Source: Actinomycetes bacterium | Lineage (GTDB): Bacteria; Actinomycetota; Actinomycetes; Jiangellales; Jiangellaceae | DNA: 43,370 nt | Assembly (NCBI GenBank): GCA_021793295.1 | Contig: JAJYTA010000014.1 | Location: 1 to 43,370, forward strand | Direction of reading: 5' to 3' | In this document: positions 1 through 43,370 of the stretch, piece after piece | Layout of the letters: every line of letters starts with the position of its first letter | Numbering within the stretch: the stretch's first letter is position 1 | Position numbers and translations under genes: made by a program | The notes under the pieces: model-generated | What the model saw: only the letters and a program-made list of their open reading frames with translations | Database searches by the model: none | What the model was told of the DNA's origin: nothing

Positions 1-731
1 GGCAGCAGCGCGGGCGTGTCGACGGCGTTGTGCCGTGCGTACACCCCCGGAACCGGCAGCCCCGCCGCTTCCTCCGGGCGGCCCTCGCGGAACCGGCGCT
101 CGGCCAGCTCACGCTGGGTGGGCCGGCTGAAGCGCTTCTCTCGGTGAGTCAGCGCCATCGCCCCGACCGCCGCAGTGATCAACAACGCCGCGACGACCTC
201 GAAGACCCACACGTAGGTGCCGAAGATCAGATCGGCGATGGCTGGGACGTTGCCCTCCGGCGCCGCGCTGCCCATGCCCGCCGGGTCCGGCAGGCTCGCC
301 CGGCCGGTCACCGCGGTCAGCAGGATGATCACGCCGAGCACCGCCAGCGCCGAGGCGGCCCGTTGACCACGGATGGTCTCGATGCGCGAATCGGACGCGT
401 CGACACCGACCAGCATGATGACGAAGAGGAAGACCATCATGATGGCGCCGGTGTAGACGACGATCTGGACCACGCCCAGGAACGGCGCTTCCAGGACCAG
501 GTACAAGACCGCGAGCGAGACCATCGTCACGGCCAGGCACAAGGCTCCGTGCACCGCCTTGCGCGAGAGCACCAGGCCAAGGGCACCGAGTACCGCGAGC
601 GGAGCCATGATCCAGAAAACGGCCTGCTCGCCGCCCGTTCCGCCGGAGGATTCGGCCGCACCGGCGGCCAATGGCACCCACTCGGCCATGGCAGTGGACG
701 CGCTGGACGTGATGGCCAGCACGGACGTCAT
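1..731 (-). CDS. nuoJ: NADH-quinone oxidoreductase subunit J (partial, runs off left edge)
   Basis: Membrane-arm subunit of respiratory complex I, part of the proton-translocating region next to NuoK. The frame opens with ATG at 731 ([10 protein letters not shown]) and stays open to base 1, so 243 residues are visible and the C-terminus lies outside the window. About five hydrophobic segments are visible; the segment around [20 protein letters not shown] is the conserved NuoJ helix that carries the pi-bulge in known structures. The start overlaps the nuoI stop as ATGA, so translation is probably coupled. Actinobacterial NuoJ proteins have long hydrophilic C-terminal tails, and the charged tail here ([20 protein letters not shown]) fits. 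The order after nuoI makes the assignment firm. Confidence 0.95.
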
Positions 732-1273
732 GACGTCTCCTTTCCACCGCTACGGCCGCCGAGACCGGCGCCAAGATAGTAGTCGCGCTCGTCATCACCA
801 AGGCGCATCGGGTGCGGCGGCTCCTCCATCCCGGGCAGCAGCGGCGCCAGCAGATCCTTCTTCTCGTAGATCAGGCTCTCGCGGCTGGAGTCGGCCAGCT
901 CATACTCGTTGGTCATCGTCAGCGCGCGCGTCGGGCACGCTTCGATGCACAGGCCGCACAGGATGCATCGCAAGTAGTTGATCTGGTACACGCGGCCGTA
1001 ACGCTCACCCGGCGAGTACCGCCCGCTCCCGCCTGGCTCGTCGGAGTTGGACGCGCCCTCGACGTAGATGGCGTCGGCCGGGCACGCCCAGGCGCACAGC
1101 TCGCAGCCGACGCACTTCTCGAGCCCGTCCGGGTGCCGGTTGAGCTGGTGGCGGCCGTGGAACCGCGGCGCGACCGGATGCGGCTGTTCCGGATACTGCT
1201 CGGTGATGGGCTTGCGGAACACATTCCGAAACGTGACGCCGAAACCGGCGACCGGATCGAGGAACTTAGGCAT
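728..1273 (-). CDS. nuoI: NADH-quinone oxidoreductase subunit I, 2x[4Fe-4S] ferredoxin-like
   Basis: Complex I hydrophilic-arm subunit that passes electrons through clusters N6a and N6b towards NuoB. From ATG 1273 it is 181 residues. Two CxxCxxCxxxCP motifs are visible: C54, C57, C60, C64 and C103, C106, C109, C113. The frame could be extended further upstream, but that stretch lies inside nuoH. The [20 protein letters not shown] start overlaps the nuoH stop by 8 bp and matches the usual NuoI N-terminus. The acidic C-terminal tail after the second cluster is typical of actinobacterial homologues. The stop overlaps the nuoJ start. Confidence 0.97.
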
Positions 1274-2600
1274 GACTGCCCTCCCCGGACGTGTCTTCAT
1301 CAGTTGAGGACCTGGACGACGTGGACGTGGTGCCGGCACGAACGGCGGCGGCTGCCGGCTCGGGCACCTGCCCGGGCATGGGTGGCACCGGGTGCCCACC
1401 GGCGAAGGCGTCGAACGGCTCGTCCGACCGGTCGGACCCGGCCTCGTCGTCCGGGCGCTTCTCCGGGATCAGCAAGCTCGCCACCAGGATGACGGCGACG
1501 GCGATGCCGCCGTAGGTCAGGATCTGGCTGCGCTCGATGCCCTCGTTGAACGCCAGGCGCATCGCGGCGACCGCGACGATCCACACCAGTGAGATCGGCA
1601 GCAGCACCTTCCAGCCGAAGTGCATGAACTGGTCGTAGCGAAGCCTAGGCAACGTACCGCGCAGCCAGATGAACAGGAACATCAGCAAGATGATCTTGCC
1701 CAGGAACCACAGGATCGGCCACCAGCCGGTGTTGAACATGCCGTCGTTGATCGCCGAGATCGGCCACGGCGCGCGCCAACCGCCCAGGAACAAGGTCGTG
1801 GCGATCGCCGAGACGTTGACCATGTTCATGTACTCGGCCTGGAACGGCATGGCGTACTTGAACGAGGAGTACTCCGTTCCCCACCCCGCGACCAGCTCGC
1901 CTTCAGCCTCGGGCAGGTCGAAGGGCGCACGGTTGGTCTCACCGACCATCGAGATGAGGTACACCACGAACGACGGCATCAAGATGATGCCGTACCAGAG
2001 CCGCTCCTGGCTCTCCACGATCCCGGACGTGGACATGGTGCCGGCGAACAGGAACACGCCGACGAACGACAACCCCATGACCAGCTCGTACGAGATGACC
2101 TGAGCGGTCGAGCGCAGCGCTCCGAGCAGCGGGTACGGCGAACCACTCGACCAGCCGGCGAGCATGAGCCCGTACACGCCCACCGATGCGATGGCCAGCG
2201 TGAACAGCACCGCGACCGGCATGTCGGTCACCTGCAGCCGAGTCTCGTGACCGAAGATCGACACTTCGGGGCCCATCGGGATGACGGCCATGATGAGGAA
2301 CGCGGGCACCAGCGAGATGATCGGCGCGACGACGTAGACGATCTTGTCAGCGGCCCTCGGGACGATGTCCTCTTTGAACATCAGCTTCGTGCCGTCGGCG
2401 AGGCTTTGCAGCCAGCCGCCGGGGCCGGTCCGGTTCGGGCCGACCCGGTGCTGCATCCGCGCCACGACCTTGCGCTCGAACACGATGTTGAACAGCGTGA
2501 GCAGGATGAGCAAGACGAAGATCGCCAGGCACTTGATGGCGATGATCCACCACGGGTCGTTACCGAACGCCCCGAGGTCGTAGGACTGAGCCGCGATCAC
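1266..2600 (-). CDS. nuoH: NADH-quinone oxidoreductase subunit H
   Basis: Membrane subunit at the junction of the two arms of complex I that forms much of the quinone-binding chamber. The GTG start at 2600 overlaps the nuoG stop (GTGA). It is 444 residues with about eight to nine membrane helices. Conserved NuoH stretches are visible: [19 protein letters not shown] in the first cytoplasmic loop and [20 protein letters not shown] in the acidic quinone-site loop. The last ~65 residues are a hydrophilic Pro/Ala/Ser-rich tail (from about [10 protein letters not shown]) absent from E. coli NuoH but common in actinobacteria; it contributes nothing recognisable. Confidence 0.97.
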
Positions 2601-5056
2601 GAGGAAGCACCTTTCTGCAGCGCGACGACCTGCCCGGCCTCGGCAGCGAGGTCGGCGTGAACGTGCGAGCCCGGAGAGTTCTCCGGCAGCCAGACGACGC
2701 GGTCGGGCATCTCGGTGATCCGCACCGGCAGCGTGATGGCACCGGCGTCGGTGCGCACCGTCAGCTCGTCGCCGTCGGCGACCCCGACCTCACGCGCCGT
2801 TCCCGCAGACACTCGCGCTTCAGCGGCGTGCGCGGTCTGCGCCAGGTGCGGCTCACCATCCTGACCGCGCCCGGAGTCGAGCATGAGCCGCCAGGTCGCC
2901 AGGACCGCCTGAGCGGCTCCGGGAGCCGGCGGGCCCGATGTCGCGGTCTCTGCCGGTTCGACCCGCGCACCGTCCCAGTCGCCGAAGGCGGCCAACTCGG
3001 TCCGGATCGCGTCCACGTCGCGGACACCGAGCCGGATGTCGAGCTCGTCGGCCAGCGTGTCGAGCACAGCGGCGTCGCTCAGCGCCGCCGTCTCGGTCAG
3101 CACCTGCGGGAACGGGCGCTCCCGGCCTTCCCAGTCGATGAACGTGCCGGCCTTCTCGACCGGCGGAGCCACCGGGAGTACGACGTCGGCGCGCTCGGTG
3201 ATCTCGCTGCGCCGCACCTCGAGGCTGACGACGAAGTCCGCGGCCTCGACGCTCGCGCGCGCCGCGGCGGGATCCGGGAGATCGGCCAGCTCGACACCCC
3301 CGACCAGCAGGCCGCTGAGCGTGCCGTTGCGCGCCGCCTGCAAGATCCCGGCGGTGTCGCGACCGGGCAGCGCCGGAACGTTGCTCACCGACCAGGCGGC
3401 GGCCACGTCGACTCGGGCCTCGGCGTCAGAGACCGGCCGGCCACCCGGCAGCAGGCCCGGCAGAGCGCCGGCCTCGACCGCGCCTCGCTCGCCAGCGCGC
3501 CGCGGCACCCACGCCAGGCGCGCCCCAGTGACCGTCGCCACCCGCGCCACGGCCGACAGCGCGCCGGGAATCGCCGCCAGGCGGGACCCGGCCAGGATGA
3601 CCGCGTCCTTCTGGCGCAGCGCGTCGGCGAGGTAGGACACGCGGTCGTCGCCGAGGGTGATCGCGTTGAGGATCTCCGGTTCGGTACCGGGTGCTGCCGG
3701 CAGCAACGTCCCGGACATCTTCTCCAGCCCGCGCGTGGCGAACGGGGCGATCGCGTGGACACGGGTCGGCGCGGCCGCCCGGCTGGCCTTGCGGAGGCGC
3801 AGGAAGATCGCCCCGGCCTCCTCTTCGGGCTCGAGCCCGACCAGGAGCACGGTCGGCGCCTTCTCGAGGTCGGTGTAGGTGACGCCGAGCCCGGTGCCCG
3901 CGATGGAGCCGAGGAAGGCTGCTTCCTCGGCCGAATGCACGCGCGCGCGGAAGTCGACGTCGTTGGTGTCGAGCACCACCCGGGCGAACTTGGCGTAGGC
4001 GTAGGCGTCCTCGACCGTCAACCGGCCACCGGGCAGCACGCCCACCCCGGCGGCGTCACGCGCTCGGGCCAGCCCGCGCGCGGCGAGCGTCAGAGCCTCC
4101 GGCCACGACGCCGTCACCAGCTCACCGGTCTCTTCGTCGCGCACCAGCGGGTGCCACAAGCGGTCGTCCAGGTTCGGCCAGCGGAAGGCGAAGCGGTCCT
4201 TGTCGGTGATCCACTCCTCGTTCACCTCGGGGTCGTCACCGGCGAGGCGGCGCATGACCGTGCCCCGACGGTGGTCGACCCGGATGGCGCTGCCGCACGC
4301 GTCGTGCTCGGCCACCGAGGGCACCGACACCAAATCGAACGGCCGGGCGCGGAACCGGTAGGCCGCCGAGGTCAGCGCGCCGACCGGACAGATCTGGATC
4401 GTATTGCCGGAGAAGTAGCTTTGGAACGGCTGGTCCTCGTAGATGCCCACCTGCTGCAGTGCGCCACGCTCGAGCAACTCGATGAACGGGTCACCGGCGA
4501 TCTCCTTGGAGAAGCGGGTGCACCGTGCGCACAGCACGCAGCGCTCACGGTCGAGCAGGACCTGGGCCGAGATGCTGATCGGCTTCGGGAACGTGCGCTT
4601 CTTGCCCTCGTAGCGCGAATCGCCACGGCCGTTGCTCATCGCCTGGTTCTGCAGCGGGCACTCGCCGCCCTTGTCGCAGACCGGGCAGTCCAGCGGGTGG
4701 TTGATCAGCAGGAACTCCATGATGCCCTGCTGGGCCTTGTCCGCGACCGGCGAGGTCAACTGGGTCTTGACCACCATGCCCGGCATCACTGCGAGGGTGC
4801 ACGACGCCTGCGGCTTGGGCATCCCCCGCCCGTTGCCGGCATCGACGACCTCGACCAGGCACTGGCGGCAGGCACCGACCGGGTCGAGCAACGGGTGATC
4901 GCAGAACCGCGGGATCTGGATCCCGATGAGCTCTGCAGCCCGGATGAGCAGGGTGCCTTCAGGAACGCTCACTTCGAACCCGTCGATGGTGAGCGTGACC
5001 ATGTTGGGCTGCGGCTCCACGGCGTCGGACGCGGCGGAGTTGGTCGTGACAGTCAT
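2597..5056 (-). CDS. nuoG: NADH-quinone oxidoreductase subunit G (N7 cluster ligands missing)
   Basis: Largest hydrophilic subunit of complex I, an electron wire in the peripheral arm; 819 residues from ATG 5056. Ligands visible: [2Fe-2S] N1b C52, C63, C66, C86; [4Fe-4S] N5 H120, C124, C127, C133; [4Fe-4S] N4 C173, C176, C179, C223. A molybdopterin-oxidoreductase-like domain follows. The four positions that in E. coli and Thermus hold the off-pathway cluster N7 (spacing C-x2-C-x3-C-x27-C) are A249, D252, S256 and T284 here, so N7 is predicted absent, as in mitochondrial 75-kDa subunits. It is separated from nuoF by 34 bp and overlaps nuoH. Confidence 0.97.
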
Positions 5057-5090
5057 CGGCTGACACTCACTTTCTTACGCGCTCCAGCCA

Positions 5091-6452
5091 TCAGGCTCGG
5101 ACCCCAGCTTCCTGCTGGCTCTCGGGAGCGAACAGGGTCGAGGCGGCCGGGTCGAACGGGCAGCCCTGATTCTCGAAGTGGGCGATGTACTCGTCGCGGA
5201 AGTACTGGATCGACGAGACGACCGGCGCGACGCCGCCGTCCGCCAGCGCGCAGAAGGAGCGCCCGGCGATGTTGTCGCTCATGTCGAGCAGCTTGTCGAG
5301 GTCGGCCTCGGTCCCGTCGCCCTTCTCGAGCCGGTCGAAGATCTGCACCATCCACCAGAAGCCCTCGCGGCACGGGGTGCATTTCCCGCACGACTCGTGC
5401 TTGTAGAACTCGACCCAGCGGCCGGTGGCGCGCACCACGCACGTGGTGTCGTCGAAGATCTGCAGCGCCCGGGTACCGAGCAACGAGCCCACCCCGGCCA
5501 TGCCTTCGAAGTCCAGCGGGACGTCGAGGTGATCGGCGGTGAGCATCGGCGTGGACGAACCTCCGGGCGTCCAGAACTTCAGCTCGTGGCCGGCGCGAAC
5601 GCCCCCGGCCATGTCCAGCAGCTCCCGCAGCGTGATACCGAGCGGAGCCTCGTACTGGCCAGGATTGGTGACGTGCCCGGACAACGAGAAGATGCCGAAT
5701 CCCGGCGATTTCTCCGTGCCCATGGTGCGGAACCAGTCCGCGCCGCGCTCGACGATCGAGGGCACCGACGCGATGGTCTCCACGTTGTTGATCACCGTCG
5801 GCGACGCATAGAGCCCCGCGACGGCCGGGAACGGCGGCTTCAGCCTGGGCTGGCCGCGCCTGCCCTCGAGCGAGTCGAGCAGCGCTGTCTCCTCGCCACA
5901 GATGTAGGCGCCGGCGCCGGCATGCACCACGACGTCGATGTCGACGCCGGAGTCGAGGATGTTGGTACCGAGATAGCCGGCTTCATAGGCCTCGGCTACC
6001 GCGTTCTGCATGCGGCGGAACACATGCAGAACCTCGCCGCGCACATAGATGAACGCGGTCTTGGCGCCGATGGCGTACGAGGTGATGATCACACCCTCGA
6101 GCAGGACGTGCGGGTCGGCCATCATCAACGGGATGTCCTTGCACGTGCCCGGCTCGGACTCGTCGGCGTTGACCACCAGATAGGTCGGCTTCGGGCTGTC
6201 TTTCGGAATGAAGCTCCACTTCATCCCCGTCGGGAAACCAGCGCCGCCACGACCGCGCAGGCCGGAGTCCTTCACCGCCTCGATGATGTCCTCGGGCTTG
6301 CGCTGCAACGCCATGCGCAACGCCTTGTACCCGCCCGCCTTCTCGTAGGCGCGCCGAGTGAACGAGTCCGGCTGATCCCAGCGCTGCGTGAGCACCGGGG
6401 TCAGCGTGATCGGCTCCCGCCCGCCCGGAGCATCCACGGTTGGTTCAGTCAC
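5091..6452 (-). CDS. nuoF: NADH-quinone oxidoreductase subunit F (NADH/FMN-binding)
   Basis: Entry subunit of complex I: binds NADH and FMN and holds [4Fe-4S] cluster N3. It is 453 residues from a GTG at 6452 that overlaps the nuoE stop (GTGA). The glycine-rich nucleotide site GRGGAGFPTG is at residues 67-76, the NADESEPGTCKDI FMN region near 95-107, and the N3 ligands are C355, C358, C361 (ESCGKCTPCREG) and C401. Length and residue order match the family throughout. It forms the dehydrogenase module with NuoE and NuoG, which flank it. Confidence 0.98.
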   Translation of the reverse strand: MTEPTVDAPGGREPITLTPVLTQRWDQPDSFTRRAYEKAGGYKALRMALQRKPEDIIEAVKDSGLRGRGGAGFPTGMKWSFIPKDSPKPTYLVVNADESEPGTCKDIPLMMADPHVLLEGVIITSYAIGAKTAFIYVRGEVLHVFRRMQNAVAEAYEAGYLGTNILDSGVDIDVVVHAGAGAYICGEETALLDSLEGRRGQPRLKPPFPAVAGLYASPTVINNVETIASVPSIVERGADWFRTMGTEKSPGFGIFSLSGHVTNPGQYEAPLGITLRELLDMAGGVRAGHELKFWTPGGSSTPMLTADHLDVPLDFEGMAGVGSLLGTRALQIFDDTTCVVRATGRWVEFYKHESCGKCTPCREGFWWMVQIFDRLEKGDGTEADLDKLLDMSDNIAGRSFCALADGGVAPVVSSIQYFRDEYIAHFENQGCPFDPAASTLFAPESQQEAGVRA

Positions 6453-7216
6453 TTCGCCTCTCCTCGACCCTCGATGGCGCGCTGACCGCCTTCGGGCGCG
6501 GTCCAGCCGCGCTCCTCAGCCAGGGTGCGCCCCACCAGCGACGCCGGTCCTGCCTGGGGCCCCTCGGTGGCCAGGTCGTCCGGGAAGCCGGCCAGCACGC
6601 GCTCGGCCTGGCGCCAGGTGCAGATCCGCGGCCCGCGCGTCGACGTCACCTGTTCTCCGGCTCGCAGCCGATCGACCAGCTCGACAGCCGACTCAGGGGT
6701 TTGGTTGTCGACGAACTCCCAGTTCACCACCATGACCGGCGCAAAGTCGCAGGCCGCGTTGCACTCGACCCGCTCCAGCGAGACCTTGCCGTCCTCGGTG
6801 GTCTCGTCGTGCCCGATCCCCAGGTGCTCCGACAGGTCCTCGAAGATCCGGTCACCGCCCATGATCGCGCACAGCGTGTTGGTGCACACGCCGACGTGGT
6901 ACTCACCGACCGGCCGGCGCTTGTACATCGTGTAGAAGGTCGCCACCGCCGCGACCTCGGCCTCGGTGATGTCGAGGATCTGTGCGCACATCTCGATGCC
7001 GGCGGGGGTGACGTGCCCCTCGTAGGACTGCACCAGGTGCAGCATCGGCAGCAGCGCCGACCGCGGCTCGGGGTACCGGGCCACGATCTCGCGCAGCTCT
7101 GCGCGCGCGTTGTCGTCCAGTTTCGTTGGAGACGATTCTTCTGGTCGCACTCCGGTCCTCACTCGCTCCGCCGACCGCTGCGCTTGCTCGTCGTCTCGCC
7201 GCTCCGTGTCGCTCAT
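6449..7216 (-). CDS. nuoE: NADH-quinone oxidoreductase subunit E ([2Fe-2S] N1a)
   Basis: Thioredoxin-fold [2Fe-2S] subunit of the NADH dehydrogenase module. It is 255 residues from ATG 7216, which overlaps the nuoD stop (ATGA). Cluster N1a ligands are C111, C116, C152 and C156 (VCTNTLC ... ECNAAC). Compared with E. coli NuoE (~166 aa) it has about 35 extra charged residues at the N-terminus and about 60 at the C-terminus; both extensions are usual in actinobacteria. The first ~33 residues are charged and poorly conserved in appearance, so a downstream start cannot be excluded. Confidence 0.96.
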
Positions 7217-8574
7217 CGGTCACACCCGCCCATCACCGGGTCGATGCTCGCGATGGCGACGATGACGTCGGCGATCATCCCGCCCTCGCACATCGCCGCG
7301 ACGGCCTGCAGGTTGTTGAACGACGGGTCACGGAAATGCACGCGCCACGGACGGGTCCCGCCCTCGGAGACCACATGCGCGCCCAGTTCGCCGCGTGGCG
7401 ACTCGACCGGCACGTAGACCTGCCCGGCCGGTACCCGGAAGCCCTCGGTCACCAGTTTGAAGTGGTGAATCAGGGCCTCCATGGACTCACCCATGATGTG
7501 GCGGATGTGGTCGAGGGAGTTGCCCATGCCGTCGCTGCCGATGGCCAGTTGCGCGGGCCAGGCGATCTTCTTGTCGGCGACCATCACCGGGCCCGGCTCC
7601 AGCCGGTCGAGGCACTGCTCGACGATCTTCAGCGACTCCTTGATCTCGTCGACGCGGATGCGGAACCGGTCGTAGGAGTCGGCGTTGTCACGGGTGGGAA
7701 CCTCGAAGTCGTAGGTCTCGTACCCGCAGTAGGGCTGCGTCTTGCGGATGTCCCACGGCAGGCCGGTCGAGCGCAGCACCGGGCCGGTGATCCCGAGCGC
7801 CATGCAGCCGGCCAGGTCGAGGTAGCCGATGTCGACGGTGCGGCCCTTGAAGATCGGGTTCTCGTTGCACAGATCCTCGTACTCACCGATGTGGTCCCAC
7901 ATCCAGCGCAAGTACTCGCGCACGCTCTCGACCGCGCCGGGCGGCAGGTCTTGGGCCACCCCGCCCGGACGGAAGTAGGCGCTGTTCATCCGCAACCCGC
8001 TGATCAGCTCGAACAGGTCGAGGGTGAGTTCGCGCTCGCGGAAACCGTTGGTCATGACGGTCAGCGCGCCCATCTCCATGCCGCCGGTGGCGATGGCCAC
8101 CAAGTGCGACGAGATGCGGTTGAGCTCCATCATCATGACCCGGATGACGTTCGCCCGCTCGGGGATCTCGTCGGTGATGCCGAGCAGCTTCTCGACACCG
8201 AGCACGTAGGCGGCCTCGTTGAAGAACGGCGACAGGTAGTCCATTCGCGTCACGAAGGTGACGCCCTGGGTCCAGTTGCGGTACTCGAGGTTCTTCTCGA
8301 TACCGGTGTGCAGATACCCGACACCACATCGGGCCTCGGTGACCGTCTCGCCGTCCAGTTCGAGGATGATCCGGAGCACACCGTGCGTGGACGGGTGCTG
8401 CGGGCCCATGTTGACCACGATGCGTTCCTGGCCCGCGACGGCCGCGTCGACCACGTCGGACCAGTCCTGCCCGGTGACGGTGTAGACCGGTCCCTCGGTC
8501 GTCTCGCGCACCCCGGCGTAGGGATCGTCCGTGTCGGCGCCGGTCGGCGTGAAGGTGACGTCGTTGTGGCTCAT
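7213..8574 (-). CDS. nuoD: NADH-quinone oxidoreductase subunit D (49-kDa type)
   Basis: Homologue of the NiFe-hydrogenase large subunit; with NuoB it forms the quinone-reduction site of complex I. It is 453 residues from ATG 8574, which shares one base with the nuoC stop (TGATG). The [10 protein letters not shown] loop near residue 60 contains the conserved histidine that contacts the quinone headgroup, and the protein ends in the family-typical DPVMGGCDR. NuoC and NuoD are separate genes here, unlike the fused NuoCD of E. coli. Confidence 0.98.
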
Positions 8575-9392
8575 CAGTTGTAGGCCCTCCGCTCGTCGGG
8601 CGGCGGAATAGTCGCGCCCTTGTACTCCACCGGGATCCCGCCCAGCGGGTAGTCCTTGCGCTGCGGATGCCCCGGCCAGTCGTCGGGCATCTCGATCCGG
8701 GTGAGGGACGGATGCCCGTCGAAGATGATGCCGAAGAAGTCGTAGGTCTCACGCTCGTGCCAGTTCACCGACGGATAGGTGGACACGATGGACGGGATGT
8801 GCGGATCGCCGTCCGGACAGGCGACCTCGAGGTTGACCCGGCGGTTGTGGGTGATCGACAACAGCTGGTAGCAGGCGTGCAGCTCGCGGCCGGTCTCCTC
8901 CGGGTAGTGCACGCCGTTGACGCCCATGCACATCTCGAAGCGCAGTGCGGCGTCGTCGCGGAACACCCGTGCCACCTCCGGCAACCGGTCCCGCTTGACG
9001 AAGAACGTGATCTGGCCGCGGTCGACGACGACCTTCTCGAACACGTCGTCGCTGAGGCCCGCATCGCTCAACGCTGCGCTGACGTCATCGCCGAGCCGCT
9101 CCAGCTCGTCGTGCCACGGCCGCGGCGTCGACCCGCCGCGGATCGGGTTGGTGTCGCGTACGACCAACCGGCCGTAGCCGGACGTGTCGCCGCTCCCGTC
9201 GACGCCGAACATGCCTCGGCGGCTGGGATGCGGCGGCGGTAGTTCCGGCCCGCGGGTGTCGACGGCGTCACCTGGCGCCTCGGCCAGGCCCGGAGCCGGG
9301 TCACCGCCGGTGGTGACCTTCTCCTTCGAGCCGTCTTCGGTCCCGCCCTGCTCGGAGGTGGGGTCGGGCTTCTTGGGATCGTCGGGACTCAC
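8574..9392 (-). CDS. nuoC: NADH-quinone oxidoreductase subunit C (30-kDa type)
   Basis: Structural subunit of the complex I peripheral arm. The GTG at 9392 ([10 protein letters not shown]) overlaps the nuoB stop as GTGA, giving 272 residues; longer versions of the frame only read antiparallel through nuoB. The first ~75 residues are hydrophilic and low-complexity, as in other actinobacterial NuoC proteins. The core then shows the signature [20 protein letters not shown] and the end [13 protein letters not shown]. Gene order nuoB-C-D and the overlaps on both sides support the call. Confidence 0.95.
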
Positions 9393-9943
9393 CGCAGTAG
9401 CCCTTTCATCTCGTGCGTCGCCGGCGCCTCGAGCGCGGCGGCCTCGGCTTCGGCCTCCGCGGCCTCGCGGTGCGCACCCAGCTTGGTGTGCTGGATCTGC
9501 TCGTGCAGCTTCAAGATGGCGTCGATCAGCATCTCCGGGCGCGGCGGGCAGCCGGGCAGGTAGACGTCCACCGGCACGATGTGGTCCACGCCCTGCACGA
9601 TGGCGTAGTTGTTGAACATCCCGCCGCTGCTGGCGCAGACGCCCATCGACAGGACCCACTTGGGGTTGGCCATCTGGTCGTAGATCTGGCGCAGCACCGG
9701 AGCCATCTTCTGGCTGACGCGGCCGGCGACGATCATCAAGTCGGCCTGACGCGGCGACGCACGGAAGACCTCCATGCCGAAGCGCGACGAGTCGTGCCGC
9801 GGGCCACCGAAGGCCATCATCTCGATCGCGCAGCACGCCAGGCCGAACGTCGCCGGCCACACCGAACTCTTGCGCATGAATCCGAGCACGCCTTCGACGG
9901 TGCTCAGCATGACACCGGCTGGCAGCTTCTCTTCGATGCCCAT
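9389..9943 (-). CDS. nuoB: NADH-quinone oxidoreductase subunit B (cluster N2)
   Basis: Holds terminal [4Fe-4S] cluster N2 that reduces menaquinone. It is 184 residues from ATG 9943, preceded by a GGGAGG ribosome-binding site. The N2 ligands are C37, C38, C103 and C132 (the tandem LACCAIE motif, VCASSGG and GCPPRP). The C-terminal tail after GCPPRPE is Ala/Glu-rich. It lies 28 bp downstream of nuoA and overlaps nuoC by 4 bp. Confidence 0.98.
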
Positions 9944-9971
9944 CGCTCACGCCCTCCCTTCAGGTCGCAAC

Positions 9972-10331
9972 TCAATCCCAGTCCAGGCCGCCACGCCGCC
10001 ACTCGTACGCGAACGGCACCGTGATCAGGACGATGAACGTCACCATCGCGAGGAAACCGAAGACACCAAGGTGGTCGAACCGCACCGCCCACGGGTACAG
10101 GAAGATGATCTCGATGTCGAAGATGATGAACGTCATGGCGGTCAGGTAGTACTTGATCGGGAATCGCCCGCCGCCGGCGGCTTGCGGCGTCGGTTCGATA
10201 CCGCATTCGTACGAGTCGAGCCGGGCGCGGTTGTACCGCTTGGGCCCGGCCACGGCCGAGAACGCGACGGAACCGACCGCGAAGACGGCGGCCAGCACGA
10301 TGAGGCCGATGACCGGCGCGTAGAGGCTCAC
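9972..10331 (-). CDS. nuoA: NADH-quinone oxidoreductase subunit A
   Basis: Three-helix membrane subunit of complex I near the quinone chamber. I place the start at GTG 10331 (V/M-SLYAPVIGLIVL), giving 119 residues, because this lines up with the N-termini I know for Streptomyces and Mycobacterium NuoA (MNxYxPILVL). An in-frame GTG at 10400 would add 23 hydrophilic residues and has no good ribosome-binding site. Conserved features: GPKRYNRARLDSYECGIEP and KYYLTAMTFIIFDIEIIFLYPWA. The start overlaps, as GTGA, the stop of a 13-codon ORF with its own strong Shine-Dalgarno, suggesting coupled translation. Confidence 0.93.
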   Translation of the reverse strand: MSLYAPVIGLIVLAAVFAVGSVAFSAVAGPKRYNRARLDSYECGIEPTPQAAGGGRFPIKYYLTAMTFIIFDIEIIFLYPWAVRFDHLGVFGFLAMVTFIVLITVPFAYEWRRGGLDWD

Positions 10332-10369
10332 GCGAAACCACCCTTCTCGGTACCGGTTCGGTAAGTCAT
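10328..10369 (-). CDS. Candidate 13-aa leader ORF upstream of nuoA
   Basis: ATG at 10369 follows AGGAG by 6 nt, a good Shine-Dalgarno. It encodes MTYRTGTEKGGFA and ends in TGA overlapping the nuoA GTG (GTGA at 10331-10328). The arrangement would load ribosomes onto nuoA, which has no strong site of its own. The alternative is that nuoA starts upstream at 10400, in which case this ORF is an out-of-frame accident. Confidence 0.4.
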   Translation of the reverse strand: MTYRTGTEKGGFA

Positions 10370-10422
10370 CCTCGTCTCCTCGTTCGTCAGCCGCTGACAC
10401 TCCGGGGTGCGCATGAGTCTGC

Positions 10423-11709
10423 TCATGCCGCCGGAGCCAGGCGGGTCATCGCGTTGATGACGCGGTCGTAGACGTCACCGTCGCGGTGGTCGGTCAGGTT
10501 GGCCAGCAGTTTCAGCGTGAACTTCATCAGCCAGGGACGGGGCAGTCCGTGGTTGGTGGCGATTCTCATGATGCGGGGGTCACCGATCAATCTGACGAAG
10601 ATGCGGCCCAAGGTGAAGTAGCCGCCGTGCTCATGCTTCAGCGCTGCAGGATAGCCCTGCAGCACTCGCTCCCGACCGGCGGCATCGCGCGACAGCGCGT
10701 CGGCGGCCATGTTCGCGGCCAGATTCGCCGCTTCCATGGCGTAATCGATGCCTTCACCGTTGAACGGATTCACCATCCCCCCGGCGTCTCCGACCAGGAG
10801 CAGCCCCCGACTGTAGTGAGGCTGGCGGTTGAAACCCATCGGCAAGGCTGCGCTGCGGATGGCACCGACCCGGTTCTCCTCGGTGAATCCCCATTCCGGC
10901 GGCGTCTGGGCCGCCCAGCGGCGCAGCATGTCCCGGTAGTCGACCCGCCCGAACGCCTTGGACGTGTTGGTGATGCCCAGGCCGACGTTGCTGGTGCCGT
11001 TGCCGGTTCCGAAGATCCAGCCGTAACCGGGCAGCAGATCACGACCGCCGCGGGAGTTCTCGGCCCACAGCTCCAGCCAGGACTCCATCCAGTCGTCGTC
11101 GTGGCGGGGGCTGGTGTAGTAGGCGCGGACGGCCACGGCCATCGGCCGGTCCTCGCGCTTGTGGATGCCCATGGCCGTCGACAGCCGCGACGACGTGCCG
11201 TCGGCGGCTACGACCAGCGGCGCACGATACGTCCGGGTCTCACCGGTCGGTCGGCCCCGCTCGTCGAGTTGCTTGGTCGTGACCCCCGTGATCCGTCCGG
11301 TGGCGTCGTCGATCACAGGCCCGGTGACGTTGGTGCGCTCGAACAACCGCGCCCCGGCGCCGACGGCGTGCTGGGCGAGAAGGTGGTCGAAGTCGGCGCG
11401 GGTACGGACCAGCCCGTAGTCGGGGTAGCTGGCCAGATCAGGCCAGGGCAGGTGCAGCCGCATGCCGCCGCCGATGATGCGCAGCCCCTTGTTGCGACTC
11501 CAGCCCGGGGCGCTGGTGTCGATACCCATCCGGACGAGCTGCCGCACGGCTCGCGGCGTCAACCCGTCACCGCAGATCTTGTCGCGGGGGAACGACGCCT
11601 TCTCCAGCAGCAGCACGTCGAGCCCGGCTCGTGCCAGGTAGAACGCCGTAGTGGAACCGGCCGGCCCGGCTCCGACGACGATCACGTCCGCTGTGCCGTT
11701 CACAGGCAT
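10423..11709 (-). CDS. menJ: Geranylgeranyl reductase family FAD oxidoreductase, probable menaquinone reductase MenJ
   Basis: FAD-dependent reductase of the geranylgeranyl reductase family. In mycobacteria the member MenJ saturates the beta-isoprene unit of menaquinone-9. It is 428 residues from ATG 11709. An N-terminal Rossmann motif (VIVVGAGPAG, residues 9-18), the KICGDGLTPRAVRQL segment and the second FAD motif LLVGDAGGMVNPFNGEGI are visible. It is the first gene of the nuo operon, 91 bp ahead of nuoA, which links quinone tail modification to the quinone-reducing complex. Substrate is inferred from family and context; other prenyl-lipid reductases share the fold. GTG 11703 is an alternative start. 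Confidence 0.85.
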   Translation of the reverse strand: MPVNGTADVIVVGAGPAGSTTAFYLARAGLDVLLLEKASFPRDKICGDGLTPRAVRQLVRMGIDTSAPGWSRNKGLRIIGGGMRLHLPWPDLASYPDYGLVRTRADFDHLLAQHAVGAGARLFERTNVTGPVIDDATGRITGVTTKQLDERGRPTGETRTYRAPLVVAADGTSSRLSTAMGIHKREDRPMAVAVRAYYTSPRHDDDWMESWLELWAENSRGGRDLLPGYGWIFGTGNGTSNVGLGITNTSKAFGRVDYRDMLRRWAAQTPPEWGFTEENRVGAIRSAALPMGFNRQPHYSRGLLLVGDAGGMVNPFNGEGIDYAMEAANLAANMAADALSRDAAGRERVLQGYPAALKHEHGGYFTLGRIFVRLIGDPRIMRIATNHGLPRPWLMKFTLKLLANLTDHRDGDVYDRVINAMTRLAPAA

Positions 11710-11729
11710 CGCTCGCGCTCGCCGTTCAT
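11700..11729 (-). CDS. Candidate 9-aa upstream ORF ahead of menJ
   Basis: ATG 11729 lies 9 nt after AAGGA and encodes MNGERERCL, ending in TGA that overlaps the in-frame menJ GTG 11703 as GTGA. The annotated menJ ATG 11709 lies inside it in another frame. The geometry repeats that seen at nuoA. Such a short frame can arise by chance. Confidence 0.25.
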   Translation of the reverse strand: MNGERERCL

Positions 11730-11795
11730 CGCAGGTGTTCCTTGGAAACGTGGGTATGGGCCATGGGTCACTGCATATCGGTCACTCTGTGAGTG

Positions 11796-11825
11796 GTGAG
11801 TTCGTGAATCTATTCACTAACTCAC
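11796..11825. promoter_or_regulatory. Rex-like redox operator and probable menJ-nuo promoter
   Basis: The core GTGAATCTATTCAC (11804-11817) matches the Rex operator core GTGAA-N4-TTCAC. Flanking arms GTGAGTT (11796-11802) and AACTCAC (11819-11825) extend it to a 30-bp inverted repeat with one mismatched base pair. It lies 87-116 bp upstream of menJ. On the minus strand a -10-like TAGATT falls inside the palindrome, with TTGGGT 18 bp upstream, so binding would block RNA polymerase. In Streptomyces, Rex senses NADH/NAD+ and is reported to control respiratory genes including nuo. No rex gene is in this window. Confidence 0.7.
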
Positions 11826-11827
11826 AC

Positions 11828-11877
11828 TCGACCCAAGTGTATGGGTAACCCTCAAGGGTCGACGACCGGGGGCCGGT
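11828..11877. terminator. Clustered inverted repeats downstream of menG
   Basis: TCGACCC (11828-11834) pairs with GGGTCGA (11856-11862) around an inner GGGTaACCC (11843-11851), and next to it ACCGG-GGG-CCGGT (11865-11877) forms a short stem. These lie 75-124 nt beyond the menG stop and just upstream of the putative menJ promoter. They could end menG transcription or bind a regulator; there is no T-tract. Confidence 0.4.
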
Positions 11878-11951
11878 GCACTGACCAGGGGATTTAGTCA
11901 CCGCGAGCGTTGCGAAATTCGACTCGTGCAGGTGCGCCCGGCACTACCGCG

Positions 11952-12656
11952 TCAACGTGCCCATTCCGGACGTACGGCGTGATGCAGCGCGACCACGCCA
12001 CCGCTGAGATCTCGCCAGCGCACAGCCGCCCACCCGGCGCCGGCCAACCGGGCGGCCAGGCCGCGCTGGTCGGGCCAGGCCCGGATCGACTCGGCCAGGT
12101 ACACGTAGGCCTCCGGACTGCTCGACACCGCGCGAGCCACCGACGGCAGCGCCCGCATGAGGTACTCGACGTAGACGGTGCGAAACGGTGCCCAGACCGG
12201 GTGGCTGAACTCGCACACCACCACGCGCCCGCCGCGCTTGGTGACCCGCAGCAGCTCACCGAGCGCCCGGTCGACCTCGGCGACGTTACGAAGCCCGAAG
12301 GACATCGTCACCGCGTCGAACGTCTCGTCGGCGAACGGCAGGCGCAGGGCGTCACCGGCGATGAACGGCACGTGCGGACGCTGGCGCCGCCCGGCGCTGA
12401 GCATGCCCACGGACAGGTCGCAGGCCACCACCTGCGCCCCGGCGTCGAGGAACGGCTCGCTCGACGTACCCGTCCCCGCGGCCAGATCGAGGATCCGCTC
12501 GCCGGGTCGAGGCGCCACAGCGCGGGTGACCGCTCGACGCCACAGCCGGTCCTGCCCGAGCGAGAGCACATCGTTCGTGAGGTCGTAACGCTCGGCGACG
12601 GCGTCGAACATCGCCGCGATCTCCTGCGGTTTCTTGTCCAGCGAGGCGCGAGTCAC
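11952..12656 (-). CDS. menG: Demethylmenaquinone methyltransferase
   Basis: SAM-dependent C-methyltransferase (UbiE/MenG family) catalysing the last step of menaquinone synthesis. I choose GTG 12656 ([15 protein letters not shown]), 234 residues, which matches the MTRASLDK start of actinobacterial MenG; ATG 12662 is 6 bp upstream. Motif [15 protein letters not shown] near residue 60, the FGLRNV motif and VVVCEFSHP are characteristic. A -10-like TAGGCT (12670-12665) ends 8 nt before the GTG, which would make a leaderless mRNA. It is divergent from menF. Confidence 0.93.
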
Positions 12657-12715
12657 AGCCATCAAGCCTAGACCTGAGCTGCCGGCCGGCTCGGCCCGCC
12701 GTACGCTTGGCAGCT
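12657..12715. promoter_or_regulatory. Divergent menG/menF promoter region, probably leaderless
   Basis: Only 59 bp separate the two GTG starts. TAGGCT (minus, 12670-12665) and TACGCT (plus, 12702-12707) are -10-like hexamers, each ending exactly 8 nt before its GTG, the geometry of leaderless actinobacterial transcripts. No convincing -35 is visible on either strand. The symmetry suggests joint control of an early and the final menaquinone step. Confidence 0.5.
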
Positions 12716-13969
12716 GTGACGACATTGCCCGCGAGCGCGCCGTTGGTCGTTCGTACCATGGAGATCGGCGACCCCGGGCCGCTGCTCCACCTGCTGCCCG
12801 AACACACGCCGATGTCGTGGACCAGGCATGGCGAAGGGCTGGCCGGCTGGGGTGAGGCGGCGCGCTTCGACGCCGTCGGCCCGAATCGGTTCGCCGCCGC
12901 CGAGCACTGGTGGCAGCGGATGGTCTCCACTGCGGTCGTGCGCGACGAGGTCGGCCTACCCGGGTGCGGTCCGGTCGCCTTCGGTTCGTTCGCCTTCCAC
13001 GACCATCCCGGCCGATCCGCACTGGTGCTGCCCGAGACCGTCGTGGGTCACCGCAACGGCCGCTGGTGGGTCACCACGGTCAGCGTGTCGGGCAACCTGC
13101 CGGGTGTTCCGGACATCGAGCCGATGCCGGCCCCGCGGCGACCGGAGTCCGTGGCCTTCGCCGACGGGTCGCACAGCGGCGCGGCGTGGGAGAAGATCGT
13201 CGCCGAGGCAGTGCGGCGCATCAACGCCGGCGACCTCGAGAAGGTGGTCCTGGCCCGCGACCTGATCGCCGAATGCGCCGACCACGTCGATGTACGCTGG
13301 CCGGTGCAGCGGCTGGCCGAGCGCTACCCGCGGTGCTGGACGTTCTGCGTCGACGGACTGATCGGGGCCACCCCCGAACTGCTGGTGCGCCGCGAACGCG
13401 GCCTGGTCACCTCGCGGGTGCTCGCGGGGACCATCCGCCGCAGTGGTGACGACACCCACGACCTCGCGCTTGCCGCCTCGCTGGCGCGCTCCAGCAAGGA
13501 CCTCGAGGAGCACGAGTACGCCGTGCGCTCGGTGGCAGAGGCGCTGAACCCGCACTGCTCCAGCATGAACGTCCCCGAGGCGCCGTTCGTCCTGCATCTG
13601 CCCAACGTGATGCATCTGGCCACCGACCTGGCCGGAGTCGCCTCCGACGGGTCGTCGTCGCTCGGCCTGGCCGCCGCGCTGCATCCGTCGGCTGCGGTCG
13701 GCGGCACGCCCACGGACGTCGCCTGCGCGCTCATCCGCGAGATCGAGGAGTTGGACCGCGGCCGCTACGCCGGGCCGGTCGGCTGGATCGACGCCGACGG
13801 TGACGGCGAGTGGGGCATCGCGTTGCGCTGCGCCGAAGTCGACCAGGCCAACCCCGCCCGGCTGCGGCTGTTCGCCGGCTGCGGCATCGTCGCCGGGTCG
13901 GATCCGGCCGCCGAGCTGGCCGAGAGCGTCGCCAAGCTGGTGCCGATGCGCGACGCGTTGACCATCTAG
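12716..13969 (+). CDS. menF: Isochorismate synthase
   Basis: Converts chorismate to isochorismate, the committed step to menaquinone. It is 417 residues from GTG 12716; an in-frame TTG at 12707 is possible but less likely. The C-terminal chorismate-binding domain shows [16 protein letters not shown], the LAGTIRR segment, [10 protein letters not shown] and [14 protein letters not shown] with conserved Glu/Lys positions. No partner lyase domain is attached, and the nearby menD argues for menaquinone rather than siderophore or salicylate use. It ends 8 bp before the convergent AraC gene. Confidence 0.9.
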
Positions 13970-13977
13970 CCAGCCGA

Positions 13978-14778
13978 TCACCGCGGCGCGGCGGCGTAGC
14001 GACCCGGCGGGACACCGAGATACCGGGTGAAATGCCGGGTCAGGTGGGCTTGGTCGTAGAAGCCGGCCCGGACGGCGACATCAGCCGGCGCCAACCCCGC
14101 CAGCAGGAGCCGCCGCGCGAGGTCGATCCGCCGCCCGGTCAGGTACATGTGCGGCGGCAACCCGAACCGCCGGGTGAAGGCTCGGACCAGGTGGGTCGGG
14201 TGGGCCGACAGCAAGCCGGCGGCGCGCTCGAGGGTGATGCCGTCGACGATGTGACTGTCGAGCACCGAGCGCATCTCATCAGCGAGCTTGCCCGGTGCCG
14301 ACCTCCCGGGCTGGCCATCAGGTTCGGCCGCGAAGCGCTGGCGGATGCGTTCCCGGACGAACGCCAATCGACTCTCGGCCGCCAACTCGTCGCCAGGCTC
14401 GGCGACCGCCCGGTGCAGCTGGTCCATCCGGTGCCGCAACTCCGGGTCGGCGAAGGTCGGCCCGTCGACGGCCTTCGCGATCACGTCGTCACCCAGCACG
14501 TCGGGTTCGAGATAGAGCACGCGCTTGCAGAACCCGGTCGACACCGCCGCGCGGCCGTCATGCGGCACGTACGGCGGCAACACCGTCACCGACGTACCCG
14601 CCGCCCCGTGGTGGCGCCGGTCGAGGTCGTACCGGATGGCGCCGTGGTCGAGGATCAGCACCGCCCAGGCATCATGCGTGTGCGGCGGATAGGCGTGCTC
14701 GGTGAAGCGGGCGTGGAACACCTCACGCACCCCGGGAACGGCCGGGGTCCACGCCGTCACGTCCGACGTCCCCGTCAT
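13978..14778 (-). CDS. AraC family transcriptional regulator
   Basis: 266 residues from ATG 14778 (MTGTSDVTAW). The N-terminal half is a cupin-type sensing domain (HAYPPHTHDAWAVLILDHG...) and the C-terminal ~100 residues are two AraC helix-turn-helix units (ITLERAAGLLSAHPTHLVRA ... APADVAVRAGFYDQAHLTRH). It is divergent from a DUF2000 gene with about 50 bp between starts, a pairing that suggests it controls that gene. TACGTT (14790-14785) ending 6 nt before the ATG would fit a leaderless transcript. The ligand is unknown. Confidence 0.9.
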   Translation of the reverse strand: MTGTSDVTAWTPAVPGVREVFHARFTEHAYPPHTHDAWAVLILDHGAIRYDLDRRHHGAAGTSVTVLPPYVPHDGRAAVSTGFCKRVLYLEPDVLGDDVIAKAVDGPTFADPELRHRMDQLHRAVAEPGDELAAESRLAFVRERIRQRFAAEPDGQPGRSAPGKLADEMRSVLDSHIVDGITLERAAGLLSAHPTHLVRAFTRRFGLPPHMYLTGRRIDLARRLLLAGLAPADVAVRAGFYDQAHLTRHFTRYLGVPPGRYAAAPR

Positions 14779-14828
14779 GTCAAAAACGTACAAGACCTCG
14801 ACCTGCTCCCGCGATGATCATGACAGCC

Positions 14829-15248
14829 ATGACCAACTCGCCACGATTCGACACCAAGATCGCCGTGGTCCTGCGCGAGGACCTCGCGACCTGGCAGCGC
14901 CTCAACGTCACGGCATTCTTGGCCAGCGGTATCGCCGCGGATGCGCAGCTGTTGGGAGCGCCGTACGCCGACGCCGACGGCACGCTCTATCAGCCGATGT
15001 TCCGCCAGCCCGTCCTCGTTTTCGAGGCCGAACGGGAATTGATCATGAAAGCCCACGCCAAGGCCGTCGAGCGCGGGTTCCGCCTCGCCGTGTTCACCGA
15101 GGAGCTGTTCACGACCGGCCACGACGAGGCGAACCGCGCGGCTGTCGCCGCCGTGCCGCGAGACAAGCTGGCGCTGGTCGGCTTCGCGGTGCACGGACCC
15201 AAGAACCCCGTGGACAAGCTGCTCAAGGGCGCCAGGATGCACCCGTGA
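14829..15248 (+). CDS. DUF2000 family protein
   Basis: 139 residues from ATG 14829; ATGs at 14814 and 14820 are alternative in-frame starts. The sequence DTKIAVVLREDLATWQRLNV, QPVLVFEA and VFTEELFTTGHDEANRAAV fits DUF2000, a small peptidyl-tRNA-hydrolase-like fold of unknown function. It has no signal peptide or membrane segment and is probably cytoplasmic. It stands divergent from an AraC regulator, as these proteins often do, and is followed by a hairpin. Confidence 0.85.
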   Translation: MTNSPRFDTKIAVVLREDLATWQRLNVTAFLASGIAADAQLLGAPYADADGTLYQPMFRQPVLVFEAERELIMKAHAKAVERGFRLAVFTEELFTTGHDEANRAAVAAVPRDKLALVGFAVHGPKNPVDKLLKGARMHP

Positions 15249-15277
15249 CGCCCTACTCTGGGGCGCGGTGTGCCGGA

Positions 15278-15297
15278 GAGCGCATCATCATGCGCTC
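15278..15297. terminator. Bidirectional hairpin between DUF2000 gene and menD
   Basis: GAGCGCAT-CATC-ATGCGCTC is a perfect 8-bp stem with a 4-nt loop, 30 bp after the DUF2000 stop and overlapping the last codons and stop of convergent menD. It has no T-tract, common for actinobacterial terminators. Confidence 0.55.
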
Positions 15298-16958
15298 AGC
15301 GCGTCGGCCACGGCCTGTCGCAGCTGCTCGTGCAGCTCACGCAGCTCGCTGCGCTCGACCCGGGCCTCGACGACACTGCGCTCGCTGATCGGTTCGGCCA
15401 GGACGTCACGCAGGTGCGCGGGGTCGGTGACCCGGACATGACCGACGCCGTACCCGGCGCACAGCGCCGCCAGATCGGCGCCGTGCGGGGTGCCGAAGAC
15501 CCGCTCGAACGTGGCGGCGTAGGCCGGTTCGCCGTGTTCGAGCAGGCTGAAGATGCCGCCGCCGTCGTCGTTCACCACGACGGCCTGCAGATCGGGGCGC
15601 TGCTCGGTCGGGCCCACCAGCAGGCCGCCGGCATCGTGCAAGAACGCGAGGTCACCGAGCAGCACGCGGGTGGGCCGGCCGGCGCCCAGGGCGATCCCCG
15701 ACGCGGTGGACAACGTGCCGTCGATGCCGGACAGCCCTCGGTTGGCCAACACCGGCGCGTCGACGGCGGCCGCGGGGCAGGCGGTGAGGTCGAGATCACG
15801 GACCGGATTCGACGATCCCACGACCAGCGCCTCATCGGGTCGCCGCGCGGCCCACACCTGCGCGGCGACCGCGAGTCCGGTCAGCGGCGCGGCCGCCAGC
15901 ACGTCGTCGATGCGTTGCTGGGCCACCGCGTCAGCCCGGCGCCACGCCGCCACCCACGCGGCGTCGCCGGGCACGTCGACCGACACCGCCGACGTGACCC
16001 GCGCCGCTCGCCGGGACGCATCCGGCCAGTCCGGCGTCCGACTGGCGATGACGACGTCCACGTCCGGCCGGTCGAGCAACGCCGACACCTGCCGCGACAG
16101 CGTGGGGCGGCCCATGACCACAGCTCGCTCGATGCGCCCGCCCAACTCGGGGTGGGCGAGCAGGAACCGGTAGGTCCCGATCGCGTGGTCGCCGAACCGG
16201 GCGCCGGACGTCGGCTCGGCCAGCAGCGGGAACCGTCCGGCCGCGGCCAGGGCCTGGGCGTCCGGGCCGGCTCCGTCGCCTGCGACGACGACGGTGCGCG
16301 GGCCGGGCTCCAGCACGTGGGCCGCTTGGGCGCGGACCTCATCGACCCGGCTCGCGCCGGCCGGAGGGGCGTCGGGCGGATCGTCGTCGGCCGTGGCAGG
16401 ACCTGGGCCGGGCACGAGCGGCTCGCGGAAGGCCAGGTTGAGGTGGACCGGCCCCGGGTCCGCGCTGCGGGCGCCGGTCGCCGCCGCGACGGCGCGAGCC
16501 AGCAGGTGACGCAGATCGGCCTCTTCGCCGTCGCGGCCATGCGGTGCGGGAACATCGGCGAAGAAGCGGACGGCGGTGCCGAACACGCGTACCTGGTCGG
16601 TCGTCTGGTTGGCGCCGGTCCCGCGCAGCTCGTGGGGCCGGTCGGCGGTCAGGACGATCAACGGGACGCCGGCGTGGGCGGCTTCGAGGACGGCCGGGTG
16701 CAGGTTGGCCACGGCGGTGCCCGACGTGGTCACGACGGCTACCGGCGCGGCGCTGCCGCGCGCCAGCCCCAGAGCGGTGAACGCTCCGGCTCGTTCGTCG
16801 ATGCGGACATGCAGCTCGATGGTTGATCGCGCGGCAGCCGCCGCGGCGGCGTAGGCCAGTGGCGCGCTGCGTGAGCCGGGCGCCAGCACCATCCGGCGCA
16901 CACCCAACCGGGCCAGTTCGCTGATGATTACCCGCGCGGCCGCCGTGGAGGGATTCAC
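15288..16958 (-). CDS. menD: 2-succinyl-5-enolpyruvyl-6-hydroxy-3-cyclohexene-1-carboxylate synthase
   Basis: Thiamine-diphosphate enzyme joining isochorismate and 2-oxoglutarate in menaquinone synthesis. It is 556 residues from GTG 16958 (VNPSTAAARVIISEL), the usual MenD length. The N-terminal PYR domain contains LAPGSRSAPLAYA and the catalytic-type Glu in DERAGAFTALGLARG; the C-terminal PP domain has GDLAFLHDAGGL ... NDDGGGIFSLLEHGE, the ThDP/Mg site. The start overlaps the stop of a CGNR regulator gene (GTGA), so the two should be cotranscribed and translationally coupled. The frame continues far upstream only as an overlap through that gene. Confidence 0.95.
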   Translation of the reverse strand: MNPSTAAARVIISELARLGVRRMVLAPGSRSAPLAYAAAAAAARSTIELHVRIDERAGAFTALGLARGSAAPVAVVTTSGTAVANLHPAVLEAAHAGVPLIVLTADRPHELRGTGANQTTDQVRVFGTAVRFFADVPAPHGRDGEEADLRHLLARAVAAATGARSADPGPVHLNLAFREPLVPGPGPATADDDPPDAPPAGASRVDEVRAQAAHVLEPGPRTVVVAGDGAGPDAQALAAAGRFPLLAEPTSGARFGDHAIGTYRFLLAHPELGGRIERAVVMGRPTLSRQVSALLDRPDVDVVIASRTPDWPDASRRAARVTSAVSVDVPGDAAWVAAWRRADAVAQQRIDDVLAAAPLTGLAVAAQVWAARRPDEALVVGSSNPVRDLDLTACPAAAVDAPVLANRGLSGIDGTLSTASGIALGAGRPTRVLLGDLAFLHDAGGLLVGPTEQRPDLQAVVVNDDGGGIFSLLEHGEPAYAATFERVFGTPHGADLAALCAGYGVGHVRVTDPAHLRDVLAEPISERSVVEARVERSELRELHEQLRQAVADALSA

Positions 16959-17518
16959 CCGGACGATTCTGCCGTGCGTGACCGCCACGCCTGCTGCTTG
17001 GCCCGGTTTCCGCAGATCTTCATGGAGCACCACTTGCCCGAGCGCGCCCGGGAGTGGTCGTAGAAGGCCCATCGGCAGGCGTCGTTGACGCACACCTTCA
17101 GCCGCGACCAGGTCTGCTCGCGCATCGCGGAGTCGACCAGCGCCAGGAGAGCTCCCAGAGCGCCGTCGACGCCGGTTGCCGAAGGGCGGGCCACCCACTC
17201 GCCGGCCGAGGTGAGCGTCAGTGTCAGTCCCGCTCGCGATGCTGCGTCGTTCAGCGTCGCCAGGGCTTGCTCGGGAATCGGGCCGGCGTCGTGGTTGGCG
17301 GCCAGCGCCGCACGTAGCGCCTCTCGCACCGCGACCGCGCGGCCCACGTCCGCGTCGTCGGGTCGGTGATCGCCTACCGCCAGCCCGGCCTCGGACAGCC
17401 ACGCGGCGAGTTCGTCGCCGGTGGTCAGGGTGTCGGTCCCGGTTTCGACGTCGAGCGTGTTGACGAAGCGCCGGACCGTCTCGAGCCGACCGGGCGCGGG
17501 TGCGCTGACTGCGGCCAT
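16955..17518 (-). CDS. CGNR zinc-finger / ABATE domain protein, probable regulator
   Basis: 187 residues from ATG 17518. The N-terminal ~130 residues are the ABATE (DUF1470) stress-sensing-like domain; the C-terminus is a CGNR zinc finger with C143, C148, C164 and C169 (CGNR at 169-172) around WAFYDHSRARSGKWC. These proteins are presumed DNA-binding transcription factors. It is the first gene ahead of menD, overlapping it by 4 bp, and divergent from an MFS transporter with a palindrome between. TATGCT (17530-17525) ends 6 nt before the ATG, suggesting a leaderless mRNA. Confidence 0.9.
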   Translation of the reverse strand: MAAVSAPAPGRLETVRRFVNTLDVETGTDTLTTGDELAAWLSEAGLAVGDHRPDDADVGRAVAVREALRAALAANHDAGPIPEQALATLNDAASRAGLTLTLTSAGEWVARPSATGVDGALGALLALVDSAMREQTWSRLKVCVNDACRWAFYDHSRARSGKWCSMKICGNRAKQQAWRSRTAESSG

Positions 17519-17524
17519 GAATCA

Positions 17525-17565
17525 AGCATAACCCTGTTGCGCCTTTGAGTGGTTAGCCCTAACCT
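17525..17565. promoter_or_regulatory. Divergent promoters with GGTTAG-CC-CTAACC operator
   Basis: A perfect 14-bp palindrome (17551-17564) lies between the CGNR gene and the MFS gene. For the plus strand, TTGCGC (17537-17542), a 17-bp spacer and TAACCT (17560-17565) form a promoter with the ATG 8 nt later, so the palindrome covers the -10. The minus-strand -10 TATGCT is at 17530-17525. The CGNR protein is a natural candidate binder, by inference only. Confidence 0.55.
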
Positions 17566-17573
17566 CTTATGAC

Positions 17574-18836
17574 ATGACAGTGGTTACGCCGGGCACGTCG
17601 ACACGAGCCTGGTCCAACCCGGACTTCCGCAGACTGTGGGCTGGATCCGCGGTGTCGTCCTTCGGCGCCGAGATCGCCGAGCTCGCGATCCCACTGCTGG
17701 CGATCGTCACGCTCGCCGCCACACCGAGCGAAGTGGGCACGCTGCGCACCGCGCAGTTCCTGCCGTTCCTGCTCGCGACGCTGCCGCTGGGCATGCTGGT
17801 CGACCGCAGCCGTCGCCTCCCGTTGATGATCGGCGCCGACGTCGGCCGGTTCGCCTTGATCATGATCATCCCGCTGGCGGTCTGGGCCGGGATCGCCCGA
17901 ATCGAGCTGCTGTACGTCGTCATGTTCGCCGCCGGGGTGTTGACCGTGCTCTACCAGGTGGCCGACTTCGCCTTCGTCCCGGACGTCGTCGCGGCGCAGC
18001 AGCTCGTGGACGCCAACGGCAAGATCGCCGCCGCACAGTCAGCGAACGAGATCGGCGGCCGCGGCTTCGGCGGGGTGCTCGTCGACACCCTGTCCGCGCC
18101 GGTCGCCGTCCTGCTCAACGCCGTCGGCTACCTCGCCTCGGCGATCTGGCTCAGCCGGATCCGCGTGACCGAGACGTCGCGCTCCGAACCGGACCGCCCC
18201 ACGTGGGCGGACATCACCGCTGGCCTGCGTGAAGCGCTGCGGCACCGGTACGTCCGCCCGCTGCTCGGCGAAGCCACGACGTTCAACTTCTTCAACGAGA
18301 TGTTCATCCTCGGGCTGATGCTGTTCCTCGCGCGCGATCTCGGGCTCAGCGCCGCCGTCATCGGTGTGGTGTTCACCGTCGGCGGTGTCGGGTCGTTCAT
18401 CGGCGCCTGGTTCGGCTCCCGGGTCACCGGCCGGTTCGGCTATGGGCGGGTGCTCGTGGCCACCTTGATCCTCGGCAACACCGCGCCGGTCCTGGTGGCA
18501 CCGGCCCGAGACGGCGGCCTCGACGTGGTGGTGCTGTTCTGCGCGATCTTCGCGGCGATGGGCCTGGGCATCGGCATCGCGAACGTGCATGCCGTCAGCG
18601 TCCGGCAGACCGCCCTGCCGGAGCAGCTGCGCGGCCGGGTCAACGCCGCCTACCGGTTGATCTCGTGGGGTGCGATACCGGTCGGCGCCACCCTCGGCGG
18701 CGTCGTCGCCGGCGCCTGGGACGCGCGCACCGCGATGATCACCGGTGCGGCGGGGATGTCGCTGGCCACGTTGTGGGTCGCGTTCTCGCCCGTCCGCCGG
18801 CTCCGGAGCATCGACGAGGTCGGCCAGCCGGCGTAG
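17574..18836 (+). CDS. MFS transporter
   Basis: 420 residues with about 12 hydrophobic helices, of the MFS_3/enterobactin-exporter-like group. LPLGMLVDRSRRLPLM in the loop after helix 2 is the MFS motif A region (G-x-L-x-D-R-x-x-R). The N-terminus TSTRAWSNPDFRRLWAGSAVSSFG is typical of actinobacterial exporters of this group. The substrate cannot be read from sequence. It is divergent from the CGNR regulator and its stop abuts the stop of the next convergent gene (18836/18837). Confidence 0.9.
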   Translation: MTVVTPGTSTRAWSNPDFRRLWAGSAVSSFGAEIAELAIPLLAIVTLAATPSEVGTLRTAQFLPFLLATLPLGMLVDRSRRLPLMIGADVGRFALIMIIPLAVWAGIARIELLYVVMFAAGVLTVLYQVADFAFVPDVVAAQQLVDANGKIAAAQSANEIGGRGFGGVLVDTLSAPVAVLLNAVGYLASAIWLSRIRVTETSRSEPDRPTWADITAGLREALRHRYVRPLLGEATTFNFFNEMFILGLMLFLARDLGLSAAVIGVVFTVGGVGSFIGAWFGSRVTGRFGYGRVLVATLILGNTAPVLVAPARDGGLDVVVLFCAIFAAMGLGIGIANVHAVSVRQTALPEQLRGRVNAAYRLISWGAIPVGATLGGVVAGAWDARTAMITGAAGMSLATLWVAFSPVRRLRSIDEVGQPA

Positions 18837-19976
18837 TCAGGCGTCCGGTGGCAGGTCCGAGACCCGGCTCAGCCAGGTGAAGCCGGTGTTCTTGCCTTGG
18901 CACGTCTGCAAGATCACGTCGCAGGCATCGCCGCAGGTCCAGTCCGATGCCGGCCCCAGCGCCGAGCCTCGGGCCGGCGCGATGACCCGGTCGACCACTT
19001 CGTAGACGCCGGGCAGTTCGCCGGTCAGTTCCACGAACGAACCGACCGGGATCGAGTTCCACCATGCGTTGCCGAGGTAATCGTGCGCGGCGACGAAGGT
19101 GCCCGCCGACACCGGCGTGTAATGGCAACCGACCCCGTTGCCCAACACGTCGAGGTCGCCGGAGTCGTCGCACACCTCCACCGGGATGGTGCGGATGTCG
19201 TCACCGAGCGCCACGGCCACATCGCTGGTGGCGGCGGCGAAGCGGCTGCCACCGGCATAGGTGAACCGGAATCTCGCGGTCTGGTCGGCCTCGACTTCGA
19301 GCACCACCGTGCCGTCGTCACTGGTCACACCCTTGGCCACGGGGACCCACTCGCCCTCCTCGGCCCGTTCCAGGTGCAGGTCGCCGGTGATGGGGGCGCC
19401 ACCGTCGGTGGTCCAGGCGGCAGTAACGCTGATGACGCCGTCATCGGCGTTCTCAGCGGTGGCGGTGATACGCGACGCGAGCGCCTCTTCGGCCCGAACG
19501 ACCATCTCGGTCGACGCCGCCGCCTCGACCGGTTCGCTTCCGCCGTAGGCGAGCCGATAGATCCCGGATTCCTCCACCGGTAGGTCGACCTGTCCAGCGC
19601 CGTCCTCGACGGGCACCGTGGTCACCGTCGCCCAGCGAGTCCCCTCGATGCGCTGCAGATCGACCTCGCCGCTGATCGATTGCCCGGACGCAGTCGTCCA
19701 GCTGGCTCCGAACGTCACGGTCTGGCCCACCGAGACGTTGGCCGGCGCCGTCAGCACCAAGTCCCGCGCCTTCGACGAATTCGACGGGTCCGCCGCCACG
19801 GCCCCCGCAGGCGCCTCGTCAGCCGGCGCCGGCGGTGCCACCACTTGGGCCTCGGTCGCAGTGTCGGTGGGTGAGGTGCCCGAGCCGTCGCCGTCGCCCG
19901 TGACACCGGCCACGGCGAACACGACGGCGACAGCGACGGCGACGATTCCTGCGCCGGCCGTGACGCGGTATTTCAT
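18837..19976 (-). CDS. Secreted/anchored protein with two Ig-like repeats and a sortase-like C-terminal domain
   Basis: 379 residues from ATG 19976 (MKYRVTAGAG); an upstream extension to 20030 would precede the signal. Residues 4-25 form a hydrophobic signal anchor. A Pro/Ala/Thr linker leads to two related beta-rich repeats, about 72-158 and 165-256 (each with a WTT...I(S/T)G(E/D)(V/L)xLxR signature). The last ~115 residues resemble a class E/F-type sortase: H298 in VAAHDY, C359 in VILQTC and R371 form the His-Cys-Arg set, with the GSFVELTG strand between. Further cysteines 269, 284, 348 and 352 could form disulfides. The function as a transpeptidase is inferred; no LPxTG-type substrate is nearby. 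Confidence 0.7.
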   Translation of the reverse strand: MKYRVTAGAGIVAVAVAVVFAVAGVTGDGDGSGTSPTDTATEAQVVAPPAPADEAPAGAVAADPSNSSKARDLVLTAPANVSVGQTVTFGASWTTASGQSISGEVDLQRIEGTRWATVTTVPVEDGAGQVDLPVEESGIYRLAYGGSEPVEAAASTEMVVRAEEALASRITATAENADDGVISVTAAWTTDGGAPITGDLHLERAEEGEWVPVAKGVTSDDGTVVLEVEADQTARFRFTYAGGSRFAAATSDVAVALGDDIRTIPVEVCDDSGDLDVLGNGVGCHYTPVSAGTFVAAHDYLGNAWWNSIPVGSFVELTGELPGVYEVVDRVIAPARGSALGPASDWTCGDACDVILQTCQGKNTGFTWLSRVSDLPPDA

Positions 19977-20083
19977 GTGCCTATTTTCCACGATCTCCGA
20001 CGTGTATCTGCCTCGGCCCGGCGCGCTCATGGCCGTTGGACGTCGCCGAAGCCATCACCGTTCCATCGGCTAGCGTGACTCGC

Positions 20084-21016
20084 GTGACGAGCCAACCGTT
20101 CGACCCCTCGCGCTGGCGCCCGGTCGACAGCTTCGAGTTCACCGACATCACCTACCACCGGGCTGTGGACGACGGGACGCGCGCCGGCACCGTACGCATC
20201 GCGTTCAACCGGCCCGAGGTGCGTAACGCCTTCCGCCCCCACACCGTCGACGAGCTCTATCGCGCGCTCGACCATGCCCGGATGAGCAGCGACGTCGGCT
20301 GCGTCCTGCTGACCGGCAACGGGCCTTCGGCCAAGGACGGCGGGTGGGCGTTCTGTTCGGGCGGCGACCAACGCATCCGCGGTCGCTCCGGTTACCAGTA
20401 CACCCAGGTCGATGCCACCGGTGTGGCCGGCGAGACCGCCGACACCGTCGACCCGGCCCGCGCCGGGCGCCTGCACATCCTCGAGGTCCAGCGCCTCATC
20501 CGGTTCATGCCGAAGGTCGTGATCGCCGTCGTCCCCGGCTGGGCCGCCGGCGGAGGCCACAGTCTGCATGTCGTGTGCGACCTGACGCTGGCCAGCGCCG
20601 AGCACGCTCGCTTCAAGCAGACCGACGCCGACGTGGGCTCGTTCGACGGCGGGTACGGCTCGGCCTATCTGGCGCGGCAGATCGGCCAGAAGTTCGCCCG
20701 CGAGATCTTCTTCCTCGGCGACGAGTACTCCGCCGCCGACGCGCACCGGATGGGCATGGTCAACGCCGTCGTGCCCCACGCCGAGCTGGAGCATGTCGCG
20801 CTCGACTGGGCGGCGAAGATCAACTCGAAGAGCCCCACGGCCCAACGGATGCTGAAGTTCGCGTTCAACGCCGTGGACGACGGCATGGTCGGCCAGCAGG
20901 TGTTCGCCGGCGAGGCGACACGGTTGGCCTACATGACCGACGAAGCCGTCGAAGGCCGCGACGCATTCCTCGAGAAGCGCGAACCCGACTGGTCCCGCTT
21001 CCCCTGGTACTTCTGA
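20084..21016 (+). CDS. menB: 1,4-dihydroxy-2-naphthoyl-CoA synthase
   Basis: Crotonase-fold enzyme that closes the second ring of the naphthoquinone from o-succinylbenzoyl-CoA. It is 310 residues from GTG 20084 (V/M-TSQPFDPSRW); GTG 20075 and a TTG further upstream are alternatives. Visible signatures: the oxyanion-hole CSGGDQRIRG and GWAAGGGHSLHVVCDL, the catalytic region KQTDADVGSFDGGYGS, and the family-specific C-terminal WSRFPWYF. It precedes menE and menA on the same strand, forming the middle of the menaquinone pathway. Confidence 0.96.
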   Translation: MTSQPFDPSRWRPVDSFEFTDITYHRAVDDGTRAGTVRIAFNRPEVRNAFRPHTVDELYRALDHARMSSDVGCVLLTGNGPSAKDGGWAFCSGGDQRIRGRSGYQYTQVDATGVAGETADTVDPARAGRLHILEVQRLIRFMPKVVIAVVPGWAAGGGHSLHVVCDLTLASAEHARFKQTDADVGSFDGGYGSAYLARQIGQKFAREIFFLGDEYSAADAHRMGMVNAVVPHAELEHVALDWAAKINSKSPTAQRMLKFAFNAVDDGMVGQQVFAGEATRLAYMTDEAVEGRDAFLEKREPDWSRFPWYF

Positions 21017-21029
21017 GGCGCGCACTCCG

Positions 21030-21093
21030 CCACTTCTGGAGAGTTCTCCACCCTTCCCGGCGCGCTTTAGGGTGGAAATGTCTCCAGAAGTGG
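21030..21093. repeat. Nested inverted repeat between menB and menE
   Basis: Perfect 13-bp arms CCACTTCTGGAGA (21030-21042) and TCTCCAGAAGTGG (21081-21093) enclose a second pair, CCACCC (21048-21053) and GGGTGG (21070-21075). The RNA would fold into a two-tier hairpin 13 nt after the menB stop. It could end or attenuate transcription before menE, or be a palindromic intergenic repeat. No T-tract follows. Confidence 0.75.
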
Positions 21094-21140
21094 GTGGGGT
21101 GAAAAGCGCGACCGGGCACGTCCGTATGCTGATCGTCGCC

Positions 21141-22355
21141 ATGCAGATGTCCACTGATCCGGCTGAGTCCCCGGCTCGGCGAGCGCTCGACCCGGTCGAG
21201 GTTCCGCTGCATCCCGGCGTGGTCACCCGGATGCGAACCGCCATCGAAGCCGCCTTGGACGACGGCCCGGCGCTGCTGCCGCTACCCACCCACAGCAGCG
21301 TTCGCGCTGCCCTGCTCGATGAGTTCAGGCCGGCTGAACCCCTGGAGAGCGACGCCGCGTTCGTGGTGCCCACCTCGGGCTCGACCGGCCGGCCGAAGGG
21401 CGTCCTGCTCAGCGCATCCGCGGTACGAGCAGCCGCCAACGCCACCCATGAGCGTCTCGGCGGGCCCGGCCGGTGGCTCCTGACGGTCCCGGCCACGCAC
21501 ATCGCCGGGCTCATGGTCCTGGTCCGCTCGGTCGTGGCACGAACCGAGCCCGTCGCCGTCGACCTGACTCACGGGTTCGACCCGGATCTCTTCGCAGCGG
21601 CCAGCGTGCGCCTGTTCGCTTCCGGCACCCGTCATTACACCGCCGTCGTACCTCGCCAGCTCGCCACGCTCCTGGACCACGGCGGCGCAGCCGTGGACGC
21701 CTTGACCGGTTACGACGCCGTCCTCGTCGGGGGCGGTGCCGCCGGCGACGAGCTCCTAGCGCGCGCTCGCGCTGCAGGGGCGGCGGTGGTGAGCACGTAC
21801 GGCATGACCGAGACCTGCGGCGGCTGCGTCTATGACGGGGTCGCCCTGCCGGGCACGCAGATCGAGATCAGCGACGGTCGGGTCCGGCTGGCCGGCCCGA
21901 TGCTCGCCACCGGCTACCGCCTGCGCCCGGACTTGTCCGACGCATTCGCCGACGGCTGGTTCACCACCGCCGATCTGGGCCACATCGACGAGATAGGGCG
22001 GCTGGTCGTCACCGGCCGGGTCGACGACGTCGCGGTGTCCGGCGGCGTGAACGTGCCGCTGGCCGGGGTGGACGCCGTCGTCGTCGCGCACCCGGACGTC
22101 CGCGAAGCACTCAGCATCGCCGTGCCCGACGACGAGTGGGGCCACCGTGTGGTCACCGCCGTCGTCGCGGCCGACCCGACCCACCCGCCGGCCCTGGATT
22201 CCGTCCGTGACCACGTGCGTGGACAGGCCCCCGCCGCCTATGCCCCCAAGGAGCTCGTCGTGGTCGATGCGCTGCCCGCATTGCCCGGAGGCAAACCCGA
22301 CCGCCGCGGGCTGGCCGCGCAGCTCGGATACGGCCCCGTGGTGACGACACGCTGA
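21141..22355 (+). CDS. menE: o-Succinylbenzoate-CoA ligase
   Basis: Adenylate-forming ligase activating o-succinylbenzoate for MenB. I place the start at ATG 21141 (MQMSTDPAES), 404 residues; ATG 21126, 21147 or 21072 are alternatives, and the last would start inside the inverted repeat. Motifs: the phosphate loop VPTSGSTGRPKGV, STYGMTETCGG, DGWFTTADLGHID, and the C-terminal PGGKPDRRGL with the catalytic lysine. It is shorter than typical ~450-500 aa homologues at the N-terminus, usual for actinobacterial MenE. Its stop shares one base with the menA start. Confidence 0.92.
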   Translation: MQMSTDPAESPARRALDPVEVPLHPGVVTRMRTAIEAALDDGPALLPLPTHSSVRAALLDEFRPAEPLESDAAFVVPTSGSTGRPKGVLLSASAVRAAANATHERLGGPGRWLLTVPATHIAGLMVLVRSVVARTEPVAVDLTHGFDPDLFAAASVRLFASGTRHYTAVVPRQLATLLDHGGAAVDALTGYDAVLVGGGAAGDELLARARAAGAAVVSTYGMTETCGGCVYDGVALPGTQIEISDGRVRLAGPMLATGYRLRPDLSDAFADGWFTTADLGHIDEIGRLVVTGRVDDVAVSGGVNVPLAGVDAVVVAHPDVREALSIAVPDDEWGHRVVTAVVAADPTHPPALDSVRDHVRGQAPAAYAPKELVVVDALPALPGGKPDRRGLAAQLGYGPVVTTR

Positions 22356-23230
22356 TGGCCACGCCAACCCAATGGGTCGAAGGCGCCCGCCCGCGGACGC
22401 TGCCAGCTGCCGTGTCTCCCGTGCTGGTCGGTACCGGCGCCGCGGCCGCCGTCGACGCCACCCACCTGGGCCGTGCGATCCTGGCGCTGGTCGTGGCTCT
22501 GGCGCTGCAGATCGGCGTGAACTACGCCAACGACTACTCCGACGGCATTCGCGGCACCGACGACGAGCGTGTGGGGCCGTTCCGGCTCGTCGGCTCGGGC
22601 GCGGCGTCCGCGGGAGCCGTACGCTCGGCGGCTTTCGTCAGCTTCGCGGTCGCCGCAGTGGCCGGCGCGGGTCTCGTCGCGTGGTCCGGTCATTGGTGGC
22701 TGTTCGCCGTCGGCGCTGCGGCGATCGCCGCAGCCTGGTATTACACCGGCGGACGCCACCCCTACGGCTATCGCGGGCTCGGCGAGGTGTCGGTCTTCGT
22801 GTTCTTCGGGCTCGTGGCCGTGGTCGGCACCACGTACGTCCAGGCCGGCCACGTCACGGTGACCTCGGTCGTGGCCGCCGTGGCCATCGGCTGCCTGGCC
22901 TGCGCCCTGATGCTCGTGAACAACCTGCGCGACGTGCACACCGACGCGACCGGCGGCAAACGGACGCTGGCGGTGTTCCTCGGCGAGCGACGCAGCCGGT
23001 TGCTCTACATGCTGTTGCTGGCCGTACCGTTCGCGCTGGCCGCGGCGTTCGTCACCACCGAGCAGCCCTGGGGCGCCCTGGCGTTGCTGTGCGCGCCGCT
23101 GGCCCTGGCCACCGCGCGGCCGGTGGCTCGTGGAGCCACCGGCGCGGCCCTCATTCCGGTGCTGCGCCTGACCGGGCTCACCGAGCTGGCCTTTGCCGTG
23201 CTGATGGCCGTGGGTCTGGCGATCAGTTGA
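22355..23230 (+). CDS. menA: 1,4-dihydroxy-2-naphthoate polyprenyltransferase
   Basis: UbiA-family membrane prenyltransferase that attaches the isoprenoid tail to form demethylmenaquinone, the MenG substrate. It is 291 residues with about nine helices. The first Asp-rich motif NDYSDGIRGTDDER (with K/R-rich context RVGPFRLVGSG) and the second NNLRDVHTDATGGKRTLAV bind prenyl diphosphate and Mg. The ATG shares a base with the menE stop (TGATG), so they are coupled. It ends two bases before the convergent small basic gene. Confidence 0.96.
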   Translation: MATPTQWVEGARPRTLPAAVSPVLVGTGAAAAVDATHLGRAILALVVALALQIGVNYANDYSDGIRGTDDERVGPFRLVGSGAASAGAVRSAAFVSFAVAAVAGAGLVAWSGHWWLFAVGAAAIAAAWYYTGGRHPYGYRGLGEVSVFVFFGLVAVVGTTYVQAGHVTVTSVVAAVAIGCLACALMLVNNLRDVHTDATGGKRTLAVFLGERRSRLLYMLLLAVPFALAAAFVTTEQPWGALALLCAPLALATARPVARGATGAALIPVLRLTGLTELAFAVLMAVGLAIS

Positions 23231-23231
23231 G

Positions 23232-23396
23232 TCACGAGAACCGGCGGGCCCGGCGAACGCCGACGATGATCTCCCCGTCCCGGGGGCGACGGGCGCGACG
23301 GCCAGCACGCAGTTCCTGCAGCAACGTCATCGGCTCACCACGGTGCTTGCCACGGCGGGGTTTGGTCGAACCGGCCTGGCCCTTGTACTCGGACAT
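23232..23396 (-). CDS. Small basic conserved hypothetical protein, 54 aa
   Basis: ATG 23396 is preceded by a near-perfect Shine-Dalgarno (CAGGAGGTACGT before the ATG), so this 54-residue frame is likely translated; the longer frame to 23450 lacks one. The protein is strongly basic (MSEYKGQAGSTKPRRGKHRG... then Arg-rich GRRARRPRD and VRRARRFS), without cysteines, signal or membrane segment. It could bind nucleic acid or ribosomes, but I do not recognise a family. It is convergent with menA with one base between stops. Confidence 0.65.
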   Translation of the reverse strand: MSEYKGQAGSTKPRRGKHRGEPMTLLQELRAGRRARRPRDGEIIVGVRRARRFS

Positions 23397-23450
23397 ACGT
23401 ACCTCCTGGGGGTCGTGGCGGCAGGAACTCCATGCCGTCCTGACCGCCAA

Positions 23451-23509
23451 GACAGGTCGGGCACGGAACTATGACGCGCCACCGGAAGAATTTTTTCGCC
23501 GCAGATTGA
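23451..23509. other. Short AT-richer intergenic stretch
   Basis: Contains GAAGAATTTTTTC, the only T-run nearby, between the 88-aa gene stop and the upstream region of the small basic gene, both on the minus strand. No real stem precedes the T-run on either strand, so I do not call a terminator. Confidence 0.3.
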
Positions 23510-23776
23510 TCAGCTCTGCTCGCGCAGCCTCGGCACGTCTGGAGCGTCACCGAGTTCGTCGAGGTCACGCCCGGGCGCATCGGCGCTCGTGCCGAGGCCG
23601 CCACGTGGCGGCTGGTCGTGGACCAGACCATCCTGCGCCGCGGCTTCGTCAGCTGCGTCGGCGCTGGTCTTCTCGCGGTCGATCTCGCGCGGATCCTCGC
23701 CCGGAGTCGGGCCCTGCTTGGTTCGTCTGTCCTCGGCCATGTCGGCCGCGTCGGCCATGTCCGCCGGGTCCGCCAT
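23510..23776 (-). CDS. Hypothetical acidic hydrophilic protein, 88 aa
   Basis: 88 residues from ATG 23776. The start has an imperfect repeat (ADPADMADAADMAE) and the rest is acidic, Pro/Gly/Asp-rich and probably disordered, with no cysteine and no membrane segment. Third codon positions are mostly G/C, as in real genes here, and no better frame covers the stretch. The Shine-Dalgarno (GGCGGA) is weak. It lies between DUF4229 and the 54-aa gene on the same strand. I do not recognise a family. Confidence 0.5.
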   Translation of the reverse strand: MADPADMADAADMAEDRRTKQGPTPGEDPREIDREKTSADAADEAAAQDGLVHDQPPRGGLGTSADAPGRDLDELGDAPDVPRLREQS

Positions 23777-23849
23777 ACCAATCCGCCACTTCTGTCGACG
23801 ACTCAGGTCGCGGAACTCGTACCCACGTGGCGGTGTCGTATGCCCTGGC

Positions 23850-24134
23850 CTATCGATCGTCCTGGTCAGCCGGTTCGGTCTCGGACGTCTGCTCCCGGCG
23901 GGCGTCGTCCCAGGCGTCTTCGGCCTGGGTGCGTTCCTTGATGGTCGACAGCCTGTGGTCGAGTGAAGCCGACACCGCGTCGCGGCTGCGGCTGAGCACG
24001 AACAGGCTCACGATGCCCGAGATCAGTAGGGCCGACAGCAGCAGGACGAATCCGCGCAGCCCGACCAGCCACAGCAGAGCCAAGACGACGCCGAGGACGA
24101 GCGCGCGAAGCGCGGTGTATCGCAGGAGTGCCAT
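23850..24134 (-). CDS. DUF4229 domain membrane protein
   Basis: 94 residues from ATG 24134. Two adjacent membrane helices occupy residues ~8-46, followed by LSRSRDAVSASLDHRL, the charged motif of DUF4229, and an acidic tail. Actinobacterial DUF4229 proteins are frequently encoded near menaquinone genes such as menA, as here (about 600 bp away). The function is unknown; a small membrane accessory role is a guess from topology. Confidence 0.85.
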   Translation of the reverse strand: MALLRYTALRALVLGVVLALLWLVGLRGFVLLLSALLISGIVSLFVLSRSRDAVSASLDHRLSTIKERTQAEDAWDDARREQTSETEPADQDDR

Positions 24135-24172
24135 GTCACCGCCAAGCTTACGCCGTCACCGGCCCGGTCACG

Positions 24173-24208
24173 CATGACCCACCTGTCCGGCGCGGTGCCT
24201 GGGTCATG
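24173..24208. promoter_or_regulatory. Inverted repeat in the DUF4229/LLM divergent gap
   Basis: CATGACCCA (24173-24181) and TGGGTCATG (24200-24208) are perfect 9-bp arms with 18 bp between them, inside the 106-bp gap between divergent genes. The arms could be two half sites for a regulator or a stem in the LLM leader. No regulator gene is adjacent. Confidence 0.45.
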
Positions 24209-24240
24209 ATCTCGGGGACGGCCTCGTTACGGTGAGGGTC

Positions 24241-25245
24241 ATGACATCCTCCGGAATGCGTTTTGGACTCTTCATCCCCCAGGGCTGGCGGCTCGACCTC
24301 GTCGGTATCGCCCCCGAAGACCAGTGGGATGCCATGCTCCGCGTCGCCAAGCACGCCGACCAGACCACGGGCTTCGAGTCCATCTGGGTGTTCGACCACT
24401 TCCACACCGTGCCGGTGCCGACAGACGAAGCCACCCACGAAGCATGGACGTTGATGGCCGCCTTCGCCGCGGCGACGGAGAACATCCGGCTCGGTCAGAT
24501 GTGCACCTGCATGGGCTACCGCAACCCGGCGTACTTGGCGAAAGTGGCTGCGACCACCGACATCATCTCCGGCGGCCGGGTCGAGATGGGCATCGGCGGC
24601 GGCTGGTACGAACACGAGTGGCGCGCCTACGGCTACGGGTTCCCGCGCGCCGGTGAACGCCTCGGGATGCTCGACGAGGGCGTGCAGATCATGCGGCAAC
24701 TGTGGAGCACGGGTAACGCGACGCTCGACGGCAAGTACTACCAGGTCGACGGCGCCATCTGCCGGCCGTTGCCGCTCCAGGACGGCGGTATCCCGTTGTG
24801 GATCGCCGGTGGCGGCGAGAAGGTCACGCTGCGCATCGCCGCCAAGTACGCCAGGTTCACCAACTTCGCCGGGACGCTCGACGGCTTCCGGCACAAGTCG
24901 TCCATCCTCGAGCAGCATTGCCGCGAGGTCGGCACCGACTTCGATTCGATCACCCGCTCGGCTGACTACAACGTGGTGATCGGCGAGACCGAGGGCGAGG
25001 TCGAAGATCAGCTGCGCCAGATCGAAGACTCCTACCTGCGGGTGCAGAGCCAGGAGGCGGCCGAGCGCAGCATGCGCGCCTACCGGAACAGCCCCACCGT
25101 CGGCACGCCGGAACAGATCACCGAGCAGCTGAAGGCGCTGTACGAGGCCGGCATGACCTATGCCATCTGCTACTTCCCCGAGGCCGCGTACACCCTCGAC
25201 CGCGTCGAGATGTTCCAAAAGCAGGTCATCCCCGCGCTGAGCTGA
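24241..25245 (+). CDS. LLM class F420-dependent oxidoreductase
   Basis: Luciferase-like monooxygenase-fold TIM-barrel flavin/F420 oxidoreductase, 334 residues from ATG 24241. Family features: MRFGLFIPQG at the first strand, SIWVFDHFHTVP, RLGQMCTCMGYRNPAYLAKVAATTDIISGGR (kept partly: MGYRNPAYLAKVAATTD) and GIGGGWYEHEWRAYGY. Such TIGR03560-like proteins are abundant in F420-producing actinomycetes; the substrate cannot be predicted. The last 20 bp overlap, tail to tail, the Lrp regulator gene. Confidence 0.88.
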   Translation: MTSSGMRFGLFIPQGWRLDLVGIAPEDQWDAMLRVAKHADQTTGFESIWVFDHFHTVPVPTDEATHEAWTLMAAFAAATENIRLGQMCTCMGYRNPAYLAKVAATTDIISGGRVEMGIGGGWYEHEWRAYGYGFPRAGERLGMLDEGVQIMRQLWSTGNATLDGKYYQVDGAICRPLPLQDGGIPLWIAGGGEKVTLRIAAKYARFTNFAGTLDGFRHKSSILEQHCREVGTDFDSITRSADYNVVIGETEGEVEDQLRQIEDSYLRVQSQEAAERSMRAYRNSPTVGTPEQITEQLKALYEAGMTYAICYFPEAAYTLDRVEMFQKQVIPALS

Positions 25246-25723
25246 GCCGCTCGGTGGTCGGAGCGTCAACTCCGGTCAGCACGCGTGAGGTCAGCAAAGA
25301 GGAGTACACGACCGACGTCGTCACGCCGCCCAAGGTGGCCAGCCGCCCGGTGAGCTCCTCGAGATGCCGCATCGACCGGGCCGCGACTTTGAGGACGAAG
25401 CAGTCGTCCCCGGTGACGTGGTGGCATTCGAGGAGCTCCCGGGTGTTCTTCAGTTCCGCACGCAACGGCCGGTAGTTGCCCGTGGGGTAGCGCAGTCGAA
25501 CGAGGGCGAGAATCGGGTAGCCGACGCGTTCAAGGTCGAGTTCGGCGCGGAATCCGACGATCACACCACCGTCGACCAAGCGACGCAGCCGGTCGGCCGT
25601 GGCCGTCGAACCGAGGCCCACCCGGCGAGCCAATTCCGCGACCGGTAGCCGCGCGTCGTGTTGAAGGTGCTCGAGAATGCGCCAGTCGAGCGCATCGAGT
25701 GATATCGGCGATTGCCCGGTCAT
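25226..25723 (-). CDS. Lrp/AsnC family transcriptional regulator
   Basis: 165 residues: an N-terminal AsnC-type helix-turn-helix (LDWRILEHLQHDARLPVAEL, residues ~10-60) and a C-terminal RAM/ligand-binding domain (YPILALVRLRYPTGN ... HHVTGDDCFVLKVAARSM). It is divergent from a rhodanese gene, a pairing that suggests local control of sulfur or amino-acid metabolism. The 9-bp inverted repeat at 25734-25742/25811-25819 near both starts could be its site. Confidence 0.92.
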   Translation of the reverse strand: MTGQSPISLDALDWRILEHLQHDARLPVAELARRVGLGSTATADRLRRLVDGGVIVGFRAELDLERVGYPILALVRLRYPTGNYRPLRAELKNTRELLECHHVTGDDCFVLKVAARSMRHLEELTGRLATLGGVTTSVVYSSLLTSRVLTGVDAPTTERLSSARG

Positions 25724-25733
25724 GCCGCGATGC

Positions 25734-25819
25734 TAGCGGCGATACCACGGTTCGGTGGCTGTCTTCGCCGTGAGTTCGACCTTCAATCGGTGCTCGGTAG
25801 CGCCGTAGCGTCGCCGCTA
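25734..25819. promoter_or_regulatory. Symmetric half-sites flanking the Lrp/rhodanese divergent promoter
   Basis: TAGCGGCGA (25734-25742) and TCGCCGCTA (25811-25819) are perfect 9-bp inverted arms 68 bp apart, one 11 bp from the Lrp start and one touching the rhodanese ATG. Lrp octamers wrap DNA between spaced sites, so the layout fits autoregulation, by inference. Confidence 0.4.
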
Positions 25820-26277
25820 TGCCGAATCTTCGCCAGACCGACCGTTCCGCCGTCACGTCCACGCCTCCAGGACCACCCCAAGCGGCGGTGGCGCACTTCT
25901 CGACGCTGTCGATGTTCGAGACCGACTGCTTCGACGTCAACGACGCCACGAGGCGCGCAGCGGTCGACTTCGTCCTGCTGGACGTCCGGAGTCCCGAGCT
26001 GTTCGCTGCCGGTCACCTGCCCGGTGCAGTGAACCTGCCCCACGGCCGGATCGTCGAACGTAACCTCAGCCGCTATCCCGACGACACCGTGTTCGTCGTC
26101 TACTGCGCCGGACCGCACTGCAACGGCGCGGACAAGGCGGCGCTTCGGCTCGCGCACCTCGGCCGGCCGGTCAAGAAGATGATCGGCGGTGTCACCGGTT
26201 GGCTGGACGAGGGCTTCGAGCTCGAGACCGGCACGGATGATGGCGGTCTCGAGGGTGTGCCCGGCGCAGGGGGATGA
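25819..26277 (+). CDS. Rhodanese-like domain protein
   Basis: 152 residues with one rhodanese domain (about 45-140). LLDVRSPELFAAGHLPGAVNLP is the CH2A-like segment (quoted within LLDVRSPELFAAGHLPGA), and the active-site loop is C96-AGPH-C101-NGA, so the sulfur-carrying Cys is present with a second Cys five residues on. This type usually acts as a sulfurtransferase or persulfide carrier. It has no signal peptide. It is divergent from an Lrp regulator. Confidence 0.9.
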   Translation: MPNLRQTDRSAVTSTPPGPPQAAVAHFSTLSMFETDCFDVNDATRRAAVDFVLLDVRSPELFAAGHLPGAVNLPHGRIVERNLSRYPDDTVFVVYCAGPHCNGADKAALRLAHLGRPVKKMIGGVTGWLDEGFELETGTDDGGLEGVPGAGG

Positions 26278-26338
26278 GACACCACGAGGCGTACTGCGGC
26301 ATCAACACCCTTGCATGGGTGGTGCAGCAGGGAATTGC

Positions 26339-27301
26339 CTACTGAACATGATCATTCAGAACGCGGGAGAGGAGGGTGGGATCGGCGTTGCCGCCGGTGA
26401 CGACGGCGACGGCGTTGCCGTAGCGCTGCGGGTCGGCGAGGTAGGCCGCGGCGGCCAGCGCCCCGGTGGGCTCGGCCACGACCCGACTGCGCGCGGTGAC
26501 CAGCGCCATCGCTTCGAGAATGGCGTCGTCGGGGACGGTGACGACTTCGTCGACGTGGGCCTGGATGTGCGGCCACGTCACTTCGCCAACCACCGGCAGC
26601 CGCACGCCGTCGGCGATGGTCCGGTAGGTCAGCGCGGTGTCCCACGCGATCCGCTCTCCCGCGGCCATGCTCTCCGCCAAATCGGCCGCCAGTTCCGGCT
26701 CGACCGCCACGACACGGACGTGAGGCGCCAAGGCCTTCATCGCCACGCCGATCCCGGAGATCAGTCCGCCCCCGCCCACCGGGACCAGCACGGTATCGAA
26801 CTCGAGATGGTCCGCAGCGATCTCGAGCCCGACGGTCCCAGCGCCGGCGATCACGTCGCGATGATCGAACGGCGAGATGAACGCCAGCCCGGACTCGTCC
26901 CGGAGCTTGTGTACGGTGCTGTCGCGCTGCGCCGGCGGAACCATGACCACGTGTGCGCCGAGTGCCTTGGTCGCCGCGACCTTCACCGGTGCAGCGGACT
27001 CAGGCATCACCACCGTCGCGGCAGCCCCGTAGGCCTGGGCCGCCCACGCCAGCGCCTGGGCGTGGTTCCCACTGGAATGCGTGACCACGCCACGCGCGCG
27101 CTCCTGCGGATCGAGGGCGGCGACGGCGTTGAGCGCACCGCGCACCTTGAACGATCCGGTGGGCTGCAGGCTTTCGGGCTTCAACGCCAGGCCGCCGGCC
27201 CACGGAGCCGACAGCAACGGTGTGCGCAGCACCTTCCCCGTGATCCTCGTGGCGGCCCGACGTACATCGTCGATGGTGACCAGATGGGTTCGGGTAGGCA
27301 A
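26339..27301 (-). CDS. PLP-dependent threonine/serine dehydratase-like enzyme
   Basis: Fold-type II PLP enzyme, 320 residues. The PLP lysine is in PTGSFKVRGA (about residue 52), the substrate loop is SSGNHAQALA, the phosphate-binding GGGGLISG is near 175, and TGGNADP lies near the C-terminus. There is no C-terminal ACT-like regulatory domain, so it is the short catabolic or serine-racemase-like type rather than IlvA. Deamination of Thr/Ser to 2-oxo acids is the family activity; the exact substrate is uncertain. The 61 bp to the rhodanese stop holds only weak repeats. Confidence 0.85.
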   Translation of the reverse strand: MPTRTHLVTIDDVRRAATRITGKVLRTPLLSAPWAGGLALKPESLQPTGSFKVRGALNAVAALDPQERARGVVTHSSGNHAQALAWAAQAYGAAATVVMPESAAPVKVAATKALGAHVVMVPPAQRDSTVHKLRDESGLAFISPFDHRDVIAGAGTVGLEIAADHLEFDTVLVPVGGGGLISGIGVAMKALAPHVRVVAVEPELAADLAESMAAGERIAWDTALTYRTIADGVRLPVVGEVTWPHIQAHVDEVVTVPDDAILEAMALVTARSRVVAEPTGALAAAAYLADPQRYGNAVAVVTGGNADPTLLSRVLNDHVQ

Positions 27302-27372
27302 GACTCGTGCCGCCTTTCGAGCCGGGGACCGTCTGAAGCCCCGACATTATGGCGCACGAGAGGCGGTGCGAA

Positions 27373-27843
27373 TCAGACGGTCTGGGCCTGCCACATCCAG
27401 TACTGCTTCTCCAGGTCCTGCAGGAGGTCGAGCAGGATGTCGTTGGTGACAGGGTCGGGCTTCTCGACGTCGGCGGCCCGCTGACGCAGCCGCTCGATCA
27501 TCTCCGCATAGATCCGGACGAACGTCGCCACGACATCGTCATCGCGCACCCACCCGGCATCGACCGGAGTGACCCGGGTCTCCTTGGCGATGGTCGTCGC
27601 CCGCGCATCGGCGGGCACACCGATGGTCGCCGAACGCTCGGCGATGGTGTCGGCGTACGCGCGCGCCGTGGCCACGACCTCGTCGAGTTGGAAATGCACG
27701 TTGCGGAACCGCGGGCCCGTCACGTTCCAGTGCGCCTGTTTCGCGACGAGAGCGAGGTCGACGAGATCGACCAGAGTGTCGTGCAAGCACATCGCCGTGA
27801 CTTCCAGAGAGTCATCGGGCAGCGGGCTCTTCATGGTTGTCAT
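27373..27843 (-). CDS. dps: Dps family DNA-protection/ferritin-like protein
   Basis: 156 residues, a four-helix ferritin-like protein that oxidises and stores iron and protects DNA from peroxide. Intersubunit ferroxidase ligands are H38, H50, D65 and E69, with the same spacing as E. coli Dps H51/H63/D78/E82, and the AKQAHWNVTGPRF motif is typical. The N-terminal tail is short and carries few lysines, so direct DNA binding is uncertain. It stands downstream of an Lrp gene on the same strand with 87 bp between. Confidence 0.93.
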   Translation of the reverse strand: MTTMKSPLPDDSLEVTAMCLHDTLVDLVDLALVAKQAHWNVTGPRFRNVHFQLDEVVATARAYADTIAERSATIGVPADARATTIAKETRVTPVDAGWVRDDDVVATFVRIYAEMIERLRQRAADVEKPDPVTNDILLDLLQDLEKQYWMWQAQTV

Positions 27844-27930
27844 GGACCCTCCTCGGCTCGGAGCCTATTGCTAGCGTGTACCCACGACGCACGATCCGCA
27901 ATCGGCCGACTGTGGGCTGCAGAGGCGAGC

Positions 27931-28419
27931 TCAGGCCGATCCAGCCGCGGGCTCGTGCGTCTCCTGGCGGAAGTCGATGGTGCGGCCTTCGAACCGGGTG
28001 GAGATGACCAACGTGGTCCGGGTGCGCGCCACGCCCTCGATGCCCACCAACCGCCCCAGCAGCCGTTCGAGGCTCTCCACGTCGGGCACCCGCACCTTGA
28101 CCATGTAGGCCTCGTCGCCGGCGATGAACCAGCAGTCCTCCACGCCAGGGACGTCGGCCAGCCGCTCCCCCACCTCGCCATGGGCGACGGAGTCGGCCAG
28201 GACGAGGCCGATGAGCGCGGTCAGCCCCAGCCCCAGCGCGGCCGGATCGACACTCGCGCGATACCCAGTAATGACACCGCGCTCCTCCAGCCGGCGCACC
28301 CGTTCCTGCACGCTCGGCCCGGACAAGCCGACCAGGCGCGCCAGTTCTGCATAGGAGGCCCGGCCGTTGGCCAGCAACGCCTCGACCAACTTCGCATCCA
28401 CGGTGTCCATCGGCTCCAT
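27931..28419 (-). CDS. Lrp/AsnC family transcriptional regulator
   Basis: 162 residues. The N-terminal helix-turn-helix (DAKLVEALLANGRASYAELA ... VQERVRRLEERGVITGYRA) and the C-terminal RAM domain (LTALIGLVLADS ... CWFIAGDEAYMVKVRVPD) are clear. A GGAAGG ribosome-binding site precedes the ATG at 28419. Upstream is an AT-rich palindrome region and a tiny leader frame. It is not obviously paired with a target gene; dps lies downstream. Confidence 0.92.
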   Translation of the reverse strand: MEPMDTVDAKLVEALLANGRASYAELARLVGLSGPSVQERVRRLEERGVITGYRASVDPAALGLGLTALIGLVLADSVAHGEVGERLADVPGVEDCWFIAGDEAYMVKVRVPDVESLERLLGRLVGIEGVARTRTTLVISTRFEGRTIDFRQETHEPAAGSA

Positions 28420-28459
28420 CCTGCCTTCCGCCTACTCACCACGGCTCACGTGGTCAGCG

Positions 28460-28486
28460 TCACCCCGCACGAAGTGGCATCAACAT
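28460..28486 (-). CDS. Candidate 8-aa leader peptide upstream of Lrp gene
   Basis: A perfect AAGGAGG (28499-28493) sits 6 nt before ATG 28486, which encodes MLMPLRAG and then TGA, 40 bp before the Lrp start. Such a strong site on a non-gene is unusual. If transcribed it would be a leader peptide; whether the promoter lies far enough upstream is unclear because the likely -10 (TATATT, 28508-28503) is very close. Confidence 0.35.
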   Translation of the reverse strand: MLMPLRAG

Positions 28487-28495
28487 CGACTTCCT

Positions 28496-28510
28496 CCTTA
28501 AAATATAAGG
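28496..28510. promoter_or_regulatory. AT-rich divergent promoter with CCTTA-N5-TAAGG palindrome
   Basis: CCTTAAAATATAAGG is the most AT-rich spot in the window. It offers -10 elements both ways: TAAAAT (28499-28504, plus) for the 40-aa ORF and TATATT (28508-28503, minus) with TTGATG 16 bp upstream for the Lrp side. The palindromic arms could be an Lrp-type operator. Confidence 0.5.
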
Positions 28511-28564
28511 CCGTACCTCGCTTCATCAAACGAATCGTAGATCAATCGATCCAAGGGAGAACAG

Positions 28565-28687
28565 TTGTACAGCCTGGAGTTGGCCCACGCCCGTCTCGAG
28601 GAACTTCGTCGTACCGCCGCCCGTGAGCGCCAGGTCGCCGAGGCCCGGGCAGGACGGCCCCGTCGGCGTCGTCGGTTCTTCAGCTGA
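28565..28687 (+). CDS. Small arginine-rich protein, 40 aa, TTG start
   Basis: TTG 28565 follows AAGGGAG by 7 nt or fewer and opens a 40-codon frame: L/M-YSLELAHARLEELRRTAAR, then a basic tail RPRRRRRFFS. The N-terminal half is an amphipathic helix. Short proteins of this layout (M-x-x-LELARARxxELRR) occur widely in actinobacteria as hypotheticals. A promoter-like region lies 60 bp upstream and a strong hairpin begins 12 nt after the stop, so it looks like a complete single-gene unit. The function is unknown; RNA or ribosome binding would fit the charge. Confidence 0.6.
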   Translation: MYSLELAHARLEELRRTAARERQVAEARAGRPRRRRRFFS

Positions 28688-28698
28688 CCGACGATCTC

Positions 28699-28746
28699 GC
28701 GCTCGCACGAGGCAGGCGCTTCGGCGCTTCCCCGACGTGCGAGCGC
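28699..28746 (+). terminator. Strong two-tier hairpin after the 40-aa ORF
   Basis: GCGCTCGCACG (28699-28709) pairs perfectly with CGTGCGAGCGC (28736-28746). Within the loop, GCGC-TTCG-GCGC (28716-28727) forms a second stem with a UUCG tetraloop. Placement just after the stop supports a T-less intrinsic terminator. Beyond it, 28747-28870 holds only the leader of the next gene. Confidence 0.7.
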
Positions 28747-28870
28747 CGGATCAGCGCCGACCGACCCGGCGCGGCGGCGTCGTCGTGTTCGCCCCGACCG
28801 ACGTGCGCCGCGCCGGACAGCTCACCTAGGCTGGAAGCTTCGACGGACGTTCGCCCGAGGAGGTCTCACG

Positions 28871-29230
28871 GTGGGTCGGGTACTACCGATCGTGATTGCG
28901 ATCGCGCTGCTCGTGTATGCGCTGATCGACTGCTTGCAGACCGAGTCGGGCAGGATCAAGGCGTTGAATCGGTTCGCCTGGTTGGCCATCATCGTGCTGG
29001 TCCCGGTCATCGGGCCGCTGCTGTGGCTGTTACTGGCGAAGGCTCGCCCGGGTGGTCAGCCCGAGGCGCCGCCGCGGCGCGAGCTCGCGCCCGACGACGA
29101 CCCGGAGTTTCTGCGGCAGTTGCGTGAGATCGACGTCGAGCACGAAAAGATGCTCGGCGACTGGGAGGCCGACCTCCGCCGCCGCGAAGAAGAGCTACGC
29201 CGCGGCGAGGACGACGACGAATCTCGCTGA
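28871..29230 (+). CDS. PLDc_N (phospholipase D nuclease N-terminal) domain membrane protein
   Basis: 119 residues from GTG 28871, preceded by GAGGAGG. Two membrane helices (about 5-22 and 36-57) flank the LIDCLQTESGRIKALNR loop that defines the PLDc_N/cardiolipin-synthase N-terminal domain. There is no catalytic HKD domain. The C-terminal half is a highly charged, probably coiled-coil stretch (EIDVEHEKMLGDWEADLRRR). Such stand-alone proteins are common actinobacterial membrane proteins of unknown role. Confidence 0.82.
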   Translation: MGRVLPIVIAIALLVYALIDCLQTESGRIKALNRFAWLAIIVLVPVIGPLLWLLLAKARPGGQPEAPPRRELAPDDDPEFLRQLREIDVEHEKMLGDWEADLRRREEELRRGEDDDESR

Positions 29231-29258
29231 CCGCGCTCGGCGTCGTCCGCCCCGCGCC

Positions 29259-29285
29259 GGCTGGTCGGCCACTGGCTGGTCGGCC
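29259..29285 (+). repeat. Tandem 12-bp repeat GGCTGGTCGGCC between convergent genes
   Basis: Two exact copies, 29259-29270 and 29274-29285, with 3 bp between, in the 68-bp gap between the PLDc_N stop and the ccsB stop. The evenly spaced GG pairs could support a two-tetrad G-quadruplex on the plus strand. A terminator role is possible but unproven. Confidence 0.4.
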
Positions 29286-29298
29286 CGGATGGCGCCGG

Positions 29299-30291
29299 TC
29301 ACAGCCCGCCGTAGGAATGCAGTCCGTTGAAGAAGACGTTCACGCCGAAGTAGCTGAACAGCACGGTCGCATAGCCGATCAACGCCACGACCGAAGCGCG
29401 CGAGCCCTTCCATCCGGCCGTAGCACGCGCGTGCAGGTAGGCGGCGTAGGCCAGCCAGGTGATCAGCGCCCACACTTCCTTGGGATCCCAGTCCCAGTAC
29501 CGGCCCCACGACACCTCGGCCCACACGGCGCCCAAGATGAGCGGCCCGAACGTCCAGATCGGGAACGCGACGGCCGTGAGCCGGTACGCCAGTCGGTCGA
29601 GCGCACCTGCGGATGGCAACGACGCCCCGAACCCGTGCGTGAGCCCGCGGGTGGCCGAGCGTTCGGCCACGATCTGCAGCGCGGCGACCACCGCTGAGAT
29701 GGTGAACAGCCCGAACGCCACGACGGCACAGCCGACGTGGATGACCAGCCAGTACGAGTCAAGGGCCGGAACCAGCGGACCAGGCGGCACGTACAGCACC
29801 GTCACCGCCAGGCCCAAGGTGAGGAACACCAGCAGGACAGCCCAGACCGCGATCGCCCGCCCGGCAGCGGTGCGTGCCAGCATCAGGAACACCACCACGG
29901 CGACGAGCGAGCCGGTGATGGAGAACTCGTACATGTTGCCCCACGGCGTACGGCCCGTGCCGACTCCACGCATCACGACCCCGGCCGCCAGCACCACCGT
30001 CGCCAGCACCAATATGCGCTGCCCGAGAAGGCCCATGCGCTCGGCGCGCTGCTCGACGTCACGAACCGGCTCGGGCTGGGAGTGCACCGTTGCGGTCGGC
30101 TCCGAACCACCCGGGCCTGACGCGGCCGCGGTGACCAGCTCCTGCTGCGGTACGGCGGCTTCGGCCGCCATCCGACGCAACCGGCCACGCAGCCCTGCTT
30201 CGGCACAGAACGCCAGCCACGCGCCGAGGTAGACCAGCATGGCGGCGGCAACGATGTACCGGCTCCACTCGGCCACGGCGTCGAGGTCCAT
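29299..30291 (-). CDS. ccsB: Cytochrome c biogenesis protein CcsB/ResC (heme handling)
   Basis: Integral membrane component of System II cytochrome c synthase, which brings heme to apocytochromes. It is 330 residues with about eight helices. The heme-binding WWD-type signature WGRYWDWDPKEVW is near residue 270, followed by a conserved helix and the C-terminal GVNVFFNGLHSYGGL; His residues flank the WWD helix. It is the last gene of the hemL-to-ccsB operon and its ATG shares one base with the resB stop. Confidence 0.95.
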   Translation of the reverse strand: MDLDAVAEWSRYIVAAAMLVYLGAWLAFCAEAGLRGRLRRMAAEAAVPQQELVTAAASGPGGSEPTATVHSQPEPVRDVEQRAERMGLLGQRILVLATVVLAAGVVMRGVGTGRTPWGNMYEFSITGSLVAVVVFLMLARTAAGRAIAVWAVLLVFLTLGLAVTVLYVPPGPLVPALDSYWLVIHVGCAVVAFGLFTISAVVAALQIVAERSATRGLTHGFGASLPSAGALDRLAYRLTAVAFPIWTFGPLILGAVWAEVSWGRYWDWDPKEVWALITWLAYAAYLHARATAGWKGSRASVVALIGYATVLFSYFGVNVFFNGLHSYGGL

Positions 30292-31871
30292 CAGCTCTCC
30301 TTCTCGTCGTACGAACCGCTCAGCCGAAGGAGCAGTCCGTCGGTGATGGCACCGACCTCGTCGGCGAGATGATCGTCGGCCGACGTTTCAGCCCGGTGCA
30401 ACCCGGCGACTTCGACTACGGTACGCCCCTGCGGACCGACGTCGGCACGCACCCAGGCCCGGCGCCTGCGGACGTAGAGCGAACCCATCAGGCCGATGAC
30501 GGCGGCGACGGCGGCCACGAGGGCGATCTCTTTGCCGGAGTTGCGACTGATCTGCAGATTGACCCAGGTCACGTAGCCGTCGAAGGTGATGTAGCCCGCA
30601 CCGCCCGGCAGCTCGACCGTCTCACCTTGGCCCAGCGCCGCCCGGAACGGCTCACCGTTCGCGCCTTCGAACTGCTCCATGTCGTCGAGATCGAGCCGGA
30701 ACACCGACTGCGGCGTGCCGTCGTCGAGCCCGAGGTTGCCGTGGTAGGCGGTCAGGAACACCGCCGGGTTGCGTGCTTCCGGGAAGACCGAGCGAGGCCC
30801 GTTCTCGTCGAGGACGGCCGTGGGGTAGAACACACCTTCGATCCCGATGTCCTCGCCCTGTTCGGGCGGCACCTGGACCTTCACGACACCGGTCGAGGTG
30901 AAGTTGTCGTCCTGGGGCAGAAACGCCACCGGCCCCTCGGCCAGGACCGTGCCGTCGGCGGAACGGACAGTGAACGCAGGCGCGTAGCCGGGATTGAGGA
31001 TGTGGATCAAGCTACCGCCCACTTCGAGCGGCTCGTTCACCCGGATGGTGCGCTGCTGCGGCTGCGCGCCCGGCTCGGGGACGAAAGTCACCTCGGCCGC
31101 GTACTCCTCCGGGAGTCCCTGCTGGTGGCCGGAGTCCACGAAGTCCATGGTGAACGATTCGACGTCGAGGCTGAATGGCGGGAGGTCGGACTGATCGAAC
31201 ATCGGGCCCGCGGACAGGTTGTCGAACTGGATGACCTGATTGGTGAACCCTGCGCCCTCCGGCACCAAGACCGTCGCCCGGTAACCGAACAGACCACCGC
31301 CCGCCACGGCCAGCAGCACGACGACGACGGCGAGATGGAAGATCAAGTTGCCGGTCTCGCGCAACGACCCGGCTTCGCCGGACACGGCGCCGTCGCCGCG
31401 GTCGGCCGCCAGCCGAAACCGGCGCGAGCGCAGTTCGGCCCGGGCGAGGCCGAGCACCTCCTCGGGCGACGCGTCGACTTCCACCCGCCGGTAGGCGGGC
31501 ATGCGCGACAGCCGGCGCGGCGCGCGCGGCGGCTGTGTTCGCAGTGCCTTGACGTGTTGCCAGGTGCGCGGCAGGATGCAGCCCACCAATGACACGAGCA
31601 AGGCCAGGTAGATCGCGGCGAACCACGGCGCGGCGTACACGTCGAACAGGCCGAGCCGGTCGTACCACTCGGACAGGCCGGGGTTACGGGCCCGAAAGTC
31701 TCGCACGGCCAGCGGGTCGGTGTCGCTCTGCGGGATGATCGAACCCGGTATGGCCGCGACTGCCAGCAGGAACAGCAGAATCAACGCCACCCGCATGGAG
31801 GTCAGCTGCCGCCAGATCCAGCGGGCGAACTCCACCCGGGTCAGGCCGGGCGCCCGCGCGTCACGTTTCAC
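30291..31871 (-). CDS. resB: Cytochrome c biogenesis protein ResB
   Basis: Partner of CcsB in System II cytochrome c synthase. It is 526 residues from GTG 31871, which overlaps the ccdA stop (GTGA). N-terminal helices include WRQLTSMRVALILLFLLAVA and the IPQSD motif typical of ResB, then a large extracytoplasmic domain (~residues 215-440), and a final helix near 450-470. Loss of either half abolishes cytochrome c maturation in known System II organisms. Confidence 0.95.
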   Translation of the reverse strand: MKRDARAPGLTRVEFARWIWRQLTSMRVALILLFLLAVAAIPGSIIPQSDTDPLAVRDFRARNPGLSEWYDRLGLFDVYAAPWFAAIYLALLVSLVGCILPRTWQHVKALRTQPPRAPRRLSRMPAYRRVEVDASPEEVLGLARAELRSRRFRLAADRGDGAVSGEAGSLRETGNLIFHLAVVVVLLAVAGGGLFGYRATVLVPEGAGFTNQVIQFDNLSAGPMFDQSDLPPFSLDVESFTMDFVDSGHQQGLPEEYAAEVTFVPEPGAQPQQRTIRVNEPLEVGGSLIHILNPGYAPAFTVRSADGTVLAEGPVAFLPQDDNFTSTGVVKVQVPPEQGEDIGIEGVFYPTAVLDENGPRSVFPEARNPAVFLTAYHGNLGLDDGTPQSVFRLDLDDMEQFEGANGEPFRAALGQGETVELPGGAGYITFDGYVTWVNLQISRNSGKEIALVAAVAAVIGLMGSLYVRRRRAWVRADVGPQGRTVVEVAGLHRAETSADDHLADEVGAITDGLLLRLSGSYDEKES

Positions 31872-32614
31872 ACCGCCACCTCGAATCCGCCGATCCAGGT
31901 CTGCATCGACGTCATCAGCTCGCTCCAGACGCCGGTGACCAACAGCACGCCGAGGACGATGAGCATGATCCCACCCGCGCGCATCACCGCCAGCTGGTGC
32001 TCACGGACCCAGCGCAGCACGCGCAGGGCACGCTGATAGGCCAGCGCCGCGATCAGGAACGGCAGTCCCAGCCCGAGACAGTAGACGAACGACAGCAGCG
32101 CTCCCCGCCCGGCGCTGGCCTCGTCGAAGGCCAGGAACTGCACCGCCGAGAGGGTCGGGCCGATACACGGGGTCCAGCCGATGCCGAACACCGCGCCGAG
32201 CAACGGCGCACCGGCCAGGCCCACGGCCGGACGCACGTTGGTGTGCCAATCGCGCGACAGGCCCGGCAGCCAGCCGGCGAAGATCAGCCCGAGCACGATG
32301 GTCACCACCCCCATGACCCGCGTGATGACGTCGCCGTGCTGGACGAACACCCGGCCCAGCCCGCCGAACAGCACCCCGTACGACACGAAGACCACACTGA
32401 ACCCGAGCACGAACAACGCCGTGCCGAGCAGCACTCGGCCCCGGTGAGCGGCGCGGAGCTCGGCCCCCGACAGCCCGGTCACGTAGCCCAGATAGCCCGG
32501 CACGAGCGGGATCACGCACGGCGACAGGAACGACACCAGCCCGGCCAGCGCCGCCACCGGCAGCGCCAGCGCGAGCGAGCCGGTCAGGATGGTGTCGCCG
32601 AACGTCTCAGTCAC
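31868..32614 (-). CDS. ccdA: CcdA family thiol-disulfide transporter
   Basis: Moves reducing power across the membrane to keep apocytochrome CxxCH cysteines reduced. It is 248 residues with six helices. The redox pair is C33 (SPCVIPLVPGYL) and C150 (GWTPCIGPTLS), the classic CcdA/DsbD-beta arrangement. The GTG start overlaps the stop of the thioredoxin-like gene tlpA, its likely redox partner, and its stop overlaps resB. Confidence 0.95.
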   Translation of the reverse strand: MTETFGDTILTGSLALALPVAALAGLVSFLSPCVIPLVPGYLGYVTGLSGAELRAAHRGRVLLGTALFVLGFSVVFVSYGVLFGGLGRVFVQHGDVITRVMGVVTIVLGLIFAGWLPGLSRDWHTNVRPAVGLAGAPLLGAVFGIGWTPCIGPTLSAVQFLAFDEASAGRGALLSFVYCLGLGLPFLIAALAYQRALRVLRWVREHQLAVMRAGGIMLIVLGVLLVTGVWSELMTSMQTWIGGFEVAV

Positions 32615-33219
32615 GTGGCCGACGTGTCCTCCGCTGCGATGTCGGACACCATCTGCCGCAGCGACGTCTCGGTGATCGGCCCCACGACCCGGGCAGCGAT
32701 GCGCCCGGCGCGGTCGATGACCAGCGTGCTCGGGATCGCCTGCGGCGGGATGGTGTCGCGGAAGGCCAGCAGAGCTTCGCCCTTGGGGTCGTAAACACTG
32801 GGGTAGGTGATGCCGAACTCCTGCTCGAACGCCTGGGCGGGGCCCTCCGAGTGGTCGCGGGTGTTCACGCCCACGAAACGCACGCCCTGATCGGCGACGG
32901 CGTCGTAGACCGCCTGCAGCTCAGGCGCCTCCTTGCGGCACGGCGGGCACCACGAGCCCCAGACGTTGAGGACGACGACGTCGCCGTCCGCCTCGGCGAG
33001 GTCGAACGTGCCGTCACCGCCCAGCAGGGGTCCGCTGAACTCCGGCGCGGCTTCTCGCTCGGCCGGCGGATACGTGGCGACCGTGCCGTCTCCCTCCACG
33101 AAGCCGGACCGGTCGGCGTCGTCGTCCCGCTGGACCTGGCCGTCGCTGCATCCGCCGGCCAACAGCACGGCCAGCGCGGCCGCGGCGGTCATCGCCCGGG
33201 TACGCCAGCGCTGCATCAT
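32611..33219 (-). CDS. resA: TlpA/ResA-like thioredoxin lipoprotein
   Basis: 202 residues from ATG 33219 ([10 protein letters not shown]). A lipoprotein signal with lipobox LAGGC puts the mature N-terminus at C24; a disordered acidic linker follows, then a TlpA/ResA thioredoxin fold with WCPPC (C91, C94) and the cis-proline region IPSTLVIDRAGRI. It acts outside the membrane to reduce apocytochrome c, receiving electrons from CcdA, whose gene overlaps. The start overlaps the histidine phosphatase stop (ATGA). ResA and TlpA cannot be told apart strictly; context favours ResA. Confidence 0.92.
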   Translation of the reverse strand: MMQRWRTRAMTAAAALAVLLAGGCSDGQVQRDDDADRSGFVEGDGTVATYPPAEREAAPEFSGPLLGGDGTFDLAEADGDVVVLNVWGSWCPPCRKEAPELQAVYDAVADQGVRFVGVNTRDHSEGPAQAFEQEFGITYPSVYDPKGEALLAFRDTIPPQAIPSTLVIDRAGRIAARVVGPITETSLRQMVSDIAAEDTSAT

Positions 33220-33863
33220 GCACCTGCCGTGAACTCGTCGCCCAGGTCCGGGACGAGGTCGGCGGCAGGCTCGCTGTACGCGACGGACACGAGCGTGTCG
33301 CCGTGGAAGGTCACCGTGGTGAGGCTGGCCAGCGAACATTCGCGCCGCCGGGGGTCGTGCCAGAGCCGCCGACCCTCCACGAAGCTGCGAAACGTCCAGA
33401 TCGGCAGTTGATGCGAGACCAGCAACGCCTCATGTCCGGTCGCTGCGACCCGGGCATCGTCAACCGCAGCGCGCATCCGGGCGGCGATCTCCACGTAGGG
33501 CTCGCCCCACGAGGGGCGGAACGGGTTACGCAGATGCCGCCAGTGCCGGGCGCGGCGCAGCGAACCATCGCCGACGCCGAAGGTCTGGCCCTCGAAGACG
33601 TTGGCGGCCTCGATCAAGCGGTCGTCGATGCCGACTTCGAGCCCCAGGACTTCGGCGACCGGGGCGGCCGTCTCCCGCGCGCGTTCCAACGGTGAGCTCG
33701 TGAGCGTCACGATGTCGCGCTCGGCGACGGATTCGGCGACTCGCTTCGCCATCGCCCGGCCGAGGTCGGACAGGTGATACCCGGGCAAGCGGCCGTAGAG
33801 CACGCCGCGCGGGTTGTCGACTTCGCCGTGGCGCAACAGGTGGACCTTCGTCAGCTCGCTCAC
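33216..33863 (-). CDS. Histidine phosphatase (phosphoglycerate mutase-like) family protein
   Basis: 215 residues from GTG 33863 ([17 protein letters not shown]), overlapping the hemL stop (GTGA). The catalytic RHGE motif lies near residues 11-14, with [11 protein letters not shown] and the second histidine in ALLVSHQLP. This matches the GpmB-like branch. The substrate is unknown; these genes are frequently found between hemL and the cytochrome c biogenesis genes in actinobacteria, so a metabolic or housekeeping role is plausible. Confidence 0.9.
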
Positions 33864-35167
33864 GTCTGGCTCCCGGCCCGGGCGGCGGCTTCGGCGGCCG
33901 CCGGCAGCGCCTGGGCGATCCGGTCGATCGCACGCTCGTCGTGTGCGGCGCTGACGAACCACACCTCGAATGCCGACGGCGGCAGGTACACCCCGGCCTC
34001 GAGCATGGCGTGGAAGAACGCCGCGAACCGGGCGGTGTCGCAGGCCTTGGCCGCCGCGAAGTCGGCGACCGGGCCCTCGGCGCCGAAGAAGACGCTGAAC
34101 AGGTTGCCCGCGTACTGCACGACGTGGTCGACGCCCTGTTTCGTCAACGCCGCGCCGACGAGCTCCCCGATCGTGGCGGCGTGGGCGTTCAATGTCGCGT
34201 ACACCGACTCGTCGGCCAGGCGCAGCGTGGTCAGCCCGGCCGTCGTCGCCACCGGGTTCCCGGCGAGCGTGCCGGCCTGGTAGACCGGACCGGACGGCGC
34301 CAGCTGGGCCATCAGGTCGGCGCGTCCGCCGAACGCCGCCGCCGGGAAACCGCCGCCCATGACCTTGCCGAAGGTCGTCAGGTCGGCGGCGACGCCGTCG
34401 ATGCCGTACCAGCCCGAACGCGAGACCCGGAAGCCGGTCATCACCTCGTCGAGGATCAGCAGCGCACCGGCGGCATGCGCGGTGTCGCGCAGGAAGGCGT
34501 TGAAGCCGTCCTGCGGCGGGACCGCGCCCATGTTGCCCGCGGCCGCTTCAGCGATGACACAGGCGATCCGGTCGCCGTGCTCGGCGAACACGGCGGTGAC
34601 GGCGTCGCGGTCGTTGTACGGCAGCACGATCGTGTCGGCCGCGCTGGCCGCCGTGACGCCGGGGGTGTCGGGCAGCGCCAGCGTGGCCACGCCACTGCCG
34701 GCCGCGGCCAGCAGCGCGTCCACGTGCCCGTGGTAGTGCCCGGCGAACTTCACCACGACGTTGCGTCCGGTGGCCCCGCGGGCCAGCCGGATCGCGCTCA
34801 TGGTCGCCTCGGTGCCGCTGGACACCAGCCGGACCTGGTCGACGCTGGTGCGGGCCACGAGCTCTTCGGCCAGTTCGACTTCGGGACGGGTCGGCGTGCC
34901 GTAGGACGTCCCGAGATCGACCTGGGCACGCACCGCCTCGACGACCTCCGGGTGAGCGTGGCCGAGGATCATCGGCCCCCACGAGCCGACGAGATCGACG
35001 TACTCGTTGCCGTCCACGTCGTACACGTACGGCCCTGATGCCCGTTCGACGAACCGGGGGGTGCCGCCCACGGCGCGGAAGGCCCGCACGGGTGAGTTGA
35101 CCCCTCCGGGCGTGACAACTCGCCCGCGGTCGAACAAGGCCGCGCTGACAGGAACCACGTTGCTCAC
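33860..35167 (-). CDS. hemL: Glutamate-1-semialdehyde 2,1-aminomutase
   Basis: PLP enzyme making 5-aminolevulinate, the first committed C5-pathway precursor of heme. It is 435 residues from GTG 35167 ([15 protein letters not shown]); a GTG at 35191 would add eight residues. The PLP lysine is K268 in [18 protein letters not shown], and [25 protein letters not shown] and [10 protein letters not shown] are family signatures. It heads the operon that delivers heme to cytochrome c assembly genes downstream. Confidence 0.96.
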
Positions 35168-35254
35168 CGGGTCATTCTCGCAATCCACCACCTACGATGC
35201 CGGACCGGGGCCATCGAGGCGGCAAATGATCATGTTCACTAGGTATTCGCCTGC

Positions 35255-35269
35255 TACACCACCGGTGTA
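35255..35269. promoter_or_regulatory. TACACC-ACC-GGTGTA inverted repeat in the hemL/sugar-ABC gap
   Basis: Six-bp perfect arms with a 3-bp spacer, 88-102 bp upstream of hemL, and near ACCAC-TC-GTGGT (35289-35300). Either could be a regulator site for hemL or part of its leader; no matching regulator gene is adjacent. The whole gap 35168-35410 also contains the ABC promoter. Confidence 0.35.
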
Positions 35270-35331
35270 CAGGTCTTGGCGCGACAAAACCACTCGTGGT
35301 GCCACCCAGCCCCAGCCCGCTCCCGCAGGGC

Positions 35332-35387
35332 TTGACAGAACCCGCGCCCCCTCGCAGACTCTCCCTCGATCGTGAGAGCGCTCTCAC
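35332..35387 (+). promoter_or_regulatory. Sugar-ABC operon promoter with LacI-type operator
   Basis: A consensus -35 TTGACA (35332-35337), 17-bp spacer and -10-like CAGACT (35355-35360) are followed by GTGAGAGCGCTCTCAC (35372-35387), a perfect 16-bp palindrome with the central GCGC of LacI-family operators. It sits just past the predicted transcription start, where a bound repressor blocks elongation or initiation. The operon's own LacI-family regulator is the obvious binder. Confidence 0.85.
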
Positions 35388-35410
35388 ACCCACGAGCAGG
35401 GAGGCATCCA

Positions 35411-36694
35411 GTGCGCACCACACGCTCGGCCCGCGTAGCGGGTCTCGCTGCGATCGCGTTGACGGCGGCAGCCTGCGGCAGCGGAGACAGCGGTACGGCC
35501 AGCGACGACGACGGCGTCATCGAGCTGACCGTCGCGACCTTCAACGAGTTCGGCTACGACGAGCTCTACCAGGAGTACATGGACGCCCACCCGAACATCC
35601 GGATCGTCGAGCGCAAGGCCGGAACCGCCGAGGCGGCCATCGAGAACCTGCGGACCAAGCTCGCCGCCGGCTCCGGGCTCTCCGACATCGAAGCCGTGGA
35701 AGAGGCGTGGATGGTGGGATTCCTCGCCCAGGCGGACAAGTTCCACGACCTGCGCGACTACGGCGCTGACGACATCGCCGACCGCTGGCTGCCCTGGAAG
35801 TTCGAGGCCGGTACCGCGCCCGGCGGCGAGGTGATCGGCTACGGAACCGACATCGGCCCCATGGCCCTGTGCTACCGCCGCGACCTGTTCGAACAGGCTG
35901 GGCTGCCCGCTGACCGGGACGTGCTCGGCCAGATGATCACCGACTGGGCCAGCTACTTCGACCTGGGCGTGCACTACGTCGAGGCCATGGGCGAGGGCTA
36001 CGCCTGGTACGACACGGCAGGCAACATCTTCCAGGCGATGCAGAACCAGTTGGAGGTCGGCTACTACGACACCGACGACAATCTCGTCGCCGCCGAGAAC
36101 GACGCCATCAAGGCGAACTTCGACGCCGTCGTCACGGCGAACGAGGCCGGCTTGTCGGCCAACCTGCAGACGTGGTCCGAAGACTGGGCCAAGGCGTTCC
36201 AGACCGACGCCTTCGCCACCCTGCCGTGTCCCAGCTGGTTCCTCGGCGTCATCGAGGGCAACGCCAAGGGCCGTGAAGGAACGTGGGACGTCGTCGACGC
36301 CTTCCCCGGCGGTGGCGGCAATTGGGGCGGCTCGTACCTGACGGTGCCGAAGCAGACCGACCACCCGGAAGAGGCCGCCGAGCTGGCCGCCTGGCTCACG
36401 GCGCCAGAGCAGCAGGTCAAGGCGTTCGTCGCCAAGGGCACCTTCCCCAGCCAGGTCGAAGCGCTCGAATCGGCGGAGCTCGCCGAGATGACCCACCCGT
36501 TCTTCAACGACGCCCCGACGGGCACGATGTTCGTCAACCGGGCCCTCGCCGTGGGCGAAGCCCAGTACAAGGGTCCGCGCGACGGCGACGTGAACCAGGC
36601 GCTGCAGAACTCGCTGCGGCGCATCGAGGACGGGTCGCAGGAGCCTGACGCCGCCTGGGAACAGTTCCTCGAGGACGCCGAACGAGTGGGCTGA
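35411..36694 (+). CDS. Sugar ABC transporter substrate-binding lipoprotein
   Basis: Family 1 extracellular solute-binding protein, 427 residues from GTG 35411 behind GGGAGG. A signal peptide ends in TAAAC with lipidated C22, so the mature protein is membrane-anchored. The two-lobe fold is suggested by IELTVATFNEFGYDELYQEY at the mature start and the conserved GGWGGSYLTVPKQ-like hinge (GNWGGSYLTVPKQTDHPEEA). Substrate is probably an oligosaccharide; identity is not readable. It is first in the operon with two CUT1 permeases. Confidence 0.92.
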   Translation: MRTTRSARVAGLAAIALTAAACGSGDSGTASDDDGVIELTVATFNEFGYDELYQEYMDAHPNIRIVERKAGTAEAAIENLRTKLAAGSGLSDIEAVEEAWMVGFLAQADKFHDLRDYGADDIADRWLPWKFEAGTAPGGEVIGYGTDIGPMALCYRRDLFEQAGLPADRDVLGQMITDWASYFDLGVHYVEAMGEGYAWYDTAGNIFQAMQNQLEVGYYDTDDNLVAAENDAIKANFDAVVTANEAGLSANLQTWSEDWAKAFQTDAFATLPCPSWFLGVIEGNAKGREGTWDVVDAFPGGGGNWGGSYLTVPKQTDHPEEAAELAAWLTAPEQQVKAFVAKGTFPSQVEALESAELAEMTHPFFNDAPTGTMFVNRALAVGEAQYKGPRDGDVNQALQNSLRRIEDGSQEPDAAWEQFLEDAERVG

Positions 36695-36702
36695 GGTCGT
36701 CG

Positions 36703-37689
36703 ATGCCAACGGTCGCCGCACCGGAACACACCGCCGGCGTCGCGACGCCGCAACCGTCGGACCGTCCAGGCTGGCGGCAGCGGCTCAGCCGCGCCGACGT
36801 CACGTACTCGCCGTACCTGTACATCGCGCCGTTCTTCGTGCTGTTCCTGGTCGTGGGGCTGATCCCGCTGGGCTACACGGCCTGGGTCTCGCTGCACGAC
36901 TGGCGCCTGGACAGTACCGAGCGCAGCTTCGTCGGGCTGGCGAACTTCGCCGACCTGCTGGACGACGAGTACTTCTGGAACGCCCTGGGCAACACGTTCA
37001 GCATCTTCGTGCTGTCCAGCGGGCCCCAGATCGTCATCGCGCTCGGGCTGGCCGTGCTGCTCGACAGCGGCATCCGGGCACGGTCGTTCTGGCGGCTGGC
37101 GGTGATCCTCCCGTACGTCGTCACGCCGGTGGCCGTGGGCATCATCTTCGGCAATCTCTTCGGCGACCGGTTCGGGCTGATCAACACCGTGCTCGAGGGC
37201 ATCGGCTCCGGTCCGGTCCAGTGGCACGCCGACACGCTGCCTTCGCACCTCGCGATCGCCAGCATGGTCAACTGGCGCTGGACCGGTTACAACGCGCTGA
37301 TCTTCCTCGCCGCCATGCAGGCCATTCCGCGCGAGCTGTACGAGGCGGCGGTCGTCGACGGCGCCAACGCCTGGCGGCGGTTCATCTCGGTGACCATCCC
37401 GATGCTGCGCCCGACGGTGATCTTCGTGGTGGTCACCTCGACCATCGGCGGGTTGCAGATCTTCGCCGAACCGCTGATGTTCGACTCCCAGCCCGGCGCG
37501 GTCACCGGCGGATCGGACCGGCAGTTCCAGACCATGACCTTGTACCTGTACGAACGAGCCTTCCGGAACCTGGACCTCGGCGCAGGATCGGCCGTCGCCT
37601 GGTCGCTGTTCCTGATCATCGTCGTGTTCGCCCTGCTCAACTACCTGCTGACGCGGCGGATCGCCTCGGCCGGGGAGGCTCGCCAGTGA
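36703..37689 (+). CDS. Sugar ABC transporter permease (MalF-like)
   Basis: CUT1-family inner-membrane permease, 328 residues with six helices. The EAA loop that contacts the ATPase is EAAVVDGANAWRRFISVTIP. The start ATG 36703 is 8 bp after the binding-protein stop. The extra ~30 N-terminal residues are hydrophilic. There is no ATPase gene in the operon; CUT1 systems in actinobacteria commonly share one MsmK-type ATPase. Confidence 0.94.
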   Translation: MPTVAAPEHTAGVATPQPSDRPGWRQRLSRADVTYSPYLYIAPFFVLFLVVGLIPLGYTAWVSLHDWRLDSTERSFVGLANFADLLDDEYFWNALGNTFSIFVLSSGPQIVIALGLAVLLDSGIRARSFWRLAVILPYVVTPVAVGIIFGNLFGDRFGLINTVLEGIGSGPVQWHADTLPSHLAIASMVNWRWTGYNALIFLAAMQAIPRELYEAAVVDGANAWRRFISVTIPMLRPTVIFVVVTSTIGGLQIFAEPLMFDSQPGAVTGGSDRQFQTMTLYLYERAFRNLDLGAGSAVAWSLFLIIVVFALLNYLLTRRIASAGEARQ

Positions 37690-38561
37690 CCGTGACGACC
37701 ATGAGCCAGCCGCGCCGGGTCCGGCGCGGCGCCCGGCGTGCCCCGCTTCACCGGCCGGGGTTTCTCACCTACGGCCTGCTGACGGCGTTCCTGCTGGGTT
37801 CGGCCTTTCCCCTGTACTGGTCGTTCCTGGTGGGCAGCCATGACCCGTCGGTGGCCCAGTCGAGCATCCCGCCGCTGATCCCGGGTGGCAACTTCTGGTC
37901 CAACGCCTCCCGCGTGGTCGACACCATCCCGTTCTGGAAGGCGTTGGGCAACAGCCTCATCGTCTCGGGCACGGTGACGTTGTCGGTGGTGACCTTCGCC
38001 ACCCTGGCCGGGTACGCGTTCGCGAAGCTGCGCTTTCGTGGTCGCACCGGGCTGTTCGTCTTCGTCATCGCCACCATGACGGTGCCCACCCAGCTGGGCG
38101 TGATCCCGCTGTTCATCGTCATGTCCGAACTGGGCTGGGCAGGAACACTGTCGGCGGTGATCGTGCCGAACCTGGTCACCGCGTTCGGCGTGTTCTGGAT
38201 GCGCCAGTACATCGTCGGTGCCGTGCCGGACGAGCTGATCGAGGCCGCCCGCGTGGACGGGTGCTCGATGATCCGGACATTCTGGCACGTGTGCCTGCCT
38301 GCCGCCCGCCCGGCCGCAGCCGTGCTGGGTCTGTTCACGTTCATGACGTCGTGGACGGATTTCCTGTGGCCGCTGATCGCGCTGAACGCCGAGAATCCGA
38401 CCATCCAGGTGGCGTTGGAGAAACTGCAAAGCGGGTTCTACGTGGACTACTCGCTGGTCTTGACCGGTGCCGTCCTGGCCACGATTCCCCTGTTCGTCGT
38501 GTTCCTGGTGGCGGGTCGGCACCTGGTGTCAGGCATCATGCAAGGAGCGGTCAAGGGATGA
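37686..38561 (+). CDS. Sugar ABC transporter permease (MalG-like)
   Basis: Second CUT1 permease, 291 residues from GTG 37686, which overlaps the first permease stop (GTGA). Six helices are visible and the EAA loop reads EAARVDGCSMIRTFWHVCLP. Translation coupling with the first permease would keep the heterodimer balanced. The frame is open further upstream but only as an overlap inside the first permease gene. Confidence 0.94.
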   Translation: MTVTTMSQPRRVRRGARRAPLHRPGFLTYGLLTAFLLGSAFPLYWSFLVGSHDPSVAQSSIPPLIPGGNFWSNASRVVDTIPFWKALGNSLIVSGTVTLSVVTFATLAGYAFAKLRFRGRTGLFVFVIATMTVPTQLGVIPLFIVMSELGWAGTLSAVIVPNLVTAFGVFWMRQYIVGAVPDELIEAARVDGCSMIRTFWHVCLPAARPAAAVLGLFTFMTSWTDFLWPLIALNAENPTIQVALEKLQSGFYVDYSLVLTGAVLATIPLFVVFLVAGRHLVSGIMQGAVKG

Positions 38562-38595
38562 CGGCACCAGCGCCAGGTCGAGCCGGGAGGCGGAC

Positions 38596-39621
38596 GTGAC
38601 TTCGGGGGAGCCGACGCATCTGCCCACCTTGGAGGAGGTGGCCCGCGTCGCCGGGGTGTCTCGGGCGACGGTGTCGCGCGCCATCAACGGCGGATCGCGG
38701 GTCAGCCCGCAAGCCCAGGCCGCCGTCGACCGTGCGGTCGCGCAACTCGGGTACACCCCGAACCGCGCGGCGCGGTCGTTGGTCACGCGACGGACCGACT
38801 CCGTCGCGCTGCTGGTACCCGAAACCGGCGCGCGGTTCGTCTCCGACCCGTTCCTCACCGGCGTCTTGCAGGGAGTGACCACAGCGCTGGCCGGCACCGA
38901 GTTGCAATTGGTGCTTCTGGTCGCCCAGCATGCCGGCGACACGGCTCGCCAACTGCGGTACCTGCGCTCCGGGCACGTCGACGGCGCGCTGGTCACGAGC
39001 CATCACGGGAACGACGAGCTGGCGCTGGAGATGTCGCGGCTCGGGCTGCCGTTCGTGTTCGGCGGACGGCCGTTCGATCCCGACTCCGTGGCCGTGCCCT
39101 ACGTCGACGCCGACAACGTCAACGGCGGCCGACTGGCCGCGGAGCACCTGATCGGTACCGGCCGCCGCCGCCTGGCCACCGTCGCAGGCCCGGCCGACAT
39201 GTCTGCTGCCGTGGATCGACTGGACGGCTGGCGGCGTGCCCTCGAGGAGGCCGGGCTGCACGCGGACGCCGTCGAACACGGCGACTTCACCATCGACGGC
39301 GGAACGGCGGCCATGGAGCGGCTGCTTCGCCACCACCCCGACGTCGACGGTGTGTTCGTCGCCTCCGACCCCATGGCCAGCGCCGCACTGCAGGTGTTGC
39401 GCAATTTCGGTCGTCGCGTACCGGACGACGTTGCCGTGGTCGGCTTCGACGACACGATGCTGGCCACCACGACGACCCCGCCGTTGACGACGGTGCGCCA
39501 ACCCGCCGAAGAGCACGGCGAGCGGATGGTCGAGATGCTGCTGGAACAGTTGGCCGGCAGCCCGCCGCGGCTCGGCGGCGAGATCCTGCCGGTCGAACTG
39601 ATCGTGCGCGAGTCCGCCTGA
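38596..39621 (+). CDS. LacI family transcriptional regulator
   Basis: 341 residues from GTG 38596 behind GGGAGG. The N-terminal helix-turn-helix LEEVARVAGVSRATVSRAIN and hinge helix YTPNRAARSLV bind DNA; the C-terminal periplasmic-binding-protein-like domain (from about residue 65) senses a sugar (VFVASDPMASAALQVLRNFG). It is last in the sugar-ABC operon and most likely represses it through the 16-bp palindrome at 35372-35387. Confidence 0.93.
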   Translation: MTSGEPTHLPTLEEVARVAGVSRATVSRAINGGSRVSPQAQAAVDRAVAQLGYTPNRAARSLVTRRTDSVALLVPETGARFVSDPFLTGVLQGVTTALAGTELQLVLLVAQHAGDTARQLRYLRSGHVDGALVTSHHGNDELALEMSRLGLPFVFGGRPFDPDSVAVPYVDADNVNGGRLAAEHLIGTGRRRLATVAGPADMSAAVDRLDGWRRALEEAGLHADAVEHGDFTIDGGTAAMERLLRHHPDVDGVFVASDPMASAALQVLRNFGRRVPDDVAVVGFDDTMLATTTTPPLTTVRQPAEEHGERMVEMLLEQLAGSPPRLGGEILPVELIVRESA

Positions 39622-39642
39622 ACGGCGAGCCCGGTGAGCGCT

Positions 39643-39725
39643 GGGGTGGTTCGCGTCCATGGTGCGGACGGGCATCGGCGAGCAAGGCGCCAGCGAGTCC
39701 GCGGGCGAGGACGCGAACCATCCCC
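39643..39725. terminator. Long nested inverted repeat between lacI-type gene and katA
   Basis: Left arm 39643-39658 (GGGGTGGTTCGCGTCC) pairs with right arm 39709-39725 over 12 + 4 bp with a single-base bulge. Inside, GCGGAC (39664-39669) pairs with GTCCGC (39697-39702). It sits 22 bp from both convergent stops, so a bidirectional terminator is the simplest reading; a palindromic intergenic repeat is the alternative. Confidence 0.7.
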
Positions 39726-39746
39726 ATCGATCACGTGAACCTGTGC

Positions 39747-41201
39747 TCAGCGCCTGGCCTCGACCGCTTCCTCGACCCGCTTGCCGAGCGTCTCGTCGAC
39801 GTTGCGCCAGTAGGTGTACACGCGCTGGCGCAGCTCGTCGCGGGTCACCTTGCCCACGTGCCCGGCGATGTTGTCCACCAGCCGGTCGCGAGCGGCGTCG
39901 TCGAGCACCTCACGCACCAGCGTGCCGGCCTGGCCGAAATCGTCGTCCTCGGCGTGCAGGGACGCCGCGGCCCGGACCAGCTCGCCGTCGGCCTCCCAGC
40001 CAGCATCGCCCACGAGCGACGGATCTGCTGCCGGCCCGCCGACGCTGTTCGGCGCGTACACCGGGCGCTCCGGCGACGCCCAGGAGTAGCGCATGGCGCC
40101 GTCCTTGGAGTACGAGTTCGTCTCCACCTTCGGGGCGTTGACCGGCAGCTGGGCGTAGTTCGTACCGACCCGGTAGCGATGCGCGTCGGCGTAGGAGAAC
40201 ACCCGGCCCAGCAGCATCTTGTCCGGGCTGGCCGCGATGCCGGGGACGAAGTTGCTGGGCTCGAAGGCGGCCTGCTCGATCTGGGCGAAGTAGTTCTCCG
40301 GGTTGCGGTCGAGCCGGAGCGTGCCGACCTTGATCAGCGGATAGTCGCCGTGCGGCCACACCTTGGTCAGGTCGAACGGGTTGAACCGGTAGCTCGCAGC
40401 GTCGGCGTAGGGCATCACCTGGACGTAGAGCGTCCAGCTGGGGTGCTCCCCGCGCTGAATCGACTCGTAGAGGTCACGCAGGTGGAAGTCGGCGTCCTCA
40501 CCGGCCAGCTGGTCGGCCTCGGCGCTGGTGAGGCACTCGATGCCCTGATCGGTCTTGAAGTGGTACTTGACCCAGAACCGTTCACCGGCGGCGTTGATCC
40601 ACTGGTAGGTGTGCGAGCCGTAGCCGTTCTGGTGCCGCCAGGTGCGCGGCAGCCCGCGGTCACCCATCAGCCACGTGACCTGGTGCGCGCTCTCCGGCGA
40701 GAGCGTCCAGAAGTCCCACTGCATGTCGTTGTCGCGCAGGTTGGAACCGGGTAGTCGCTTCTGCGAGCGGATGAAGTCGGGGAACTTGATCGTGTCGCGG
40801 ATGAAGAAGATCGGCGTGTTGTTGCCGACCAGGTCGTAGTTGCCCTCGGAGGTGTAGAACTTCAGCGCGAATCCGCGGGGATCGCGCCAGGTGTCGGGGC
40901 TACCCTGCTCGCCGGCGACGGTGGAGAACCGCGCGAGCGCCTCGGTGCGCGTACCGGGCTGGAACAACGCCGCCTTGGTGAACTGGCTGACGTCTTCGGT
41001 GACCTCGAGCACGCCGAACGCTCCACCACCCTTGGCGTGCACGACCCGTTCGGGCACCCGCTCACGGTTGAACTGAGCCAGTTTCTCGACGAGGTAGTGG
41101 TCGTGCAGGACGATCGGGCCGTCCGCTCCGACGGTCATCGAGTGGGCATCGCTGGCGACCGGTGCACCCGCGTTGGTGGTCGTGTGCGGTGTGGAGCTCA
41201 T
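39747..41201 (-). CDS. katA: Catalase (monofunctional heme catalase)
   Basis: Dismutes hydrogen peroxide; 484 residues, the small-subunit class. The catalytic H55 is in [14 protein letters not shown]128 in YDLVGNNTP, and the proximal heme tyrosine Y337 in [14 protein letters not shown]. The F/W-rich core and [20 protein letters not shown] are typical. The ATG overlaps the stop of the upstream Fur-family gene (ATGA), with the Shine-Dalgarno AAGGAG inside that gene, so the regulator and catalase are cotranscribed. Confidence 0.97.
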
Positions 41202-41671
41202 CCATTCTCCTTGATCAACGATGTTTCAGTGGACTCGCTGGTGTGGCATCGGGCGCACGTCCCCCAGAACGTCACCTCGGCTTCGTCGACGACGAACCCG
41301 TGCGTCGGGCCGGGGTTGAGACAGGGCACGGCCTCACCGGCACATTCGACGTCGGCGACGACGCCACATTCCCGGCAGACCATGTGGTGGTGGTTGTCGC
41401 CGACCCGGGTCTCGTAGCGAGCCGGTGAGCCGGCCGGCTCGATCCGGCGGACCAGCCGAGCCTCCGTCAGCGCGTGCAGCACGTCATACACGGCTTGGGT
41501 GGACACGGCTCCGAGCGATTTTCGTACCTGCCGGGCCACGGTGTCGGCGTCCGCGTGCGGCGTGCGCTCGAGCGCCATGACCACACCGATGCGAGGTGCT
41601 GTGACCCGCAGCCCGTGCGCGCGCAGCCGGGCTGCGATCTCGGCATGGAGCTGATCATCGGGCACGCCCAT
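41198..41671 (-). CDS. Fur family regulator (peroxide-sensing PerR/CatR/FurA type)
   Basis: 157 residues from ATG 41671 ([10 protein letters not shown]); an upstream start at 41701 is less likely. The N-terminal winged helix contains [20 protein letters not shown], and the metal sites include HHH at 94-96, the structural zinc pairs C99/C102 and C139/C142. Coupling to katA and the short promoter gap indicate a peroxide-responsive repressor like Streptomyces CatR or mycobacterial FurA. The exact sensing metal cannot be assigned. Confidence 0.9.
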
Positions 41672-41682
41672 GATCGTGCCGG

Positions 41683-41704
41683 ATAATCTGGAACTAGTCA
41701 ACTA
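41683..41704 (-). promoter_or_regulatory. Possible Fur-katA promoter/operator
   Basis: GATTAT (41688-41683) is a -10-like element 11 nt before the Fur start. TAGT-CA-ACTA (41695-41704) is a short inverted repeat next to it, overlapping TTGACT on the minus strand. Peroxide-regulator boxes in actinobacteria are AT-rich repeats near this position, so autoregulation is plausible. Confidence 0.35.
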
Positions 41705-41738
41705 AGCGCGCCGTTCCAGTAACCGGCACGCCGGTCGT

Positions 41739-41849
41739 TCAGCCGTCGCGTTGGTCCGGGTGCCGCCGCAAGTGCACGATGCTGGCCACGAGGCCGCCCC
41801 AGACGATGACGATCGCCACGATCATCATCACCACAGCCGCGGTGCTCAT
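41739..41849 (-). CDS. MetS family small subunit of NSS transporter
   Basis: 36 residues from ATG 41849: one membrane helix (TAAVVMMIVAIVIVWGGLVA) and a basic tail SIVHLRRHPDQRDG. This matches MetS, the small partner of the Corynebacterium MetPS methionine/alanine importer. The ATG overlaps the stop of the NSS transporter upstream (ATGA), as in metPS operons. Confidence 0.85.
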   Translation of the reverse strand: MSTAAVVMMIVAIVIVWGGLVASIVHLRRHPDQRDG

Positions 41850-43370
41850 GTGCGCTCCCCTCGCTCGGCCACCGGTAGGTCGACGGGCTGGAAGTCGTCC
41901 GACCGCCGCCACGGGAACAACGAGGCGACGATGCCGAAGACCAGCGCGCCGATCGCGACACCTCCGCCCACGAGCAGGAGGAAGTCGGTGGAGTACCCGC
42001 CGTAGTTGACTTCGAACTCCTGGCGCAGGCTGTCCCACATCATCCAGCCGAGAACGACCGGCGTCACGATGCCGAGCAGGACCTGCCACCAGGTGCCGAG
42101 CCGCACGGCCGAGGTGGCGTTGACGTGCTCCTGCAGCATCGGCAGCTTACGCAGCACCCAGGCGAGCACGATGACGATGACGAGCGCAGCCATGGCGACG
42201 CCGTACTGGTTGATGAAGTGGTCGGCGACGTCGAGGTAGTGCAGCCCCTGGGCCGTCGGGAACAGCAGGATCGACACCACCGCGATGCCTCCGCCGACGA
42301 TCAGCACCGCCGGTATGCGCGCCAGGCCGGTGCGATCCTGCACCGTCGACACCACGACCTGCACGATGCTGATCAACGATGTCACGCCGGCGATGACCAG
42401 CGAGAGGAAGAACAGCACGCCGAAGAAGCCGGCTCCCGCGGTCAACGTGGAGATGATCTGCGGGAACGCGATGAACGCCAGCCCGACACCGTCGCTGGCG
42501 ACCTCGCCGACGGCGACGCCGCTGGCAGCGGCCATGAAACCCACGGTGGCGAACACACCGATACCGGCGAGGATCTCGAACGAGCTGTTGGCGAAGCCGG
42601 CCACCAGGGCCGAACCCGACAGATCCGCGCGCCGGTGCAGGTGCGAGGCGTACGTGATCATGATGCCGAACCCGATGGACAGCGAGAAGAAAATCTGCCC
42701 GTAGGCGGCCACCCAGACGCTGCCGTCGGTGATGGCGGACCAGTCCGGGGTGAACAGCGCGTCCAGCCCCAGCTCGGCGCCGTCCAGGGTCACCGCACGC
42801 ACCACGAGAATGCCGAACAGGACGACCAACAGCGGGATGAAGAACATGTTCGCGCGTTGGATGCCGTGGCGGATCCCGAGCGCGAGCACGCCGATGACGA
42901 ACACCCAGACCGCCACGAGCGGCCAGAACACGCCGGAGACGTACTCGGAGACCGTCCCGACGTCTCCGACCTGGAGGAACTTCTCCATCAAGAACGCTTC
43001 GGGGTCCGAACCCCAGTCCTGCTGGATCGAGAAGCCCGCGTAGCGCACCGCCCACGCGATGATGACCGCGTAGTAGGCGGCGATCACGAACGAGATGGCT
43101 ACCTGCCACCAGCCGATGAATTCCAGCCGCCGGTCGATCCGGCGGAAGGCCAGCGGGGGCGAGCCACGGAAGCGGTGCCCGATGGAGTAGGCCAGGATCA
43201 GGAAGGGGATACCGGCGGTCAACAAGGCGACGAGGTACGGCACCAGGAAGGCGCCGCCGCCGTTCTGGTAGGCCACGTACGGGAACCGCCAGATGTTGCC
43301 CAGCCCGACGGCCGAGCCGATGGCGGCCAGGAGGAACCCGGCCCGGCTGCCCCACTGCTCCCGTTGGTTC
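41846..43370 (-). CDS. Sodium-dependent NSS-family transporter, MetP-like (partial at right edge)
   Basis: Neurotransmitter:sodium symporter family amino-acid importer with at least 12 helices; 507 residues visible and the true start lies beyond base 43370. The visible N-terminus EQWGSRAGFLLAAIGSAVGL continues into GNIWRFPYVAYQNGGGAF, which is the NSS helix 1 with the unwound Na+/substrate site. Pairing with a MetS small subunit points to MetPS-like methionine/alanine uptake, by analogy with Corynebacterium. Confidence 0.93.
   Translation of the reverse strand, partial: NQREQWGSRAGFLLAAIGSAVGLGNIWRFPYVAYQNGGGAFLVPYLVALLTAGIPFLILAYSIGHRFRGSPPLAFRRIDRRLEFIGWWQVAISFVIAAYYAVIIAWAVRYAGFSIQQDWGSDPEAFLMEKFLQVGDVGTVSEYVSGVFWPLVAVWVFVIGVLALGIRHGIQRANMFFIPLLVVLFGILVVRAVTLDGAELGLDALFTPDWSAITDGSVWVAAYGQIFFSLSIGFGIMITYASHLHRRADLSGSALVAGFANSSFEILAGIGVFATVGFMAAASGVAVGEVASDGVGLAFIAFPQIISTLTAGAGFFGVLFFLSLVIAGVTSLISIVQVVVSTVQDRTGLARIPAVLIVGGGIAVVSILLFPTAQGLHYLDVADHFINQYGVAMAALVIVIVLAWVLRKLPMLQEHVNATSAVRLGTWWQVLLGIVTPVVLGWMMWDSLRQEFEVNYGGYSTDFLLLVGGGVAIGALVFGIVASLFPWRRSDDFQPVDLPVAERGERT

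Follow-up and report, generated by a model that had tools for sequence, protein, structure and literature searches.

Rex is a bacterial NADH sensor. Its operators (ROP) in Streptomyces avermitilis have been located at nuoA1-N1, rex-hemAC1DB, cydA1B1CD, wblE and ndh2 (PMC5355995). Footprints were obtained at nuoA1, at rex (TTGTGCACGCGTTCACAA), at wblE (TCGTGAAAGCGTTCACAT) and at cydA1, where the site lies downstream of its start. The bound regions run from -42 to -16 at nuoA1, from -3 to +25 at cydA1 and from +108 to +135 at wblE, and operators before and after the transcription start are thus both documented in this species (PMC5355995). The Rex sites of Staphylococcus aureus (TTGTGAAWWWWTTCACAA) display the same core and symmetry, but there the targets are anaerobically induced genes (PMC2883068). 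The gene neighbourhood considered below, with a methyltransferase, a geranylgeranyl reductase and nuo, is also found in the ubiE-ggr-nuo locus of Actinomyces oris; the main text of that paper leaves Rex unmentioned (PMC5478893).

The locus compared here belongs to a 4.67-Mb draft genome of the Jiangellaceae, whose nearest named relatives, judged by MenJ, are Jiangella, Phytoactinopolyspora and Haloactinopolyspora. The window, that is, the whole stretch of DNA that was analysed, comprises 43,370 nucleotides. On its minus strand, a menG/ubiE demethylmenaquinone methyltransferase ORF (11952-13022) ends upstream of the operator described below. It is followed by a 242-bp gap holding a dyad, by a menJ-like gene (10423-11709), by the nuoA ORF (9972-10400), in which the NuoA model matches residues 25-142, and then by the other nuo genes, of which nuoB, nuoC, nuoD, nuoF and nuoG (2597-9950) were identified. 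The first gene of the operon encodes a menJ-like geranylgeranyl reductase of 428 aa and is presumably co-transcribed with nuo. Its product passes the cut-off of the GG-reductase family TIGR02032 and reaches 258.5 bits against the 700-bit cut-off of the MenJ equivalog NF045655. The name menJ is therefore only a family-level call.

The dyad in the gap (GTGAGTTCGTGAATCTATTCACTAACTCAC, 11796-11825, unstranded) surrounds a Rex-type operator. A repeat search returned two arms of 14 nt each (11796-11809 and 11812-11825) around a 2-nt spacer, with 13 of the 14 pairs (93%) complementary, which bears out the symmetry over 30 bp with one mismatched pair that the first-pass annotation had described. No other dyad in the window combines 14-nt arms with at most one mismatch and a spacer of at most 8 nt. 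In first-order Markov simulations such a dyad is expected 0.4 times per 43 kb and is present in 0.1% of simulated 242-bp gaps. The operator core itself, TCGTGAATCTATTCACTA (11802-11819, unstranded), is an inverted repeat with two mismatches, at positions 2 and 17, to TTGTGAAN4TTCACAA. Its inner part, GTGAATCTATTCAC, agrees with the Rex core GTGAA-N4-TTCAC, as had been noted before, and the 4.67-Mb genome contains four copies of this string. The remaining exact matches to GTGAA-N4-TTCAC (contigs C23 and C41) differ in their outer flanks and were set aside as Rex targets. The outer arms, GTGAGT/ACTCAC, are specific to the source genome, and the 30-bp form occurs only once genome-wide, even when three mismatches are allowed.

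The same genome carries a single Rex gene, whose product scores 376 bits with NCBIfam model NF003992 (cut-off 226) and is matched by solved Rex structures over residues 56-261. The presence of rex, a check proposed along with the original description, was thereby established. A genome scan with the Streptomyces operator TTGTGAAN4TTCACAA, allowing at most two mismatches, yields exactly three sites: one at ndh (perfect), one at rex (one mismatch) and one at menJ-nuo (two mismatches). The regulon is defined by mismatch counts and not by a calibrated weight matrix. Since a control scan with the reversed pattern also gives three matches, the evidence lies in the locations of the sites and not in their number. 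Here ndh denotes a type-II NADH dehydrogenase-like gene, named from its sequence with no NCBIfam model above the cut-off. The consensus is shared with S. avermitilis, as are complex I, rex and ndh as targets, and the site upstream of rex (TTGTGCACGCCTTCACAA) is near-identical to the autoregulatory rex site of that species. The cytochrome bd genes differ: cydA1 of S. avermitilis has a Rex site, whereas no Rex-like site within four mismatches was found in the regions fetched around the cytochrome bd genes of the source genome (contigs C160 and C38; L198 and L199).

The site is widely conserved. All 22 family genomes have Rex sites, with a menJ-proximal site in each menJ locus, and a perfect site adjoins the ndh homologue in all 19 such loci checked in the family genomes. 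In 79 of the 80 named relatives, the 415 bp in front of menJ contain a site that departs from the consensus at no more than two positions; such a site turned up in 1 of 2000 simulated regions and in none of the 80 intragenic coding regions taken as controls. The conservation of the palindrome, which had been put forward as a check, consequently holds for the core. In all 79 site-bearing relatives nuoA stands directly behind menJ; the one exception (L062) has rex but neither an adjacent nuoA nor the site. The same association appears in a class-wide sample, where the site is present in 12/12 rex-bearing genomes with adjacent menJ-nuoA and absent from 3/3 rex-bearing genomes with a menJ at least 56% identical and no nuoA found beside it. 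In G027, the only clean rex-less negative in the sample, no rex was detected and the site is absent, although menJ-nuoA is present. G077 is ambiguous: it scores as rex-less yet has the site. Its assembly is 94% complete and in 380 contigs, and both rex and the site are present in its congener G033; the rex gene of G077 may well have been missed in the fragmented assembly.

Taken together, the three-site regulon, the conservation in the family and in named relatives, the link to nuoA and the absence of the site from the rex-less genome indicate that 11802-11819 is very probably an operator for the single Rex repressor of this genome. Binding of Rex at menJ-nuo is thus predicted from sequence comparison.

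The position of this operator in the promoter could be deduced from conservation. A scan with the sigma-70 consensus found no promoter, and the -10 was identified by its conservation instead. Each of the 71 distinct sequences has, ahead of the 18-bp operator, a TAnnnT hexamer (TACACT, TAGACT, TAAACT and similar), the distance from start to start being 17-23 nt. On the menJ strand, the conserved -10 of the Jiangellaceae (TACACT or TAGACT) has its end 16-17 nt upstream of the 18-bp core. In the window it is TACACT (11836-11841, minus strand), and the usual count of 12 nt from the -10 places the nominal transcription start at about 11829. The site therefore stands between a conserved -10 and the respiratory, NADH-linked menJ-nuo genes. 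Because the -10 lies upstream, the operator would be situated downstream of the start, at about +11 to +28, in a putative roadblock geometry. The first-pass annotation had let the palindrome overlap a -10-like element, which is unlikely given the upstream position of the conserved one. TAGATT within the palindrome was considered as a -10 and rejected, as it overlaps the variable N4 centre in part and lacks conservation. At the rex and ndh promoters the operator is placed directly upstream of a -10-like element. The ndh operator (contig C132; L087, 1501-1518) is directly upstream of a -10-like TAGAAT that is itself very near the start codon, which suggests that the ndh mRNA leader is short or absent. 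The nuo site of S. avermitilis likewise differs in position, as it covers -42 to -16 of nuoA1, while the present site precedes menJ-nuo and would follow the start.

Another conserved promoter element, TTTCGCAAC-N8-TGACTAAAT, is found at 11892-11917 on the minus strand. Its general form, TTWCGCAAC-N8-TGCGTAAAT, lies some 51-76 bp ahead of the menJ -10 and resembles an inverted repeat at an activator-like distance. It is present at the menJ promoter in 20/20 near-complete Jiangellaceae genomes, each of which has few or no further copies, and a similar form occurs in a Nocardioidaceae MAG (L019). A copy with three mismatches (TCTCGCAACAACTACTTTGCGTAACA) recurs at another locus (L202, near 1487) in several Jiangella genomes. 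In G005 the TTWCGCAAC element has one more genomic copy, which gave no clear lead to a regulator.

When NADH is low, an NAD+-bound or apo Rex dimer would sit on the menJ-nuo transcription unit at about +11 to +28 and block promoter escape or early elongation, the roadblock mode being proposed from the geometry. Upon an increase of the NADH/NAD+ ratio, for instance under oxygen limitation, NADH binding would free Rex, and menJ-nuo would be derepressed along with ndh and rex. This mechanism would not require arm sequence further than about 3 bp out on either side.

The menJ-nuo operator deviates from the two other sites at one particular base. The second base of each half-site is C or A in the menJ-nuo operators of 20/20 near-complete Jiangellaceae genomes, and the partial genomes G002 and G003 have a T in one half. 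At the ndh sites, and at the rex sites listed for the same genomes, both halves have T here. In the DNA bound by T. maritima Rex two thymines precede the G, and the structure shows them hydrogen-bonded by the wing residues Arg60 and Gly61 (PMC8836258); by the alignment made here, the inner one would correspond to the deviating position. Both operator mismatches would thus affect this wing-contacted base, which is a point against the Rex reading. A TCGTGAA half-site is nevertheless bound by Rex in S. avermitilis wblE, and this Rex also binds sites downstream of the start, as predicted here (PMC5355995). It is plausible that the menJ-nuo operator is a weaker, graded Rex site.

A regulator of the CRP family could in principle read the same DNA, as GTGA-N6-TCAC fits a CRP-like core and the perfect Rex sites in Streptosporangiales also contain the CRP/FNR-type operator TGTGA-N6-TCACA. 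The outer T/A of that operator is, however, lost in the Jiangellaceae (CGTGA/AGTGA): the outer bases are C and T in the window and C/A in the half-sites of the near-complete genomes, while the Rex-specific inner A/T pair (GTGAA/TTCAC) is invariant. Moreover, the same motif stands at the rex promoter in family genomes and is absent from the rex-less genome that has the operon, so that a CRP-type operator is highly improbable here. About as improbable is an occupation of the outer arms by another protein or by an additional Rex dimer. The symmetry does reach 30 bp in the source genome, and in S. avermitilis Rex is also able to touch adjacent half-sites (PMC5355995), but the sequence of the arms beyond offset 3 is not conserved and the genome has no other copy of the 30-bp form. 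Across the 71 sequences, the pair next to the 18-bp core is generally kept (57 Watson-Crick, 12 T.G), about half pair at the following two, and pairing then declines; 33 of the 71 pair at offsets 4 and 5, with lower numbers beyond these. The first-pass annotation had called the dyad unusually long for a Rex site and suggested that the arms could hold a second protein or a Rex multimer. Neither such an occupant nor a functional meaning of the length could be sustained, as the arms are not conserved as sequence, even in the congener L128, where the extension is also not significant.

Selection on the RNA was considered as well. The transcribed dyad might also, or mainly, be maintained as a 5'-terminal hairpin of the menJ-nuo mRNA, and RNA from the nominal start does fold into a stem of 16 bp that contains a single mismatch and a single bulge. 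In the Jiangellaceae several arm pairs change on both sides and 88% of pairs hold; the covariation of 0.298 exceeds that of shuffles (0.162) and of slid controls (at most 0.112), but it was obtained from 14 phylogenetically related sequences. It therefore seems that this family preserves the symmetry over about five pairs outside GTGAA. The sense fold is more stable than the antisense in 56 of 75 cases, a bias that may reflect base composition. Against a hairpin, most relatives show no significant extension of the stem (z from -2.6 to +0.6, many near 0), nor does L128, the sole congener compared, and the recurrent A.G mismatch is no wobble pair. With folding and covariation mixed, the hairpin was rejected as the main function, and selection for it in any role is quite unlikely. 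The arm symmetry could stem from RNA-hairpin selection, from extended Rex contacts or from template-switch mutation at palindromes.

The Rex operator accordingly remains the preferred reading, and this is a known kind of switch, conserved across many actinomycete families, with small lineage-specific twists. A more elaborate version of it appears rather unlikely: the menJ-nuo operator would be selectively weakened and placed after the start, its arms would form a leader hairpin, and nuo, ndh and rex would be released at different NADH levels. If this were true, the two NADH dehydrogenases would be ordered by NADH level, and nuo would be subject to further control at the RNA level. That the nuo operator consistently differs from those of ndh and rex yields a simple prediction of graded Rex responses.

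The comparison adds the Jiangellaceae to the lineages with a defined Rex regulon, here made up of ndh, rex and menJ-nuo. In each of the sampled rex-bearing actinomycetes in which the reductase gene adjoins nuo, the reductase and complex I have a Rex site in common. Joint NADH control of menaquinone tail reduction and complex I, as initially suggested, can be upheld in part: a menJ-like geranylgeranyl reductase is probably coupled with complex I under Rex, and its action on menaquinone is putative. If the reductase does act on menaquinone, the same redox signal would adjust both the saturation of the quinone tail and the oxidation of NADH.
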